Shown here piece after piece: positions 1 through 64,000 of a stretch of 64,000 bases of DNA; the stretch's first letter is position 1, and every line of letters begins with the position of its first letter. The notes under the pieces were generated by a model. The model did no database searches and was not told the origin of the DNA. It was given only the letters and a program-made list of their open reading frames with translations. Origin of the DNA: Lysinibacillus parviboronicapiens (GTDB taxonomy: Bacteria; Bacillota; Bacilli; Bacillales_A; Planococcaceae); the NCBI RefSeq assembly GCF_003049575.1, contig NZ_PYWI01000011.1, forward strand, positions 1 to 64,000, in the 5' to 3' direction. The translations under genes and the position numbers were made by a program.

Positions 1-33
1 TCGTCGGCAGCGTCAGATGTGTATAAGAGACAG
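1..33 (+). other. Illumina Nextera transposase adapter (artefact)
   Basis: These 33 bases are identical to the Nextera read-1 adapter: TCGTCGGCAGCGTC followed by the 19-bp mosaic end AGATGTGTATAAGAGACAG. They are library sequence, not genome. They mark an untrimmed contig end and show that Illumina tagmentation data went into the assembly. Confidence 0.97.
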
Positions 34-410
34 GTATATATGTATAATATTTTTAGAAAATAAATCTGAGTAAAATGGAAATTTATAAGCCAAAAGAAAT
101 GATTATGAAAAGGGTTTTTAATATAAGCATAGTATTAACTAATCATTTCAGTCCCATATACTAGTTGAAAAGGTATTTTAACCTATGATATTGTAAGGGA
201 TATAGATAATTATATTTATGCTATTCTTGTATAATTTATACGTATTGTACCAGTTGAAAATTAGTTTCATTATTTATAATATATCTGACATGCATATAAA
301 AAATGTAAAACATGCCTCTATCAGCAAAACGTATGAAAACTACGTTTATTAGAACAACGCAGTCCAATGGAAAAGGGAGGGAGGTCACATAATGCTGGAA
401 CATTGCGTAT
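34..410. other. AT-rich 5' flank of the HD-GYP gene, no gene seen
   Basis: This stretch is very AT-rich and I see no credible coding region. A reading frame on the minus strand (236-556) has no ribosome binding site and overlaps the start of the HD-GYP gene. A strong purine-rich Shine-Dalgarno (GGGAGGGAGG, about 375-384) lies just before an ATG at 392. Confidence 0.6.
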
Positions 411-2141
411 GTGGCAAAAAATGTGCTAAGAAAAGTGACATTAAGTATTGATGAAGTGAAAGCGGATGATATTTTAGCAGAAGATATTTTTTCCGAGTAC
501 CGCCTATTAGCTAAAAGAGATTTAGTGTTAACAGAGCGGATTATTGCATTACTCAAGCTTAGAAAAGTAGAAGAATTATCAGTTTATTTGCCTTCAGATT
601 CAGTACGAATTGTCCATGATTTAGGTGCACAGCGTACAAGGGAGTACGAGGATGTATTTGCACCACTCATAGAGAAAAAGGAAGAGATTGATGAATATAA
701 AGAAGCGGTAAACAATCTTTTTATGACAACTTTAGAAAATGTTGTTCATGAATTGCGTTATGGCCAAATTTTGAAAAGTATACAGGATACTTCCTATGTG
801 AGAAATATTTTTGAACAGATTCTGGCAGAAAAGCATCGCTATGACTTACTGATGCGATTAAGGGAATGGGATGAGTATTCATTTGTTCATTCATTTGACG
901 TATTCGTACTAGGTACAATTTTTGCGCGTCATTTAGGCTTAACAGATATCGAAACACTTGCAAGAGGCTATTTATTCCACGATATTGGAAAGTTATTTAT
1001 TCCCCAAGAAATCTTGAATTTAAAGCGAAAACTATCTGAAGATGAATTTGAAATTGTTAAATTGCATACTACAAAAGGCTTTGAGTTACTTGTGGAGAAT
1101 GGCGAAGAAGATATTGCCTATTTGGCACGTGACCATCATGAACGCTTTGCTGGGAAAGGTTATCCCAATCATCTTTGTGCAGATGAAATGAGTGAGGGTG
1201 TTCAGTTATTACAAATAATAGATGTGTATTCCGCCATGACATCGAAACGTGTGTATCATACAGGGTATGGTGCGACAGATGCGTTAGCTGTTTTATATCG
1301 TGATCGTCATTTGTATAACGAGAAGTTTATGCATAAATTTGTAGAGTGTCTAGGGATTTATCCTGTGAATTCAGTGGTGCTACTTTCCGATTATCGACGG
1401 GCGCAAGTAGAGCTTGTCTATGATTTATTCCCGACGCTACCGAAAGTAAAATTGCTAGATGAGCAAACGTCTATGAATTTACCTTTGAATTATAGTATAA
1501 AAATTGCTGAAATGATTGACTATCGTGTAAATAGTTTTGAGGAAATATTTAACTTATTTGTTGAGCAACTTATACGTTGTGATGAAGATAAATTAAGAGG
1601 TCATTTTAATAAATTAATCGATCATTTGCATCCAAAAGAAATAGTTTTGAAAATCTTCTTACCTGCTTTCCGAATTTTGCGACTATTGACAAGGGAAATT
1701 CAAACCGATATGACGAAGTATAGAAATTCTATAAATATTTTAAAGATATTGTTAGAAGAGCAGCTAAATGTTTTGTACATGGATTATCAGCATGATAAAA
1801 CGACAGTTTTAGTGGTGGAGACAACACTTCGCGAAAATTTTTTCATTAAATTAGTTCAGAGTATTTTGTATATTGATAAAATCGTGCCATTCTTTATTAA
1901 TCCAGGTGATGATCAGCGGATTACACAGCTTATGGAGCACTGTGAGGTAAATGTAGCCTATTTTATTGAAGATGAGTTAACAATGGAAAAAAGAGTGCGT
2001 CCGATGCGTGAAGGCACATTTCTTTATTACTCCTTAAAAGATATTGAAGAGTTGCTTGTTAGTTTAGTAGGGACGAGTATGAAAAAATTTTCCTTTGAAG
2101 AAAAAATGCAAGAACGTTTGTTTACAAAATTAAAGGCATAA
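411..2141 (+). CDS. HD-GYP domain protein, probable c-di-GMP phosphodiesterase
   Basis: The 576-residue protein carries an HD-GYP domain at about residues 155-330. It shows HDIGK at 190-194 and DHHER...GKGYP at 241-252, the metal-binding and GYP signatures of enzymes that hydrolyse cyclic di-GMP. The N-terminal 60 residues resemble the leader region of this family; the C-terminal 250 residues are unrecognised. No membrane segment is seen, so it is probably cytosolic. The start is doubtful. GTG at 411 lies about 27 bases from the strong Shine-Dalgarno, while the well-spaced ATG at 392 is in another frame that rejoins this one if the A6 run at 416-421 loses one base. GTG at 423 is another option. 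It is convergent with glyS. Confidence 0.85.
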   Translation: MAKNVLRKVTLSIDEVKADDILAEDIFSEYRLLAKRDLVLTERIIALLKLRKVEELSVYLPSDSVRIVHDLGAQRTREYEDVFAPLIEKKEEIDEYKEAVNNLFMTTLENVVHELRYGQILKSIQDTSYVRNIFEQILAEKHRYDLLMRLREWDEYSFVHSFDVFVLGTIFARHLGLTDIETLARGYLFHDIGKLFIPQEILNLKRKLSEDEFEIVKLHTTKGFELLVENGEEDIAYLARDHHERFAGKGYPNHLCADEMSEGVQLLQIIDVYSAMTSKRVYHTGYGATDALAVLYRDRHLYNEKFMHKFVECLGIYPVNSVVLLSDYRRAQVELVYDLFPTLPKVKLLDEQTSMNLPLNYSIKIAEMIDYRVNSFEEIFNLFVEQLIRCDEDKLRGHFNKLIDHLHPKEIVLKIFLPAFRILRLLTREIQTDMTKYRNSINILKILLEEQLNVLYMDYQHDKTTVLVVETTLRENFFIKLVQSILYIDKIVPFFINPGDDQRITQLMEHCEVNVAYFIEDELTMEKRVRPMREGTFLYYSLKDIEELLVSLVGTSMKKFSFEEKMQERLFTKLKA

Positions 2142-2147
2142 GAAAGA

Positions 2148-2180
2148 GGGAGTCACATGGTGTGACTCCCTTTGCTTTTT
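2148..2180 (+). terminator. Rho-independent terminator of the HD-GYP gene
   Basis: A perfect 10-bp stem (GGGAGTCACA / TGTGACTCCC) with a 3-base loop is followed by TTTGCTTTTT. It starts 7 bases after the stop codon. Confidence 0.9.
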
Positions 2181-2261
2181 ACCATCCATATAGAATATCA
2201 GCGATAAGTATCCGAAGACTACTGTTGTCAAAGCGTTCGCATCCATTAATACGCATGTGCA

Positions 2262-3647
2262 CTAAAATTGAAGATGTTTTTCGATATATGCCTTAACATC
2301 AGCGATTGGCATACGAACTTGTTCCATAGAGTCACGGTGACGTACTGTTACTTGACCATCTTCTTTTGAATCAAAATCGTATGTGATACAGAAAGGTGTA
2401 CCGATTTCATCTTGACGACGGTAGCGTTTACCAATTGATTGTGATTCATCATAGTCTACCGGGAATGCTTTGCGAAGCTCTGACCAAACATCTCCAGCTT
2501 CATCCGATAATTTTTTAGAAAGTGGTAACACTGCCGCTTTAAATGGTGCAAGAGCTGGATGGAAACGTAATACTGTACGCTTATCATCTTCTTCTAGCTC
2601 CTCTTCATCATAGGCATCACATAAGAAAGCTAATGTTACACGGTCTGCCCCTAATGATGGTTCAATACAATATGGTACATAGCGTTCATTTGTGACAGGA
2701 TCAATATACGTGAAATCTTCACCAGAATGCTCCATGTGTTGTTTTAAGTCGTAGTCTGTACGATCAGCTACTCCCCAAAGCTCGCCCCAACCAAACGGGA
2801 ATTTAAACTCGATATCTGTTGTTGCGTTTGAGTAGTGGGATAATTCATCGTCTTCGTGGTCACGAAGGCGCATTGAATCTTCGTTCATACCTAAGTTCAG
2901 TAACCAGTTTTTACAAAATTCTTTCCAATATGCATGCCACTCAAGGTCTTCGCCGGGTTTACAGAAGAATTCAAGCTCCATCTGTTCAAATTCACGTGTA
3001 CGGAATGTGAAGTTACCTGGTGTAATCTCGTTACGGAATGATTTACCAATTTGTGCAATACCAAATGGTGTACGTTTACGCATAGAGCGTTGAACATTCT
3101 TGAAGTTTACGAAAATCCCTTGTGCTGTCTCTGGACGGAGGTAAATTTCGTTTGTAGAAGATTCTGTTACACCTTGGAATGTTTTGAACATTAAATTAAA
3201 TTGGCGAATATCTGTGAAATCAGCTTTACCGCAATCAGGGCAAACGACGTCGTATTTCACCATTGTTTCTTTCATTTGTTCGAACGTCATTCCGTCCACA
3301 ATGATTTCATCGCCTTTTGCTAAAGCAGCATCTTCGATGATTTTATCAGCTCGGTGACGTGCTTTACATGCTTTACAGTCCACCATTGGATCGTTGAAAT
3401 TTCCTACGTGGCCAGAAGCAACCCAGGCTTTTGGGTTCATTAGGATTGCAGCGTCAATACCTACATTATGTTCAGATTCTTGGACGAATTTTTGCCACCA
3501 AGCTTTTTTTACGTTATTTTTTAATTCAACACCAAGCGGACCGTAATCCCAAGTGTTTGCTAAGCCTCCATAGATTTCAGATCCAGGGAAGACAAAGCCT
3601 CGATGCTTTGCTAAAGATACAATAGTTTCCATTGATTTGTTAGCCAT
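2262..3647 (-). CDS. glyS: Glycine--tRNA ligase, single-chain dimeric type
   Basis: This cytosolic class II aminoacyl-tRNA synthetase charges tRNA-Gly. The 461-residue length and the N-terminal [12 protein letters not shown] motif fit the alpha2 enzyme (archaeal/eukaryotic type, also found in many Bacilli), not the alpha2beta2 form. Four cysteines (C91 and C94 in CKAC, C136 and C139 in CPDC) look like a zinc site. Class II motif 2 (FRNE...[10 protein letters not shown]) lies at about 205-225, and the anticodon-binding domain occupies the last 110 residues. The ATG at 3647 follows a purine-rich AAGGAGG. A T-box leader lies directly upstream. In B. subtilis this gene neighbours recO; here an HD-GYP gene takes that place. 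Confidence 0.97.
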
Positions 3648-3739
3648 TTAAATAGCCTCCTTAATTGTTTTACATAAAATGAGTGAGGAGTTTAATCAGA
3701 TACACTTAAGTGCAGGTTGTTGTGCTGCATTCGGCGTCA

Positions 3740-3986
3740 TCCTCGTTAAACTAAAATAGCACCCGTCTCCGGGCACAAATAATGCCCAGGGACGAGTGCT
3801 AATACCCGCGGTTCCACCCTGATTGTTTTAAACGTCTTGTTTAAAACCTCTTTTTAAAAAGTTAGCTCAAGGAGTGCCTTTTCTCTGTTACTGTGTAGAC
3901 TTTCACCATCTTCTACTCGCTTTTAGAAAGAACAGATACTTTTTTCCTATCATCGCTTGTATAACGCAATATCGCTCGAAAATACA
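3740..3986 (-). promoter_or_regulatory. Glycine T-box riboswitch leader of glyS
   Basis: On the minus strand the T-box sequence AGGGTGGAACCGCGGGT sits at 3820-3804. It is followed by a terminator hairpin at 3800-3758 (AGCACTCGTCCC...GGGTGCT) and ATTTTAG. The leader senses uncharged tRNA; when charging is low, the T-box pairs with the tRNA 3' end and the antiterminator replaces the terminator. A GGC triplet followed by A at 3878-3875, inside the stem I region, is the likely glycine specifier. The specifier is inferred from position, not from a full fold. Confidence 0.93.
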
Positions 3987-4009
3987 TGTAGAGCTAGCGT
4001 CTGTGTCAA
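3981..4009 (-). promoter_or_regulatory. SigA-type promoter of the glyS T-box leader
   Basis: Reading the minus strand, TTGACA (4009-4004) is followed after 17 bases by TGTATT (3986-3981), just upstream of the T-box leader. The -35 box is a full consensus match and the -10 box matches 4 of 6. Confidence 0.75.
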
Positions 4010-4099
4010 TATTGTAGCATGTAGTTCTTTTCTTCGCAATAACCATTAAAATAGTATATAATAATTGAGCATGAGTATAACACTATTAGAGTTGAGGCG

Positions 4100-4732
4100 G
4101 TGAGTCCAATCGAACTCAATAAACGTCAGGAAGACATTTTACAAATTGTGAAAGAAAACGGCCCGATTACAGGCGAACATATTGCAGAACGTCTTAATCT
4201 GACAAGAGCGACATTAAGACCAGATTTAGCTATCCTGACAATGGCGGGCTTTTTAGATGCAAGACCACGTGTTGGCTATTTCTATTCAGGTAAAAAAACG
4301 TCCGTTACGATGACGGACAGCATCAACAATTTAAAAGTAAAAGATTTTCACTCCGGCCCAGTTGTTGTACCCGAAACAATGACTGTGTATGATGCGATTT
4401 GCTTCATGTTTTCGGAGGATGTGGGGACCCTCTTTGTCGTAGATAAGAACGAATTTTTGACAGGAGTGTTGTCTCGTAAGGATTTACTGCGTACAAGTAT
4501 TGGCACGCAGGATTTAAATAAAATTCCTGTACATATTATTATGACGAGAATGCCAAATATTTCGTACTGTGAAAGATCTGATTCGTTAATTGTCGCAGCG
4601 AATAAACTAATTGAGCGTGAAGTTGATTCGTTACCAGTAATAGAACCACAAGAGGGTGGCCTAACGATTGTTGGGCGTCTCACAAAAACGACGATTACAC
4701 GTGCTTTCTTATCACTTGCACAAAATGTCTGA
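4100..4732 (+). CDS. ccpN: CcpN-type transcriptional repressor (HTH plus two CBS domains)
   Basis: The 210-residue protein has an N-terminal winged helix (about residues 1-60, with [20 protein letters not shown]) and two CBS domains (about 75-135 and 140-205). This is the layout of CcpN (YqzB), which represses gluconeogenic genes such as gapB and pckA in B. subtilis in response to nucleotide and metabolite levels. The next gene, ppsR, is the standard CcpN neighbour. The GTG at 4100 keeps the family-typical N-terminus, although the GAGG Shine-Dalgarno is unusually close. It forms an operon with ppsR, 16 bases apart. Confidence 0.93.
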
Positions 4733-4748
4733 AATTGAGGGGAACAGC

Positions 4749-5561
4749 ATGAAGAAACTTCGAGTTTTTGTCGTTTCCGATTCCGTCGGTGAAACGGGTG
4801 ACCAAGTAGCAAAAGCCGTTATTAGTCAATTCCGACCAGGTTTAGAAAAAACGATTATTCGTCGTTTTCCACATATTCAATCTGAAGAACTTGTACGAAA
4901 AATTGTATGCCTAGCAGCGAAACAGAAGGCATTCATTATTTATACACTTGTTCGACAGGAGATGCGTTCGTTATTACATGAATTGTGTGAAAAAGAAAAA
5001 GTACATGCGGTCGATATATTGGGAACTGCACTGAAATCTATGGCTACGTTTATGGAAGAGATTCCACTAGAAACACCAGGTATTGTACATCAGCTTGATG
5101 ATGATTACTATAAAAAAATTGAAGCAATTGAATTTGCGGTGAAATATGATGATGGTCGAGATCCGCGTGGTTTATTACAAGCTGACATTGTGTTAGTTGG
5201 GGTTTCTCGTACTTCGAAAACGCCCCTTTCGCAATATTTAGCACATAAACGTTATAAGGTGGCGAACGTACCGTTAGTCCCAGAAGTGGAGCCACCAGAA
5301 GAGTTATTACAAATAGATCCCAGAAAATGTTTTGGCTTAATTATTTCTCCTGATAAATTAAACTATATTAGAAAAGAAAGATTAATGTCTTTAGGATTAA
5401 ATGATGATGCTATCTATGCGCAACACACGCGTATTTTAGAAGAAATTCAACATTTTGAAAAAATTGTCGGTAAAATTGGTTGTAAAGTTATTGATGTGAC
5501 CAATAAAGCTGTAGAAGAAACAGCGAATGAAATTATCGAACATCTTACAAATTGTCAATAA
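4749..5561 (+). CDS. ppsR: PpsR/YqfL family regulatory kinase-phosphorylase (PPDK regulatory protein)
   Basis: This 270-residue protein belongs to the DUF299 family, which reversibly phosphorylates pyruvate,phosphate dikinase or PEP synthase on a threonine. It starts with the family motif [12 protein letters not shown] and has the nucleotide-binding [14 protein letters not shown] loop at about residues 151-165. I chose the ATG at 4749: the frame opens earlier, inside ccpN, but family members begin at [12 protein letters not shown], and GAGGGG lies 8 bases before this ATG. In B. subtilis the homologue yqfL is thought to modulate CcpN activity, which fits the operon. Confidence 0.93.
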
Positions 5562-5577
5562 GAAACAAAGTTCAGTA

Positions 5578-5609
5578 AACCACCTCGGTTTGTTAGAGGC
5601 GGTTTTTTT
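5578..5609 (+). terminator. Terminator after ppsR
   Basis: AACCACCTC pairs with GAGGCGGTT with one mismatch, followed by TTTTTTT. It lies 16 bases after the ppsR stop. Confidence 0.85.
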
Positions 5610-5781
5610 GAGTCGGTATTGAAAATAGTATAGATAAAAACTAATTTTTGTTTTATAATAATAAAATTGTGGTAAAAATATTTAAAAAGAGAAAATTCCT
5701 ATTTTTTTGTCGAGAAATAAAGGATTTTTAAAACGGATAGCGAATTGTGTTCTAGAACGTAACTTAAAGATGGTGATGAAT

Positions 5782-7602
5782 ATGGCAGGGAAGATTCCTG
5801 AAGAAGTGATTGAACAGATTCGGACACAATCGGATATTGTGGATGTCATTAGCGAATATATGCAACTCACAAAGCGTGGGCGTAATTGGTTTGGACTCTG
5901 TCCATTTCATGGAGAACAAACACCATCTTTTTCTGTTTCTACAGACAAGCAGATTTTCCATTGCTTTGGTTGCGGGGCAGGCGGTAATGCTATTACTTTC
6001 GTCATGGACATTGAGGGTATAACTTTCCCAGACGCAGTTGTGAAACTTGGTGAACGTGCTGGCATACATTTAGATGTTGGTCCAAGTTTACCTGAAATGA
6101 CGAAAACAGTCTCAAAAGCAGAAGAGCGCATGAAAGAAGCACATGCTTTTGCAGCGGATTTTTTCCATCATTTACTGTTGAACACAGAAGATGGTGAAGA
6201 GCCTTTAAATTATTTGCTAGAAAGAGGATTTACAAGGGAACTTATCGAATCTAATAGCATTGGATGGTCTCTCCCAAGCTTTGATGCTTTAACGATATTG
6301 CTTGAAAGAAAAGGTTATAACTTACAAGAAATCGCTGATAGTGGTTTAATTATCAAACGTGATGGGGAAGAACGCTATTTTGATCGATTTAGAGGACGTA
6401 TTATGTTTCCGATTCGTGATGAGAATGGAAAAATCATTGCATTCTCAGGACGAATACTTTCATCGACAGGTGAAGAGGCAAAATATTTAAATAGTCCAGA
6501 ATCACCAATTTTTCATAAGAGTGAAGTACTTTATAACCTAGATAAGGCACGAACCTCTATTCGAAAAAATCGTCAAGTAGTATTGATGGAAGGTTTTATG
6601 GATGTTTTAGCAGCTAGTTCAGCTGGTGTAATGAATGCTGTCGCAACAATGGGTACTTCGCTTACGAATCAGCATATCACAAAGCTAAAGCGCTTAGTAG
6701 AGCAAGTTACGATTTGCTATGACGGTGATAATGCTGGGTTTGATGCGGCGAAGAGAGCGGCACAGTTATTACAAACTGAACGCATGAAAGTAGATATTGC
6801 AGTGTTACCTGGAAAACAAGACCCTGATGAATATATTCGGAGTCTTGGTGGACAAGCCTTTAAAGAACAAATTTTGGAAAATCCACATGCGTATATTGCT
6901 TTTATGATGATGCATGCTAGACGCAATAAGAATTTTCAGTTTGAAAATGATACGCTTCAATATATTCAAGAAGTGCTCGAACAACTAGTAGGTAGATCCT
7001 CACCGGTGGAACGAGACTTGTATATAAGGCAGCTATCGAATGAAACAAATATTTCGGAAGAAGCGATTTATGCTCAATTTCGAAAAATAGAGGCAAGTCA
7101 GGTGCGCTCTGCAAAAGTAGAGCTACCAGAACAAGTGCCTTCAATGCCAGTCACGCAGCAACAAAAGCCTATGGACGCAGCCGAACGTGCCGAACGTTTA
7201 TTACTGGCTCATATGCTTCATAATATAGATGTAGTGGACAGGGTATTACGTAATGAACAAAGAGAGCCTTTTGTACGTGATGCGTATTTGGCTGTTTTTG
7301 TTCGATTAGTAGGTTTTTATGAGGAATACGGTCATTCAGATTATCAGCGTTTTGTAGAGATTCTAGATGACGCTGAATTACGAAAATTAGTTATGGAAGC
7401 TGCATTAGTAGAGCGAGACCCTGATCAAGCAGAGGCAGAGGTTACGGATTCTATACGTCAGTTGCAGAAATATCGAATTGAGCAAGAAATTCAACAAAAG
7501 ATGCATGAGTCAAAGGAAGCGGAGAAGATGCATGAGTATGCGCGTGCACTTGAAATCGCCCAACAGATTATTCATTTAAGAAAATCGTTATCGGCGATTT
7601 AA
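5782..7602 (+). CDS. dnaG: DNA primase
   Basis: The 606-residue primase makes RNA primers at the replication fork. The CHC2 zinc finger is at residues 40-64 (CPFH...HCFGC). The catalytic core and TOPRIM domain follow, with [11 protein letters not shown] and CYDGDNAG at about 265-320. The C-terminal helicase-binding region is less conserved. Several in-frame starts exist: the frame is open from 5707, and ATG codons lie at 5770, 5776 and 5782. I chose 5782 because family members begin [13 protein letters not shown] and a GGTGATG purine stretch precedes it. The order dnaG-rpoD is the conserved macromolecular synthesis operon. Confidence 0.97.
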
Positions 7603-7634
7603 CCCGATTCGGTTGTTTAGAAGGAGGAAGGTTT

Positions 7635-8762
7635 ATGGCGGACAAGTCTGAACGTTCAAAAGAGGTAGAAGTAGAAATTACATTAGATGAAGCAAAAAAA
7701 TTGCTTCAAGAAAAGGCGAAAACAGAAGGTGAAATTTCAATGAAAGAAATTTCAGAGAAATTATTACCTTACGAATTGGAAAACGAAGAGGTTTTTCACT
7801 TCGCCGAAGATCTTGAAAAACATAAAGACATTCAAATCATTGGTAAAGAAGAATTTGAAGAAGAAAGTCTAATGAAAGAAGAAGCAAGTGAAGAGACTTT
7901 CGACTTAAATGATTTGAGCGTACCACCCGGCGTGAAGATAAATGATCCCGTTCGTATGTACTTGAAAGAAATTGGTCGAGTTGATTTACTTTCTGCCGAG
8001 CAAGAAATTGCCTTAGCAGAACGCATTGAACAAGGTGATGAAGAAGCTCGTAAACGTCTAGCAGAAGCTAACTTACGTTTAGTTGTGTCGATTGCGAAAC
8101 GTTATGTTGGTCGTGGTATGTTGTTCCTTGATTTAATTCAAGAAGGGAATATGGGACTTATTAAGGCAGTTGAAAAGTTCGACTATCGCAAAGGTTTTAA
8201 ATTCTCGACATATGCAACATGGTGGATTCGTCAGGCAATTACACGTGCAATTGCTGACCAAGCACGAACAATCCGTATTCCTGTGCATATGGTAGAAACA
8301 ATCAACAAACTAATTCGTGTACAACGTCAATTACTTCAGGACTTAGGACGTGAGCCTTCTCCAGAGGAAATTGGAGAAGAAATGGATTTAACGCCTGAAA
8401 AAGTACGTGAAATTTTAAAAATTGCGCAAGAACCAGTATCTCTTGAAACGCCAATCGGGGAAGAAGACGATTCACACTTAGGTGACTTCATCGAGGATTC
8501 AGAAGCGCAATCTCCTTCTGACCATGCAGCATATGAACTGTTAAAAGAACAATTAGAAGATGTTTTAGATACATTAACTGACCGTGAAGAAAATGTACTT
8601 CGTCTACGATTTGGTTTAGATGATGGACGTACACGCACTCTTGAAGAAGTAGGGAAAGTATTCGGTGTAACACGTGAACGTATACGTCAAATTGAAGCTA
8701 AAGCGCTTCGTAAATTACGTCACCCTTCCCGCAGTAAACGATTAAAAGATTTCTTAGAATAA
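7635..8762 (+). CDS. rpoD: RNA polymerase primary sigma factor SigA
   Basis: The 375-residue housekeeping sigma factor directs RNA polymerase to -35/-10 promoters. It has an acidic region 1.1, region 1.2 ([11 protein letters not shown]), region 2 with [14 protein letters not shown] for -10 recognition and melting, region 3, and region 4.2 with the C-terminal helix-turn-helix ([20 protein letters not shown]). Its length matches B. subtilis SigA. AAGGAGGAAGG precedes the ATG. It lies 32 bases after dnaG, in the same operon. Confidence 0.98.
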
Positions 8763-8826
8763 ATTTCAATATAAAGTTACCTTTCAAATAAGGTAGTCCA
8801 CTGAAAGTCCATATCGTTTCATGTTA

Positions 8827-8869
8827 CGAGGTATTCGACGATTTGATCGTTTGAATACCTCGCTTTTTT
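8827..8869 (+). terminator. Terminator of the dnaG-rpoD operon
   Basis: CGAGGTATTC pairs perfectly with GAATACCTCG around a 16-base loop, followed by CTTTTTT. It lies 65 bases after the rpoD stop. Confidence 0.88.
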
Positions 8870-8879
8870 CATTTGGCAC

Positions 8880-8995
8880 CCGAAACTCCCCTGTTGTTTC
8901 GAAGCACTCCACTCGCTTTCCGTGGGCGAGCCCGAGCCTCCACCTATGCTTCGCTGCGGGGTCTCGTCTGTCTTGCTATCCCCGTGGAGTCAAGG
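8880..8995 (-). repeat. Bacillaceae-type intergenic repeat, diverged copy
   Basis: On the minus strand this reads CTCGCCCACGGAAAGCGAGTGG and neighbouring GC-rich blocks with CCCCG and GAGGCTCG. It resembles the GGAAAGCG-containing intergenic repeats common between genes of Bacillaceae. It shares the GGAAAGCG core with the copies at 9221 and 51538 but lacks their GTTGAT/ATCAAC ends. The boundaries are approximate. Confidence 0.55.
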
Positions 8996-9013
8996 GGGAA
9001 AAAGCAAAGGAAT

Positions 9014-9056
9014 AGGGCACTTCTTGTTCAATTTCGAACAGAAAGTGCCCTATTTT
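9014..9056. terminator. Hairpin with T-tract between repeat copies
   Basis: AGGGCACTT...GTTC pairs with GAAC...AAGTGCCCT with a small internal mismatch, then ATTTTAATTT. It may be a secondary terminator or the end of the repeat element. Confidence 0.55.
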
Positions 9057-9220
9057 AATTTGAAGGACAACAAAATGTAAGTCTTTCAGTGCCTAAGGAC
9101 TTAGCGTGAATGTTTCTTGTTTGGAAATTATGGACAGCATCATCTTGCATTAGTCCTTTCAATAGAAAGTGGTAGATATGAATCGGAAAGGATGAAAACT
9201 CAGAAAAAATGATAAAGTTA

Positions 9221-9334
9221 GTTGATGTGAGTGTAGGCAGTGACTCATAAGGGAACTAGCGAACCCGCAGGAACGTTAGCGACCAGGAGGCACAAGGTCG
9301 CCTCAGGAAAGCGTCCGTTGTAACGGAAATCAAC
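9221..9334 (+). repeat. Bacillaceae-type intergenic repeat with GTTGAT/ATCAAC ends
   Basis: This 114-bp element begins GTTGAT and ends ATCAAC, a 6-bp terminal inverted repeat. It contains the core GGAAAGCGTCCG at 9306-9317. The element at 51538-51640 has the same ends and the same 12-base core, at the same distance from the right end. It encodes no protein. Confidence 0.75.
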
Positions 9335-9723
9335 GCCATCAAAGAAAAAGCCATGGCAGGAATGATTTATCGTTTCCGAATGGCGAAAATTCATTTTATG
9401 GATTTTTTCAGTGCACTCCTCATTGGGAGGTATCTCTTATATAGAAATATAAAAGTACTAGCACCTACGTAGGGTGTTTGCTAAGCAGGTCTTGGCGGAA
9501 ATAAGCTGACATATGTAATTTTGCAAAAGAATATTGCCTTGATGAAACAAATATACTTGAAAATTAAATGAAAACGTTACTAACGATATGCATGGTCATA
9601 AAAATACCACATTAGAACGGGGCATAAGTTCTCCTATTTGCGACTTTTTACAGATGCCCTTTTGCCGCTTGTGAGATAAAATTGTAGTACAACCATTATT
9701 AAGCAATGTTTGGAGAATACACT

Positions 9724-10287
9724 ATGACAAATCCTCGAAAAAAAATAATCTTAAATGAGATTTTGTTTTGGAAGCAAAATAAACTATTACCAGAGCATTA
9801 CTGCGATTTTTTAGCAACACTTTATGCAGAAGGAACAGACTTGGAGGAGCTAGAGTTTGCGTCTCATAAACAGGCTGTTATACCCTTAGAAAAACGAAAA
9901 ATGATATTCTTATTAGGAACTCTATGTATTAGCGTAATTGCACTCTTATATGTCTATTTTACAGTTCCTTCTTTAACAATGATTTTAACGTTTATTGTAG
10001 CTAGTGCATCGATTACGTTATTCATAATAGCGTTCAGAGTAGTGAAGCAACATAATTTGCTCGCTCCTATACTCCATATTATTGCCGCTATTTTGTTATT
10101 TAGTGTTTCAATTCGCATCTGTACTACATATTTTAGTGGGAATAATATTGCATTATTTGGTTTGATTGCAGCAAATTGTGGTGTGTGGCTGTGGTCAGGC
10201 ATAAAAATGAAGCTACTTTATTTCACAGTCTCTGGTGTTCTAGGGTTAATTGCACTAATTGGCTATTATATCATAAACTTAACATAA
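9724..10287 (+). CDS. Putative membrane protein of unknown function
   Basis: This 187-residue protein is not assigned to a family with confidence. The first 60 residues are soluble and charged (NEILFWKQNKLLPEHYCDFL). About six hydrophobic segments follow from residue 60 to the C-terminus, so it is probably an integral membrane protein. The soluble head followed by membrane helices recalls DUF2157-like proteins, but that is only a resemblance. I chose the ATG at 9724 over 9706 because GGAG lies 10 bases upstream. It stands alone, with a terminator 7 bases after the stop. Confidence 0.75.
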   Translation: MTNPRKKIILNEILFWKQNKLLPEHYCDFLATLYAEGTDLEELEFASHKQAVIPLEKRKMIFLLGTLCISVIALLYVYFTVPSLTMILTFIVASASITLFIIAFRVVKQHNLLAPILHIIAAILLFSVSIRICTTYFSGNNIALFGLIAANCGVWLWSGIKMKLLYFTVSGVLGLIALIGYYIINLT

Positions 10288-10818
10288 ACCTATCCTTCCT
10301 TTGATATCAGCTCAAAGGAGGGTATTTTATTTTTCTAAAATAGTAGTATGGCTTTTTTTATAAGCAGAAACAAAAGGAAAAAACAGTAGAAATACATATT
10401 AAAAATATATTGAAATAATAGTATGGCTTATTTAGTGAAAAAGTAATTAGAAATTTGCGTCACAGTGATTCAAAAGACTGGATATACTATTTCATTAGGA
10501 ATTGTGTTTTTTTGAACATGTTTTTGGTCGACATAAAAAAATCATGATAGTTTTAGGTATATGAAAGCGCTGAAAGTGGAAAGATAGTTTCGAGAAGATT
10601 GGACGATTAACGATTGGAAAAGCTATATTAGAAGTCCAAAATATGGGGATAGCAAGTCATATTTTATCCAATTGATACAGAAATGTCGAATTTGTTACAA
10701 ACAAAGGAAAACTTAGCGAATAGGGCTTTTCGTTTCCTGTTTAATGCAGTACAATATTAGATGTTGACTGATTCTATATTATAATAGAAGTAGATTTAAA
10801 AATGAGGAGGGGAAACAC
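10288..10818. other. 530-bp gap upstream of cccA, possible gene relic
   Basis: After the terminator the sequence is AT-rich. A short near-repeat (ATAGTAGTATGGCTT and ATAATAGTATGGCTT) occurs around 10339 and 10419. From about 10651 to 10759 one frame stays open for 36 codons and reads like protein (YPIDTEMSNLL, ANRAFRFLFNAVQY) but has no start signal, so it may be a decayed gene end. TATAAT at 10782-10787 may be the -10 box of cccA; no convincing -35 box sits at the right distance. Confidence 0.45.
10294..10334 (+). terminator. Terminator of the membrane-protein gene
   Basis: CCTTCCTTTGA pairs with TCAAAGGAGGG with one G:U, loop TATCAGC, then TATTTTATTTTT. Confidence 0.8.
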
Positions 10819-11169
10819 ATGAAAAACAATCCAGTCGTTCCTTACATCTTAATTCTGGCATTTGGTATTGGTCTTATTTTCTTCATGTCTTTACAAGGCG
10901 CAGATAACAAGAAAGAAATTGCTGCTGAACATGAGGGTGGTGGCGACACTACAGAAGCTACTGATGATGATTCTGCATTAGTACAATCTTGTATCGGTTG
11001 TCACGGTGGTGACTTAACTGGTGGTGTTGGTCCAAACCTACACGGCTTAGATGAAGCTCATATCGTAGATGTATTAACAAACGGTATCGAAGGTACACCA
11101 ATGACTCCAGGAATGAAAAATGAAGCGGAAGCAAAAGCAATCGCTGAATACATTTCTACTCTAAAATAG
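10819..11169 (+). CDS. cccA: Cytochrome c-550, membrane-anchored
   Basis: The 116-residue protein has one N-terminal transmembrane anchor (about residues 7-25), an acidic linker, and a small class I cytochrome c domain. C58-I-G-C-H62 is the covalent haem site, and M95 or M99 in GTPMTPGM is the likely sixth haem ligand. It carries electrons on the outer face of the membrane to terminal oxidases. Length and layout match B. subtilis CccA, which also lies just after rpoD. The Shine-Dalgarno is GAGGAGGGG. Terminators follow on the next 100 bases. Confidence 0.93.
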   Translation: MKNNPVVPYILILAFGIGLIFFMSLQGADNKKEIAAEHEGGGDTTEATDDDSALVQSCIGCHGGDLTGGVGPNLHGLDEAHIVDVLTNGIEGTPMTPGMKNEAEAKAIAEYISTLK

Positions 11170-11177
11170 TTTGACAA

Positions 11178-11227
11178 TGGCTGTACTAAAAGTGTTTTCA
11201 CACTTTTGGTACAGCCTCTATTATTTT
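11178..11227 (+). terminator. First terminator after cccA
   Basis: GGCTGTACTAAAAGTG pairs with CACTTTTGGTACAGCC with a single G:U, followed by TCTATTATTTT. Confidence 0.9.
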
Positions 11228-11230
11228 GAT

Positions 11231-11271
11231 GGAGTTGCTCAAATTTTGAGACAGCTCCATTTGTTTTTTCT
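11231..11271 (+). terminator. Second, tandem terminator after cccA
   Basis: GGAG...CTCAAA pairs with TTTGAG...CTCC with a central mismatch, followed by ATTTGTTTTTTC. It directly follows the first hairpin. Confidence 0.65.
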
Positions 11272-11322
11272 TACGACATCATACATACTAGAGTAGACTC
11301 TATATAAGGTAGGCGGTTAAAA

Positions 11323-12015
11323 ATGAACGCACAAAAATTATCAAAAAGATTAGAAACAGTGGCGAAATTTGTGCCAACAGGTGCGGTTGTTGCTGATATA
11401 GGTAGTGATCATGCCTATTTGCCTTGCTATTTAATTCATAAAGGTATTGCTTCTTCCGCAGTAGCAGGTGAAGTAGTCAAAGGTCCATTTGAATCAGCTG
11501 TTGGACAAGTACAAAAAGAAGGTTTAACAGAAAAAATTACTGTGAGACTAGCAGACGGCTTAGCGGCAGTGGAAGAGACAGATCATGTTGACACAATTAC
11601 AATTGCAGGTATGGGTGGACCTCTGATTGTATCGATTTTAGAAAAACATCCAAAAAGCCTAGACGGCGTTACACGTCTTATTTTACAGCCAAATATTCAT
11701 GCAAAAGTCATTCGTGAATGGGCATTAGTGAATAATTGGGCAATCCTTGATGAAGATATTCTTGAAGAAGACGATAAAATTTATGAAATTCTCGTATTGC
11801 AACGTGGACCGATGAAGCTAACAGCTTCAGAACTTTTATTTGGACCGAAATTAATGTTGCGTAAAATGCCAGCATTTATAAAAAAATGGACGCGTGAAAA
11901 AGAAAACTGGCAGCGTGTTTTACATTCTATTGAAGGAGCAGAGCAAACACCTGAAATTGCTGAAAAACGCGCAGAGTTACTAGGGCAATTAAAGTTAGTG
12001 GAAGGGGTTTTATAA
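11323..12015 (+). CDS. trmK: tRNA (adenine(22)-N1)-methyltransferase
   Basis: The 230-residue class I SAM-dependent enzyme methylates N1 of A22 in tRNA. SAM motif I is VADIGSDHAYLP at about residues 23-34, and the family-specific AGMGGPLI is at 95-102. A C-terminal helical tail (about 165-230) fits the coiled-coil domain of TrmK. In B. subtilis the homologue yqfN follows cccA and precedes yqfO, the same order as here. The stop lies one base before the TTG of the next gene, so the two are translationally coupled. Confidence 0.93.
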   Translation: MNAQKLSKRLETVAKFVPTGAVVADIGSDHAYLPCYLIHKGIASSAVAGEVVKGPFESAVGQVQKEGLTEKITVRLADGLAAVEETDHVDTITIAGMGGPLIVSILEKHPKSLDGVTRLILQPNIHAKVIREWALVNNWAILDEDILEEDDKIYEILVLQRGPMKLTASELLFGPKLMLRKMPAFIKKWTREKENWQRVLHSIEGAEQTPEIAEKRAELLGQLKLVEGVL

Positions 12016-12016
12016 G

Positions 12017-13138
12017 TTGAAGACAGTAAACGGTCAGGAAATCATTCAATTGTTTGAATCATGGTCACCTAAAAAACTAGCATGCATGGAAAATGATCCA
12101 ATTGGACTCGCAATTGGCACACTAAATAAACCAGTAAATAAAGTTTTAGTGACATTGGATGTTAACGAAGCAGTAGTGGATGAAGCCATCTCTCAGGGCT
12201 GTGAGCTTATAATCGCGCATCACCCGCCCATATTTAGACGTCTTGCCAATATTCGTACCGATAACCCAGCGGGACAATTATACGAAAAGCTTATCAAGCA
12301 TGATATTGCAGTCTACGCTGCTCATACGAATCTAGATGTAGCAAATGGAGGCGTCAATGATTTACTTGCTAATGCACTGCGACTTGAAAACCGTTCTATA
12401 TTAGAAGAAACATATGCAGAGGATGTACTTAAACTGGTTGTTTTTATTCCTACTGCCAATGCAGAAGAATTACGTGAGGCACTAGCAAAGGCTGGCGCAG
12501 GGCGTTTAGGGTCCTATGAGGCATGTAGTTATACATCGGTCGGAGAAGGGCGTTTCCGTGCACGGGATGGAGCGAATCCGCATGTAGGATTAATTGGAGA
12601 GTTGCATGTCGAGCGTGAAGTAAAAGTGGAAGTCGTATTCCCAGCCTCTCTCAAAAATCGTTTATTAAAGGCGATGTTAAATGTGCATCCCTACGAGGAA
12701 CCTGCATATGATGTGATTCGTTTGGACCAACAAACGAATATTATGGGCTTAGGACGTGTCGGTTATTTACCACAAGAAATGACGCTCCATGAGTTTGCAG
12801 AGTTTGTAAAGCAGCAGTTAGATGTGCCAACAGTACGTGTTGTTGGTGATTTACAATCGAAGGTTAAAAAGATAGCACTTGTTGGTGGGGACGGCAATAA
12901 ATATATTTATACGGCGAAACGTGCAGGGGCAGATGTGTTTTTAACAGGTGATATGTATTTCCATACTGCACAAGATGCACAAGCAATCGGTCTACAAATC
13001 GTGGACCCAGGACATCATGTAGAAAAAGTGATGATTGCAGGCGTAGCTAAAAAAATGGCAGACATGTGTAAAGATAAAAATTTTACAGTGGAATTTGTTC
13101 AATCTACCATTGATACAGAACCATTTTTATTTGTCTAG
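12017..13138 (+). CDS. Nif3-like dinuclear metal centre protein (GTP cyclohydrolase I type 2 family)
   Basis: The 373-residue protein has the Nif3/DUF34 fold with metal ligands IIAHHPP (H68, H69), H103-TNLD107 and a C-terminal DPGHH. The middle third (about residues 130-230) is the PII/CutA-like insert seen in Gram-positive YqfO. The database name GTP cyclohydrolase I type 2 is an inherited label; the true reaction is uncertain. It starts at TTG 12017, one base after trmK, with GAAGGGG 7 bases upstream. TrmK-YqfO pairing is conserved across Firmicutes. Confidence 0.92.
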   Translation: MKTVNGQEIIQLFESWSPKKLACMENDPIGLAIGTLNKPVNKVLVTLDVNEAVVDEAISQGCELIIAHHPPIFRRLANIRTDNPAGQLYEKLIKHDIAVYAAHTNLDVANGGVNDLLANALRLENRSILEETYAEDVLKLVVFIPTANAEELREALAKAGAGRLGSYEACSYTSVGEGRFRARDGANPHVGLIGELHVEREVKVEVVFPASLKNRLLKAMLNVHPYEEPAYDVIRLDQQTNIMGLGRVGYLPQEMTLHEFAEFVKQQLDVPTVRVVGDLQSKVKKIALVGGDGNKYIYTAKRAGADVFLTGDMYFHTAQDAQAIGLQIVDPGHHVEKVMIAGVAKKMADMCKDKNFTVEFVQSTIDTEPFLFV

Positions 13139-13147
13139 GAGAGGGGA

Positions 13148-13378
13148 ATGAGTATGGGAAATAGGCGACCCGCGGGCAATAACGCTGGTAAGTTATGGAT
13201 TATTATTGGCCTAATGATTGCTGTATTTGGGGGCGGCATGACGTTGATGACCAATAATATGAATGATAAGAAAATAGATACGATGACACAGCAATGTGAG
13301 AATGATGGTGGTAAGGCCATTGTCTCAAAGGAAAAAAACTTTTTATCAACAAGCTATTCATTTGAATGTAAACGATAG
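13148..13378 (+). CDS. Small single-pass membrane protein, unknown function
   Basis: The 76-residue protein has a basic N-terminus, one transmembrane helix (about residues 16-36, rich in I, L and G) and a short extracytoplasmic tail with two cysteines (C50 and C74) that could form a disulphide. AGGAGAGGGG precedes the ATG at 13148; a second ATG at 13154 is also possible. It lies 9 bases after the Nif3-like gene and is probably co-transcribed. I do not recognise a family. Confidence 0.75.
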   Translation: MSMGNRRPAGNNAGKLWIIIGLMIAVFGGGMTLMTNNMNDKKIDTMTQQCENDGGKAIVSKEKNFLSTSYSFECKR

Positions 13379-13486
13379 AAGAACAAAAGGCTGGATTATA
13401 CAATCTTGGTAATTCAGTCTTTTTGTCAATATATTGTGCAAGTTTGTAGTGATGGGATGTTGGGAAAGTACAGAGAGGAGAGAGTG

Positions 13487-13738
13487 ATGTTGTTTATCCG
13501 TTTAACAAAGGAACAACAAGAACTTATAATAGCTGACATTCAAAGGTTTTTTTATAATAATCGTGACGAGGATATTACGGAATTTGAGGCTGAACGAGTA
13601 TTTGATTTTATGAAGGAATATGTGGCACCTCATATTTATAATGCAGCGATTTCTGATGCGAAATACGTAATGGAAAGACAGCTCTCTACAATTGAAGATG
13701 AACTAGCTTCTTTAGAACGTCCGATAAAAATAAAATGA
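13487..13738 (+). CDS. DUF2164-like small protein
   Basis: This is an 83-residue cytosolic protein. The frame is open further upstream, but GAGGAGAG lies 6 bases before the ATG at 13487, and the product then begins MLFIRLTKEQQ. The pattern of an N-terminal KEQQ helix, an F/Y-rich IQRFFYNN, DFMKEYVAPHIYNAAISDA and a glutamate-rich tail fits DUF2164. The function is unknown. Confidence 0.8.
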   Translation: MLFIRLTKEQQELIIADIQRFFYNNRDEDITEFEAERVFDFMKEYVAPHIYNAAISDAKYVMERQLSTIEDELASLERPIKIK

Positions 13739-13749
13739 ATTACCTGAAG

Positions 13750-13783
13750 AGACGCAATTGTACAAAGAGTTGTGTCTTTTTTC
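13750..13783 (+). terminator. Terminator after the DUF2164-like gene
   Basis: AGACGCAA pairs with TTGTGTCT (one G:U), followed by TTTTTC. Confidence 0.75.
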
Positions 13784-13817
13784 GTTTAGAAAAGTAAAAA
13801 AATTCAAAACGAAACAA

Positions 13818-13847
13818 TTGACAATAATGTTTAATGTATGATAAATT
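13818..13847 (+). promoter_or_regulatory. Promoter of the FMN reductase gene
   Basis: TTGACA at 13818-13823 is a perfect -35 box. After 17-18 bases the sequence ATAAATT (13841-13847) offers a weak -10 box. The first MhqR-type operator begins at once after it, at the expected transcription start. Confidence 0.6.
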
Positions 13848-13866
13848 TATCTCGAATTAAAGATAA
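13847..13866 (+). promoter_or_regulatory. MhqR-type operator 1 (imperfect)
   Basis: TTATCTCGAATTAAAGATAA has outer arms TTATCT/AGATAA in perfect inversion, with a mismatched centre. It resembles the MhqR box described in B. subtilis (tATCTcgaAtTCgAGATa). It lies where a repressor would block transcription start. Confidence 0.65.
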
Positions 13867-13913
13867 AAGAATTAAAAGTAAATTCACAATAAGGAATTTA
13901 TATTTTTTTATAA

Positions 13914-13933
13914 ATATCTCGAATTCGAGATAT
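13914..13933 (+). promoter_or_regulatory. MhqR-type operator 2 (perfect palindrome)
   Basis: ATATCTCGAATTCGAGATAT is a perfect 20-bp palindrome, and two more pairs on each side extend it to 13912-13935. It matches the B. subtilis MhqR operator consensus, which controls quinone- and diamide-responsive genes. It lies about 180 bases before the reductase start. Confidence 0.85.
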
Positions 13934-14111
13934 TTGCAGCTCCAGGTTTTATTAAATTATGAGTAAATATTGAATAAAGGAATGAATTCCTGTGCACCAT
14001 GGCTTAGAGAGCTTTTTTCCTTAAAATTTACGGAGAATAGGAAGGCACAAGCTTACGCATTACAAAAAATTATTCGTTTTCAGTTCGTATGAACAAGAAG
14101 GAGGAAAAGAA

Positions 14112-14648
14112 ATGTTGAAAATAGGAATTATTTTAGGAAGTACACGTGAAGGTCGTTTAAGTCCCCAAGTAGGTCAATGGGTAAAGGAATTAGCAGAAAA
14201 ACGCCGTGATGCACAATATGAAATTATTGATATTGCAGAATTCAAATTACCTTTATTAGGTGAGCCAGGTACTGATGCTTCTGGGGCAGCTGCATGGTCT
14301 CAAAGAGTTGCTGCGTGTGACGGCTTTGTTTTCATTGTTCAAGAATATAACCACTCCATCACAGGGGCACTTAAAAATGCATTAGATTACTTACGGGAAG
14401 AATGGAATAACAAAGCAGCTGGTATTGTTTCATATGGTTCTGTTGGTGGGGCACGTGCTGCAGAGCATTTACGTGGCATTCTTGGAGAGTTACTGGTAGC
14501 AGATGTTCGTGTACATCCAGCACTATCTTTATTTACTGACTTCGAAAAAGGCTCCGTATTTAAGCCAAAAGATGTGCAAGCTGATTCAGTTAACCAAATG
14601 TTAGATCAAGTCATTCCATGGGCAACAGCATTAAAAACAATTCGCTAA
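14112..14648 (+). CDS. NADPH-dependent FMN reductase / azoreductase-like protein
   Basis: The 178-residue flavodoxin-like protein has the FMN phosphate loop LGSTREGRLSP at about residues 8-18, the EYNHSITGALKNALDYL flavin-contact segment at about 78-94, and SYGSVGGARAAEHLR near 115. These are the marks of the NADPH-dependent FMN reductase family, which includes B. subtilis YhdA (azoreductase). It probably reduces quinones, azo compounds or flavin in the cytosol. The two MhqR-like operators upstream support a role in defence against quinones. GAAGGAGGAAAAG precedes the ATG. It is a single-gene unit. Confidence 0.88.
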   Translation: MLKIGIILGSTREGRLSPQVGQWVKELAEKRRDAQYEIIDIAEFKLPLLGEPGTDASGAAAWSQRVAACDGFVFIVQEYNHSITGALKNALDYLREEWNNKAAGIVSYGSVGGARAAEHLRGILGELLVADVRVHPALSLFTDFEKGSVFKPKDVQADSVNQMLDQVIPWATALKTIR

Positions 14649-14656
14649 TAACCATA

Positions 14657-14698
14657 AGCGATATGTACATAATAATATGTGCATATTGCTTTTTTTAT
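14657..14698 (+). terminator. Terminator of the FMN reductase gene
   Basis: AGCGATATGTACAT pairs with ATGTGCATATTGCT (two G:U), followed by TTTTTTATCT. Confidence 0.85.
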
Positions 14699-14816
14699 CT
14701 AATGTACTTTTCATAACAATATTTAATTTTTACTGATAGAAACTTTTTCACTAGTAAAGCGTATACATTATTGGAAGTAAAATAGGATAATGGTTATTTA
14801 AGGGGGAGTATTAAGT

Positions 14817-15392
14817 TTGACTAAAAAGAAAAATAAAAATGAAGCATGGGCATGGGCAAAGATAATAGGTTTAACGATAATTTTTACAATCGGTGTTCGG
14901 TATTTCATACTTTCTCCAGTAATTGTAGATGGTGCTTCGATGATGCCTACTTTTGAAGATGGGGAAAAACTATTAATTAATAAAATCGGTCCTCGATTAA
15001 CGAACTATAATCGGTTTGACATTATTGTATTTGAAGAGAAAAAAGATTTAAATTATATTAAAAGAATTATTGGTTTACCGGGAGATCAAATTGCCTATAA
15101 GGATGACGTTTTATATATAAACGGGGAGAAGTACGAAGAGCCATATTTAAAAAAATATAAAGGGACCCTACAAGATAAAGGGGATTTTACATATGATTTC
15201 ACGTTAGAAGAGCAATTAGGAGAGATGACAGTACCACAAGGGCATTTTTTCGTCTTAGGCGATAATCGACGTAGAAGTATAGATAGTCGTGACCCGAATG
15301 TTGGTTTTATTGCTCAAGACGCGATTTTGGGAACAGCAAGTTCTACATTGTGGCCTTTTGTCAAACGTGAAAATATACGCTTTGATCATTAA
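14817..15392 (+). CDS. sipS: Signal peptidase I
   Basis: This 191-residue type I signal peptidase cleaves secretory signal peptides on the outer face of the membrane. It has one N-terminal transmembrane anchor (about residues 15-33), the catalytic serine S41 in DGASMMPT, the general base K82 in YIKRIIGLPGD, and the conserved GDNRRRSIDSR box near 145. This is the short Gram-positive S26 layout. It starts with TTG at 14817, 8 bases after GGGGGAG. The symbol denotes the Sip family, not a proven orthologue of one paralogue. Confidence 0.92.
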   Translation: MTKKKNKNEAWAWAKIIGLTIIFTIGVRYFILSPVIVDGASMMPTFEDGEKLLINKIGPRLTNYNRFDIIVFEEKKDLNYIKRIIGLPGDQIAYKDDVLYINGEKYEEPYLKKYKGTLQDKGDFTYDFTLEEQLGEMTVPQGHFFVLGDNRRRSIDSRDPNVGFIAQDAILGTASSTLWPFVKRENIRFDH

Positions 15393-15452
15393 GATTTTTT
15401 GAAAGGCATGCTATAATTTTTCATTAAATACCGTGAAGGGGCAGTGAGATTT

Positions 15453-16347
15453 ATGAAAACAATTATCGTCCATCATTATGATGCATTTAGCACGATACCA
15501 AATAAGGGGAATCCAGCTGGCGTTGTATTAGAAGCTGATAGCTACAATGAATTAGAAATGCAAGAAATCGCCAAGCAAGTTGGCTTTAATGAAACAGCTT
15601 TTGCCATGAAATCAGATAGAGCGGATTTATGCATACGTTATTTCACGCCTGGACACGAGGTGAATTTATGCGGTCATGCCACGATGGCAACGATTTATGC
15701 ACTTAAAACGAATGGTTTGTTAGAGAATAAATCTATGTTCACAATTGAAACAAAAGCCGGTATTTTACCTATTCATTTGCAAGAGCGAGCAGGGGATGTT
15801 TTTATAACCATGCAACATGCTGCACCGCAATTCGAATCCTTCAATGGTTCAAGGGTAGAGTTGGCGAAAGCGATTGGATTAGCAGAGCATGAATTAAATT
15901 TAGATTTACCGATTATTTATGGCAGTACAGGGCTGGACATTGCTAATTCCTGTACGAAGTTTAGCAGCCATCAAAAAGATGGTACCTCAAACAGCTACGT
16001 TTCCAAGTATTTTAAAAGAAATGCCTAAAGCATCATTGCATCCGTTTTGTTTAGAAACGTTCGATGAAACTGCAGATATGCATGCAAGACATTTTTCTTC
16101 ACCTTTCTCTGGGACAGTTGAAGATGTGGTGACAGGCACTGCATCGGGTGTTATGGGGGCTTACTATGCAAAATATATCGATAATAACATGTCATTACCA
16201 AAAACACTCCTTGTTGAACAAGGGCAAGAACTTGGTAGAGATGGGCGTGTACGTGTACATGTAAAACAGAAAGAGAATAATTTAGACATTTCTATTACTG
16301 GCACTGCAGTGTATGTGAAAAAGTTGACCGTAAAGATTGAGAATTAA
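15453..16347 (+). pseudogene. PhzF family isomerase/epimerase gene with one frameshift
   Basis: Two overlapping frames encode the two halves of one PhzF-like protein. The first (15453 to about 15930) gives [27 protein letters not shown] and [14 protein letters not shown], which holds the active-site region. The second (about 15930-16347) gives [31 protein letters not shown] and the C-terminal strand. They join cleanly as GSTG-WTLL if one G is removed from the GGG run at about 15928-15930. Full length would be about 297 residues, normal for the family. PhzF proteins isomerise small-molecule substrates that vary by member. It is either a true disabling insertion or a base-call error; the rest of the coding sequence is intact. 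Confidence 0.88.
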
Positions 16348-16399
16348 GCACACAGTATGCGTCTAGCGCAAATCTCCACCTTTATTAATAATCAATATA

Positions 16400-16455
16400 A
16401 GAGAGACTGCCCTAATTGATTAATACATCATCTGTTGGACAGCCTCTCTCTTTTG
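16400..16455 (+). terminator. Terminator-like hairpin after the phzF-like gene
   Basis: AGAGAG.CTG.CC pairs imperfectly with GGACAGCCTCTCT across a long loop, followed by CTTTTGAT. The rest of the gap up to 16588 shows no gene. Confidence 0.55.
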
Positions 16456-16588
16456 ATAAACCTATAAGAGCCAATTGATTGACATTATCTATAAGATTAA
16501 TGTTTTATTTCTTCCATAACTTGCTGTTTTAAATCTATATCCATAGCAGAAAGATGTTTCTAGCCTGTCTAGTTCCCAACAAGAACAT

Positions 16589-16630
16589 AAAATAGCTGGC
16601 TATCTCATTTTGAGATAACCAGCTATTTTA
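16589..16630. terminator. Bidirectional terminator between converging genes
   Basis: AAAATAGCTGGCTATCTC pairs with GAGATAACCAGCTATTTT (one G:U), with A- and T-tracts on both sides. The right arm overlaps the stop codon of the YwbE-like gene on the minus strand. Confidence 0.9.
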
Positions 16631-16825
16631 TCTTTGTAGAATGTCACAAACACGGCCAATTTGACCATCAGTTAAGCGAACCTTGATACCGTGTGGATGG
16701 TAAGGAGAATTTGTCAGTAAATCCTTCACAATGCCCTTTGTTTTTACGCCTGACCGCTGATCTTTTTTGAGAATAATGTTGACCTCAAGACCGGGGTGAA
16801 TATCTTTTCGATGTTGTCCGTTCAT
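16628..16825 (-). CDS. YwbE family protein (DUF2196)
   Basis: The 65-residue basic protein has the hallmark DIHPGLEVNIILKKDQRSG...KGIVKDLLTNSPYHPHGIKVRL. This is the YwbE/DUF2196 family of small proteins with a predicted beta fold and unknown role. The length is normal for the family. The ATG at 16825 follows AAGAGGTAAAG. It stands alone and ends inside a bidirectional terminator. Confidence 0.88.
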   Translation of the reverse strand: MNGQHRKDIHPGLEVNIILKKDQRSGVKTKGIVKDLLTNSPYHPHGIKVRLTDGQIGRVCDILQR

Positions 16826-16876
16826 ACTTTACCTCTTAACTTTGTAGAATGATTTGAATTATAGCATAAAGTGAAG

Positions 16877-17413
16877 TTAGTTACTTCCTACAAATAATGT
16901 TTGGTAAAGTGAAGCCAATAATGCCACAAATAAAGTATCGTCGGATTGCAAGAGTTTATAGACGATACCTTCCCGTACAAGGCCATTTTCTACAAAACAA
17001 GCACTCGCAATTTTTTCATCATTGCAATATAAATAAGCTGTTGAAGTAAAGTCCTTTTCAAAGCGAAAGACTAGGCCATCCATCGTAAAGGAATAGGAAG
17101 ATTCCAGTAATTGTACAGTTTTTCGTTGAATCGGTAGCATACTTCCATCAGGCAAAGTTAGCTGGTGACTTACACCTTTGGGAAATAGCGTAGATTGCAC
17201 TTGGAAAAGTGGCTTCCCTTGAGTAGTGCATGTTTCATAACGTTGTGGTAGTGAATCTTGCGTCGCAATGAGGAGTGCAGTATTAAGTACTTTTCCAACA
17301 GTTGAACGTTCAACTTTTTGCAGTAGGCAAACCGTTTCATTGTGCTCATTAACAATCGGTAAATTTGCCATTTTATTAAATAATTTAGGATATGTAAGTG
17401 AAAATGTAGCCAT
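16877..17413 (-). CDS. Protein of unknown function, possibly tubby/LURP-like fold
   Basis: The 178-residue protein has no signal peptide or membrane helix. It alternates short beta-like stretches, including ESSYSFTMDGLVFRFEKDF and TAYLYCNDEKIA, and ends in a hydrophobic helix (DTLFVALLASLYQTLFV). The two-strand repeats recall tubby C-terminal-like (LURP/YxjI) proteins of Bacillaceae, but I cannot confirm this by eye. GGAGG lies 6 bases before the ATG. It lies 51 bases upstream of the YwbE-like gene on the same strand and may be co-transcribed. Confidence 0.7.
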   Translation of the reverse strand: MATFSLTYPKLFNKMANLPIVNEHNETVCLLQKVERSTVGKVLNTALLIATQDSLPQRYETCTTQGKPLFQVQSTLFPKGVSHQLTLPDGSMLPIQRKTVQLLESSYSFTMDGLVFRFEKDFTSTAYLYCNDEKIASACFVENGLVREGIVYKLLQSDDTLFVALLASLYQTLFVGSN

Positions 17414-17897
17414 GAAAAAACCTCCAATCTATTTACTATATACGAGTAACCTAAACTGGAGGTTTCGCATTATTTTCATTTTATTTTGCCCATTTTAAAA
17501 TGAAGTGAAAATGCGTGTAGAATCGAATGTTGCATGTAACAGGGCAATCAAGACATGGTCAGCGCTCTTGTAAAAGTTAATTGTGCTCTTGGAACAGGTT
17601 TTGTCATTCTTTATATAGTAATTAGTAGTAGTAATATAAAGAGCTATTAGAAGTCTTACAAAGAAAGCAGAGCACAAAGAGCGATTTCTACTGAAAAATA
17701 GCTGTCCGCTAAAGCTTAAAACAGCTCTATTGGACAGCCTGTATGAAATACCAATTTATATTGTATGAACAGTCATGAAAACACATCTTATGTTGAAAGT
17801 TGAGAACGAACTATTTGCATGATTAACTGAGCGCAATTGCCTGTTTGATTCGGCTAGTAATCAGTTGGAGACGAAGATATTCCCGCTGATTGAAGGT
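17414..17897. other. 484-bp gap, no gene seen
   Basis: The gap holds the upstream region of the minus-strand orphan gene and the 3' flank of dctP. A hairpin GCTGTCC/GGACAGC spans 17701-17738 but has no T-tract. A short minus-strand frame (17495-17677) lacks a ribosome binding site. Confidence 0.6.
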
Positions 17898-19160
17898 TCA
17901 TTTTACCATTACTTCACCTGCAAGTGCGCGTTTTTCTTGCTCTGGGTCAAACTCTTTTTCCATTTTAGAAACGACTACTGCTGCCACACCGTTACCGATT
18001 AAGTTTGTTACTGCTCGTGCTTCTGACATAAAGCGGTCAACACCAATTAATAATGCAATGCCCTCGACAGGTATCATTGGGAATGCAGCAAGCGTTGCAG
18101 CAAGTGTGATGAATCCTGAACCTGTTACACCGGCAGCACCTTTAGAAGTTAGCATTAAAATAGCTAGCAATGTAATCTGATGCCAAATATCTAAATCAAC
18201 ACCATATGCTTGTGCGATAAAAATAGCCGCCATTGATAAGTAAATAGATGTACCATCTAAGTTAAAGGAATAGCCTGTTGGTACAACAAGTCCCACTACC
18301 TGTTTAGAACAGCCGTAGTTTTCTAATTTACGCATCATAGAAGGTAGCGCAGATTCAGAAGAGGATGTCCCAATGACGATAAAAATTTCATCTTTAATAT
18401 ATTTAATAAATTTAAAAATACTAAAGCCGAAGTAGCGTGTAATTAAACCGATGATAAGAGTGATAAATATGAACATTGTAATGTAAACCGATAACATTAA
18501 GAAACCTAAATTACCAAGTGATTTTAAACCAAAGTTCCCGATTGTATAACTCATAGCACCGAATGCGCCAATTGGTGAGATTTTCATCACCATATTGACG
18601 ATTTTAAAGAAGATATCTGCTACTTGTTCAAAAAACTTAATGACTGGTTTAGCTGGTTCGCCAATCGCAGCAGCCGCTAAACCAAATAATACAGCAGAGA
18701 ATAACACCGGTAATAATTCCCCATTTGCAAGTGCCCCAACAACATTATCAGGGATAATTTGCATGATAAATGCGCCAATGCCATGCTCTGCAGCAGCCGC
18801 CTGCTCAGTATATTGTGATACATCAGCACCATTTGCAGCTTCTGTATTAAAGCCTTTCCCAGGTTGCACAATATTGACAACGAGTAAACCAATTGCTAGT
18901 GCAAATGTAGACACAATTTCAAAATAAATAAGTGCCTTCCCACCGATTTTACCAACCTTTTTAACGTCACCCATACTACCAATTCCAATAACAACGGTTA
19001 AGAAAATAATAGGTGCAATTAACATTTTAATTAATTTGATGAAAATATCTGCTAATATTTTTAAGCTAGCGCCGAATTCTGGGAACACAGCACCGACAAT
19101 AATACCGAGCACGATGGCAATCAGTACTTGTACAGTTAAATTTTTAAAATTAATACGCAT
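17898..19160 (-). CDS. dctP: Dicarboxylate/amino acid:cation symporter, DctP type
   Basis: This is a 420-residue DAACS-family secondary transporter of the cytoplasmic membrane. It has about eight membrane helices plus two re-entrant hairpins. The serine-rich hairpin IGTSSSESALPSM is near residue 272, and GYSFNLDGTSIYLSMA near 306 carries the NLDGT substrate/sodium motif. The LTSKGAAGVTGSGF second hairpin is near 345. The neighbours dctB, dctS and dctR identify it as the C4-dicarboxylate carrier (succinate, fumarate, malate) of B. subtilis type, not a glutamate carrier. AAGGGGGAG precedes the ATG. A cre-like site lies 35 bases upstream. Confidence 0.92.
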   Translation of the reverse strand: MRINFKNLTVQVLIAIVLGIIVGAVFPEFGASLKILADIFIKLIKMLIAPIIFLTVVIGIGSMGDVKKVGKIGGKALIYFEIVSTFALAIGLLVVNIVQPGKGFNTEAANGADVSQYTEQAAAAEHGIGAFIMQIIPDNVVGALANGELLPVLFSAVLFGLAAAAIGEPAKPVIKFFEQVADIFFKIVNMVMKISPIGAFGAMSYTIGNFGLKSLGNLGFLMLSVYITMFIFITLIIGLITRYFGFSIFKFIKYIKDEIFIVIGTSSSESALPSMMRKLENYGCSKQVVGLVVPTGYSFNLDGTSIYLSMAAIFIAQAYGVDLDIWHQITLLAILMLTSKGAAGVTGSGFITLAATLAAFPMIPVEGIALLIGVDRFMSEARAVTNLIGNGVAAVVVSKMEKEFDPEQEKRALAGEVMVK

Positions 19161-19194
19161 TAAACTCTCCCCCTTAAAAAGTCGATGAATATTT

Positions 19195-19208
19195 TGTGAA
19201 CGTTTTCA
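19195..19208 (-). promoter_or_regulatory. Candidate cre (CcpA) site upstream of dctP
   Basis: TGTGAACGTTTTCA matches the catabolite-responsive element pattern TGNAANCGNWNNCA with one mismatch. It lies 35 bases before the dctP start codon. Glucose repression of C4-dicarboxylate uptake would make sense, but single cre matches are common by chance. Confidence 0.45.
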
Positions 19209-19374
19209 TGTGGTTATCATAGCTGAAATTTTCCGACAATAGTTTTTATGACCGAAAAGTTTCTATTGTTCATTTTGTTCATTTTTGGTGATGTCTAAGG
19301 AAAACAAGGAATAGCAAGATTTTAGAGCTGTTTTATAGTAGATAGTGTTTTAGTGAACTATTATAATACACAAG

Positions 19375-19407
19375 AAAAAACCCCACTAAAAAAGTGAGGT
19401 TTTTTCA
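19375..19407 (-). terminator. Terminator of dctB (works on both strands)
   Basis: AAAAACCCCACT pairs with AGTGAGGTTTTT around AAAAA, with A- and T-tracts at both ends. It lies 17 bases past the dctB stop. Confidence 0.88.
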
Positions 19408-19423
19408 TTAATGAACAAAAGTA

Positions 19424-20473
19424 TTAAGGAGTAACAATTTTTTGAATTTCAGTGAGTACATGAACGTTTTCATTATTTTTGCGGTAATGGTCATAGACGG
19501 GGGATAGTTTTTCTTTAAAACGTTTCCGTTCCTGTTCGCTCATAACATAAATATCAAAGTCATCCTGTTGCTCAAGTTTGTGTAAATCGATTTCATTCAT
19601 GAGAACAGCTTGTTCGAATTGCCATTCCGTCGTTTCCTCCATAGCTTCCTCAATTTGCTTTTGAATTTTTGGAGGAAGCGATTTCCAAAATTTACTGTTG
19701 ATTAAAACTGCGTAACCTAAAATGCCATGCTTTGTTAAAGTCATATGTTGTTGCACTTTGTAAAAACCTTTCGAGTAAATATTGGATGCCGTATTTTCTT
19801 GAGCATCAATGGCGTGTGTTTCTAAATCCGTAAAGACCTCACTAAAAGAAATAGGGACAGGGGTAGCACCAACTGCCTCAAATTGTTTTTCAAGTGTTTT
19901 GCTAGGCATGGTACGTACGCGTAAACCTTGTAAATCTTCATAGCTATGAATAGGTTGCTCGACTGCAGTTAAATGTTTGAAGCCATTATGCCAAAAACCA
20001 AGACCTTTTACATGATAGGGCTCAAGCTCTTCTAATAATTGCTTACCAATTGAGCCTGTTAGTACTTGTTTCACTTCATCATCTGTTTTAAAAAGGTAGG
20101 GAAGATCGAGCACTTGCCAATCTTGTACATAAGATGTCATCTTTGAAAAAGTAGGGATAATCATTTCAACTTCACCATTTTGAACTGCATTAAACTCATT
20201 TTCATCATTAAAAAGCGAGGCATTTGGATAAACATGTACCCTGACCTCACCATTTGTTTTTTCCTGCACGAGCTCAGCAAATTTACTGGCTGCTTGTCCT
20301 TTCGGTGTATTTTCTGCAACGACATGACTTAAATGAATGGTGATTTGTGTATCCAAGCCCTTTTGTTCATCGTCATAGGGGAGTGGTTTTGCAAAAAGTA
20401 AGCCTTGCTGTATGCCTATGGAAATTGTTAACAATATTGCGGTTGCTATTGTTCCAATAATAAATTTTTTCAT
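19424..20473 (-). CDS. dctB: C4-dicarboxylate-binding protein, TRAP DctP-like (DctB)
   Basis: The 349-residue extracytoplasmic solute receptor has an N-terminal signal or anchor helix (about residues 4-22). No lipobox is seen, so it may stay anchored. The mature part is a TRAP-type binding protein: HVVAENTPKGQAA near 50, then GFWHNGFKHLT near 160, GLRVRTMPSK near 184 and IDAQENTASNIY near 225. No TRAP membrane subunits are nearby. As in B. subtilis YdbE (DctB), it more likely acts as a co-sensor that presents C4-dicarboxylates to the kinase DctS. It is divergent from dctS across about 90 bases. Confidence 0.92.
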   Translation of the reverse strand: MKKFIIGTIATAILLTISIGIQQGLLFAKPLPYDDEQKGLDTQITIHLSHVVAENTPKGQAASKFAELVQEKTNGEVRVHVYPNASLFNDENEFNAVQNGEVEMIIPTFSKMTSYVQDWQVLDLPYLFKTDDEVKQVLTGSIGKQLLEELEPYHVKGLGFWHNGFKHLTAVEQPIHSYEDLQGLRVRTMPSKTLEKQFEAVGATPVPISFSEVFTDLETHAIDAQENTASNIYSKGFYKVQQHMTLTKHGILGYAVLINSKFWKSLPPKIQKQIEEAMEETTEWQFEQAVLMNEIDLHKLEQQDDFDIYVMSEQERKRFKEKLSPVYDHYRKNNENVHVLTEIQKIVTP

Positions 20474-20563
20474 ATATTACACCCAATTGATTCGTATTTT
20501 CCTATGTTTTTGTTATTCTAACATATGGAGTAAGCTAAAATATAGTGATAGGAGGCGATGATC

Positions 20564-22165
20564 TTGAAATTTCATAAGTTATCAATGAAGAGAAAAATCA
20601 TGTCTCTTACTTTTTTTATACTCATTGTTTCCTTTAGTATAGGTGGTACTTTTTTGTTAGGATTTGTTATGAATGAGCAGAAAGATAAGCTTGAAAATCA
20701 GGCATTACTTGTAGCAAAAACAGTATCGCAGTTACCAGAATTAAAAACTTATATTGTCCATGATGATTTTGTGAAAGCGACACAGCATATTAATCCTGTT
20801 GTGGAAGAAATTCGTGATATAAATGGAGCGCAGTATATTGTTGTGCTCGATATGCAAAGACGCAAATATTCGCATCCAAGTGCGGAAGAAATCGGTAGAA
20901 TCTCCCAATCGGGTGATTTAAATGCTGCATTTTCTGAACATTATTATACATCAATTGCACATGGACAACATGGAGAGATGGTACGTGCTTTCGTCCCCAT
21001 TATGAGCAATGAGGGTCACCAAGTTGGGGTAGTTGTGGTGGGTTATAGTGTTTTGACTGTCACTGAGTTGCTTCAGTCTATCCAAAAAGAGCTATTCATT
21101 ACCATCCTATTGTCATTGTTATTTAGTGCCTGGGGCGCGCATACGTTAGGGCTTCACATGAAAAAACAAATGTTTGGATTAGAGCCACATGAAATTGCCA
21201 AAATGTATGTGGAACGAACTGAAACATTTAACGCTATGCATGAAGGAATTATTGCCATTGATAATGATTTGACAATTACAATTTTCAATGAAAAAGCCTG
21301 TGAGATTTTAGGGGTATCGGAACGACCGGTGACGCTCATTGGTAAGAAAATTTTTGAGGTGTTACCAGATACACGATTGCCTGAAATTTTAGCATTAGAT
21401 CGTCCTATCTACAATCGTGAGCTCTATATTAATAATCATAGTATTATGAGTAATCGAATTCCAATACAGGTAAACGGAGACACTGTTGGTGCTGTAGCTA
21501 TGTTTAAAGACCGTACGGAAGTGAAACAGCTCGCAGAGGAATTAACGGGTGTTAGGGCGTTCGTTCAGGCTCTGCGTGTGCAAACACATGAGCATAAAAA
21601 TAAATTGCATACCATTGCAGGGCTTTTACAGCTTGGCCATCATGCACAGGCGCTTTCCTATCTAACACAAGTGAAGGAAGAACATGATGAAATTACCAAT
21701 TTTCTAAATGAACGTATTAAAAACGAAAATATTTCTGGCCTGCTGCTTAGTAAAATTTCCTATGCGAAGGAGCAAGGGATTACATTGGAAATTGATCGAG
21801 CAAGCCATCTCTCAACATTTCCGAAAAATTTAGATCATCATGATTTCGTTATTTTATTTGGAAACTTAATAGAAAATGCCTTTGATGCCTTAAAAGACAT
21901 GCCAGTTGGAGAAAAAATTGTGCATGTTTCAGTTGATGAGGAAGACGATGTGCTTGCGATATTAGTAACGGATAATGGCGTTGGCATGTCAGAAGAAGTA
22001 AAAGCCCATATTTTTGATAATGGTTTTTCGACAAAGGAAAAAAAGGGCAGGGGCATTGGACTCTATTTGATAAAAGAAATTGTTCAAAAAGGACATGGTG
22101 ATATTGAAGTCATAAGTGAACCCAATAAAGGAACAAGTTTTTTATTAACATTTTATCTGCATTAA
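20564..22165 (+). CDS. dctS: Sensor histidine kinase DctS (CitA/DcuS family)
   Basis: The 533-residue membrane kinase has TM1 (about residues 12-33), an extracytoplasmic PAS-like sensor domain, TM2 (about 172-192), a cytoplasmic PAS domain (about 205-315), and a SpoB-type phosphoacceptor H342 in VQTHEHKNKLH. The ATPase has NLIENAFDAL, DNGVGM and GRGIGLYL. This is the CitA/DcuS family that senses di- and tricarboxylates. The TTG at 20564 lies 8 bases after AGGAGG; the ATG at 20558 is in frame but only 2 bases from it. Partner: DctR downstream. Confidence 0.92.
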   Translation: MKFHKLSMKRKIMSLTFFILIVSFSIGGTFLLGFVMNEQKDKLENQALLVAKTVSQLPELKTYIVHDDFVKATQHINPVVEEIRDINGAQYIVVLDMQRRKYSHPSAEEIGRISQSGDLNAAFSEHYYTSIAHGQHGEMVRAFVPIMSNEGHQVGVVVVGYSVLTVTELLQSIQKELFITILLSLLFSAWGAHTLGLHMKKQMFGLEPHEIAKMYVERTETFNAMHEGIIAIDNDLTITIFNEKACEILGVSERPVTLIGKKIFEVLPDTRLPEILALDRPIYNRELYINNHSIMSNRIPIQVNGDTVGAVAMFKDRTEVKQLAEELTGVRAFVQALRVQTHEHKNKLHTIAGLLQLGHHAQALSYLTQVKEEHDEITNFLNERIKNENISGLLLSKISYAKEQGITLEIDRASHLSTFPKNLDHHDFVILFGNLIENAFDALKDMPVGEKIVHVSVDEEDDVLAILVTDNGVGMSEEVKAHIFDNGFSTKEKKGRGIGLYLIKEIVQKGHGDIEVISEPNKGTSFLLTFYLH

Positions 22166-22225
22166 GCAACAGATTTTAGTAAGAAAGCGAAGCGCCAGCG
22201 CTATATTTTGAAGGGTGGACTGACA

Positions 22226-22927
22226 GTGACACTTATAAGAGTACTATTAATTGAAGATGATCCCATGGTACGCGAGGTCAATCGCCAATTTATTGAAAAG
22301 GTTGAGGGATTTGAGGTAATTGGCCAAGCGGCAAATGGTGTTACAGGGGTAGAGCAAATTAGTACCCTCAAGCCAGATTTAGTATTTATGGATATTTTCA
22401 TGCCAGAGCAGGATGGAATTACTAGCTTGCATAAAATTCGGGAACTTAAAATGCAAGTCGATATCATTACCGTAACAGCAGCCAATGACATGGAGACGGT
22501 GAAACAGGTACTGCATCTCGGTGTCTTTGATTATATTATGAAACCTTTTTCGTTTGAGCGAGTACAAGGGACACTTGAGAATTATAAGCGATTTAAGAAG
22601 AAAATGCAGACGGAACGGGAGTTCACACAAGGGGAGCTCGACCAATTATTCCATTACCATGGGGGCAATGAAGAGAGCGTGCAGGCAAATGTCATCAACT
22701 ACGAAAAGAATTTGCCAAAGGGTTTTAATCGGACGACCCTTGAAAAGGTTGTCCATTATTTACAATCAGTGGATGGGGCTTCAGCAGAAGAAGTTGCGAG
22801 TGGCGTTGGTATCGCCCGCGTAACGGCAAGACGTTATTTAGATTATTTAGAGAAACAACAAGAAATAACGATGGATGTGCATTATGGAGGCATCGGTCGG
22901 CCTATAAATTATTACTTTAGTAAATAG
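22226..22927 (+). CDS. dctR: Response regulator DctR (CitB/DcuR family)
   Basis: The 233-residue protein has a receiver domain with acidic pocket E10-D11-D12 and phosphoacceptor D56 in VFMDIFMPEQDG, and conserved K near 106. The C-terminal winged-helix domain (about 175-230) has AEEVASGVGIARVTARRYLDYL, as in CitB/DcuR regulators. It should activate dctP when DctS senses C4-dicarboxylates. The frame opens at TTG 22208, but AAGGGTGG sits 7 bases before GTG 22226, which gives the family-like N-terminus MTLIRVLLIEDD. It lies 60 bases after dctS. Confidence 0.92.
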   Translation: MTLIRVLLIEDDPMVREVNRQFIEKVEGFEVIGQAANGVTGVEQISTLKPDLVFMDIFMPEQDGITSLHKIRELKMQVDIITVTAANDMETVKQVLHLGVFDYIMKPFSFERVQGTLENYKRFKKKMQTEREFTQGELDQLFHYHGGNEESVQANVINYEKNLPKGFNRTTLEKVVHYLQSVDGASAEEVASGVGIARVTARRYLDYLEKQQEITMDVHYGGIGRPINYYFSK

Positions 22928-22993
22928 TAATCGGAGTTGTCTCAACTGTCGTTATGATGACAATTTTTAGTGAAATTACTTTTTCTAAAAGGA

Positions 22994-23040
22994 AAGCTGT
23001 CTAAAAAGTATGTTCTCTCACTTTTTAGACAGCTTCTTTT
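22994..23040. terminator. Terminator between dctR and ispH
   Basis: AGCTGTCTAAAAAGT pairs perfectly with ACTTTTTAGACAGCT, followed by TCTTTT. It also has A-rich sequence on the other side and may serve ispH from the opposite strand. Confidence 0.9.
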
Positions 23041-23067
23041 AAGATTTAGTACATCACCTGAAGAATT

Positions 23068-24036
23068 TTAGTAGGGCATAATTTTTTCTACAGGCTTTGG
23101 CGTTTTGATTTTTGGTAAGATTTTGTCAAGTGTGACTGTACGATTGATAGTATGTGTTGTTTCGTCCTGATTATCGTATTGCTCAAGGAATGTAATAACC
23201 TCTTTTACAATCGGTGTTGGCGTAGAGGCTCCAGCAGTAACTGCTACGGTATTAATGCCTTTTAACCAGTCGATTTTTAGTTCAGAAACGTCTGCGATAC
23301 GATAAGATGGTGTACCAGCAATCTCAACTGACACTTGCGTCAAACGATTTGAGTTATTTGATTTTGGGTCCCCAACAACAATTAGTAAATCGGCTTCCCC
23401 TGCTTGTTTCGCAACGGCCTCTTGACGTACCTGCGTAGCTAAACAAATTTCTTTATGCACTTCTATATGAGGAAATTTTTCTTTTAAACTATCCATTAAA
23501 TGAGCAACATCCCACTGACTCATTGTTGTTTGGTTCGTTACAAGTAATTTATCATTTGTTAAGTTTAACGAGTCAACATCAGTGGACGACTGAACTAAAT
23601 GGACGTGTTCTGGTGCAACGCCAATTGCACCTTCTGGTTCGGGATGCCCCTTTTTACCAATATAAATAATATCGTAGCCTTCAGCTGATTTTTCGCGAAT
23701 TAAATCGTGTGTAACAGTTACGTCAGGGCATGTGGCATCAATGGATACTAAGCCTTTACGCTTCGCGATCTCACGAATTTCAGGTGAAACACCATGCGCT
23801 GTGAAAATAACAGTGCCTGTTTCAACTTGTTCAATAATCTCTAAGCGATTGTCGCCGTCTAATGTGATGATACCATCCTCTTCAAAGGCATCAGTGACAT
23901 GTTTATTGTGTACGATCATCCCTAAAATGTAGATAGGTCTTGGTAATGATTTATCTAGTGCGGCGTTACGTGCGATGACCATCGCATCAACAACGCCGTA
24001 GCAATAGCCACGTGGATTAATTTTTAATACTTGCAT
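23068..24036 (-). CDS. ispH: 4-hydroxy-3-methylbut-2-enyl diphosphate reductase
   Basis: IspH (LytB) is the last enzyme of the MEP isoprenoid pathway; it reduces HMBPP to IPP and DMAPP using a [4Fe-4S] cluster. The three cluster cysteines are visible in PRGYCYGV (C12), DATCPDVT and [11 protein letters not shown]. The product is 322 residues from the ATG at 24036, which has AAAGGAG 8 bases upstream; an in-frame extension of six residues to 24054 would swallow the ribosome binding site. The C-terminus is longer than in proteobacterial enzymes, as in other Bacilli. IspG, the preceding pathway step, lies at 61.7 kb. Confidence 0.95.
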
Positions 24037-24226
24037 GGTTGTGACTCCTTTCAAGCTTACGTATCTACATTATAACGGACAGCCACAGCGAATACAAAGA
24101 AACGTTCTGTCAATTAAGTCTTGACGCAATTGCATCAAGACAGTGAATCGGTATCTACATAACAAACGATATTCAAATATGCTGCTGTATCATTGCTAAT
24201 GTGCAAAAGTTATTCACTCTACCAAA

Positions 24227-24778
24227 TTACATAGGTGGCTGGAAAATACGTGGTTTGGAAGGAAGCGGTTCACGTGGTGTTAATGGTGTATTTTGTTGTG
24301 AAGAACGCCTACTTCTTGACGTACTTACGGAATCGCTAGCGGCTGCCTCGGCTGCAACAGCTCCTGCCCCTGCAACTGCACCAGTAGCAGGAAGGCCCTG
24401 AAACCCTTTATACAATTTTAAAAGGGAAGGGATGTTTTTCACCATTGGCATTGCTTGCTGAATATAAGGGGTATACGTTTTGGCAGAGTTAAACAAACTA
24501 TTTGCTGATTGTAAAAATGAGCCTATTTTTGAAGGCTCTTGCACAGGTGGCGTTGGCATTTGCCCTCCAAAAGACCCTATCCCATTAGACATTGGAAAGC
24601 CACCTGGAACTCGTGGTTGAAAGCCACCAGGAATTCTTGGTTGTGCAGGGAAGCTTCCGGGTGGATAAAAGGATTGTGGTGACATTGGTGTAGGGGTAGG
24701 CATTTGCATTGGCATTTGCATGGGCATCCCCATGCCGCCGGGATACATTTGAAACGGATAAGGTGGTCGAAATACCAT
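24227..24778 (-). CDS. yqfQ: VrrA/YqfQ family protein, proline/glycine/methionine-rich
   Basis: The 183-residue low-complexity protein starts MVFRPPYPFQMYPGG. The N-terminal half is rich in P, G, M and Q with short internal repeats (MQMP units, PRIPGGF/PRVPGGF). A conserved core follows (IGSFLQSANSLFNSAKTYTPYIQQAMPMVKN), then an alanine-rich stretch and a basic RSRRSS tail. This fits the VrrA/YqfQ family, named after the variable-repeat gene of B. anthracis and possibly spore-related. Its place between ispH and cshB is the B. subtilis order, although here 10 kb separates it from cshB. AAAGGAG precedes the ATG. Confidence 0.85.
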   Translation of the reverse strand: MVFRPPYPFQMYPGGMGMPMQMPMQMPTPTPMSPQSFYPPGSFPAQPRIPGGFQPRVPGGFPMSNGIGSFGGQMPTPPVQEPSKIGSFLQSANSLFNSAKTYTPYIQQAMPMVKNIPSLLKLYKGFQGLPATGAVAGAGAVAAEAAASDSVSTSRSRRSSQQNTPLTPREPLPSKPRIFQPPM

Positions 24779-25176
24779 GTTAATCTCCTTTCATACAAGT
24801 TTATCATTGATGACATACCTGATTATAGATATGATATGCAGATACTTAAATTAGCGTTCGACAAATGCACTTAAAGTCACGATAGAACGTCATGTTTTCA
24901 TTTCCACAGTTCATGCGTCAGGAACGCGATGTATGTGATGTGTTGACTTGGAGGGAGTATTGAAGAAGTGGCTGCATCTGTACATGAAATGTCTTAAACA
25001 CGTAGCAATCATACATGAACTTAACGTGGTAGGTATTGTCAATGAAAGAAGTGGACCTTTTTATTAAAATAAACAAAAATAAAAAGTAGTAGGAGAAGTT
25101 TTTACTCCTGCTACTATTTTTCGTGAAAGTGTATTGTCTTTTTTTGAAATCCGCTCTTCATTAAATTTTTGAAACA
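24779..25176. other. 398-bp gap between yqfQ and kdpE
   Basis: It holds the yqfQ upstream region and the kdpE terminator at 25080-25121. I see no gene and no transposon end, although this is one edge of the inserted kdp block. Confidence 0.6.
25080..25121 (-). terminator. Terminator of kdpDE
   Basis: AGTAGTAGGAG pairs with CTCCTGCTACT (one G:U), with T-tract on the minus-strand side. It lies 56 bases past the kdpE stop. Confidence 0.85.
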
Positions 25177-25881
25177 TTAGCCGTCGTCACTAATACGTAG
25201 CATCCTGTATCCAACACGTACGTGTGTTTGGATATACTGTGGGTGAGATGGATTATCTTCTATTTTCTTGCGTAGTGTCGCCATAAACACGCGTAGGCTT
25301 GGAACGTCTGACTGAAGAACATTTTGCCAAATTTCCTTCAATAGAAAATTATGTGTTAGCACTTTGCCAACATGCTTTGACAATACGACCAATAGCTTAT
25401 ATTCGATGGGTGTCAAATGCACTTCTTCACCATGCACTAACACGGTGTTTGCTAAATAATGAATTTTTAAATGTCCGTTCACAAATACGGACTGCTCACT
25501 ACCTAAATGATGCTCGCTTGCAGTTCTCCGTAAGGCTACTCGAATACGTGCTAGTAACTCCTCCACACTAAATGGCTTCGTTACATAGTCATCGGCTCCA
25601 GCATCGAGCGCATTAATTTTATCCTGTTCTTCACTTCGAGCACTAACCACGATGATAGGCGTTTGTGTCCAACTTCTCACTTTATGAATAAAATCTACAC
25701 CATCCATATCTGGTAAACCCAAATCAAGAATAATGACATCCGGCTTCATTGACAGCACTTTTTGCACGGCACTTGTACCATCACGTTCAATGTCGAATGC
25801 ATAATGCTGTGTTGTTAATGTCATTTTTATTAAATTACCAATCGCCACATCATCTTCCACTACTAAAATTCGTTTATTCAT
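25177..25881 (-). CDS. kdpE: Response regulator KdpE
   Basis: The 234-residue OmpR-type regulator has a receiver with acidic pair D10-D11, phosphoacceptor D53 in VIILDLGLPDMDG, and K103 in YVTKPFSVEEL. The C-terminal winged helix has LTPIEYKLLVVLSKHVGKVLTH and VFMATLRKKIEDNP...TH-RVGYRM. KdpE activates kdpFABC when KdpD signals potassium limitation or salt stress. It overlaps the end of kdpD by 8 bases, so the two are translationally coupled. Confidence 0.95.
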   Translation of the reverse strand: MNKRILVVEDDVAIGNLIKMTLTTQHYAFDIERDGTSAVQKVLSMKPDVIILDLGLPDMDGVDFIHKVRSWTQTPIIVVSARSEEQDKINALDAGADDYVTKPFSVEELLARIRVALRRTASEHHLGSEQSVFVNGHLKIHYLANTVLVHGEEVHLTPIEYKLLVVLSKHVGKVLTHNFLLKEIWQNVLQSDVPSLRVFMATLRKKIEDNPSHPQYIQTHVRVGYRMLRISDDG

Positions 25882-28582
25882 GGATATTCATTACTCCTTT
25901 TTTAAGTGGAAAATTAAAAATCGTCCCCTGTGGTTTATTGTCTGAAACCGTTAATTCACTTCCATGTAATCGTAATATAGTCTGGCACAAAGCTAAACCT
26001 AACCCCAGACCTCTTCGACTATCACTTCGTTGTACCTTACCTGTTACAAATGGCTCGAACAATGTCTCTTTTAAAGCGTCATCAATACCTGGTCCATTAT
26101 CCATGATACTAAAGTGTACGGATTCTCCAACTTCCTTTGCAATGAAGGTTATGTGACTATCCGATGGTGTATAGGTCAACGCATTATCCATGATATTAAT
26201 GATTACTTGAATAATAAGGCGTGCATCCATCACTGCCAATAATAATTCTGGCTCGACATGGTAGGCTATTTTATGTGTGTTGTTAATGGGAATAACATGT
26301 GAAAATGCTTCTTGAATAATATCCTCTACAAGCTCTAGTTGCATCTCTATAGCAAACTGCCCATCATCTAACTTAGAAACGGCCAGTAAATTCTCGACCA
26401 TTTGTACAAGCCATTTCGAATTTTTATAAATATCTTCATATAATCGAAGCTTTTCAGTTTCTGAAATGTCAGCTGTATTGGTCATCAAGATATCTGCGTT
26501 GCCAGAAATCGTCGTCAATGGCGTTCGTAAATCATGGGATACAGCTCGTAAAAGGTTGGCTCTCATTTGTTCTAGTTCCGCTTCTTTTGCAACTTCTGCA
26601 TTTAATTTTTGTAAATACCATTTATCTAGAGCAAATGAAAAATCATTCATAATGGCATGTAGAATATTGCGTTCAAATGCAGGTAATGGTGAATTTTTTG
26701 AAAGAGCTACACCAACTACCCCTCTTACACTACCACTAGAAACAATCGGCAAATAGTAAGCATTGACCTCTGGGAAAATGTCTGTCGTCACGCCAGCTAC
26801 ATGCTGATTATTAACTACCCAATTTACGACACCTCGTTCATTGGTATTTTCAAAGAGAGCCGCGATTTCATTATTCTCATTGTTTGTCATACTTTCCGTT
26901 CTATAAAAAATCGATTTGACTATCAAATTATGTTCTATTTCATAAAATTGAACGGGTTTTTCCACTAATTTAACAATTTGTGACATACCCTCGTAAATAA
27001 TATCGTCCATTGATTTGGCATGCTGTAACTTTCGATTTGTTTCAAGGAGTACTTCCATACGATAAGATTTTCGAACTGCAATTGAAGCTTGTTTCTTTAT
27101 CTTTTTCGTTAAACTACTTGTGATGACTCCTGAAATGAACATAATTAAAAAAGTCATAGGGTAATCGCGATGGTAAGCTTCAAATGAAAATCGAGGCTCC
27201 GTAAAAAAGAAATTAAAAAGGAGCACTGCTATCACTGAACTAATAATGCTTATCATCCATCCAGACGACCAGATGGCAAGAATTAACACACCTAAAATGT
27301 AGATGGTGATAATATTTGAATCACTGACCCCTATCGTGAAGAAATAGAGACTTAATAGCGAAACCAAACTGAATACTACAAACATTTTCAGCAAGTCCAA
27401 CCATTCAAATGTCAGTTGATTTCTTACTTCTGGAAGGTAAATTGGTTCGTTGTCATGGTCAGGTACAATATGGATGGCTAAGTTTGGTACGTACTCATTG
27501 AGCCGATCGCTGATTTTAGCATTAGGTTGCCACCATTTCCTTTTCACAGCAGTTCTGCCTATTACTAATTTTGTTACGCCACTAATTTGTGCATAGTTGG
27601 CAAGGGCTACTGCTACGTCGTCTTCCTGAACAATCACGACATGCCCACCAAGTTGTTCAGTTAGCTTGATATGCTGTTGTAATCGTTCGGTATTCGCTTC
27701 GTTCCGCTTGTCATCTTTTCCCTTTTGGACGTAAAGTGCAGTAAATTTACCATGTAAGGCTTGTGCGAGTCTGGCAGCAGTTCTAATCACTTTGGCATTG
27801 GTAGGAGAGCTACTAATACCAACTAAAATATGCTCTTCTATGTGTGTACATTGTTTAAAAGAAGGGTTATCCATTACTTGTTTGTAATTGATGGTATCAG
27901 CTGTTCTTCGAAGAGCAATTTCTCGAAGAGCTATTAAATTTTCTTTACGGAAAAAAGACTCCATAGCTTTTTTTGCTTGTTGGATATGATAAATTTTTCC
28001 ATCTATTAGACGTTGGATTAACTCATCTGGTTCTATATCTACAATTTTTATTAGTGCTGCGTGATCAATTAAGTAATCAGGTATACGTTCTCGCACTCTT
28101 ACGCCTGTAATTTCTTCAACTATATCCTGAAGACTTTCAATATGTTGAATGTTGACAGTTGTATAAACATGAATACCTTTTGCAAGTAATTCTTCTACAT
28201 CCCCAAAACGCTTTAAATGGCGCATAGTCGGAACATTTGTATGGGCTAGCTCATCGATTAAGATAATCTCTGGTTTACGTTTAAGTACCGCATCGATATC
28301 TAATTCTTGAAAGATTTTCCCTTTGTAATTGATTTTTCTGGTTGGTATTTGTTCAAGCCCTTCCATTAAAGCTAATGTTTCAGGACGAGGATGTGGCTCC
28401 ACATAGCCAATCACCACGTCTTTTCCTAATTGCTTTGCTTGATGTGCAGCGTCAAGCATAGCATAAGTTTTTCCTACGCCAGCGGCATATCCAAGAAATA
28501 TCTTTAGTTTACCAGCAGTGGTGTCTTCCTCACGTATCTTCGCTAAAAACGTCTCTGGAGAGGGGCGTACATCTTCCATCAT
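25874..28582 (-). CDS. kdpD: Osmosensitive K+ sensor histidine kinase KdpD
   Basis: The 902-residue kinase has the full KdpD layout. An N-terminal KdpD domain carries Walker A GYAAGVGKT (31-39) and IDELAHTN. A universal-stress-like domain spans about 250-370, four membrane helices about 395-495, a GAF-like domain about 510-660, and the phosphoacceptor is H683 in AVSHDLRTPLT. The ATPase has NIMDNALTY and DNGPGIDD. It senses potassium supply and turgor. It starts at 28582 or at the next ATG, 3 bases on, and runs divergently from the kdpFABC operon, 158 bases away. Confidence 0.95.
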   Translation of the reverse strand: MMEDVRPSPETFLAKIREEDTTAGKLKIFLGYAAGVGKTYAMLDAAHQAKQLGKDVVIGYVEPHPRPETLALMEGLEQIPTRKINYKGKIFQELDIDAVLKRKPEIILIDELAHTNVPTMRHLKRFGDVEELLAKGIHVYTTVNIQHIESLQDIVEEITGVRVRERIPDYLIDHAALIKIVDIEPDELIQRLIDGKIYHIQQAKKAMESFFRKENLIALREIALRRTADTINYKQVMDNPSFKQCTHIEEHILVGISSSPTNAKVIRTAARLAQALHGKFTALYVQKGKDDKRNEANTERLQQHIKLTEQLGGHVVIVQEDDVAVALANYAQISGVTKLVIGRTAVKRKWWQPNAKISDRLNEYVPNLAIHIVPDHDNEPIYLPEVRNQLTFEWLDLLKMFVVFSLVSLLSLYFFTIGVSDSNIITIYILGVLILAIWSSGWMISIISSVIAVLLFNFFFTEPRFSFEAYHRDYPMTFLIMFISGVITSSLTKKIKKQASIAVRKSYRMEVLLETNRKLQHAKSMDDIIYEGMSQIVKLVEKPVQFYEIEHNLIVKSIFYRTESMTNNENNEIAALFENTNERGVVNWVVNNQHVAGVTTDIFPEVNAYYLPIVSSGSVRGVVGVALSKNSPLPAFERNILHAIMNDFSFALDKWYLQKLNAEVAKEAELEQMRANLLRAVSHDLRTPLTTISGNADILMTNTADISETEKLRLYEDIYKNSKWLVQMVENLLAVSKLDDGQFAIEMQLELVEDIIQEAFSHVIPINNTHKIAYHVEPELLLAVMDARLIIQVIINIMDNALTYTPSDSHITFIAKEVGESVHFSIMDNGPGIDDALKETLFEPFVTGKVQRSDSRRGLGLGLALCQTILRLHGSELTVSDNKPQGTIFNFPLKKGVMNIHE

Positions 28583-28616
28583 CCTTCACCTCATTTGTAT
28601 TATAGCGCTAACTTCC

Positions 28617-28657
28617 ATTAAGAAAGTATAAAGATTTCACCTTTATGATTTCTTAAT
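28617..28657. promoter_or_regulatory. Inverted repeat between kdpD and kdpFABC, candidate operator
   Basis: Two 17-bp arms, ATTAAGAAAGTATAAAG (28617-28633) and CTTTATGATTTCTTAAT (28641-28657), pair at 15 of 17 positions around a 7-bp spacer. It lies in the divergent promoter region, upstream of a TATGAT box at 28701-28706. KdpE binding is an inference from position. Confidence 0.6.
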
Positions 28658-28740
28658 ACCAAGAGGCTATTTCCTAACACTACATTAATTTGAAAGTCAG
28701 TATGATGAAAACATCAAATAGCAGGAAGGGTGAGTTTCGA

Positions 28741-28836
28741 TTGATGGATCTTTTAATGATTGGCTTGCTGATTATTTGTTTTGCCAGTCTTTATGCGTTA
28801 ACGGCTTGGTGCTATAAGCTAGTCAATGAAAAATAA
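28741..28836 (+). CDS. Tiny membrane peptide at the head of the kdp operon
   Basis: This 31-residue ORF (30 residues if read from ATG 28744) has one hydrophobic helix, LLMIGLLIICFASLYALTAW, and a short charged tail ending in KLVNEK. GGTGA lies 7 bases before TTG 28741. It ends 13 bases before kdpF, whose own Shine-Dalgarno overlaps the space. Small hydrophobic ORFs before kdpF occur in some other kdp operons, to my recollection. The function is unknown; it may be a second KdpF-like stabilising peptide. Confidence 0.65.
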   Translation: MMDLLMIGLLIICFASLYALTAWCYKLVNEK

Positions 28837-28849
28837 AGGAGGAATCAGT

Positions 28850-28930
28850 ATGTGGATAGTCATGGGAATTACGATTGTATTGCTTTTTGGTTATCTGGGG
28901 CATGCATTATTGTATCCAGAAAACTATTAA
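28850..28930 (+). CDS. kdpF: K+-transporting ATPase small subunit KdpF
   Basis: The 26-residue peptide is a single membrane helix with the KdpF signature GYLGHALLYPENY (compare GYLxxALLxPExF). It stabilises the KdpABC complex in the membrane. AAAGGAGGA lies 7 bases before the ATG. It is too short for most gene callers. Confidence 0.85.
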   Translation: MWIVMGITIVLLFGYLGHALLYPENY

Positions 28931-28953
28931 TAGGCTTTTAGGAGGGGTAGGGT

Positions 28954-30648
28954 ATGTGGCAAATTGCCATTGTTTTAATCATTTATTTACCGCTTGTCAT
29001 ATTAGCGGGCCATTATCTTTTTCGAGTAACGATGCAACAAAAAACATGGCTTGATCCAGTATTGGATAAAGTCGATGGTGCTATTTATAAAATATGTGGT
29101 ATTAAGCAAGTCGATATGACAGGAAAACAATATGTGCTGACATTAATACTGTCAAATGCTTTTATGGTGTTTATTGGCTATATTCTATTACGGATTCAAT
29201 CGGTTTTGTTATTAAACCCAAATGATATTGACAATATGGAAGCTACACTTTCCTTTAATACAATCATTTCATTTATGACTAATACCAACCTTCAGCACTA
29301 TAGTGGTGAATCAGGACTTAGTTATTTGTCTCAGATGCTGGTGATTATATTTATGATGTTTACGTCTGCTGCTACTGGCTATGCAGCCTGCATGGCATTC
29401 TGTCGTCGTTTAGTAGCTAAAACTGATACATTAGGTAATTTTTTTATAGATTTTGTACGTGTCATTACACGTGTACTAATGCCAATTTCAATGCTAGTTG
29501 CAATCATTTTAGTATCGCAAGGCTCGCCTCAAACTTTAAGTTCGAACAAGACTGTGGAAACGATTGAAGGAAAGTTTCAGGATATTGCGCTAGGGCCTGT
29601 GGCATCGCTTGAATCTATTAAACACGTAGGTACAAATGGTGGTGGTTTTAATGGTGCTAATTCGACAACGCCTTTTGAAAACCCTACGGTTATTTCTAAC
29701 ATAATTGAAATGCTTTCTATGATGTTGTTGCCTGGGGCTTGTGTTGTAGCTTTTAGCTTGATGGTTGCTTATAGAAAAAGGAAAACAATATTTGGCAAGC
29801 AAGGGCTATCTATTTTTGTTGCCATGAGTATGCTGTTCCTTATGGGGCTAGTTACTGTCTATGTAGCCGAGCGCACGGGTAATCCAATCATTAGTGAGCT
29901 TGGCATTTCACAGGAACTTGGCAGTATGGAAGGGAAAGAGATGCGCTTTGGTATCGCGCAATCTGCGTTATTCACAACGGTAACAACTGCTTTTACAACA
30001 GGGTCTGTTAATAATATGCATGACACGTTAACGCCAATTGGTGGACTTGTGCCGATGTTTAACATGATGTTAAACGTAGTATTTGGAGGCAAAGGAGTCG
30101 GGCTGATGAACATGATGATGTATGTGATATTGACGATTTTCATTGCCTGCCTAATGATTGGTCGAACACCTCAGTTTTTAGGGAAGAAAATTGAGGAAAA
30201 GGAAATGAAGTTAATAGCACTTTGTATTTTAATACATCCTGCCATTATTTTGTTATTTTCAGCACTGGCAGTTGCCACTACAACTGGCGTGGCAGGCATA
30301 ACGAATCCGGGGGCACATGGATTATCTCAAGTACTATATGAATTTGCTTCAGCTTCTGCCAATAATGGCTCGGGCTTTGAAGGGTTAGCTGATAATACGA
30401 CCTTTTGGAATGTTACGACAGGTCTAGCGATGTTCTTTGGGCGCTATCTAACGATTATTATTCAACTAGCTATTGCATCACTTTTGGCTAAAAAAATGTG
30501 GCATGGTGATTCGGTGGGCACATTGAAAACCGACAATACGACCTTTACAATCTTACTTGTTGCCATTGTACTGATGATTGGCGCTTTAACATTTTTACCT
30601 GCATTGGCACTTGGCCCAATTACAGAACATTTACAAATATATTCTTGA
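28954..30648 (+). CDS. kdpA: K+-transporting ATPase, potassium-binding subunit KdpA
   Basis: This is the 564-residue channel-like subunit of the high-affinity Kdp pump, with about ten membrane helices. The four selectivity-filter loops are seen in outline, e.g. FMTNTNLQHYSGE near residue 109, GTNGGGFNGANS near 228, TTAFTTGSVNNMHD near 344 and ASANNGSGFEGL near 470. Length and composition match the family. AGGAGGGG lies before the ATG. It is followed 15 bases later by kdpB. Confidence 0.96.
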   Translation: MWQIAIVLIIYLPLVILAGHYLFRVTMQQKTWLDPVLDKVDGAIYKICGIKQVDMTGKQYVLTLILSNAFMVFIGYILLRIQSVLLLNPNDIDNMEATLSFNTIISFMTNTNLQHYSGESGLSYLSQMLVIIFMMFTSAATGYAACMAFCRRLVAKTDTLGNFFIDFVRVITRVLMPISMLVAIILVSQGSPQTLSSNKTVETIEGKFQDIALGPVASLESIKHVGTNGGGFNGANSTTPFENPTVISNIIEMLSMMLLPGACVVAFSLMVAYRKRKTIFGKQGLSIFVAMSMLFLMGLVTVYVAERTGNPIISELGISQELGSMEGKEMRFGIAQSALFTTVTTAFTTGSVNNMHDTLTPIGGLVPMFNMMLNVVFGGKGVGLMNMMMYVILTIFIACLMIGRTPQFLGKKIEEKEMKLIALCILIHPAIILLFSALAVATTTGVAGITNPGAHGLSQVLYEFASASANNGSGFEGLADNTTFWNVTTGLAMFFGRYLTIIIQLAIASLLAKKMWHGDSVGTLKTDNTTFTILLVAIVLMIGALTFLPALALGPITEHLQIYS

Positions 30649-30663
30649 TGAGGAGAGTCACTT

Positions 30664-32727
30664 ATGGAAACGGCAAGAAAAAGTTTTATTACGAGTGATA
30701 TGCTGAAAAGCTCTATGATAGAGTCATTTAAAAAATTTAATCCAGTATATATGATCAAAAATCCTGTTATGTTCGTAGTCGAGATTGGTTTTTTATTTGT
30801 TCTATTGTTAACGATTTTCCCTAGCCTTCTAGGAAGCGGGGAAGGAGAACATGATCGGCTTTATAATGCCATTGTCGCGATTATTCTCTTCATTACGATT
30901 CTTTTTGCTAATTTCGCAGAGTCTATTGCTGAGGGCAGGGGGAAGGCACAGGTACAAACGTTAAAAAAGACAAATACAGTTACACAAGCACGTGTCCTTT
31001 TAGAAGACGGCTCAGAAATCATGAAACAGGCTCACGAACTTAAAAAAGGAGATATTGTGTTAGTTCAGGCAGGTGAAGTTATTCCCAATGATGGCGAAGT
31101 AATTGATGGCATTGCCACAGTTGATGAATCAGCCATCACAGGAGAATCTGCACCCGTTGTGAAAGAGCGTGGTGGTGATTTTTGTTCTGTAACTGGGGGA
31201 ACTACTGTAACAAGTGATTGGCTAATGATTGTAATCAGCTCACTGCCTGGGGAGTCCTTTTTAGATAAAATGATTATGCTCATAGAAGGTGCTAGTCGTA
31301 AAAAAACGCCCAATGAAATTGCCCTGAATACACTTTTAGTAAGTTTAACGATGATCTTCTTATTAGTGGTCGTTACACTTTATCCAATGACTGCGTATTT
31401 AAATGTGCATATTTCAATTGCTACGTTGATTGCACTTACAGTGTGTTTAATACCGACAACGATTGGTGGATTGCTGTCTGCGATTGGGATTGCAGGAATG
31501 GACCGGGTGACACAATTTAATGTCATTGCTATGTCAGGAAGAGCTGTGGAAGCTTGTGGTGATGTAGATACGCTGATATTAGACAAAACAGGAACTATAA
31601 CGTATGGCAATCGCATGGCATCTGAATTTTTACCTGTGAAAGGTGTCGACCAAAGGGAATTGATGCGAGCTGCATGGCTTAGCTCACTAACAGATGATAC
31701 ACCAGAAGGTAAGTCGATAGTATCATTGGCTTATGATTTAGGTGTGGAGACAAAAGTGGAAGAGCATGTTATTCAATCAAGTGAGCATATTCCGTTTACA
31801 GCGCAGACTCGGATGAGTGGCCTGAATATGAAGGATGGCACAATACTTCGTAAAGGTGCTTACGATACGATCAAACAAGAAAGTATTAAAGCAGGTCATA
31901 GAATGCCTGCAAACTTGGAACAGCTTGTTCATCAAGTATCTTCTGTTGGCGGAACACCACTTGTTGTGGCAGTGAATAACAAAATCTTAGGTGTTATCTA
32001 TCTTAAAGACGTTGTAAAGAGTGGCTTAAAGGAGCGTTTTGATCAGCTTCGAGCAATGGGCATAAAAACTATCATGTGCACTGGAGATAACTCACTCACG
32101 GCGGCTGCTATTGCTAAAGAGGCGGGAGTGGATAGTTTTATCGCGGAAAGTAAGCCGGAAGACAAGATCAAGGTTATAAGGGATGAACAGGCACTTGGCA
32201 AAGTAGTAGCCATGACTGGGGACGGTACAAATGATGCACCGGCATTAGCTCAGGCGAATGTTGGTCTTGCGATGAATTCAGGAACTAATGCAGCAAAAGA
32301 AGCAGCAAATATGGTAGATTTAGACTCCAATCCAACTAAAATCATCGAAGTTGTGGAGATAGGCAAGCAATTACTGATGACTAGAGGGGCATTGACTACT
32401 TTTAGTATTGCTAATGATGTAGCTAAATACTTTGCCATAATCCCAGCAATGTTGATGGTAGCGGTACCGGAGATGAATGCACTAAATATCATGAATCTCA
32501 ATTCGCCAACAAGTGCAATCATTGCAGCTTTAATTTTTAATGCGGTGATTATCCCATTTTTAATCCCTATTGCTGTGAAAGGGGTAAAGTATAAGCCTAT
32601 GAGTGCATCCAAATTATTAAACAAGAACTTACTTATTTATGGACTAGGTGGCATAATTGCTCCCTTTATTGGTATAAAGGTGATTGATTTATTAATCGGG
32701 CCACTATTACACATATTGGGCTTATAG
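30664..32727 (+). CDS. kdpB: K+-transporting P-type ATPase, catalytic subunit KdpB
   Basis: This is the 687-residue P-type ATPase. Its actuator loop has TGESAPV, the phosphorylation motif is DKTGTIT with D307 (same position as in E. coli KdpB), and the hinge reads [12 protein letters not shown]. The N-domain carries FTAQTRMSG. About seven membrane helices flank these domains. It hydrolyses ATP to drive uptake through KdpA. It lies in the kdpFABC operon between kdpA and kdpC. Confidence 0.97.
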
Positions 32728-32739
32728 GAGGGCAGTTAT

Positions 32740-33381
32740 ATGCATAAATTTATTGAAAACTCGAAACAAGCGCTGATGATTACTTTTACAATGTTCGTAT
32801 TATGTGGGTTGTTTTATCCATTTGCCGTAACTGGAATTGCCCAAGGGCTATTTTATCATCAGGCAAATGGTAGTTTAGTAGAAATCGATAGCAAAGTAGT
32901 TGGTTCTGAGAAGTTAGGTCAGGCCTTTACATCACCAGAGTACTTTTGGGGTCGAGTATCTTCTATTAACTATAATGTTTATACAGAAGAAGATACCATT
33001 CCAAATGAAAATGGCGAAACAGCCTATAGTGGTATCAGCTCTGGGACTTTTAACTATGCCCCGTCCAACCCTGAGCTAAAAAAACGAATGGAGTTGGATA
33101 TTACAGCATTTTTACAAGCTAATTCGACTGTCAAACGTGAAGATATTCCTGCTGATCTGTTAACAGCCTCTGGGTCAGGTCTGGATCCACATATCAGCGT
33201 GAAGGCAGCTGAAATTCAAATAGAGCGCATTGCTCGAGCAAGCGGACTTTCGCTAGAGGAGATAGGAGAAATTGTCAAGGCTAATACCGAAAGTCGTGAT
33301 TTAGGTGTATTTGGTGAGGACAAAGTAAACTTTCTTAAGGCAAACGTGGATCTATATAAAAAAATGACACAAAATGACTAG
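32740..33381 (+). CDS. kdpC: K+-transporting ATPase subunit KdpC
   Basis: The 213-residue protein has one N-terminal membrane helix (about residues 12-34) and an extracytoplasmic domain with family motifs YFWGRVSSINYN, DLLTASGSGLDPHIS and ASGLS. KdpC assists assembly and ATP binding of the pump. It is slightly longer than the usual 190 residues, with an insert around NENGETAYSG. It is last in the operon and followed by a terminator. Confidence 0.95.
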   Translation: MHKFIENSKQALMITFTMFVLCGLFYPFAVTGIAQGLFYHQANGSLVEIDSKVVGSEKLGQAFTSPEYFWGRVSSINYNVYTEEDTIPNENGETAYSGISSGTFNYAPSNPELKKRMELDITAFLQANSTVKREDIPADLLTASGSGLDPHISVKAAEIQIERIARASGLSLEEIGEIVKANTESRDLGVFGEDKVNFLKANVDLYKKMTQND

Positions 33382-33410
33382 TAAGCTAATGTAGAAAAAG
33401 CCACAAAAAT

Positions 33411-33454
33411 AAAGCCAGTAGAGAAAATATGTCACTTCTCTACCGGCTTTTATA
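33411..33454. terminator. Bidirectional terminator between kdpC and the dehydrogenase
   Basis: AAAGCCAGTAGAGAA pairs with TTCTCTACCGGCTTT with one G:U or mismatch, flanked by A- and T-rich sequence. Confidence 0.88.
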
Positions 33455-33478
33455 TGGATAAGCGAGTGCCTCGCTCTG

Positions 33479-34537
33479 CTACTGTTGTGAATTTACAAGT
33501 ATTTTAATATGGTTTTTTTCTTTCATTAATGCTTCAAAGCCTTCTGTGACAACTTCATCAAGGTCAATACGTTTTGTCACAAGCTTGTCCGCAGGGAAAT
33601 AACCTTTTGTCATTAACTCCATTACAGCTGGGAAAATATCACGATAAGCAATAATGCCTTTTACAGTGCGCTCTGAAAGAACGATGTTGTTAGGCAGAAT
33701 GGAAGCTGCTGATTCCCAAATCGAAACGATAATCGTCTCGCCTTCAAATGTAGTAGCGTCAATGGCTTGTTGTAATACTACAGGTACCCCTGTCACTTCA
33801 AATGCAACATCCACGCCTCCATCTGTTAACGCATGTAATCGAGCTACTGCATCTTCATCTTTTGGATTGATGACTGCTGTAGCACCTAATTCCATGGCTT
33901 TTGCTCCACGTTCTGCGGAAAGTTCTACTGCGTAAATTTCAGATGCTCCTGCTGCGCGAAGTGCTTCAATAACAAGTAGCCCAATAGGACCTGTTCCAAA
34001 AACAGCTGCTTTGTCTCCTGCTTTTAATTTACTCTGACGAACGGCATGTAATGCTACTGCTGCTGGCTCTACCAGCGCTCCTTGTTCAAATGAAAGACCT
34101 TCTGGCATTTTGTGTACCATATGTTCGTCTACCATTGTGTATTCAGAAAAGCCGCCACCACCGCCAGAAAGACCGTGGAATCCTAAATGTTTACAAATAT
34201 TATATTTTCCTTTCTTACAAGCAGCACATTCACCACATGCAAGTATAGGTTCAACCACAACAGGATCACCTGTTTTAACTTTTGTAACACCTTCGCCAAC
34301 TTCTACAACTTCACCAGAAAACTCATGACCCATAACTATTGGCGCAATGTCTTTACTTACATAGTGAGGTTGTTCAACTGGAATAAATATTGGCCCGGCT
34401 GCGTACTCGTGTAAATCACTACCACAAATACCTGTCCAATGTACTTTAATTTTCACTTTTCCAGGCGCAATAACTGGTTCTTCAATGTTTTCTACTCGGA
34501 TGTCTCTTGCTTTATACCATCTTGCTGCTTTCATCAT
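33479..34537 (-). CDS. bdhA: Zinc-type 2,3-butanediol dehydrogenase-like enzyme
   Basis: The 352-residue medium-chain dehydrogenase uses NAD(P)H. Catalytic zinc ligands are C38 in GICGSDLHEY and the GHE at 70-72. Structural zinc cysteines are C101, C104, C107 and C115, and the Rossmann motif FGTGPIGLL is near 185. The GGPIFIPV-like and GFHGLSGGGGGFSEY segments closely resemble B. subtilis BdhA (YdjL), which interconverts acetoin and 2,3-butanediol. Unlike my recollection of the B. subtilis protein, this one keeps the structural zinc cysteines. GAGGAGG precedes the ATG. It is convergent with kdpC. Confidence 0.87.
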   Translation of the reverse strand: MMKAARWYKARDIRVENIEEPVIAPGKVKIKVHWTGICGSDLHEYAAGPIFIPVEQPHYVSKDIAPIVMGHEFSGEVVEVGEGVTKVKTGDPVVVEPILACGECAACKKGKYNICKHLGFHGLSGGGGGFSEYTMVDEHMVHKMPEGLSFEQGALVEPAAVALHAVRQSKLKAGDKAAVFGTGPIGLLVIEALRAAGASEIYAVELSAERGAKAMELGATAVINPKDEDAVARLHALTDGGVDVAFEVTGVPVVLQQAIDATTFEGETIIVSIWESAASILPNNIVLSERTVKGIIAYRDIFPAVMELMTKGYFPADKLVTKRIDLDEVVTEGFEALMKEKNHIKILVNSQQ

Positions 34538-34835
34538 AAATCAACCTCCTCTAGTATCTTACATTTTCTATCATAACATGTGGTAATTCTACAAATCATT
34601 AGTTAGTGAAAATTGACATAAAAACTACTAAAAATTTACCTGCATGGCTTTTCAATTTTCACATATCACTTTTTTAATTGCATAAAAGCTATATTTAAAG
34701 TAAGTTTGATAAGGGTTTGCGTTGAAACGGGGATAAATACATGAGATTAATGATAATACTTGTGTTTATAGAACGTAAGGATACCTAAATGTGCGAATCA
34801 TGGTACAATAGGTTAGATATTAGGAGGTACGAAAT
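34538..34835. other. 298-bp divergent promoter region of bdhA and cshB
   Basis: It is AT-rich and without a gene. TACAAT at 34804-34809 is a possible cshB -10 box, but no good -35 box is 16-18 bases upstream. Confidence 0.5.
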
Positions 34836-36137
34836 ATGTCAAAATATACAGATTATAATTTTCAGCCATTTTTGCAGGACGCAATAGCAAAACTTGGCTT
34901 CACAGAACCAACGCCAATACAAAAAGAAATCATTCCACTTATTCTTAAAGGAAAAAGTGCAATTGGCCAAGCACATACGGGTACAGGGAAAACACATAGT
35001 TTCTTAATTCCGATAGTGCAACGTGTCGATGTGACAAAACAAGAGGTACAAGCTGTTATTTCTTCACCAACACGTGAATTAGCGCAACAAATCTTTGATG
35101 CATTAACTCAACTAATTGAAGGAACAGAAATTCAAGCGAAATTATTTATTGGGGGTACGGACAAACAACGCTCCATTGATAAGTTAAAAACGCAACCACA
35201 AATCGTTGTTGGTACACCAGGACGTATTCGTGATCTTGTGAAAGAGCAAGCGTTATTTGTGCATACGGCACCAATTTTAGTAGTGGATGAAGCAGACTTA
35301 GCTTTTGATATGGGCTTTATCGAAGATATCGATGGCTTTGCTTCCCAAATGCCGGATAAGCTTGAAATGTATGTCTTCTCAGCAACAATCCCAGAACGTC
35401 TGCAACCATTCTTGAAAAAATATATGGAAGCACCAGTTCACGTGCATATGAACGACAAACGCCCTGTAGCGGAAGGTATTGACTTTGTTTTAGTCCCAAT
35501 TCGTTCAAAATCACGTAACAAACGTTTGCTTGATGTGATTGAAGGCATCAACCCATTTTTAGCGGTAATCTTTACGAATACACGTAAAACAGCTGAGCAC
35601 GTCGCGGGCTATTTAACAGAAAATGGTATTCGTTGTGGACAAATTCACGGTGACTTAGCGCCACGTGAACGTAGCCGTATGATGAAGCAAATTCGTGATT
35701 TAGATTATCAATATATCGTGGCAACTGACCTAGCTGCTCGGGGAATCGATATTCAAGGGATTTCCCATGTTATTAACTATGAAATTCCGGAAGATTTAGA
35801 GTTCTTTATTCACCGTGTTGGTCGAACAGCGCGTGCAGGAAATAAAGGAACTGCCATTACATTATTCGAGCCATCTGATGAGGATGCATTAGCACGTGTG
35901 GAAAAAATGGGAATTCCGTTCGTACAAAAGGACGTAAAAGATGGGGAATGGACAGAACTGAAAGATCGTCATGCCCGCAAAAACCGCGTGAAGCACGAAA
36001 ATGAAATTGATGCGAAAGCAAAATCTTTAGTGCGTAAGCCGAAAAAAGTAAAACCTGGCTACAAGCGTAATATGAAGTGGGAAATGGAAAAAATTAAAAA
36101 ACGTGAACGTCGCATAAAAGCACGTGGCAAAAAATAA
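34836..36137 (+). CDS. cshB: DEAD-box ATP-dependent RNA helicase CshB
   Basis: The 433-residue helicase unwinds RNA duplexes in cold adaptation and RNA turnover. Q motif FTEPTPIQ is near residue 22, Walker A AHTGTGKT at 46-53, PTRELAQQ near 80, DEAD near 150, SAT near 184, and ARGID and HRVGRTARAG in domain 2. The last 60 residues are strongly basic and would bind RNA. Size and the neighbour nfo match B. subtilis cshB (yqfR)-nfo (yqfS). AGGAGGTACG precedes the ATG. Confidence 0.94.
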   Translation: MSKYTDYNFQPFLQDAIAKLGFTEPTPIQKEIIPLILKGKSAIGQAHTGTGKTHSFLIPIVQRVDVTKQEVQAVISSPTRELAQQIFDALTQLIEGTEIQAKLFIGGTDKQRSIDKLKTQPQIVVGTPGRIRDLVKEQALFVHTAPILVVDEADLAFDMGFIEDIDGFASQMPDKLEMYVFSATIPERLQPFLKKYMEAPVHVHMNDKRPVAEGIDFVLVPIRSKSRNKRLLDVIEGINPFLAVIFTNTRKTAEHVAGYLTENGIRCGQIHGDLAPRERSRMMKQIRDLDYQYIVATDLAARGIDIQGISHVINYEIPEDLEFFIHRVGRTARAGNKGTAITLFEPSDEDALARVEKMGIPFVQKDVKDGEWTELKDRHARKNRVKHENEIDAKAKSLVRKPKKVKPGYKRNMKWEMEKIKKRERRIKARGKK

Positions 36138-36149
36138 GGGGGTATACTG

Positions 36150-37043
36150 ATGCTACTTGGCTCACATGTTTCGATGAGTGGGAAAGAAATGTTGCTAGGC
36201 TCTAGTAAAGAAGCACTTTCTTATGGAGCCAATACCTTTATGATTTATACAGGGGCTCCACAAAATACACGTCGTAAAACTATCGCTGATCTCAATATTA
36301 TGAATGGTTTAATACACATGAAAGAGCATGGGATGACAAACATCGTCGTACATGCACCTTATATTATTAATATTGCGAACACAGAAAAACCAGAAACATT
36401 CCGCCTTGGTGTAGATTTCTTGCAATCTGAAATCGAACGTACTGCAGCTTTGGAAGCTACACAAATTGTGTTACATCCTGGTGCTCATGTAGGCGCAGGG
36501 CCAGACGCAGGAATTGCGAAAATTATTGAAGGCTTGAATGAAGTATTAGCACAGGATTTCCCTGTACAAATTGCTTTAGAAACAATGGCAGGGAAGGGTA
36601 CTGAATGTGGTCGCTCTTTCGAAGAATTAGCAAAAATTATCGATGGTGTGACACATAATGAACGTCTTTCAGTATGTTTTGATACTTGTCATACGCATGA
36701 TGCTGGCTATAATATTGTAGAAGATTTTGATGGTGTGTTAAATGAGTTCGATAAAATCATTGGTGTGGATCGTATAAAAGTGCTTCACATTAACGACTCT
36801 AAAAATGTTCGTGGTGCCGGTAAAGATCGACACGAGAATATTGGTTTTGGTCATATTGGCTTTGATGCGTTAAAATATGTTGTACATCATCCACAGTTAA
36901 TGGCGATACCAAAAATTTTAGAAACACCTTTTGTTGCATTAAATAGTGATGCAAAATCGAAGTCAGCACCTTATAAATACGAAATAGAGATGTTGCGTAG
37001 TGAAGAATTCAAACCTGAACTGATCGATGCATTACGTGGATAA
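36150..37043 (+). CDS. nfo: Endonuclease IV (AP endonuclease)
   Basis: The 297-residue enzyme cuts DNA 5' to abasic sites in base excision repair. It has the TIM-barrel signatures GSHVSMSGK at the N-terminus, [39 protein letters not shown] and HINDSKN...[10 protein letters not shown], which carry the three-zinc ligands. It follows cshB after 12 bases, with AAGGGGG as ribosome binding site, so it is in the same operon. B. subtilis Nfo also acts in spore DNA repair. Confidence 0.96.
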
Positions 37044-37046
37044 GTA

Positions 37047-37097
37047 AAAAATAGCCCGAAATCAGTAGATATATCTACTGATTCGGGCTATTTTATT
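37047..37097. terminator. Bidirectional terminator between nfo and the DUF2624 gene
   Basis: AATAGCCCGAAATCAGTAGA pairs with TCTACTGATTCGGGCTATT with one bulge or mismatch, flanked by A6 and TTTTATT. Confidence 0.92.
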
Positions 37098-37127
37098 GTC
37101 AATTATGGCTAGTGGGTCAACAGCACA

Positions 37128-37364
37128 TTACTTGGTAAATAGGGCTATAAGTTGGCGAGAACGTTTTCTTCCCAACACCGCTTCGACTTCTACAAGTATA
37201 TCTTTGGGAATACCTAAAAAGAGCCAAGAAAATGAAAATTGCTCTAAATAAGGTCTAAGTTTTTTCACTTCAGAAGTACTAATTTCAAAACCTTCACTAC
37301 GTGCAATCGCCACAATTTCCTTATCACTACTCTGTGATAATTGCTGTAAAAATTGAATACTCAA
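37128..37364 (-). CDS. YqfT-like DUF2624 protein
   Basis: The 78-residue soluble protein contains FLQQLSQSS, DKEIVAIARSEGFEIS and a C-terminal VEAVLGRKRSRQL. Fit to DUF2624 and the position just after nfo point to the YqfT family; function unknown. The frame stays open upstream to 37574, but GAGGAGGG lies 6 bases before TTG at 37364, and the longer frame would run back through the Zur box and into znuC. It is transcribed divergently from the zinc operon. Confidence 0.75.
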   Translation of the reverse strand: MSIQFLQQLSQSSDKEIVAIARSEGFEISTSEVKKLRPYLEQFSFSWLFLGIPKDILVEVEAVLGRKRSRQLIALFTK

Positions 37365-37431
37365 AGCTAACCCTCCTCTTAAGTTGTGTTTCTTTACAAA
37401 AACGGAACTTTCATTTATACTTACAATTTGT

Positions 37432-37452
37432 AAATCGTAATGATTTTGAATT
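37432..37452 (+). promoter_or_regulatory. Zur box upstream of znuC
   Basis: AAATCGTAATGATTTTGAAT (37432-37451) matches the Bacillus Fur/Zur-type consensus AAATCGTAATNATTACGATT at all but about three positions. It lies 17 bases before the znuC start and between the divergent genes. The zur gene ends this operon, so Zur is the natural ligand; zinc repletion would repress uptake. Confidence 0.85.
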
Positions 37453-37468
37453 AGAAAGAAGCGAAAAC

Positions 37469-38215
37469 ATGAAAAAAACGTTAATTGAAATTGAAAACGT
37501 GTCATTTCAATATGACTATACACAAGTATTAAAAAATATTTCTTTTCGAGTGGAAGAAGGAGATTTTTTAGCATTACTTGGTCCGAATGGTTCAGGTAAA
37601 TCGACGTTACTAAAAATTATTTTAGGTTTATTAAAGCCAATGTCTGGTGACATCAAGTTGTTTGGCGAGGCTAGTGCAACGTTTAAGCACCGCGAATGGA
37701 TTGGATATGTGTCACAAAAATCAAATGCCTTCAATTCTGGTTTTCCAGCAACTGTACAAGAAGTTGTTAAAAGTGGCTTAACAAAAAAATTAGGGCTTTT
37801 TAAACGTCCTCCCCGAGATGCGAAAGCTAAAGTGCAAGAAGCTTTACAAGCAGTTGGGATGGAAGATTTTATGAATCGTAATATTGGAGAATTATCCGGT
37901 GGGCAACAACAGCGCGTCTTTATTGCACGTGCTTTGGTGAGTGAGCCCAGTCTACTAATTTTAGATGAACCAACAGTCGGCATCGATCATGAGAATGTGC
38001 AGTCATTTTATGATATGCTGGCGAAATTGAATCGGGAACAGGGAATTACGATGATTCTTGTCACACATGATGTTGATACAGTGTCAAACCGTATTAGCCA
38101 TGTCGCGTGTTTAAATCAAACGATTCACTTCCATGGCTACAAAAATGAATTTGATACGATTTCGCAGGATGCGCTAGATGCTTGGTACGGCCATTCGGTG
38201 AGAAAGATACACTAA
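37469..38215 (+). CDS. znuC: Zinc ABC transporter ATP-binding protein
   Basis: The 248-residue ABC ATPase has Walker A GPNGSGKST at 38-46, signature LSGGQQQR near 137, Walker B LLILDEPT, and the H-loop VTHD. It energises metal import. I chose the ATG at 37469, which gives MKKTLIEIENVSF; the open frame runs back to 37301 but would overlap the Zur box and the divergent gene start. Its ribosome binding site (GAAAGAAG) is weak. The neighbours znuB and zur and the Zur box point to zinc. Confidence 0.92.
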   Translation: MKKTLIEIENVSFQYDYTQVLKNISFRVEEGDFLALLGPNGSGKSTLLKIILGLLKPMSGDIKLFGEASATFKHREWIGYVSQKSNAFNSGFPATVQEVVKSGLTKKLGLFKRPPRDAKAKVQEALQAVGMEDFMNRNIGELSGGQQQRVFIARALVSEPSLLILDEPTVGIDHENVQSFYDMLAKLNREQGITMILVTHDVDTVSNRISHVACLNQTIHFHGYKNEFDTISQDALDAWYGHSVRKIH

Positions 38216-38228
38216 AGGAGAAGGCGTA

Positions 38229-39092
38229 ATGATTGAAGCAATATTAAACTATGAATTTTTACAAAACGCCTTTTTCTCAGGGCTTTTAATTGGCATCATT
38301 GCACCACTTCTAGGTGTATTCATTGTAGTTCGCAGATTATCATTAATTGCGGATGCCTTATCACATGTTACACTGGCTGGGATAGCAGGTAGCTTATATG
38401 TAAGTCAAACTTTTGCTACGTTTGCAATGCTTAATCCAATCTATTTAGGTATATTTGCTTCAGTAAGTGGTTCTGTGTTAATTGAACGTTTACGACGGTT
38501 ATATAAGCATTATGAGGAGCTGGCGATTCCGATTATTATGTCAGGTGGGATTGGAATTAGCGCTATATTCATCTCACTAGCAAGTGGCTTTAGTACGGAT
38601 TTAATGAGTTACCTATTTGGCTCTGTATCAGCCGTATCACGTCAGGATTTATGGGTAGTCGTGGGGATAGCTGTGGTTGTCATTGTCTTTTTATTTTTAT
38701 TCTTTAAGGAACTATTTGTGCTGTCCTTTGATGAGGAGTATGCAAAGGCTAGTGGCTTGCCTGCACGTTGGGTACATCTATTGTTTATGATTGTGACAGC
38801 GCTTGTTATTGCTGCTAGCATGCGTATCGTTGGTATTTTACTTGTATCTTCACTGATGACGTTACCAGTGGCCGCGGCCATGCGACTAGCAAAAGGCTTT
38901 AAACAAACAATCATCTATGCGATTATCTTTGGCGAAACAGCCGTATTAATTGGTTTAGTGAGTGCATTTTATTTAGATTTAGCACCGGGTGGGACAATTG
39001 TAGTCACGTCAATTTTAATATTATTACTCGTAATCTTGGGCAAGAAATTAGTATTTAAACGATCGGCAAAACAAGGGGAGGCAGCACTGTGA
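38229..39092 (+). CDS. znuB: Zinc ABC transporter permease
   Basis: The 287-residue ABC-3 family permease has about eight to nine membrane helices. It carries the family segments [19 protein letters not shown] and [16 protein letters not shown]. It forms the channel with ZnuC. AAAGGAGAAGG precedes the ATG, 13 bases after znuC. The stop overlaps the zur start by 4 bases (GTGA). No solute-binding protein (ZnuA/AdcA) gene lies in this operon or window, so the receptor must be encoded elsewhere. Confidence 0.92.
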
Positions 39093-39499
39093 ATATTTCA
39101 AGAGCGTGGGAAATTTTAAAAGAAAACGGCTATAAAAAAACCGATAAACGTGAATTGATATTAGCTATGTTTGCGGCAACGGATAAATATTTAACCGCTC
39201 GTGATTTATTAGACGTGCTGAAAAAAGATTTTCCAGGCATGAGCTTTGATACGATTTATCGTAATCTGGCAACGTTTGTGAAGCTAGGCATATTAGAAGA
39301 AACGGAATTAACTGGCGAACATAATTTTCGTATGCAATGCGAGTCTGAACATCATCACCATCATTTTATTTGCATGGACTGTGGTAATGTCAAAGAGCTT
39401 CATCTTTGCCCAATGGAAATGCTTGGAGAAAAACTTCCTAATTATGAAATTGAAAACCATAAGTTCGAGATTTACGGAAAATGTCCAAATTGTAAGTAA
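39089..39499 (+). CDS. zur: Zinc uptake regulator Zur (Fur family)
   Basis: The 136-residue Fur-family repressor has an N-terminal winged helix ([26 protein letters not shown]) and the regulatory metal region with HHHHHFIC. The structural zinc site is C95-MDC98 and C132-PNC135. Its place as the last gene of a zinc importer operon with a Zur box, and at the yqfV position of B. subtilis, identifies it as Zur instead of Fur or PerR. GTG at 39089 overlaps the znuB stop. It should repress its own operon. Confidence 0.93.
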
Positions 39500-39501
39500 G
39501 A

Positions 39502-39536
39502 AACACTGTCAAAGTAATCTTTGACAGTGTTTTTTG
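39502..39536 (+). terminator. Terminator of the znuCB-zur operon
   Basis: AACACTGTCAAAG pairs perfectly with CTTTGACAGTGTT around TAAT, followed by TTTTGG. Confidence 0.92.
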
Positions 39537-39597
39537 GATTGTAAATATAACTGTAAAAGAAAAACCCTCTTTATGAAGAGGATCTTTCAGCAACTAA

Positions 39598-40014
39598 CTA
39601 GGATAATCTACGAAGCGCATCAATTTTTTTACAGTCAATAATTAGTGGTGAAGTTGTTGTGCCAGCTTCAAGGAAATAAGCGCAACAATTTTGTGGACTG
39701 AAGCTAATAAATGTCAAGCCAAGGAAGCTACCACCTCCTGACAAGAAGATATCAACTAAAGTTCCTGCTTCTAATTTTCTTAGTTGGTCACAAATACAAC
39801 TTCTACAATTGTTAGCGAATCTGTTTGCGCATTTGTCTTCTTTATGAGAGTGACATTTTTCTTCTTTTTTACAGTGGCACTTTTCTTCTTTTTTACAGTG
39901 GCACTTTTCTTCTTTTTTACAGTGACATTTTTCCTCTTTTTTACAACAACTGCTCATTTTTTGGCATTTGCAACGATCCCAGTTCATATGTGTTCCATAT
40001 CGTCTATCTTCCAT
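39598..40014 (-). CDS. Cysteine-rich repeat protein, probable spore coat component
   Basis: The 138-residue protein starts MEDRRYGTHMNWDRC. Residues about 22-55 are tandem octapeptides KKEEKCHC, four in a row, then SHKEDKC. The C-terminal 80 residues hold CRSCICDQLRKLEAGTLVDIFLSGG, then a beta-rich NCCAYFLEAGTTTSPLIID...IDALRRL that recalls CotY/CotZ/ExsY coat proteins. Disulphide cross-linking or metal binding by the CHC repeats is plausible. The ATG at 40014 has AAAGGAGGT 7 bases upstream. A SigK-like -10 box lies about 50 bases upstream. The coat assignment is an inference. Confidence 0.7.
   Translation of the reverse strand: MEDRRYGTHMNWDRCKCQKMSSCCKKEEKCHCKKEEKCHCKKEEKCHCKKEEKCHSHKEDKCANRFANNCRSCICDQLRKLEAGTLVDIFLSGGGSFLGLTFISFSPQNCCAYFLEAGTTTSPLIIDCKKIDALRRLS
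39857..39952 (-). repeat. 24-bp coding tandem repeat
   Basis: Four head-to-tail 24-bp units begin at 39857, 39881, 39905 and 39929. The first two are identical, the third differs in two bases at its end, and the fourth is more diverged. Each encodes one KKEEKCHC octapeptide, so copy number changes keep the frame. Confidence 0.92.
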
Positions 40015-40065
40015 GTTCAAGACCTCCTTTCTCCATAGTGAATGTAAAGCAGCGCCTTACACTAA

Positions 40066-40074
40066 TAATCTATG
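40066..40074 (-). promoter_or_regulatory. Candidate SigK -10 box of the coat-like gene
   Basis: On the minus strand CATAGATTA matches the SigK -10 pattern CATANNNTA exactly, 52 bases before the start codon. The short AC -35 element cannot be fixed with confidence. Confidence 0.45.
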
Positions 40075-40401
40075 ATTTTTGAAGGAAAGGAGATTGGTAA
40101 TATGTCCGATAAACGATTGAAAAAACTATATTTTTCTTAAAAACTTTTCTATTGTATGAATCCCCAAGCTGATAAGGATGCTATAAAACGATAAAATTTT
40201 TATTTGTTTTCCTCGCTATTTTTCTTGTAAAGTTTACCCTCATTCAACAATTGTATTATTGTACTGGAAACAAAGTGATAGCTACAGAAATTCTCGCACG
40301 GCTCAAAAAGCGAGATAGCTGTCGGAATTTTTATGATTTAAGGGATGCAACATTCTACTTAGAAAAAAGACGGGAATGTTCAGGGAATGTTGTGTTCACT
40401 A

Positions 40402-40445
40402 ACAAAAAATGACGAATGATTATCGTAATGAAATCATTCGTCATT
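40402..40445 (-). terminator. Terminator of serC
   Basis: ATGACGAATGAT pairs perfectly with ATCATTCGTCAT, with a T-tract on the minus-strand side (AAAAAA in plus). It begins 8 bases past the serC stop. Confidence 0.9.
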
Positions 40446-40452
40446 CTTCATA

Positions 40453-41541
40453 CTATTGATGTTTGTTTTGGAATGCTACCATAAAGTCGCGTAATGCTTC
40501 ACAAGCTTCTAAAGGTACTGCATTATAAGTAGATGCACGACAGCCCCCTACAGAACGGTGACCGTTTAGTCCCACGAAACCAGCTGCTTTTGCTTCAGCT
40601 AAGAATTGTTTTTCTAGCTCCTCATCAGAAACACGGAAAGTGATGTTCATCAATGAACGGCTTTCTGGTGTTGCATGCCCTGTATAGAAGCCATTACTAT
40701 TGTCAATTGCATCGTAGATAACTTTTGCTTTTGCTTCATTGTGCTTGGCAATTTCTTTAACGCCACCTTTAGACTCAACCCATTTCAACACTTCACCTAA
40801 CATATAAATACCAAATGTCGGAGGCGTGTTGTATAAAGAGTTGCTATCAGCATGTGTTGTATATTTAAGCATTGTTGGAATCTCTTTGTTTGCTTTTTCA
40901 AGTAAATCTTTACGGATAATAACTACAGTAACACCAGAAGGTCCAAGATTTTTTTGAGCACCTGCATAAATAATACCAAATTTGCTGATATCTACTGGTT
41001 TAGAAAAGATGTCACTAGACATGTCTGCTACTAATGGGACGTGGCCAGTTTCAGGGAAGTCATGCCATTGTGTACCGTAAATTGTGTTGTTTGATGTGAT
41101 GTGGACATAAGCATCATCTTCATTGAATTGAATGTCAGCTAATGCAGGAATATTGCGGTATTTGTTCTCTTTGGTACTTGCCGCTTCTACAGCTGTACCG
41201 AAGAACTTTGCTTCTTTGATGGCTTTTTCAGACCAAGAACCTGATAATACATAGCTAGCTTTTTGATTTGACTGTAAGAAGTTCATTGGCACCATTGTGA
41301 ATTGAAGGCTTGCCCCGCCTTGGAGGAATAGTACTTCATAGTTTTCAGGGATGGCATAAAGTTTTTTCAAAAGTGTAATTGCTTCGTTATGTACTTCATC
41401 AAAAATGGCGCTACGGTGGCTCATCTCCATAATCGACATCCCTGATTCACGGAAGTTTACTAATTGTTGTTGCGCGTTTTCTAATACTTCTTGTGGTAGT
41501 GCAGAAGGGCCTGCGTTAAAATTGTATGCACGTTGTGTCAA
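40453..41541 (-). CDS. serC: Phosphoserine aminotransferase
   Basis: The 362-residue PLP enzyme converts 3-phosphohydroxypyruvate to phosphoserine in serine synthesis. It begins YNFNAGPSALP, the family hallmark, with GGASLQF near residue 75, the PLP-lysine region IIYAGAQKNLGPSG near 193, and HRSVGGCRASTYNA near 333. The start is TTG at 41541 with GGAGTG upstream. It stands alone; serA and serB are not in the window. Confidence 0.95.
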   Translation of the reverse strand: MTQRAYNFNAGPSALPQEVLENAQQQLVNFRESGMSIMEMSHRSAIFDEVHNEAITLLKKLYAIPENYEVLFLQGGASLQFTMVPMNFLQSNQKASYVLSGSWSEKAIKEAKFFGTAVEAASTKENKYRNIPALADIQFNEDDAYVHITSNNTIYGTQWHDFPETGHVPLVADMSSDIFSKPVDISKFGIIYAGAQKNLGPSGVTVVIIRKDLLEKANKEIPTMLKYTTHADSNSLYNTPPTFGIYMLGEVLKWVESKGGVKEIAKHNEAKAKVIYDAIDNSNGFYTGHATPESRSLMNITFRVSDEELEKQFLAEAKAAGFVGLNGHRSVGGCRASTYNAVPLEACEALRDFMVAFQNKHQ

Positions 41542-41716
41542 AATGGTACACTCCTTGTTTTTGTTTAATAAATGAACTTTATAGGATTATAACTTAATTT
41601 TCAAGAGAAAAAACAAAATTCTCAATATTTGAGCATAATAGTGCCTGGCACGCACACAAATTACACACAATTAGAAATATCTCGAAATTCAAGGCGTCCA
41701 CTACATGGTGAAAAAT

Positions 41717-41731
41717 GTTGACTTTGTCCAC
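41717..41731 (+). promoter_or_regulatory. Operator copy 1 upstream of marR-like gene
   Basis: GTTGACTTTGTCCAC is an imperfect inverted repeat, GTTGAC-N3-GTCCAC (5 of 6 pairs). It contains the -35 hexamer TTGACT (41718-41723); TAAATT at 41741-41746, 17 bases further, is the likely -10 box. Confidence 0.7.
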
Positions 41732-41750
41732 TAAATGCCTTAAATTATTT

Positions 41751-41765
41751 GTTGACTAGGTCCAC
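41751..41765 (+). promoter_or_regulatory. Operator copy 2 upstream of marR-like gene
   Basis: GTTGACTAGGTCCAC repeats operator 1 with only the spacer changed, 34 bp downstream. It covers the expected transcription start and ends just before the ribosome binding site. A half site GCGTCCAC lies at 41695-41702. Confidence 0.7.
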
Positions 41766-41781
41766 AAAAAGGAGGGCGACA

Positions 41782-42240
41782 ATGAATATAGAAGATACTA
41801 TCGTAGCTGATATACGAGAGTTCAATCGGTTTTATACGAAGATTCTTAGTTTATTAGATAAACACGTGTTGAATACTAGTTATTCTTTTACAGAGGCACG
41901 GGTCGTTTTAGAGATTGGTTTCATGGAATCATGTATTGCAAACAATTTAGTGGAAAAACTGGATATTGATCGTAGCTATATGAGTAGAATTATTGCCAAG
42001 CTTAGTAAAGATGGGCTACTTACTAAGGAAATTTCAACGTTAGATAACAGAACGAGTGTCATTCAATTGACAGCGAAAGGCATTGCTTTATTTAATCAAT
42101 TAAATGAAAAATCGGATAAACAAATCATAAATTTACTGCATGGTTTGTCACAACGGCAAATTACAGAAATACATGCTTCGATGTTGTTGATTAAGAAGAA
42201 TTTAGAAGCTTCGGGGGGCTATTGCAATGATACGATTTGA
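41782..42240 (+). CDS. MarR family transcriptional regulator
   Basis: The 152-residue protein has the MarR winged-helix core. Helices precede SFTEARVVLEIGF, recognition helix region LDIDRSYMSRIIAKLSKDGLL, and the wing is TLDNRTSVIQLTAKG. The C-terminal dimerisation helix follows. AAAGGAGGG lies 7 bases before the ATG at 41782; the frame is open 11 codons further but runs through operator 2. It overlaps the next gene by 14 bases and very likely controls the pair through the duplicated GTTGAC-N3-GTCCAC sites. Confidence 0.87.
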   Translation: MNIEDTIVADIREFNRFYTKILSLLDKHVLNTSYSFTEARVVLEIGFMESCIANNLVEKLDIDRSYMSRIIAKLSKDGLLTKEISTLDNRTSVIQLTAKGIALFNQLNEKSDKQIINLLHGLSQRQITEIHASMLLIKKNLEASGGYCNDTI

Positions 42241-43264
42241 AAATGACTATACAGAAGGTGCTCATCAGCAAATTCTGCAACGTTTGGTAGAAACGAATGA
42301 AGAGCAGTCACCCGGCTATGGGACGGATGAACATTGTGAAAAGGCTAGATCTTATATTAGAAAAAGGTGTGCTGTTAAAAATGCAGATGTTCATTTTTTA
42401 GTAGGTGGAACTCAAACGAATACTACGGTCATCGCTTCAATATTGCGGGCCCATCAAGGAGTGATAGCCGCTAATAGCGGTCATATAGCCGTACATGAAA
42501 CGGGTGCAATAGAAGCTACTGGACATAAAGTACTTACTTTGCCGAGTGATGATGGGAAAATTAAGGCAATGCAGATAAAAGAATTATTTGATGCGCATTG
42601 GGACGATGTGACGCATGAACATATGGTACAGCCAGGCTTAGTGTACATATCCCATCCAACAGAGAATGGAACGACTTACAGTAAAACCGAACTGGAACAA
42701 ATCAGTAAAGTTTGCCGTGAATGTGGGTTACCATTGTTTATGGATGGAGCCAGATTAGGATACGGTCTAGTTTCCCAAGATGGTGATCTAACATTAGCAG
42801 ATATTGCAAAACTCTGTGATGTGTTTTATATCGGAGGAACGAAAATAGGTGCTCTGTTTGGAGAAGCCGTAGTCATCATCAAGGAAGACCTTAAAAAGGA
42901 TTTTCGGTATTTGATGAAGCAAAATGGTGGATTACTAGCAAAAGAGAGATTATTGGGCATCCAGTTTGAAGTGTTGTTTGAAGATGGTTTATACTATGAG
43001 ATTTCTAAACATGCTGTGGAAATGGCGAATATGATTCGACAAGCATTTGTAGAAAAAGGTTTTTCGCTACGATATGATTCTAAAACAAATCAGCAGTTTC
43101 CTATTTTACCTAATGATGTGTTAGCAATATTGGGCGAAAAGTATTCTTTTTCCTTTTGGGAAAAAGTTGATGCTACACACAGTGTTGTGAGATTTTGTAC
43201 CAGTTGGGCTACCAAAAAAGAACATGTTGAAATGCTAGTAGCAGATATTAAGGGATTAAAATAG
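42227..43264 (+). CDS. Threonine aldolase family PLP enzyme (beta-eliminating lyase family)
   Basis: The 345-residue fold-type I PLP enzyme starts with the family-like FENDYTEGAHQQILQRL. It has FLVGGTQTN near residue 58, VHETGAIEATGHKV near 87, LFMDGARLGYGL near 170 and the PLP-lysine YIGGTKIGALFGEA near 205. Low-specificity threonine aldolases split L-threonine or allo-threonine into glycine and acetaldehyde. The substrate of this member is not proven. It overlaps the MarR gene by 14 bases and is its likely target. Confidence 0.87.
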   Translation: MIRFENDYTEGAHQQILQRLVETNEEQSPGYGTDEHCEKARSYIRKRCAVKNADVHFLVGGTQTNTTVIASILRAHQGVIAANSGHIAVHETGAIEATGHKVLTLPSDDGKIKAMQIKELFDAHWDDVTHEHMVQPGLVYISHPTENGTTYSKTELEQISKVCRECGLPLFMDGARLGYGLVSQDGDLTLADIAKLCDVFYIGGTKIGALFGEAVVIIKEDLKKDFRYLMKQNGGLLAKERLLGIQFEVLFEDGLYYEISKHAVEMANMIRQAFVEKGFSLRYDSKTNQQFPILPNDVLAILGEKYSFSFWEKVDATHSVVRFCTSWATKKEHVEMLVADIKGLK

Positions 43265-43386
43265 GATAACTTGAATCGAGTAATGTGTAAACTTATTTTA
43301 CGTATTAAATGTCAGCTAATTTTCTCCATCAATCAAGTAACTTTCTGTATAATGAATCGTGAATAAGAAAATAAGGGGTGTTGTTA

Positions 43387-43923
43387 TTGTTTACAGTAGT
43401 GGATGCATGTTTAGTTGTCGTTGATGTGCAAGGCAAGTTAGCGACAATTGTAGATGAAAGTGAAGCGGTAATTGGAAATGTGGCAAAATTAGTGCAAGCT
43501 ATGCAGGCATTAGAAATACCTATTTTATGGCTTGAGCAAAATCCAAGTCGTTTAGGGGGCACAGCGCTGGAGATTGCACAGCACATCCACGGACAACCCA
43601 TTGCTAAAATAGCTTTTAGCGCATGCCAAGAGGATGCTTTTGTTGAGGCTATGAAGGCGAGTGGTCGTACGCAGTTTGTTGTGACAGGAATTGAAACACA
43701 TATTTGCGTGTATCAAACTGCAAGACAGTTAAAGGAGCAAGGATTTGAAGTTGAGGTTGTAGTGGATGCCGTATCTTCTAGAACAAAGGCAAACAAAGCG
43801 GTTGGTCTTGAAAAAATGAAGGCGCTTGGAATTTTGCCTACGAGTACAGAAATGATTTTGTATGAGCTACTTCAACGAGCGGATCATGCACATTTCAAAA
43901 CAGTATTACAACTTATTAAATAA
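43387..43923 (+). CDS. Isochorismatase-family cysteine hydrolase
   Basis: The 178-residue protein has the catalytic triad pattern of this family: D13 in VVVDVQGKL, K74 in PIAKIAFSAC, and C107 in TGIETHICVYQTA with its preceding cis-peptide region. Family members hydrolyse isochorismate, nicotinamide or similar amides; the substrate is unknown. AAGGGG lies 8 bases before TTG 43387, which I prefer to the in-frame GTG at 43378 that overlaps the ribosome binding site. TATAAT at 43348-43353 may be its -10 box. Confidence 0.85.
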   Translation: MFTVVDACLVVVDVQGKLATIVDESEAVIGNVAKLVQAMQALEIPILWLEQNPSRLGGTALEIAQHIHGQPIAKIAFSACQEDAFVEAMKASGRTQFVVTGIETHICVYQTARQLKEQGFEVEVVVDAVSSRTKANKAVGLEKMKALGILPTSTEMILYELLQRADHAHFKTVLQLIK

Positions 43924-43925
43924 AG

Positions 43926-43956
43926 AAAAAAACTCATCATTATGATGAGTTTTTTG
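43926..43956. terminator. Bidirectional terminator
   Basis: AAAAAACTCATCA pairs with TGATGAGTTTTTT around TTA. It serves the hydrolase gene and the converging lipoprotein gene. Confidence 0.9.
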
Positions 43957-43959
43957 TTG

Positions 43960-44469
43960 TTATGCGGGCATTGCTGTTGGTGTTGGTTTAGCATAGCCAT
44001 TTTTATAAGTATCATCAATGGTTTGGCGAATTTCTTGTAGGCTCATGCCGTCTTTATGCATTTTTGCTGATTGTAGGGCGATCTCTAAGCAAACCAGGCA
44101 GCGTGTACCATGATCATCCCATACAATTGTTCCATCCTCACGTTTTTCTTGAATAAAGCAGTTCAAATTACTTTTATGTCCAGCGGATTCACCACAACCA
44201 CAGTAACAGGGCATCCATTCTAGAATCTCGGTAGATTGACCAGCAATTTGGTAGACTAATCGAATATTTTCTGATTGACTATCTAAAAAAGATGGCAGGA
44301 CATCAGCACTAGCAGTTTCTTCTTGAATATCTCCAGAATCATGTGCATGTTCGTCATGTGAAGCTTCACGTTGTGACTCATCTAGATTTTGTTCAATGAC
44401 TTGTTTTTTTTCCCCACAAGCACTTAAAACAAGTAAGGCCATAACAAAAATTGATATAAGCTTTTTCAA
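43960..44469 (-). CDS. PCYCGC motif-containing lipoprotein
   Basis: The 169-residue protein has a lipoprotein signal peptide with lipobox LSAC (C18), a histidine-rich acidic linker (HDEHAHDSGD), and the name-giving PCYCGCGE motif at about residue 87 in WMPCYCGCGESAGH. Further cysteines follow in NCF and RCLVCLE. The conserved Cys and His suggest metal or haem handling on the outer membrane face, but the function is unknown. AGGAGGCG precedes the TTG start. Confidence 0.85.
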   Translation of the reverse strand: MKKLISIFVMALLVLSACGEKKQVIEQNLDESQREASHDEHAHDSGDIQEETASADVLPSFLDSQSENIRLVYQIAGQSTEILEWMPCYCGCGESAGHKSNLNCFIQEKREDGTIVWDDHGTRCLVCLEIALQSAKMHKDGMSLQEIRQTIDDTYKNGYAKPTPTAMPA

Positions 44470-44550
44470 AAATAGCGCCTCCTATATGTTTACAATGGCT
44501 TCCATTATAACATCGCTCACATGTACATATATAGAAGACGAGGGCGAATA

Positions 44551-46863
44551 TTAGTGAAATATATCTGAACCACGAATTTTGTTCATTAAAAGTTCCATTT
44601 TTTCACTCAGTAATTTTTTTAAGAAGAAACCAAAAAGTATGAAAAATAACCAGAAGCATAGTAAGAAAGCAAGGTCTATCCAAACTTTGGTCCATATGAT
44701 GCCACCGACTGCTTCTCGCATCATTTCAATGGCATAGGTAAAAGGTAAAAATGGATTGATGGATTGAAAAAACTTTGGTAATAATTCAACGGGGTACGTG
44801 CCGCCTGAGCCAGCAATTTGTAAAACCAACATGACAATCGCCAATGCTTTACCAACATTCCCAAATACAGATACAAGCGTGTAAACAACCGTCACAAATA
44901 CAAAGCTAATAAATAGACCAAATAAGATAAAATAGTAAGGCGCACTAATTGAACCGTCTAATATGATAATATCACCGATTGTAATGATAAGTGTTTGGAT
45001 AAAGGAAATAGTAGCAAATGTGAATAAACGACCAAAGTATATTTCACGAATACTATATTGTTCTGTCTGATGAATATTTACTGCAAGGAGTGATATCAAT
45101 AATAAACAACCAACCCAAATAGATAACACGGTATAAAATGGTGTCATAGCCGTTCCATAATTAGCGATAGGGAACATTCTATGTTCTTCAAGTTTGATGG
45201 GTTCTTCAAAGAAATCGCGTTCGGCATTCACATCATTTTTTAGTAATTGGACGATTTCGGATAAATCAGCTTCATTTTCAAGTGTTCTCAGTTTCGTGGC
45301 AAGTTCGATAATTTTTTTGCTTAACGTAGGAAAATCAGATTGTGCAGCAGTAAGTGAATTTTGTGCGGTAGTTAATGTTTTTTGTGCATTGGTTACTAAT
45401 TGAGTTGCCTGTGGAATAATCGATTGTACTTTGGTAAGCATGGATGATGCATTTGTTAATGTGTTTTTTGCAGTTGTCAACGTCGTTTGAATTTGAGGCT
45501 CTAGCTGATTGACGTAATAACTAAGAAATTCATTTATATTATTTGCAGCGTTTTGTGCAACTTGTTGTACATCCGCTATGTCTTTTTTTATGGTCTCCTC
45601 ATCTACTTGACCCAATTGCTGTAAATTTTCAGATAGAGTGGTTAGTAAAGATTTTAGCTGATTTAAGGCAGTTAGTGAGTTCAAGGAATAGTCGGTTAAA
45701 CTAGGGTTAGCTTGCAAATCGCCTTGTATGGCTTCAAGCTGCTGAATCAGTTGCTTAGTATTCAGCTCGGAAATGGCTGTTTCTGAGTCGCTTTGTTGTA
45801 GTGAAGTAATAACGGCTTGTAAATCTTTTTCAAGCTGCTTTCGTGTTGTTGAGTCTGCTAAGGTTAAGTTTTGTAAAGCTTCGAGTGTTTGAATGCTGCT
45901 ATTCACTTTCTGTAAAGACGAATTCACTTGGTTTTGAAGATTCTCTTTGGCTTGTGATAAGCCAGAAGCGTCTAAATTTGCATTATTGAGTCTTTCAAAA
46001 AGTTGAGTAAATTGATTTGCCAAATTCTGTACGCTTTGTAAATCCTTTTTGACAATTGGCGATAATTTAGTGAACACAGCCTCTGCATCATTTACCAGTT
46101 GTAAACCGTTGTGTATAGTTGAAAGGCCGTCATTTGTGAGTGTTTGAACTTCAGGAATTTGCATTTTAGCTCGATTCATTAATTTTTCAGCTTGTTGTAC
46201 ATCTTTGGCCGTTTGACTTAAAAATGATTCAATTTCTGGTAGATGCTGCTCAATGGTAAAAATATAGTTTTCAAATTTTCTAAAGTCAGGGATATCTTGT
46301 TCCATTTCTATACCAAGTGTATTAAAAATAGAGAAAAGTGTTCCGTTTACGGTGGAAATAAACTCACTGGACACTTGTTGAGTAAGAACACTGGCCCCTT
46401 TACTAGTAATTTTGGGAGCAATCGGATTGATTTTTTCATTAACATAATAATCGATATGCGCTTTTGTCGGTTTATCAGTAAGTATTGACGTCAGATTTTT
46501 GGAAAAATCGTTTGGGACAACGATTACGGCAAAATAGTCACCGTTTTTTAATTCAGCAATAGCCTTTTGCCTGGAAGTAAAATGCCAGGCGAAATTTTTA
46601 TTGGTATTTAAATTAACGAGTAATTCTTGTCCGACGTTTATATCCTCTCCCTTAACAGTTGTTCCGGTGTCTTCGTTGACAACAGCAATTTTCATATTTG
46701 CTGTATGCGCATATGGATCCATGGAGGCATAAATATTAAGCCAAGCATAAAGAGAAGGTAAAAAGAGTAGACCTCCAATAATGACTGCAACAACCCAATT
46801 TGTTAATATGTTATGGATATCACGTTTATAAATTTGGAAAACATGATGGATAGTATGTTTCAT
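44551..46863 (-). CDS. YhgE/Pip family membrane protein
   Basis: The 770-residue protein has one N-terminal membrane helix (about residues 22-42), a long extracytoplasmic region (about 45-570) and five to six C-terminal membrane helices like an ABC-2 permease. The extracytoplasmic part is rich in Q, N, L and T heptad-like stretches (a coiled coil). The head MKIAVVNEDTGTTVKGEDINVGQELL and RQKAIAELKNGDYFAVIVVP are typical of YhgE/Pip, a family named after the lactococcal phage infection protein and related to EsaA. It may act in export or as a phage receptor. No ESX genes are nearby. Confidence 0.87.
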   Translation of the reverse strand: MKHTIHHVFQIYKRDIHNILTNWVVAVIIGGLLFLPSLYAWLNIYASMDPYAHTANMKIAVVNEDTGTTVKGEDINVGQELLVNLNTNKNFAWHFTSRQKAIAELKNGDYFAVIVVPNDFSKNLTSILTDKPTKAHIDYYVNEKINPIAPKITSKGASVLTQQVSSEFISTVNGTLFSIFNTLGIEMEQDIPDFRKFENYIFTIEQHLPEIESFLSQTAKDVQQAEKLMNRAKMQIPEVQTLTNDGLSTIHNGLQLVNDAEAVFTKLSPIVKKDLQSVQNLANQFTQLFERLNNANLDASGLSQAKENLQNQVNSSLQKVNSSIQTLEALQNLTLADSTTRKQLEKDLQAVITSLQQSDSETAISELNTKQLIQQLEAIQGDLQANPSLTDYSLNSLTALNQLKSLLTTLSENLQQLGQVDEETIKKDIADVQQVAQNAANNINEFLSYYVNQLEPQIQTTLTTAKNTLTNASSMLTKVQSIIPQATQLVTNAQKTLTTAQNSLTAAQSDFPTLSKKIIELATKLRTLENEADLSEIVQLLKNDVNAERDFFEEPIKLEEHRMFPIANYGTAMTPFYTVLSIWVGCLLLISLLAVNIHQTEQYSIREIYFGRLFTFATISFIQTLIITIGDIIILDGSISAPYYFILFGLFISFVFVTVVYTLVSVFGNVGKALAIVMLVLQIAGSGGTYPVELLPKFFQSINPFLPFTYAIEMMREAVGGIIWTKVWIDLAFLLCFWLFFILFGFFLKKLLSEKMELLMNKIRGSDIFH

Positions 46864-46972
46864 AGCAACATTTCACTCCATATTCATTTTGAGCATTATA
46901 GTAAGTAGGGTTCCAAAAAAGATCTAAATTATGTTTGAATTGTGGAAAAACTTAATTTGAAAGACTAATTAG

Positions 46973-47001
46973 TTTACTAGGATTTCAAAACCCTTTATAA
47001 T
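46973..47001 (+). promoter_or_regulatory. Promoter of the thioredoxin-like gene
   Basis: TTTACT (46973-46978), a 17-bp spacer and TATAAT (46996-47001) make a good SigA-type promoter. Confidence 0.7.
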
Positions 47002-47012
47002 CAATTCCGAAT

Positions 47013-47036
47013 ACACTAAAACTAGGATTTTAGTGT
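47013..47036 (+). promoter_or_regulatory. Perfect inverted repeat at the transcription start
   Basis: ACACTAAAA (47013-47021) and TTTTAGTGT (47028-47036) form a perfect 9-bp inverted repeat around CTAGGA. It begins 11 bases after the -10 box, a typical repressor position, just before the ribosome binding site AAAGGAGG. It has no T-tract, so it is not a normal terminator. Confidence 0.6.
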
Positions 47037-47058
47037 AAAAAAGGAGGAACACAGTCTA

Positions 47059-47538
47059 GTGAAAAAGCTATTAATTATTGGGTCAATTATTGTTGTCTTG
47101 TTTGCAGCGGTGATTGTGCTAACAAATGTGTCTAATAACAACAAGCTATCGAATGCAAATAACCCGTATGGTGACAAAAAATTAAAACAAGAAACTATTG
47201 ATCAGTTAGATGATGAAAATTATCAAAATATTATGCTGCCTGACGAGCTAGAAGCAAAAATCGAAGCTGGTGAGGATGTAAATGCTTATTTCTTCAGCCC
47301 GATTTGTGTACACTGTCAAGCGTTTACGCCAGAATTAATGCCGATTGCAGATGAGCTAGGTGTCGACATTGCGCAATTAAACGTCTATGAATATGACGAT
47401 TTATGGAATAAGTACAAGATTGAAGCCACACCAACATTCATCCGTTTTGAAGATGGTAAAGAAGTTAATCGCTTCGTAGGTGCGTTAAAGGAAGAAGACT
47501 TACGCGCATTCTTAAATACAGAGGTACTAAAAAAATAG
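47059..47538 (+). CDS. Membrane-anchored thioredoxin-like protein
   Basis: The 159-residue protein has an N-terminal membrane anchor (about residues 4-22), a polar linker and a thioredoxin fold. C83-V-H-C86 in FFSPICVHCQAFTPEL is the redox motif, EATPTFIRFEDG carries the cis-proline, and NRFVGALKEEDLRAFL the last helix. CxHC centres are common in extracytoplasmic disulphide oxidases of Bacilli, so it may form disulphides in exported proteins. The GTG start at 47059 is 12 bases after AAGGAGG. It has its own promoter and terminator. Confidence 0.88.
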   Translation: MKKLLIIGSIIVVLFAAVIVLTNVSNNNKLSNANNPYGDKKLKQETIDQLDDENYQNIMLPDELEAKIEAGEDVNAYFFSPICVHCQAFTPELMPIADELGVDIAQLNVYEYDDLWNKYKIEATPTFIRFEDGKEVNRFVGALKEEDLRAFLNTEVLKK

Positions 47539-47565
47539 CTATTACAAAGTGACTGTACAAAATTA

Positions 47566-47621
47566 AACTGCACCTCCATTGTTAGAGATATTTCTAACAA
47601 ATGAGAGGTGTAGTTTTTTTG
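47566..47621 (+). terminator. Terminator of the thioredoxin-like gene
   Basis: AACTGCACCTC pairs with GAGGTGTAGTT, with a second inner stem GTTAGA/TCTAAC, followed by TTTTTTT. Confidence 0.88.
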
Positions 47622-47818
47622 ACGAAAGATTGTACTACAGTTAAAAGCTGTTATAGTTTCCTTAGCTATAATTTGGCTGTTGAAAGAAAGTCTATTTGTC
47701 GTTTATGTTGATATGCGTAGATTAATAAGACATTTATTTGTTAAATGCATTGTATCTAGAGATGTTTTTTGTAGTGTATACTATAATTACTGATGAGTTG
47801 TAAACTGGAGGAAGATGT

Positions 47819-48520
47819 ATGATAATGGATGATTATTTTTATAATGGTGAGTTGATGAAATGTTATGAGATGGCAAAGCTAGTAGTTGATGGACCTGAAA
47901 AGGCATTAGCTGATAAATATATTGCTTTACTTGAAGAATATGATTTTGCGAAATATCCAAAGCCAACACTTATCGTGGAAGTACAGCACGCTGAACGAGC
48001 GGATGAAAGCTATCCTGAATCCGATGCTGTCGTAGCAATTCGAGCTATAAAGGATGAGGCTGCGTTTGCGCAGCATGTAAAAGAGCTAGAGGAAATAGCG
48101 AAAACAGGCACAGCGAGCGAAAAGGCGCAATCCTTTTTTACCCAGGGTGAGTTATTCTTATTTGCACATCATTATAATGAAAGTGTACATTGCTTCAAAC
48201 AGGCAGTTAAGGAAAATCCCAATAAGGGATTGTATTGGGGGATAACGGGTCAAACAATGCACCGCTTTGGCTGGATGCCGTTTGATGCACTCGGTTATTT
48301 AGAGCAAGCAATTATTCTTGATCCAAACAATGCGCGCTGGAAGTGGAATAAGGCACTCGTTCTTATCCAATTAGCAAAAGATTTACAAATGGCTCCGTTT
48401 ATGGCCAATGCAGCCATTGCATTAGAAGAAGCGCTCGCTGACTGTGGGGAACATCAGCTATCGTTAACAAATGCGATTCAAAATACTATTAATAATATGG
48501 ATAGTTATGTATTTTCATAA
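47819..48520 (+). CDS. Tetratricopeptide-repeat protein of unknown role
   Basis: The 233-residue soluble protein has a TPR-like helical part from about residue 100. FTQGELFLFAHHYNESVHCFKQAV and FGWMPFDALGYLEQAIILDPNNARW show the A/Y/A/P spacing of TPR helices, then KWNKALVLIQLAKDL. The N-terminal 90 residues are charged and unrecognised. CTGGAGGAAG lies 7 bases before the ATG, and TATAAT at about 47781 may be its -10 box. No clear partner gene adjoins it. Confidence 0.78.
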   Translation: MIMDDYFYNGELMKCYEMAKLVVDGPEKALADKYIALLEEYDFAKYPKPTLIVEVQHAERADESYPESDAVVAIRAIKDEAAFAQHVKELEEIAKTGTASEKAQSFFTQGELFLFAHHYNESVHCFKQAVKENPNKGLYWGITGQTMHRFGWMPFDALGYLEQAIILDPNNARWKWNKALVLIQLAKDLQMAPFMANAAIALEEALADCGEHQLSLTNAIQNTINNMDSYVFS

Positions 48521-48580
48521 AAAAATGAGGGTAATTTAAATTTCCTACTTGCTGAACAAGAGCAGATTTATTCTTCATTC

Positions 48581-48618
48581 GAGTTGTCTCAAAGACCAAT
48601 TGAGACAACTCTTTTTTT
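48581..48618 (+). terminator. Terminator of the TPR gene
   Basis: GAGTTGTCTCAA pairs with TTGAGACAACTC with a short loop, followed by TTTTTTT. Confidence 0.92.
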
Positions 48619-48780
48619 GCATAAATAGGAAAGATTGAGCGTCAATTTACATTGTTTTTTTACATTCTAGCGTTTTAATTAATTGAATTATCGGAATTTC
48701 ATGGTAATCTAATAGTATAGATGTATCATGTTGATAATTAACTGTTTCATAACTTAAAATGGTGAAAGGAAGGTGTAACC

Positions 48781-49734
48781 ATGTGGAAGATAAACGAAAA
48801 TTTTTCTTTTTTTTAGACAGAGTGTTCCATTTGTCCTACTATCATTCGTTTTATTGATGATGATTAGCTTTTGGAGTGACGAACTTTATGGGATTTTCGG
48901 CGAAAGCAATTATGTCACGATTCAAAACTTATGTTAGAAAATGACTTACACCATGCACTTGATAATCAAGAGTTATTTGTAGAATATCAGCCGCAGATAA
49001 ACTTACAGACAGGGTATATTACATCAGTAGAAGCACTTGTGCGTTGGAGACATCCAGAAAAAGGGTTGATTTCGCCTGGTGTCTTTATACCAATTGCAGA
49101 AGAATCAGGATTAATCATTCCGATAGGACAATGGATATTGGAGACTGCTTGTAAGCAAGTGAAACAATGGCAACGAGCTGGTCTACCATCGATTAAAGTA
49201 GCTGTCAATCTTTCATTAGGTCAACTGTTCCAACACGACCTGGTTAGAATGATTCAAGATGTACTACAGCGAACAGAGTTAGAGTCTCAATACCTACAAC
49301 TAGAAATAACAGAAAGCATGACCATAAATATTGATCATATGACAACTATGTTGCATCTACTTAAAGACCTAGGTGTGACAATTGCGGTAGATGATTTTGG
49401 GACAGGTTACTCATCGTTATCCTATCTGAAGGATTTCCCAATCGATTGTTTAAAAATTGATCGTTCATTTATTCATAGAATTCAAACCGATTCTACTGAT
49501 AAAGCGTTAGTTGACATGATCTTGTCTATGGCCAAGCATTTACGACTGAAAGTAGTGGCAGAAGGGATTGAGGAGGTAGAACAGCTTTCCTATCTAATAG
49601 CAAGTCATTGTGAAACTGTGCAAGGCTACTTATTTAGTAAACCGCTACTTCCAATATTTTTACAAGAAAACTATGACAGTATTCAACGAAATGCACAAAA
49701 TATTTTAGAAAAGCTTAATGTAGTGGAAGGCTAG
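48781..49734 (+). pseudogene. Remnant of a membrane-bound EAL (c-di-GMP phosphodiesterase) gene
   Basis: A strong AAAGGAAGGTG precedes ATG 48781, which reads MWKINENFSFF and stops. One T fewer in the T8 run (48807-48814) continues it as RQSVPFVLLSFVLLMMISF and WSDELYGIFGESNYVTI, a typical membrane N-terminus. That frame then ends at about 48929. An intact EAL domain follows in the third frame from ATG 48931 (267 residues): EYQPQINL, EALVRW, NLSLGQLF, EITES, DDFGTGYSSLSYL, KIDRSFI and AEGIEE. The central part (rest of the membrane domain, and PAS/GGDEF) is missing. The EAL part may still be translated, but no ribosome binding site is visible before 48931. Confidence 0.75.
48931..49734 (+). CDS. 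EAL-domain c-di-GMP phosphodiesterase (surviving domain)
   Basis: This is the open part of the remnant above. All main catalytic motifs of an active EAL domain are present: E34-A-L, N in NLSLGQ, E in EITES, DD in VDDFGTGYSS, K in KIDRSF and E in VAEGIEE. Loop 6 (DDFGTGYSS) is intact. If expressed it could degrade c-di-GMP in the cytosol without its own sensor. Gene callers will report it as a short complete gene. Confidence 0.8.
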   Translation: MLENDLHHALDNQELFVEYQPQINLQTGYITSVEALVRWRHPEKGLISPGVFIPIAEESGLIIPIGQWILETACKQVKQWQRAGLPSIKVAVNLSLGQLFQHDLVRMIQDVLQRTELESQYLQLEITESMTINIDHMTTMLHLLKDLGVTIAVDDFGTGYSSLSYLKDFPIDCLKIDRSFIHRIQTDSTDKALVDMILSMAKHLRLKVVAEGIEEVEQLSYLIASHCETVQGYLFSKPLLPIFLQENYDSIQRNAQNILEKLNVVEG

Positions 49735-50010
49735 AAAATGAAAAGTTTTAAAACAGCCTTGCTACTTGAACTGCTTCGTGTTAAGTAGACAGTGGAAATA
49801 ATATAAATGACGTTAGGTGATTTGAGCCCTGAAATTGAAAGGACTATAATGAACGCAAAAGCTGTTGGAAGTACAAATATTAAATCTGGCGTGTCCATTT
49901 TATTCTAACAAGCAACTATACAAGCCTAAATGTTGTACGTTTATTTATGTTCGATAATCATGGTATGATAGATGTGAAATGATTTGTAGATATAAAGGAC
50001 GGGTTTTATA
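49735..50010. other. 276-bp gap after the EAL remnant, no gene seen
   Basis: It contains short frames without ribosome binding sites (e.g. a 16-codon frame beginning ATG AAA AGT at 49738). I could not match it to an insertion-sequence end by eye. Confidence 0.5.
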
Positions 50011-50568
50011 ATGGCACAAGAAGTGGCGAATAAATTTATAGAAGATGTTTGTAATCATTTGGTTCGAAATATGAATATTGTACAGGTTGAACAGCATTTT
50101 AAAAAGACAATTGCGATGCAACGAGAGTCAGAGCCATCACAGATAGCTTTTTGGGATATGTTGATGATGAATATGCTATATTTCACAGAAAATGAGCAAA
50201 CTTGGGAACAAGAGTTTATGAAAATGCTTGTAAAAAAAGAGTGGTTACAGCCAACTGTTCTTGAAGAGGAGCTACTGATGCACCAAATGCGCGTTCGTCA
50301 GCAAGTAGCTGAACAAATGGAGACAGCAAAGGAATTGTTCCATAAACAGTATGAAGCAGAAGGCTTAACAGAAGAAGATATTGTCTATGATTATGCTTAT
50401 AGTTCAGCAGGGCATTCAATGCGCATGGATTTATTGGCAGTGTTCGTATCTACACCAGAACAATCGAAGGTGCTTTTTGATGCCGATCCGCAGGAAACGA
50501 TTCGTATTATCAATGGCTATATTGCTTACCACATAGATAGTCTTATTAATAAAACGACATTAATGTAA
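50011..50568 (+). CDS. Helical protein of unknown function
   Basis: The 185-residue soluble, acidic protein seems wholly alpha-helical, with many M, Q and E residues (FWDMLMMNMLYFTENEQTWEQEFMKML; MHQMRVRQQVAEQMETAKELF). No membrane helix, signal peptide or catalytic motif is seen and I do not recognise a family. The ATG at 50011 has AAGGACGGG about 9 bases upstream. It stands alone. Confidence 0.75.
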   Translation: MAQEVANKFIEDVCNHLVRNMNIVQVEQHFKKTIAMQRESEPSQIAFWDMLMMNMLYFTENEQTWEQEFMKMLVKKEWLQPTVLEEELLMHQMRVRQQVAEQMETAKELFHKQYEAEGLTEEDIVYDYAYSSAGHSMRMDLLAVFVSTPEQSKVLFDADPQETIRIINGYIAYHIDSLINKTTLM

Positions 50569-50749
50569 TGTTGACTGGCTCCCTTCCTAAACTGAAGTGG
50601 AGTCTTTTTATTGAAGGGTGCTAGAGCTAAAGAGTGGGTACAAGAAAAATTTTTAATTTTTTATGTGTAGTAAATAAACCAACATATGTGCAGGGGAATT
50701 ATTGAATATGGTAAGATAGGAGTAATTTTATTTGAAAGGGATTTTGTTC

Positions 50750-51403
50750 ATGAATTCACCATTTACATTTAAACATACACAACCGTCCAATATGGAACCA
50801 CATAAAAAATACCCAGCAATCTTTTTACTACACGGTATGGGGAGTAATGAGGATGACTTACCACAATTAGTACAAAATTTTCAAGAGCAGTGTCACATTT
50901 TCAGTTTACGTGGTCCAATCACTCAAAAGCCGGGCTATGCATTTTTTACAATACAAGAAATTGGTCAGCCAGATCGTGCGATTTTTGATCAGGTGTTAGT
51001 GGCTCTGCAACGTTTTATGTTAGAAGCAATTGATGAATATCAAATAGACCCACATAAAGTTTACGTTTTAGGCTTTAGCCAAGGAGCGATTTTAGCGCAA
51101 TCTTTGGCATTCGTTATGGGTAATTTAATTCGTGGGGTTGTCGCACTTAGTGGCTACATACCAAAATTTGTTACAGAAGAGTATGCTATTCGTCCAGTTA
51201 ATCATCTACAGATATTTATCTCACATGGTGATTATGATTATGTTATACCATCACAGTGGGGCATTGAAAGTAAGGAATTATTCGAGCAATTTGGTGCACA
51301 AGTTACGTTCAAACAGTATCCAGATGGCCATGGTGTCACACCAGAGAATATGCAAGATATAGGTATTTTTTTAGCACAAGAATTACAAATTAACATACAT
51401 TAA
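50750..51403 (+). CDS. Alpha/beta hydrolase, carboxylesterase/phospholipase type
   Basis: The 217-residue protein has the small-esterase fold of the phospholipase/carboxylesterase family. The oxyanion segment is FLLHGMGSNEDDL, the nucleophile serine lies in LGFSQGAILAQSL near residue 109, the aspartate in HGDYDYVIP, and the histidine in PDGHGVT near the C-terminus. The substrate is unknown. I prefer ATG 50750 (AAAGGG 9 bases upstream); TTG 50732 in the same frame, behind AGGAG, would add six residues. Confidence 0.87.
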   Translation: MNSPFTFKHTQPSNMEPHKKYPAIFLLHGMGSNEDDLPQLVQNFQEQCHIFSLRGPITQKPGYAFFTIQEIGQPDRAIFDQVLVALQRFMLEAIDEYQIDPHKVYVLGFSQGAILAQSLAFVMGNLIRGVVALSGYIPKFVTEEYAIRPVNHLQIFISHGDYDYVIPSQWGIESKELFEQFGAQVTFKQYPDGHGVTPENMQDIGIFLAQELQINIH

Positions 51404-51537
51404 AAAACGAGGTTGGGACAAAACATTAAATTTTAAGAAAGAGGAGCAAAGGTATTATTAAATTTGTGCTATCTAAAATGAAGAAAAATTTAGACGTTCT
51501 TCCTTTTGGCATCAATAAAATTTAGAAGAGAGCACTA

Positions 51538-51640
51538 GTTGATGGTAGCGAAGGCGGCGACTTCTGGGGATTAGCGTGACGCCTGAGACTACAGGCTCAG
51601 GCCACGCCCCCGGAAAGCGTCCGCCGTAGTGGACATCAAC
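51538..51640 (+). repeat. Bacillaceae-type intergenic repeat with GTTGAT/ATCAAC ends
   Basis: This 103-bp element begins GTTGAT and ends ATCAAC and contains the core GGAAAGCGTCCG at 51612-51623, shared exactly with the copy at 9221-9334. Its GC content is far above the flanks. An inner stem GCCTGAG/CTCAGGC (51582-51604) suggests RNA structure. Confidence 0.78.
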
Positions 51641-51650
51641 GTTCACAGCA

Positions 51651-51691
51651 AAAAAGTGTTAGATCGACATCAGTCAATCTAACACTTTTTT
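51651..51691 (+). terminator. Terminator-like hairpin inside the composite element
   Basis: AAAAAAGTGTTAGAT pairs with a matching ATCTAACACTTTTTT around a short loop. It would stop transcripts from the esterase side, and its A-tract also suits the other strand. Confidence 0.8.
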
Positions 51692-51957
51692 CTCTTTTGT
51701 CCCAGCCTCTATTTTTAATTTGTCACAAGACCAACGTATTATCGCCCTATCTAATATATGCTGATCGCGAAAGTAGTAATAAACTAACATATCAGATTAA
51801 AACAACTTGTACGACATCGAAACAAATTATTGCTGCTACTGCGAGTCTAGAAAAATTGCGCTAATTTTTTCTACGAGATTAAATGGTCATAGTTGTGAGT
51901 CATGATGCTATAAAAATATTACAGCCGATTTCCGTTAAGAGGGAAGCGGCTTGTGCA

Positions 51958-52758
51958 TTACTTCGATAGGCTTCGGTCTTTATCGGTTACTGCAGCCACT
52001 GCATCATGAATCGTTGTTTCAAAATGATTACTTTGTAGAGATGATACACCTTGTATAGTCGTACCTCCTGGAGAACATACTTGGTCGACAAGTGACCATG
52101 GGTGCTCCTGTGATTGTAAAATCATTTTGGCACTGCCGAGTACCGCATTTGCGGCAATTTCGAGGGCCATATTTTTAGGCATACCTTCTCGTACGGCTGC
52201 TCGAGCTAATGCATCAATATACATATAGGTGAATGCTGGAGAAGCACCGCCAATTGTTGTAAATATCGAGAATAAGTGTTCAGGTACTTCGATAATTGTA
52301 CCGACGGTTTCGAATAATGTCGTAACCAACTGAAGTTGTGTATTTGGTACTTGCTCGCTAGCCGTATAACAACTTGTCGATGCACCGATCAGGGCATTAA
52401 TATTGGGCATCACACGAATAATAGGTGTGACCTCAGATAAATATCCCTGAAAATACGTTATATTTTTCCCAGCAGCAATGGAAACGATCACATGTTTTTC
52501 TTGTAAGTACGTTCTGACTACAGGTAAAACATCTGGTAGCATCTGTGGTTTGACGCCTAAAACAATAACATCACAATGCGACATTAACTCTTCAATAGAG
52601 TCTGTTGCTTGTATGCCATATGAAGTTGCTAATTTTGTTGTTTTTGCTTTTGTACGATTATAGCCGTATATAAAATTAGACTGGAAATCGCCGCTATTGC
52701 ACATTCCTTTAATAATGGCTGTGGCCATATTTCCTAGGCCAATAAATCCGTATTTCAC
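51958..52758 (-). CDS. proC: Pyrroline-5-carboxylate reductase
   Basis: The 266-residue NAD(P)H enzyme performs the last step of proline synthesis. The Rossmann start is YGFIGLGNMATAIIKG; VIVLGVKPQ and IIRVMPNINALIGAS are family motifs. The C-terminal dimerisation domain carries GGASPAFTYMYIDALARAAVREG and VCSPGGTTIQGV. It starts at GTG 52758 with AAGGAGTG 7 bases upstream. It stands alone; proA and proB are not in the window. Several Bacilli have more than one proC paralogue. Confidence 0.94.
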   Translation of the reverse strand: MKYGFIGLGNMATAIIKGMCNSGDFQSNFIYGYNRTKAKTTKLATSYGIQATDSIEELMSHCDVIVLGVKPQMLPDVLPVVRTYLQEKHVIVSIAAGKNITYFQGYLSEVTPIIRVMPNINALIGASTSCYTASEQVPNTQLQLVTTLFETVGTIIEVPEHLFSIFTTIGGASPAFTYMYIDALARAAVREGMPKNMALEIAANAVLGSAKMILQSQEHPWSLVDQVCSPGGTTIQGVSSLQSNHFETTIHDAVAAVTDKDRSLSK

Positions 52759-53065
52759 TTGGTAACACTCCTTCGTTTAGTAGAACATAGACATAAGTAT
52801 AGAACAGAATGTTTTTCTTGAATAGCAATATGCAGGAATGAAGGCAATACTGTTCAAATTCATGTCAGACGGTGGTATCATAGAAGGAGTTGTGACATGG
52901 ACAGGCATCTACCATTTACGAAATCATGTACTTTATGTGAACTTTGAGACATAGCCGTTCCAAAAGAGGTAAAATAATAATTTGATATGTTTGATGCAAA
53001 ATTTGTCGCTTTCTATCGGGGGAGGAAGGCGTGTAGAAATTATGAGAGAAAAGGAATTAAGATGA
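52759..53065. other. 307-bp region between proC and ctaB, with a tiny ORF
   Basis: It is the divergent promoter region. A 16-codon ORF with a strong ribosome binding site (52897-52947) is the only feature; see that entry. Confidence 0.55.
52897..52947 (+). CDS. Possible 16-residue leader peptide upstream of ctaB
   Basis: GAAGGAG lies 7 bases before an ATG that reads MDRHLPFTKSCTLCEL and stops. The ribosome binding site is better than that of ctaB 120 bases downstream. The CTLC pair could be a metal-binding or chance feature. It may be a leader peptide, a decayed gene start or nothing. Confidence 0.3.
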   Translation: MDRHLPFTKSCTLCEL

Positions 53066-54016
53066 ATGGAACAGAATCTAAAAACGGAGCACAATCCACA
53101 ATCTGTAGAAACGACTTTAGAGAAGCATTCGCGCTCTGATATTTTGGCGCAGACAGTGAAAACTGGGATTATAAAATCTAATTTAATTCCTATGTGGGCT
53201 GGATTGGCGCTAGGTATGTATAAAAATAAAATGACATTAATGGCAAATGTGCCAGAAATAATTTTTGCAACAATTGGTTCTGCTCTCGTTATCGGGGCAG
53301 CTGGGGCATTTAATAATGTGTATGATCGTGATATTGATGCCATTATGCCACGTACGAAAAATCGTCCGACTGTCACTGGTGAAATGACTGCGAAAACAAC
53401 TTTGATGTTAGCCATTGCTATGCTTATTGGTGGCGTAGGAGTACTAGCATTTGCTTCTCCACTTGCTGCACTATTTGGATTCTTAGGCGTCTTTTTATAT
53501 GTAGTGCCCTATACAATGTGGACAAAGCGCCGCACGATTTACAATACTGAAATCGGTAGTATCTCAGGAGCTGTACCTCCATTAATCGGTTGGTCCGCTG
53601 TATCTTCTGATATTACGCACCCTGCCTTAATCGGGCTATTTTTTGTTATGGTGATTTGGCAAATGCCACATTTCTATGCCATTGCTATTCGTAAACGCGC
53701 TGATTATGAAGCGGCAAGTGTACCGATGCTACCTGTGATTAAAGGGATGCGTCGCACATACTATCAAACGAACTTTTATTTAATTTTACTGATTTTATCA
53801 AGCTTTTTATTTGGCACGTTGAGTATTGGTATTATGCTCGTTGCTTTATTACTAAGTGTCGCATGGCTTGTGATGAGTATTTACGGTTATCATAGTAATA
53901 AGGATCAAGTGAAGTGGGCGACAAAAATGTTTGTCTTCTCCCTATTTCATATGACAATTCTATTTTCAACGGTAATCATTTACTCGTTGGTAGGAGTTAT
54001 ATTTAAACTATATTAA
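53066..54016 (+). CDS. ctaB: Protoheme IX farnesyltransferase (haem O synthase)
   Basis: The 316-residue UbiA-family membrane prenyltransferase attaches a farnesyl group to haem B, making haem O for haem-copper oxidases. The two aspartate-rich motifs are NNVYDRDIDAIMPRTKNRP near residue 91 and the YAIAIRKRADYEAA region near 208. About nine membrane helices are seen. In B. subtilis ctaB lies with ctaA and ctaCDEFG; here it is alone, so this may be one of two copies. AAAAGGAA precedes the ATG at 53066; ATG 53062 is out of frame. Confidence 0.92.
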   Translation: MEQNLKTEHNPQSVETTLEKHSRSDILAQTVKTGIIKSNLIPMWAGLALGMYKNKMTLMANVPEIIFATIGSALVIGAAGAFNNVYDRDIDAIMPRTKNRPTVTGEMTAKTTLMLAIAMLIGGVGVLAFASPLAALFGFLGVFLYVVPYTMWTKRRTIYNTEIGSISGAVPPLIGWSAVSSDITHPALIGLFFVMVIWQMPHFYAIAIRKRADYEAASVPMLPVIKGMRRTYYQTNFYLILLILSSFLFGTLSIGIMLVALLLSVAWLVMSIYGYHSNKDQVKWATKMFVFSLFHMTILFSTVIIYSLVGVIFKLY

Positions 54017-54040
54017 GAGTATTAATATTAAATTTAGAAG

Positions 54041-54080
54041 CAAAGGCCAACAAGTTATTTTTCACTTGTTGGCTTTTCCT
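54041..54080. terminator. Bidirectional terminator overlapping the phosphatase 3' end
   Basis: GCCAACAAGT (54046-54055) pairs with ACTTGTTGGC (54064-54073), flanked by AAAG and TTTTCC. The right arm lies inside the last codons of the minus-strand phosphatase gene. Confidence 0.85.
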
Positions 54081-54789
54081 TTTCTACGGATGTAATATGG
54101 CAACTTGGCCATTCCAATGCATGTAGCTGTCCACCAAAAACTGCACCACCGTCAATTCCAATGATATTATTTTCCCCGAAATAAACCGTGTAATTGGCAG
54201 GGTCGTGGTGCAGTTTATAGGTTGGGGTATGTCCGAAAATCACTGGTTTTTCCCCTTCATAGCCTGTATGAAATTCTTCACGAATCCATAAAAGCTGCAA
54301 GGGGTCTGTATCTTCCAGTGCTAAACCAGGCACTACACCGCCATGCACGAATATAACATCCTCTAATTCAATATATGTTTCAAATGTTTCAATCAACTGT
54401 AAATGTTCTTCAAGCTTAGGTAAAGTTTGAATAAAACTAGGTAATGTATTAGTGGCAATGGCATCTACAAAGTCTTCTACCTGATAACCATAGCTAGCTA
54501 GTGTTTTATCTCCACCACAAAGATTAATCCAGTGCATCCAAGATTTAGGGATGCCTGAGCGACAGGCTTTTAACATAATAGCTTCATGATTTCCGAGCAA
54601 AACACGAGCACCCTGTGTCTGTAGTTCTCCAACTAAATTTAAAACGCCGCTAGATGAAGGCCCACGGTCGATATAATCACCAAGTAAAAATAGCTCATCT
54701 TGTTGGGCATCATAGTTTATTTTTACTAATAATTCTTCAAAAAGGTCTAATTCTCCGTGTATATCACTAATTGCTAATATTCGTGTCAT
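54055..54789 (-). CDS. PPP-family metallophosphatase
   Basis: The 244-residue enzyme has the metal motifs of the serine/threonine phosphatase and Ap4A-hydrolase family: SDIHGEL near residue 8, GDYIDRGPSS near 37, LLGNHEAI near 65, HGGVVPG near 148 and FGHTPTY near 185. It resembles PrpE and similar small PPP phosphatases of Bacilli. Whether it acts on phosphoproteins or dinucleotides is unknown. GGAAAGGATG precedes the ATG. It is convergent with ctaB. Confidence 0.88.
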   Translation of the reverse strand: MTRILAISDIHGELDLFEELLVKINYDAQQDELFLLGDYIDRGPSSSGVLNLVGELQTQGARVLLGNHEAIMLKACRSGIPKSWMHWINLCGGDKTLASYGYQVEDFVDAIATNTLPSFIQTLPKLEEHLQLIETFETYIELEDVIFVHGGVVPGLALEDTDPLQLLWIREEFHTGYEGEKPVIFGHTPTYKLHHDPANYTVYFGENNIIGIDGGAVFGGQLHALEWPSCHITSVEKEKPTSEK

Positions 54790-55428
54790 AAAATAGCATC
54801 CTTTCCAGTATAAATACAGTTATTAATAAGTATAGAGAAATGTTTTACAAAATTCGACTGTTCTATCTTTTAGCACGCCGTACCAGTTGCTAAACCTACT
54901 ACTTGAAAACAGCGAGGAAATAAGACATTCAAGTAAGAACAAGCGACTATAAGTACTAACGAATGGTCTCACTGTAAATCTCTTGATAGTACTTGCACTG
55001 TATCATATGTCAGGAGGATTCCATTTCTTTATTCATTCGTCTATAGAGTTGGTATAGGAAAGGAGGAGGCGCAAAAACAATGACAAGGAGGACTATGAAA
55101 TCTAGTGAAAAGTAATATTTACAACCTTTATATTGAGTGGGCAATAAGGAACCAGCAGGGAGATAACAAGGAAACGTTTAATAAAGCTTTCAGCATCTTC
55201 ATACAGATAGACAACATCAAAGGTCCAGCTATTGACTGTGGCATTTCATAGGAAGGTTATTTCAATAATGCATTAACGATAAGCCATTCCCATGCCTAGC
55301 TATAAATTTTTTTGTTTAGCACACAAAGCCTATGTTTCCATGTATATTGTATGCTTATCTAATATAAGCCTCACTTGAAAGGGTGGGCTTATATTAGCGT
55401 AGTATGTTTACATAAATCACTATAAACC
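54790..55428. other. 639-bp gap, no gene seen
   Basis: I find no credible gene on either strand. Position 55359-55397 holds a perfect 12-bp stem (CTAATATAAGCC/GGCTTATATTAG) 31 bases past the end of the minus-strand XRE gene, probably its terminator although the T-tract is absent. The rest is AT-rich sequence that may be decayed. Confidence 0.6.
55359..55397 (-). terminator. Hairpin downstream of the XRE regulator gene
   Basis: CTAATATAAGCC pairs perfectly with GGCTTATATTAG around a 15-base loop. No run of T follows on either strand, so it may stabilise the mRNA end instead of terminating. Confidence 0.5.
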
Positions 55429-55872
55429 TTAAAGTTTCTCCCATACTTGCATAGCGATTTGCTCGTCAAATGAAGAGAGAAGGCGGTAGTTGTTGGTATC
55501 TAAGATTCGATAATGATTACTGATAACGTTCTGCTGTAGACGATAGCCATTGCGTTCGCTAAGATTTTTCCACCATATGTAGCCGCCCATTGTTTTTTCT
55601 TTCGGTTGCAATGTCCCGTGATTGGCGATTAAATCAACAACCTCAAGTGGGTCACCACCGAGTTCATGTTGTAAAACGGTGCTATCGCGGCAAAGTGCAC
55701 AAACGGCAACCGCTGTTGTCCAGCCTGTTTCAATACGGCCCTTTTCAATTTGAACAAGCGTTTTTTTGGAAAGGCCTAGTAAATCACTCATTTGGTCTTG
55801 AGTTAATGCTTTTTCTGTTCGAATTAATTTTAGTTTTTCTGTAACAAGTGTGATTAATTGTTCACGATTCAT
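55429..55872 (-). CDS. XRE family helix-turn-helix regulator
   Basis: The 147-residue protein has an N-terminal Cro/C1-type HTH (LIRTEKALTQDQMSDLLGLSKKTLVQIEKGR, about residues 16-47). The C-terminal 100 residues include GGYIWWKNLSERNGYRLQQNVISNHYRILD and may form a small sensor domain. Ligand and target are unknown. AGAAAGGGTG precedes the ATG. It stands alone. Confidence 0.85.
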   Translation of the reverse strand: MNREQLITLVTEKLKLIRTEKALTQDQMSDLLGLSKKTLVQIEKGRIETGWTTAVAVCALCRDSTVLQHELGGDPLEVVDLIANHGTLQPKEKTMGGYIWWKNLSERNGYRLQQNVISNHYRILDTNNYRLLSSFDEQIAMQVWEKL

Positions 55873-55966
55873 CCAAACACCCTTTCTCTCAGGTTATTAA
55901 GCTCCATTATACATGAAAGCCCAAACAGCGTAAGCGTCACTGGCTGATGTCGGTAGAATACACACT

Positions 55967-56013
55967 AAAAAAATAGACTGCTCAAATGCGGTATGTACAC
56001 ATTGAGCAGTCTA
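55967..56013 (-). terminator. Terminator of the 134-residue orphan gene
   Basis: On the minus strand AGACTGCTCAA pairs with TTGAGCAGTCT, followed by ATTTTTTTAG. It lies 27 bases past the stop at 56041. Confidence 0.9.
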
Positions 56014-56040
56014 TATGATAGGTATCATGGGAAAAGGCTT

Positions 56041-56445
56041 TTAATATTCGTATTTTTTCGTATCAGAGATGACTCTGAAATGAATGCCTTTAATTTGAGC
56101 ACTTACTTTATGACGAAGTGTATCAATATCTACTAGCTCGTCTCTGTCATTTACGCACTCAGCGATTTCCTGTAAAAGTTTTGTGAATGCCTCTTTGAAT
56201 AATGTGCGCATTGTATCGAAGTCCAAGCTCCGGAAGCTACCGTCAATATCAAATGCTTCCACAGAATTTAACTGCTTTGAAGCACCCGCAAAACGATCGT
56301 CGTATACTGTATAGTTTTCGTCAGTCACAACGATTATATATAATACTTCGCCTGTAATGGTTTTTAATTCAATATTTGTTTTGTGTTTTTTAACGTCGGT
56401 AATAATGTGAATACCGTCCGAATGATAAAGCTTGAATAATTTCAT
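56041..56445 (-). CDS. Conserved-looking protein of unknown function
   Basis: The 134-residue soluble protein begins MKLFKLYHSDGIHIITDVKKHK. It has a beta-rich first half (IELKTITGEVLYIIVVTDENYTVYDDRF) and a helical second half (FDTMRTLFKEAFTKLLQEIAEC). No known motif is recognised. I chose the ATG at 56445, 7 bases after AGGGGGC; the frame is open nine codons further but would overlap that site. It stands alone. Confidence 0.75.
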   Translation of the reverse strand: MKLFKLYHSDGIHIITDVKKHKTNIELKTITGEVLYIIVVTDENYTVYDDRFAGASKQLNSVEAFDIDGSFRSLDFDTMRTLFKEAFTKLLQEIAECVNDRDELVDIDTLRHKVSAQIKGIHFRVISDTKKYEY

Positions 56446-56594
56446 AGCAATGCCCCCTGAGAATAGAATCATAATTTATTATATAGGGGGATGGCTAATA
56501 ATGGAACAAGTCAAGCGTATTTGGATAGAATAGCCCTATAGGTACAGGGTGATGGAAGCTAAATTTGATATAAACTATCAATAAAATATTAATA

Positions 56595-57929
56595 CTATTT
56601 TGTTATTTCTGTTACGATAGGTGCAGTTTTTCGTAAAGGACGAACCTCTACATAATGTAGCTGATGACCTTGTTGCTCATAGACACTAAATACATATGGA
56701 GCAAGTTCAATGTTTTTGGCTATTTTGTTACCATTATTCACTGTTAAAAACCAGCCGCCTAGTGTTTCTACTTCTTCCGCATCAAGTGCCACACCTAATA
56801 AATTTTCTACATCTTTAACACTCATTTTAGCATTTAGAATATAATGATTTTCGCTTATTTTTCGAATCTCAGCAATTTCATCATCATCAAACTCATCGCG
56901 AATTTCACCGACGATTTCCTCTAAAATATCCTCAACTGTAACTAGTCCAGACGTACCACCATATTCATCCATTAAAATAGCCATATGAATACGTTCTTTT
57001 TGCATACGTACGAGTAATTCTTGAATTGGAATCGTTTCAATAACATGAATAACAGGGTTAATAAAATCTTCAAGTACTAATGAGTCGTCTGTTAACTGTT
57101 CAATCAATCCACGGGTGAATAATTCCTTTGAGTTAAGTGAGCCTAAAATATTATCACGGTCGCCGTCATAAATGGGATAGCGTGTATATTTTTCGGAAGC
57201 GATATAGTGAATGATATTTGTAAACGTTTCATTCTTTTCTATACCAACGATTTCTGTTCGAGGCACCATAATTTCGCGTGCAATACGTTCGTCAAATTCA
57301 AAGATATTATTAACGAATTTCAACTCATTTTTATTGATTTCACCGCTTTTAAAACTTTCAGAGAGCAATAGACGTAATTCTTCCTCTGTATGGGATAGTT
57401 CATGCTCAGAAGCGGGCTTCATACCAAAGAAGCCAACGAGAACACGAGCTGAACCATTTAAGAACCAGATAAATGGATACATTAGTTTATAGAATGCCAT
57501 AATTGGTTTAGCAAAAAGTAGTGTAATCTTTTCTGCTTTTTGTATCGCAGCTGTTTTTGGTGCTAATTCACCGACAACAACATGTAGGAATGTTGCGATG
57601 GCGAAGGCTGAACCAATCGTGAAAATTGTCATGTACTTATCGGAAATACCGACCATATCGAAAAGGGGATGCAGCATAAATTCAAAGGTTTTTTCACCCA
57701 CCATCCCGATACCAAGGGCTGTCACCGTAATACCAAGTTGGCACGCCGATAAGTACTCATCTAAGTGATCGACGACATGTTTTGCAGAAATCGCTTTTTT
57801 ATTGCCTTCCGCAATCAATTGGTCAAGCCTTGAGGAACGTACTTTTACAATGGCGAATTCCGTTGCGACGAAAAAGCCTGTTAATGCTAATAAAATGGTA
57901 AAAATTGATAAGTTAAGTATGGTCTCCAA
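56595..57929 (-). CDS. CNNM/CorC family transporter-associated protein (DUF21-CBS-CorC_HlyC)
   Basis: The 444-residue protein has an N-terminal DUF21 membrane domain with about four helices (FFVATEFAIVKVRSSRLDQLI at the start). Two CBS domains follow at about 205-330 (IMVPRTEIVGIE, MAILMDEYGGTSGLVTVEDILEEIVGEI), then a CorC_HlyC domain from about 345. Family members such as B. subtilis MpfA (YhdP) export magnesium; some are mislabelled haemolysins. TTG 57929 is the only possible start: an in-frame stop lies five codons upstream. Its Shine-Dalgarno is 25 bases away, with a 20-base palindrome filling the space. Confidence 0.9.
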   Translation of the reverse strand: METILNLSIFTILLALTGFFVATEFAIVKVRSSRLDQLIAEGNKKAISAKHVVDHLDEYLSACQLGITVTALGIGMVGEKTFEFMLHPLFDMVGISDKYMTIFTIGSAFAIATFLHVVVGELAPKTAAIQKAEKITLLFAKPIMAFYKLMYPFIWFLNGSARVLVGFFGMKPASEHELSHTEEELRLLLSESFKSGEINKNELKFVNNIFEFDERIAREIMVPRTEIVGIEKNETFTNIIHYIASEKYTRYPIYDGDRDNILGSLNSKELFTRGLIEQLTDDSLVLEDFINPVIHVIETIPIQELLVRMQKERIHMAILMDEYGGTSGLVTVEDILEEIVGEIRDEFDDDEIAEIRKISENHYILNAKMSVKDVENLLGVALDAEEVETLGGWFLTVNNGNKIAKNIELAPYVFSVYEQQGHQLHYVEVRPLRKTAPIVTEITK

Positions 57930-57934
57930 ATAGT

Positions 57935-57954
57935 CGTTCTGTTAAAACAGAACG
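57935..57954 (-). promoter_or_regulatory. Stem-loop between Shine-Dalgarno and TTG start of the CNNM gene
   Basis: CGTTCTGTT-AA-AACAGAACG is a perfect 9-bp palindrome. On the minus-strand mRNA the Shine-Dalgarno AGGAGGTGA (57963-57955) directly touches one side. Five bases (57934-57930) and then the TTG start (57929) lie on the other. Folding would bring the Shine-Dalgarno to a normal 5-base spacing. Confidence 0.7.
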
Positions 57955-57961
57955 TCACCTC

Positions 57962-58366
57962 CTAATTATTAATGAGTAGTAGTAAGGATTGCATTAGTGC
58001 AATACTTTCAGGCGAAACGTTTTTTTTTATTGTTTGTATATTTTTTTGGTCTTGTTTATCCATCTGCGCAAGGAGAGACGTTACCTCATGCTCTAAATCT
58101 TGCATTTTCAAGCGAAGCATTTGGACATCTATTTCTTCATATGGCGTGATGTTTAGTTCGTGTTGTATTTCTTCAAGTGAAAGACCCTCCAGTTTGCGTC
58201 GCTCGATATAATGCAGCCGCTCAATCATTGCAGGTGCATAATAGCGATAATTTGATGCAGATCGTTCAGCTTCTAACAGGCCAATATTTGTATAGTAATC
58301 AATTGTTCTTTTGGTAATGCCCGTTTTTTCTGCAAACTCGCCAATTCTTAATTTCTCTGTCCCAAT
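57962..58366 (-). CDS. MerR family transcriptional regulator
   Basis: The protein of about 134 residues has the MerR winged helix LRIGEFAEKTGITKRTIDYYTNIGLL, then YRYYAPAMIERLHYIERRKLEGLSLEEIQ, and a long dimerisation coiled coil. The start is unusual. The frame reaches TTG 58381, but that codon overlaps GGAGG and has no site of its own. The in-frame ATT at 58366 lies 7 bases after GGAGG and gives GTEKLRIGEF, so an AUU start is likely. The TAG stop overlaps the Shine-Dalgarno of the CNNM gene, which suggests coupling. A perfect dyad overlaps its promoter. Confidence 0.85.
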   Translation of the reverse strand: MGTEKLRIGEFAEKTGITKRTIDYYTNIGLLEAERSASNYRYYAPAMIERLHYIERRKLEGLSLEEIQHELNITPYEEIDVQMLRLKMQDLEHEVTSLLAQMDKQDQKNIQTIKKNVSPESIALMQSLLLLINN

Positions 58367-58379
58367 ACAAACACCTCCC

Positions 58380-58418
58380 AAACCATCACGTGATACTTTG
58401 ATTATAGCGTGATGGTTT
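58380..58418 (-). promoter_or_regulatory. MerR-type operator dyad and promoter
   Basis: AAACCATCACG (58380-58390) and CGTGATGGTTT (58408-58418) form a perfect 11-bp inverted repeat with a 17-bp spacer. On the minus strand TATAAT lies at 58406-58401, between the arms, and TTGAAT about 18 bases before it. Autoregulation of the MerR-CNNM operon is the natural reading. Confidence 0.8.
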
Positions 58419-58764
58419 TATAGAATTCAAATAATAGGCTTGAATATTTCAAAATTGTAGATTTATTTAACAACGTATTTGCTAAATTCATGATTGATGG
58501 TTCATGCCATTTTTGCTGTGCAAATAAAGTTAGTACATAAAATAGAGCTGACCCAAAGATTCTCCAACCAATACTAATTAGCTTTCAAGAAGGGAACAAG
58601 GAGGGCAGGGCACAAGCCGTAACGCTCGTTGCTGTTATTTTCCTCACTACCGTTATGCTTGCTGTGCCATAGAGGCAACATGGTCTTGACCCTTTGTCTC
58701 AAAAAAAACAGCATGCCATGAGGATTACGGGCATGTTGTTTTTACTTTTGAGACAGCGCGTCTT
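58419..58764. other. 346-bp gap between merR and the MFS gene, no gene
   Basis: It is mixed sequence without a credible gene. The MFS terminator lies at 58703-58743. Confidence 0.55.
58703..58743 (-). terminator. Terminator of the MFS transporter gene
   Basis: On the minus strand AACATGCC pairs with GGCATGCTGTT (one G:U) followed by TTTTTTT. Confidence 0.88.
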
Positions 58765-59955
58765 TTATGTTTCGATAGATGTACCATTATTTTGGCTTTC
58801 CAAACGCATATGTGTTTTGTAATGGCCAATGAGCATGATCACTAATGCCGCAAAAACCATTATTCCTGCAAACAGTAAGGCAGCTTTATAGCTATTAAAA
58901 TGAGCGGCTAGTTTACCTGCAATAATCGGTCCGATAATTTGACCGAAAGCATAAAAAGTAGTTAACACAGAAACGACTGCATTGCTTTGGCTAGGGAATA
59001 CCTGTCTTGCATAGGACGTGGTCATCGTTACAATACCAACGAAAGTCATCCCAAATAAAAACGCTGAAACAAGTACGCTTGCAACCGTTTGTGAAAAGAC
59101 TGGTAGAATGATGCCGACAACCTGCATCACATAAGCGACCGATAATATGGTTACTGGTGAATATTTTGATAACAACATTATCCATACTGGGGCAGATGGC
59201 ACAGCAGCCAATCCTACTACCACCCAACTATATGTAGAATAGCTTGATAATGCAGGGATATTATGAATGATATCCACTAAGAAGGTGCCTGTTATAATAT
59301 AGCCAAGCCCCTCTAAACCATATGAAGCAATCAGCCAAGGCATAAAGCCCACTGTCATCTTGTCACTAGTGGAAGACACTTGCTTGGCACCATCTTGTAT
59401 GGTTAAATTGCGCCATGTGACAACTGTGATGCAGAAGAAAGCAAGTGAAAGTATACCTAGTCCTAACCATGCTCCCTTCCATGTGTAGGATAGCTCTAAG
59501 TAAGGCACAAGTAAGCCTGAAATTGCGATACCAAGCCCAATGCCACTAAATAAATAGCCTGACCATTTTGTTAATATAACCTGCGCTAGGTAATCCATAA
59601 TAATACTGGAAGTTAATACAAAAATAAGGCCCCCTGTAACCCCAGCAATAAAACGCAATAACATCCATACGAAGAAAGCTTCTGTTAAGCCCATCCAAAT
59701 AACCGATATGATATTTAATATAACACTGATTAATAAAAATAATTTTTTGCGTCTAAACAAAAATCCTGCCCATAATGCCCCCACAAAATAGCCAACATAA
59801 TTGCTTGATGCTAAATAACCTGCTGTTTCTAATGTGAAGCCCGTGTCCCTCCGCATAAACGGTAAAATCGGTGTGAACGCGAAACGACTGATGCCCATCG
59901 CAATGATAAGCAACAGAACACCCCCCAGTAAAATGCCAGCATGCTTTTTATTCAT
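58765..59955 (-). CDS. YbfB/YjiJ family MFS transporter
   Basis: The 396-residue protein has twelve membrane helices. The N-terminal GISRFAFTPILPFM and YLASSNYVGYFVGALWAG are typical of the YbfB/YjiJ branch of the major facilitator superfamily. FRRKK lies in the loop between helices 2 and 3, and YARQVFPSQSNAVVS in the second half. The substrate is unknown. AAGGGG lies 7 bases before the ATG at 59955; an in-frame TTG two codons earlier is less well spaced. Confidence 0.88.
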   Translation of the reverse strand: MNKKHAGILLGGVLLLIIAMGISRFAFTPILPFMRRDTGFTLETAGYLASSNYVGYFVGALWAGFLFRRKKLFLLISVILNIISVIWMGLTEAFFVWMLLRFIAGVTGGLIFVLTSSIIMDYLAQVILTKWSGYLFSGIGLGIAISGLLVPYLELSYTWKGAWLGLGILSLAFFCITVVTWRNLTIQDGAKQVSSTSDKMTVGFMPWLIASYGLEGLGYIITGTFLVDIIHNIPALSSYSTYSWVVVGLAAVPSAPVWIMLLSKYSPVTILSVAYVMQVVGIILPVFSQTVASVLVSAFLFGMTFVGIVTMTTSYARQVFPSQSNAVVSVLTTFYAFGQIIGPIIAGKLAAHFNSYKAALLFAGIMVFAALVIMLIGHYKTHMRLESQNNGTSIET

Positions 59956-60105
59956 AGCCAAAACCCCTTTGTGTAAAAATGTAAAGCGATTATTTTAGTA
60001 TATAGTAGATTAGGTAGTAGGGGTATTACATTTAAGCTTTGCATAGTAGAGTGTTGCATAAAAAAACTTTTCTTAACGAAAGAATCGCTAGAAAAGCTAA
60101 GAAAT

Positions 60106-60600
60106 TTATTTTTGTAAGTATGTATCATAGAGGTAATGAAGAGCCTCTTCACCATTCATTTGGTACATTATTTCATTATTATAGACAAGCTTTAAATCTG
60201 TGAGAGTACTATCGATTTTATCGCCGTCAATCACACACGTAACAGTAACCAAACCAGTTTCTGCTAGCTGTTTTTGCTTATCTTGATTCCAGCCTTGCTC
60301 AGAAAATAATGGTGGTTGCCAAGTGCCTTGTACTTGAAGCTCGTTTTGTTTAGCGTCATAATCCCAGCGTACGTCACGTAAAATAGTTTTGAATAAGTCG
60401 TTTATCGTAAATGATTTGTCGTTGTAGTCAATCGCTATCGCTCTAATAGCATGAACATCTCGACTAACAGCATTAGCTGCTGAGTCTGCTGCGGAAGTAA
60501 TGCCAGATGCGGCATCTTTAATTTCAGTTAATCGATCGCTACAGCCTACCAGTAATGTAGAAAGGCATAACACACAAGCTACTTTTGTAAACCTTTTCAC
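60106..60600 (-). CDS. Putative lipoprotein of unknown function
   Basis: The 164-residue protein has a lipoprotein signal peptide, MKRFTKVACVLCLSTLLVGC, with the acylated cysteine at residue 20. The mature part has an alanine-rich helix (DAASGITSAADSAANAV) and a small alpha/beta domain. Family unknown. GTG 60600 is chosen because GGAGGG lies 7 bases upstream; a longer frame to 60615 covers that site. It is 150 bases upstream of the MFS gene on the same strand. Confidence 0.78.
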   Translation of the reverse strand: MKRFTKVACVLCLSTLLVGCSDRLTEIKDAASGITSAADSAANAVSRDVHAIRAIAIDYNDKSFTINDLFKTILRDVRWDYDAKQNELQVQGTWQPPLFSEQGWNQDKQKQLAETGLVTVTCVIDGDKIDSTLTDLKLVYNNEIMYQMNGEEALHYLYDTYLQK

Positions 60601-60795
60601 TAATAATCCCTCCAATATAGCAAGTTGTTACTTTCTATATTAGCGAAAAGGAAAACAGGAGAAAAGGGCATGGGGAGATGAGTTTGTGTCGTTTTTGCAA
60701 CGATACGCGTTGTCATTAATTGTGATGTTGTCCATGGCAGGTAAAAAAATCTCAAAACTTCGTAACTTATTTCCAAAGAAAAGGAGCTGTTTGTT

Positions 60796-60924
60796 ATGAA
60801 GATTAATGATGAAATACTTGAAAGGTTAGGAACTTATTTTGTGTATCACGCAATTTATGAAAACTATGGTATTACATTTGAAAGCTTTGTTGATCGATGG
60901 GTTCGAGGGATACTTGAGGTTTAA
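60796..60924 (+). CDS. Small 42-residue protein of unknown function
   Basis: The ORF reads MKINDEILERLGTYFVYHAI, then YENYGITFESFVDRWVRGILEV, a balanced, protein-like composition that suggests two or three helices. AAAAGGAG lies 9 bases before the ATG and a strong terminator follows 26 bases after the stop, so it looks like a complete one-gene unit. It was missed at a 60-residue cut-off. Family unknown. Confidence 0.7.
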   Translation: MKINDEILERLGTYFVYHAIYENYGITFESFVDRWVRGILEV

Positions 60925-60950
60925 GTTGTTGAAGGGGCTTTTGTTCGTTA

Positions 60951-60996
60951 TAAAAAAGAGTCGTGTTCAGCAATGTGAACACGACTCTTTTATTGG
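60951..60996 (+). terminator. Terminator of the 42-residue gene
   Basis: AAAAGAGTCGTGTTCA pairs perfectly with TGAACACGACTCTTTT around GCAATG, with A- and T-tracts outside. It could work on both strands. Confidence 0.92.
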
Positions 60997-61134
60997 TAAG
61001 GCCGATGAATAATTTAGAGCATGATGATCGTCTTGGCAAAAACGCTATATCCGCGATGTTGCTTCGATTCCTTGGCCAATAATGGCAAAGTGCTTACCTA
61101 TTGCTCGCACTTGTCAAGGGATATTTACTACATT

Positions 61135-61719
61135 TTAGCGTATTTGTTCCTTAAAATAATCTGTAATAAATTGATTGGCTTCTTGCCAGTTGTAAACACG
61201 CACAACATTGTCAGGTACAACAAGGCGATTATATGGTGTATCAAATAATACGACAGGTATTTTTAACTCTTCAGCGAGCATAACCGCATTATCATGCTTA
61301 TCCTCAAAGAATGCCTCAACGCCATGTTTTTTCGCTACTGCCAGCTTATCATGACTACCTATTAATTCGATATGATCGTACGGAATCGCTTGCGAATTAA
61401 ACCAATTCAACGTAATATCCGCTACATTGTCACCTCGTGCAGAAATGTAATACAACTCATAGTTATTTCGCCAAGCATTTAAAATATCTTTAGCATCTTT
61501 GGCAGCCTCTGATACTTCATACATGTAGGGTTCATTTTCTTTAAACCATGTATTGAACGCTATACGATCCACAGGATGTGGAAATGCAGACAAAAAGTCA
61601 TATTCGCACACATCATCTAACGTGATATTGACATTGTATTGCTTATTAATATGTGGAATGAGTGTACTAGGACATGTCACAGTGCCATCAATATCGATAC
61701 CAAAACGAGGCTTTTTCAT
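61135..61719 (-). CDS. yqfW: HAD-superfamily 5'(3')-nucleotidase-like protein (YqfW)
   Basis: The 194-residue protein has the HAD motifs: FGIDIDGTVT at the N-terminus (nucleophile D9, acid D11), ISARGD near residue 95, and FFEDKHDNAV near 136. It resembles the NT5C-type nucleotidase family that includes B. subtilis YqfW. The substrate is unproven. AAGGAGG lies before the ATG, 12 bases after ispG on the same strand, so they share an operon. In B. subtilis yqfW lies between zur and ispG. Confidence 0.88.
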   Translation of the reverse strand: MKKPRFGIDIDGTVTCPSTLIPHINKQYNVNITLDDVCEYDFLSAFPHPVDRIAFNTWFKENEPYMYEVSEAAKDAKDILNAWRNNYELYYISARGDNVADITLNWFNSQAIPYDHIELIGSHDKLAVAKKHGVEAFFEDKHDNAVMLAEELKIPVVLFDTPYNRLVVPDNVVRVYNWQEANQFITDYFKEQIR

Positions 61720-61731
61720 GCTAGTACCTCC

Positions 61732-62847
61732 TTAAGCATTGGCTTTCGCTGCTTCTTCAGCCGCCCGCTTTTCTGCCATTTCAGCAGCTAATTTATCGAT
61801 TTCTTTCTTTAACTCTTCAACCATTGTTTTTTCAGGAACTTTACGTACTGTTTTGCCTTTCATGAATAATAAACCTTCGCCACGTGCACCAGCGATACCG
61901 ATATCTGCTTCACGTGCTTCACCAGGTCCATTTACCGCACAACCAAGAACTGCGACTTTTAACGGTACATTAAGTTTAGAAATGTATTCTTCTACTTCAT
62001 TGGCAATCGAGATGAGGTCAATTTCAATACGACCACATGTTGGGCAAGAAATAAGTGTAGCCATGTTAGAGGCTAAACCAAATGATTTTAATAGTTCACG
62101 TGCTACTTTTACTTCCTCAACTGGATCTGCTGATAGGGAGATACGTAGTGTATTACCGATTCCTTTTGACAGGATTGCACCTAGACCAGCAGCAGATTTT
62201 ACTGTACCTGCAAATAAAGTTCCTGATTCAGTAATTCCAAGGTGAAGCGGGTAATCAAAGGCCTTTGCAGCTTTTTCATAGGCCTCGATTGCTAAATTGA
62301 CATCTGATGCTTTCATCGACACGATAATATCATGGAAATCTAAGTCTTCCAAAATTTTAATATGGTGAAGAGCTGATTCTACCATGCCGTCTGCTGTTGG
62401 GTAACCGTATTTTTCTAAGATATGACGCTCTAACGAACCAGCGTTTACACCAATACGAATAGGAATTCCCTTAGCTTTTGCAGCGTTGACAACTGCTTCT
62501 ACTTTTTCTTTACGACCGATATTACCTGGGTTAATACGGACTTTATCGATACCATTTTCAATCGCTTTTAATGCTAATTTATAGTCAAAGTGAATATCAG
62601 CTACTAATGGAATATGGATACGTTTTTTGATTTCTGCAATCGCATCAGCCGCTCGCTCATCAGGTACTGCAACACGAACGATTTGACAGCCTGCTTCTTC
62701 TAGTCGAAGAATTTCTGCAACTGTTGCTTCGACATCATGTGTTTTTGTTGTACACATACTTTGAATGAATAATTCATTACTACCACCTATTGTTAAATTA
62801 CCGACACGTACAGGACGTGTTTTTGAACGGTGACAAATTTCACTCAT
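61732..62847 (-). CDS. ispG: 4-hydroxy-3-methylbut-2-en-1-yl diphosphate synthase
   Basis: The 371-residue enzyme performs the sixth step of the MEP isoprenoid pathway. The N-terminal TIM barrel begins [15 protein letters not shown] and has [11 protein letters not shown] and [11 protein letters not shown]. The C-terminal [4Fe-4S] domain has cluster cysteines in SCPTCGR and [10 protein letters not shown]. The tail is alanine-rich ([14 protein letters not shown]). Its product feeds IspH, encoded at 23-24 kb. GGAGAGAAAG precedes the ATG. Confidence 0.96.
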
Positions 62848-62943
62848 TAACTTTCTCTCCTTTTCGGGCCACTACTTTCAGCCGTCACTGTCATTTATTT
62901 TAGCAGTGTAAGAAAATAAGGACAAGGAAGAAACGTTAACTTT

Positions 62944-63288
62944 TCATTTTCCGCAGTTGTTTTCGAATGCGAAAGAGAGCGGAAGCTTAATATTTTCACC
63001 TGGAATAAGAGCCTGCAACTGTAAATGTGGGTTTAATTCGTAAAAGAGCTGTAGTCGTTCAGGAAAGGTCATGGGTACTTTTGCAGGATGTAGAGCAAAT
63101 AAGCTATGGATAGTATCTCCTTGAATGGTTTGGACACTGAGATAATTTGGCTCACGTTGGTCTTCACAAAGTGCGTTTGCTGTATCTTTTGGATAAAATG
63201 CAGCAAGGGGTAATGTCCCTTCTGTTAAATCTATTTTTACAACAAAGGCGATAACTATAATAATGGCTGTTAAAATTAAGGCACGCAA
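62944..63288 (-). CDS. YqfZ-like small exported or anchored protein with LysM-like domain
   Basis: The 114-residue protein has an N-terminal membrane helix or signal sequence (ILTAIIIVIAFVV). A LysM-like stretch follows: YLSVQTIQGDTIHSLFALHP, then FYELNPHLQLQALIPGENIKLPL. Its place beside ispG matches yqfZ of B. subtilis. It may bind peptidoglycan, perhaps during sporulation, but that is inferred from family and position only. AGGAGGGG lies 6 bases before TTG 63288. Confidence 0.75.
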   Translation of the reverse strand: MRALILTAIIIVIAFVVKIDLTEGTLPLAAFYPKDTANALCEDQREPNYLSVQTIQGDTIHSLFALHPAKVPMTFPERLQLFYELNPHLQLQALIPGENIKLPLSFAFENNCGK

Positions 63289-63340
63289 AAAATCCCCTCC
63301 TTTTCTACACTATATTGAGAAGAGAGGGGATTCATGCACA

Positions 63341-63850
63341 CTATTTTGCAATTGGTTGTTTTGGATATTTTGTAAAGGCGACAATTAATAGAGTAATGGT
63401 TAATAACAGCGATAAAATTGAGATAATTGTATTGCTAATTGGCAAGTATTCTGAAAGTGTGCTCAAGATAGTCGCCCAAGTAATTGCGAATGTAGTTGTA
63501 CGCCATATATGACGGTATTCTCCACGGCGTTTCATCACCTTTAAGATAAAGTGGCCAGCCAATGCATAAATGGCGATTTGCGCAAAAATAAGCATGGTTG
63601 TAAAGACAAATAGCAAGATGAATGTCGCCGGATATAATAGCCATTTAATATCTTCTATGTATTCCGTCAAACCGCTAAAATCGATGGTATTGATAGACAC
63701 ACCAGCTGTAAAACGTCCAAATGAGAAAACTGTGACAAAGCTCACTAGTAAAAAGGTGTATTGAATAACCTTACCGATAGGCAGTAGACGGTAAGCAGCT
63801 AGTTTTTTAGGATGAATCAGACTGTCGATAAATAGTTGTGAGTGTTTCAT
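63341..63850 (-). CDS. YqgB-like DUF1189 membrane protein
   Basis: The 169-residue protein has four to five membrane helices. It begins KHSQLFIDSLIHPKKLAAYRLLPIGKVIQYTFLL, the typical DUF1189 start (SxxxPkkla.fR). It is shorter than most DUF1189 proteins. In B. subtilis yqgB (DUF1189) lies near yqfZ, as here. Function unknown. GGAGGTGAT precedes the ATG. Confidence 0.78.
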   Translation of the reverse strand: MKHSQLFIDSLIHPKKLAAYRLLPIGKVIQYTFLLVSFVTVFSFGRFTAGVSINTIDFSGLTEYIEDIKWLLYPATFILLFVFTTMLIFAQIAIYALAGHFILKVMKRRGEYRHIWRTTTFAITWATILSTLSEYLPISNTIISILSLLLTITLLIVAFTKYPKQPIAK

Positions 63851-64000
63851 AAAATATCACCTCCAATCGATATTCTAACATGTTCATCTGGGACAAGATA
63901 TGAATTGACTTCGATTGGCTGTTTAACAAATGCTAAAATGTTAACATTATGTAAAGAAGTTAAAGGTTTTCTTTACTTTTTGTACTTTTTCATTTAAAGA

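Follow-up and report, generated by a model that had tools for sequence, protein, structure and literature searches.

How can a ribosome initiate at a TTG codon that lies 28 nt beyond the GGAGG core of its Shine-Dalgarno (SD) sequence? The question is raised by a gene on the minus strand of the 64,000-nt stretch of Lysinibacillus parviboronicapiens DNA analysed here (contig NZ_PYWI01000011.1; hereafter the window), all coordinates of which were re-checked on the sequence. Read directly from the sequence of that strand, the extended SD AGGAGGTGA (57963-57955) is followed by the hairpin-forming stretch CGTTCTGTTTTAACAGAACG (57954-57935), the linker ACTAT between hairpin and start (57934-57930) and a TTG (57929-57927) that aligns with the TTG of relatives. 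An earlier note on this DNA had described a perfect 9-bp palindrome that connects a distant SD with the start codon, and palindrome, SD, ACTAT and TTG are indeed all found where it placed them; the DNA arms do comprise nine bases, but in the RNA fold the stem has 8 bp and encloses a 4-nt loop (CGUUCUGU-UUUA-ACAGAACG). The in-frame TAA invoked by the note to dismiss earlier starts is the fifth codon 5' of TTG 57929, and no other in-frame start precedes the conserved DUF21 motif. The hairpin spans 20 of the 28 nt, so that its folding would leave a net spacing of 8 nt, and the predicted duplex of the leader with the anti-SD reaches -15.6 kcal/mol.

The gene itself (57929-56595, minus strand) is an open reading frame of 444 aa for an MpfA/YhdP-like membrane protein in which the CNNM, CBS and CorC_HlyC domains all exceed their Pfam cut-offs, while no NCBIfam equivalog scores above its cut-off. 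Judged by these domains, it is a member of the CNNM/CorC family, of the ion-exporter type and with a predicted transport function, and its closest named match comes from Lysinibacillus sphaericus OT4b.31 (95% protein identity). The genes for the CNNM Mg2+ exporters MpfA/YhdP of B. subtilis belong to the same protein family, and four partially redundant CNNM paralogues are described for that species in the excerpted text of PMC8844918. The source genome of the window contains two CNNM genes (E<=0.001), and the paralogue (L002) is bridged as well, with a spacer of 48 nt. Directly upstream of the window gene lies a gene for a MerR-family regulator (58365-57962, minus strand; from Pfam and reading of the ORF), the stop codon TAG of which (57964-57962) overlaps the AGG of AGGAGGTGA.

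Folding of 66 nt around the window hairpin gives a z-score of -1.16, with 17 of 200 shuffles as stable, which is weak support by itself. When the 28-nt spacer alone is shuffled by mononucleotides, 3 of 5000 versions are as stable, and a stem of eight pairs (G-U allowed) appears in 106 of 5000. Comparative conservation is a stronger test than folding of the window alone. We therefore turned to the 112 loci nearest to the window gene (L001-L112), noting that the underlying searches overlap in genomes and that several loci represent the same genome. A leader was counted as bridged if GGAGG is followed by a stem of at least five contiguous pairs and then by a start codon in the reading frame of the protein. 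This layout is present in 108 of the 109 loci that could be placed (62 distinct leaders, the 108 including the paralogue L002 as well as L111, a second CNNM gene of its own locus), so that the central proposal of the earlier note, a distant SD bridged to TTG after the manner of T4 gene 38, is strongly supported by comparison. A stem broken without compensation, which the note had regarded as the observation that would tell against it, occurs in a single placed locus, L063, where the stem is mismatched. Three loci were not placed: L003 is not a CNNM N-terminus, and L109 and L112 were missed by the motif script, although hairpins are visible in both. The bridged records come from Lysinibacillus, Psychrobacillus, Cytobacillus, Metabacillus, Robertmurraya, Niallia, Mesobacillus, Priestia, Paenibacillus, Bacillus and others.

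In a further sample of 59 CNNM leaders, drawn from the same family and the same class, the script called 50 bridged; one call (L154) is spurious, L167 is real with a wrong start picked by the script (corrected for later measures), and L130 and L156 look bridged by eye and were missed by the script. An additional sample of the class yielded 14 bridged leaders out of 18, and a sample of the phylum 5 out of 40, made up of 4 of the 8 leaders from genomes of the same class and 1 of the 32 from other classes (L222). The latter belongs to a family outside the window's class (f58), in which L222 has the hairpin and a net spacing of 8 nt and L226 and L230 have no hairpin and a TTG at 9-10 nt.

The geometry was measured in 112 distinct spacers, of which the first set contributed 60 and the next two sets 52, with the 18-leader class sample excluded and L063, L154 and L170 (a 10-base placeholder) left out; these leaders were partly chosen for having a hairpin, yet 108 of 109 in the first set passed. 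The linear distance from SD to start is 34 +/- 8.2 nt (range 19-55) and the core hairpin takes up 11-44 nt, whereas the net distance outside the core stem is 10.4 +/- 1.5 nt and falls within 8-13 nt in 111 of the 112 leaders, the search for the core stem having permitted 5' links of 1-9 nt and 3' links of 1-11 nt only. The 5' linker measures 4-5 nt in 91 leaders and the 3' linker 5-6 nt in 86; in L015 ten extra nucleotides are all accommodated inside the hairpin, neither linker being altered. Note that the constancy of the net spacing is limited to the core stem, because weak outer pairs lengthen many stems in the full minimum-energy fold, by which the net distance becomes 7.3 +/- 3.6 nt (1-13). 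Ordinary GGAGG-to-start distances have their modes at 7-8 nt (two related genome samples), the bridged net spacing thus being slightly above the usual one. In 112/112 leaders the predicted duplex of distal SD and anti-SD reaches -8 kcal/mol or better (mean -14.7 kcal/mol, versus -3.3 for the start-proximal region). Earlier starts are excluded in 90 of the 112 by an in-frame stop codon that separates the SD from the start.

The pairing is constrained as well. Stability of the spacer is reached by at most 3 of 300 shuffles in 108 of the 112 leaders. An alignment of 56 rows (A1), in all of which GGAGGTG is invariant, has 99.7% of its stem cells paired, with double-sided changes in six of the seven pairs and a covariation score of 0.374, compared with 0.209 in shuffled alignments (0/500 as high) and at most 0.125 in slid versions. 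The numbers of paired cells and of double-sided cells likewise exceed those of every one of the 500 shuffles and of every slid version; the other two of the five measures are weak (pairs with double-sided changes, 21/500 as high; further pair types, 130/500). A second CNNM subfamily (A2; 13 rows: L002, L123, L126-L128, L131, L133, L136-L138, L140, L145 and L146) carries a different and longer hairpin, in which 95.4% of cells pair, 6 of 10 pairs have double-sided changes and the covariation score is 0.399 versus 0.206. Its apical loop is conserved and resembles UCAUUY; it sits on a 3-bp stem with a covarying middle pair (C-G in 10 and G-C in 3 of the 13 rows), and such loop conservation hints at a binding partner.

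Taken together, these leaders combine an over-long SD distance, conserved intervening pairing and a functional net spacing, three features of a split RBS. With constraint on position, pairing and net spacing but freedom of sequence and length, this is also the simplest account, and we consider it highly probable, on comparative grounds, that the hairpin is the structural spacer of an accommodated (split) RBS of the T4 gene 38/25 type that has spread through the CNNM family. The 30S subunit would pair with the very strong upstream GGAGGTG, and the folded hairpin would remove 11-44 nt (20 in the window) from the path, allowing UUG to reach the P site. As the hairpin would place UUG at a net 8 nt, it would be needed for initiation rather than opposed to it; we infer that it stays folded on the 30S subunit and that its melting would lower translation. 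The start codon is TTG in 108 of the 112 leaders, ATG in three and GTG in one (over all sets, ATG replaces TTG in L071, L148, L151 and L275), as compared with TTG in 15 of 134 GGAGG-led ORFs from two genome samples, where the script preferred ATG when a choice existed. The Fisher p of ~6e-47 for this excess is descriptive because the sequences are related. The most likely role of the arrangement would be a fixed, modest initiation rate, set by a strong SD, a weak UUG and a structured spacer, for an ion-exporter-type membrane protein.

Several observations nevertheless speak against a split RBS. The layout is not obligatory, being absent in 9 of the 59 leaders of the second set (by script), 4 of the 18 of the class sample and 4 of the 8 same-class leaders of the phylum sample, and TTG is also used by CNNM genes without a hairpin. 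The stem GUCUUAC/GUAAGAC is conserved beyond the needs of a mere spacer, and the predicted accessibility of the SD is only partial (mean 0.37; 0.25 in the window leader). Moreover, an in-frame start nearer to the SD, inside or before the hairpin, exists in 7 of the 109 placed loci (TTG at 12 nt in L026, L028, L031, L032, L039 and L105; ATG at 3 nt in L093), where a second start is possible.

The split RBS resembles genes 38 and 25 of phage T4, in which an SD too distant from the start is restored to a working distance by RNA structure in between, folding shortening the separation from 22 to 5 nt in gene 38 and from 27 to 11 nt in gene 25; the gene 25 arrangement occurs in close T-even phages and is absent from more distant relatives (excerpts of PMC3014915). 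Unlike these phage genes, the CNNM case is chromosomal, extends over a bacterial protein family in many families of one class and is predicted from sequence comparison; its stems are wholly different between subfamilies and its start codon is TTG. As in the split RBS of E. coli thrS, a folded RNA separates the contacts of the ribosome, but the standby-site modules of thrS lie upstream of the SD, whereas the structure of the CNNM leaders lies between SD and start (excerpts of PMC3936740). The cases of hairpin-accommodated RBS named in the excerpted review are two T4 phage genes (PMC3014915), to which CNNM would add a chromosomal gene family. The main text of PMC8844918 uses none of the words 'leader', 'start codon', 'stem-loop' and 'hairpin', and the excerpts of the MpfA literature (PMC8844918, PMC11332333) describe no leader structure. 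No CNNM leader of the bridged kind was encountered in the literature searched, which is weak evidence of absence, subscription journals being mostly outside that search. The persistence of the layout across many families of a bacterial class, despite wholly different hairpins in the subfamilies, offers natural comparative evidence that selection can act on a folded spacer as a component of a start site. Predictors of start sites and UTRs may go wrong on bridged genes if they require the SD to be close, and the CNNM leaders offer a ready set for testing how the 30S subunit makes room for a helix in the spacer.

A different reading would make the leader a regulated switch, in which the 5' arm has two alternative partners, the SD in the off state and the 3' arm in the on state, or in which the 3' arm hides a proximal SD. 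Some leaders do carry GGAG-GUGA-CUCC at the SD, pairing of SD and spacer is predicted at 0.61-0.91 in L106, L108, L129, L145 and L215, and an SD-like stretch (<=-5 kcal/mol) occurs in the 3' arm at canonical distance in 33 of the 112 leaders, the window leader reaching only -1.4 kcal/mol there. A proximal SD as the true site, which would count against a split RBS, was rejected for most leaders and may apply in these 33. Over the whole set, however, the predicted SD-spacer pairing averages only 0.14 (0.03 in the window), anti-SD pairing near the start is weak by its mean (-3.3 versus -14.7 kcal/mol), and the leaders searched belong to no Rfam family, so that a switch appears unlikely to us. At the Rfam gathering score, the window and seven further loci gave no match to the leader, and at E<=5 the eight leader loci gave one match of chance level (E 3.4; 17.1 bits versus a gathering score of 88).

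The neighbouring gene suggests another possibility, namely that the main function lies in translational coupling to merR, with ribosomes ending on merR remodelling the hairpin and loading on the SD. A MerR-like match lies upstream in 92 of 108 loci, and the overlap of the merR stop with the SD, to which the earlier note had drawn attention, recurs in 47 of the 92 (45 from Lysinibacillus and 2 from Psychrobacillus, the window included); the 3' end of merR is also predicted to pair weakly with the SD. The overlap thus stands, but the coupling does not generalise: in the remaining 45 of the 92 loci the merR stop is 10-728 nt from the SD and the hairpin is kept, as it also is in the 16 of 108 loci without a MerR-like match within up to 1.4 kb (e.g. 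Lysinibacillus odysseyi, L059). Coupling as the main function is therefore rather improbable; in the 47 overlapping loci it may add something, but does not conserve the hairpin. As to the note's further idea that the arrangement sets the ratio of regulator to transporter, we found nothing in support of such control, which is conceivable within Lysinibacillus.

The palindrome could also be a DNA operator of a dimeric regulator such as the adjacent MerR, with the RNA fold as a by-product. Its perfection, the conservation of the half-sites GUCUUAC/GUAAGAC across genera and the frequent MerR-like match upstream (92/108 loci) would fit an operator. The lengths of the loop in the 56 rows of A1 (1, 2, 3, 4, 5, 6, 8 and 10 nt) differ by single bases, though, and variation of the half-site spacing from 1 to 10 nt would rotate the half-sites relative to each other on DNA, which favours RNA over a DNA operator; an operator of fixed spacing was rejected, as the half-site distance is not constant. 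In addition, the stem sequence is wholly different between the subfamilies while the SD-to-start geometry is constant, the hairpin is kept in the 16 loci without a MerR-like match, and the merR promoter carries another palindrome, all of which makes an operator very improbable. An intrinsic terminator, mRNA-end protection or a mobile palindrome unconnected with initiation has nothing beyond the mere presence of a hairpin to recommend it, hairpins being common in intergenic DNA, and is scarcely credible given that no intrinsic terminator is called at the hairpin, that a single copy of its model R1 exists in the genome at E<=0.05 and that the linkers are narrow (4-5 nt in 91/112 and 5-6 nt in 86/112).

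The promoter region of merR contains the promoter-like sequence TTGAAT-18-TATAAT (58430-58401, minus strand), a consensus match only, such sites numbering 14 in the scanned stretch versus 9.5 in shuffles, and the inverted repeat ACCATCACG/CGTGATGGT (58416-58408 / 58390-58382, minus strand), a possible MerR operator. Palindromes similar to ACCATCACG...CGTGATGGT sit just 5' of the merR SD in many other loci.

The start of merR is itself odd. In the start region (58379-58348, minus strand), where an NTG-GGR motif follows the SD, the best-placed start, TTG 58365-58363, defines the 0 frame, and the MerR frame is the -1 frame, from GGG 58363-58361; the mechanically called ORF begins at TTG 58381, ahead of the SD. 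An NTG with an SD-like stretch is present in all 70 distinct merR leaders, the 0 frame closing after five codons in 65, and the motif [ATC]TGGG[GA] occurs at -20 in 67 of the 70 and at -17 in L106, L108 and L111. In 45 of the 70, the stretch from the upstream in-frame stop to the HTH contains no in-frame ATG, GTG or TTG; among the other 25, an in-frame start lies within 24 nt in 7, whereas in 18 the only one is at least 30 nt upstream, level with the SD or ahead of it. Third-position variability in the MerR frame begins right after GGG, the third base of which hardly varies. In a second set of 30 loci, found by starting the search from another centre (partly the same sequences), the motif occurs in 30/30; 8 lack an in-frame start, but 11 have one no more than 24 nt away, so that the case is weaker in this set. 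From the pattern of the reading frames, merR appears to need a -1 shift at the second codon, possibly by a new programmed frameshift or by unusual initiation; the merR frame would be consistent with glycyl-tRNA slipping in the P site from GGR onto the GGG that overlaps it.

The CNNM family handles magnesium, and ribosomes are themselves magnesium-dependent. One may speculate that the merR-CNNM operon senses Mg2+ or the state of the ribosome through initiation, combining the hairpin-bridged UUG with an obligatory -1 shift in merR. We regard this as a long shot; if it were true, both initiation steps could answer to free Mg2+, raising export when Mg2+ is in excess, and bridging hairpins would constitute a new class-wide regulatory RNA device.

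Returning to the preferred reading, the split RBS, we searched genomes with CM R1, built from the 56 rows of A1, the window sequence among them. In the source genome it matches 57927-57963 (E=1.2e-8), the sole match at E<=0.05. Over 101 genomes, all 38 matches with E<1e-5 adjoin a CNNM gene, many of the 38 being training sequences or near-copies; R1 misses variants such as G010 (leader L015), and five weak matches comprise one CNNM leader and four sites without a long ORF (G099, G097, G040 and G066). Over 299 genomes of the class, 15 of 17 matches adjoin a CNNM gene, the two others lying before a transaldolase-family gene (L259; Pfam TAL_FSA) and within an ABC-type gene (L260; from reading of the translation). 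The SD-hairpin-start grammar is usable beyond CNNM, and the R1 type is nearly private to CNNM in the genomes searched. In L259/L299 and L300 (G295 and G322, of one genus), the transaldolase-family gene is preceded by GGAGGTG, a hairpin, 6 nt and TTG or GTG; the hairpins differ between the two species, and the start in G322 is GTG. Of 30 leaders in this comparison 27 could be read, and the other 25 of these look ordinary by eye.

A simple scan for GGAGG, a hairpin, a start and an ORF of at least 80 aa gave no match in G011 and two in G048 (400 kb each), two in the window and three in G440 (160 kb), against 99, 142, 21 and 65 canonical sites in the same stretches, respectively, and we therefore rejected the idea of a genome-wide bridging device. 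In 240 kb of the GC-rich G295 (62% GC) the scan is unusable because chance matches dominate: 26 matches face 145 canonical sites, and 23 of the 26, which have at least 17 open codons upstream, were taken as chance. The second match in the window (376, plus strand) was read as false, an ATG 7 nt 3' of that SD opening a short ORF.

Three minor observations were made along the way. A PreQ1 riboswitch match (54.7 bits versus a gathering score of 39) lies at 4039-4083 (plus strand) of L048, from Cytobacillus gottheilii, 3' of the CNNM gene and far from its leader. The CNNM leader of L272 has AGGAGG 8 nt before ATT, with no clear in-frame ATG, GTG or TTG at canonical distance. Finally, the SD and ATG at 376-445 (plus strand) of the window open a 19-codon, Cys-containing ORF (MLEHCVCGKKCAKKSDIKY) that overlaps the GTG start region of a 572-codon ORF and is possibly a leader peptide.
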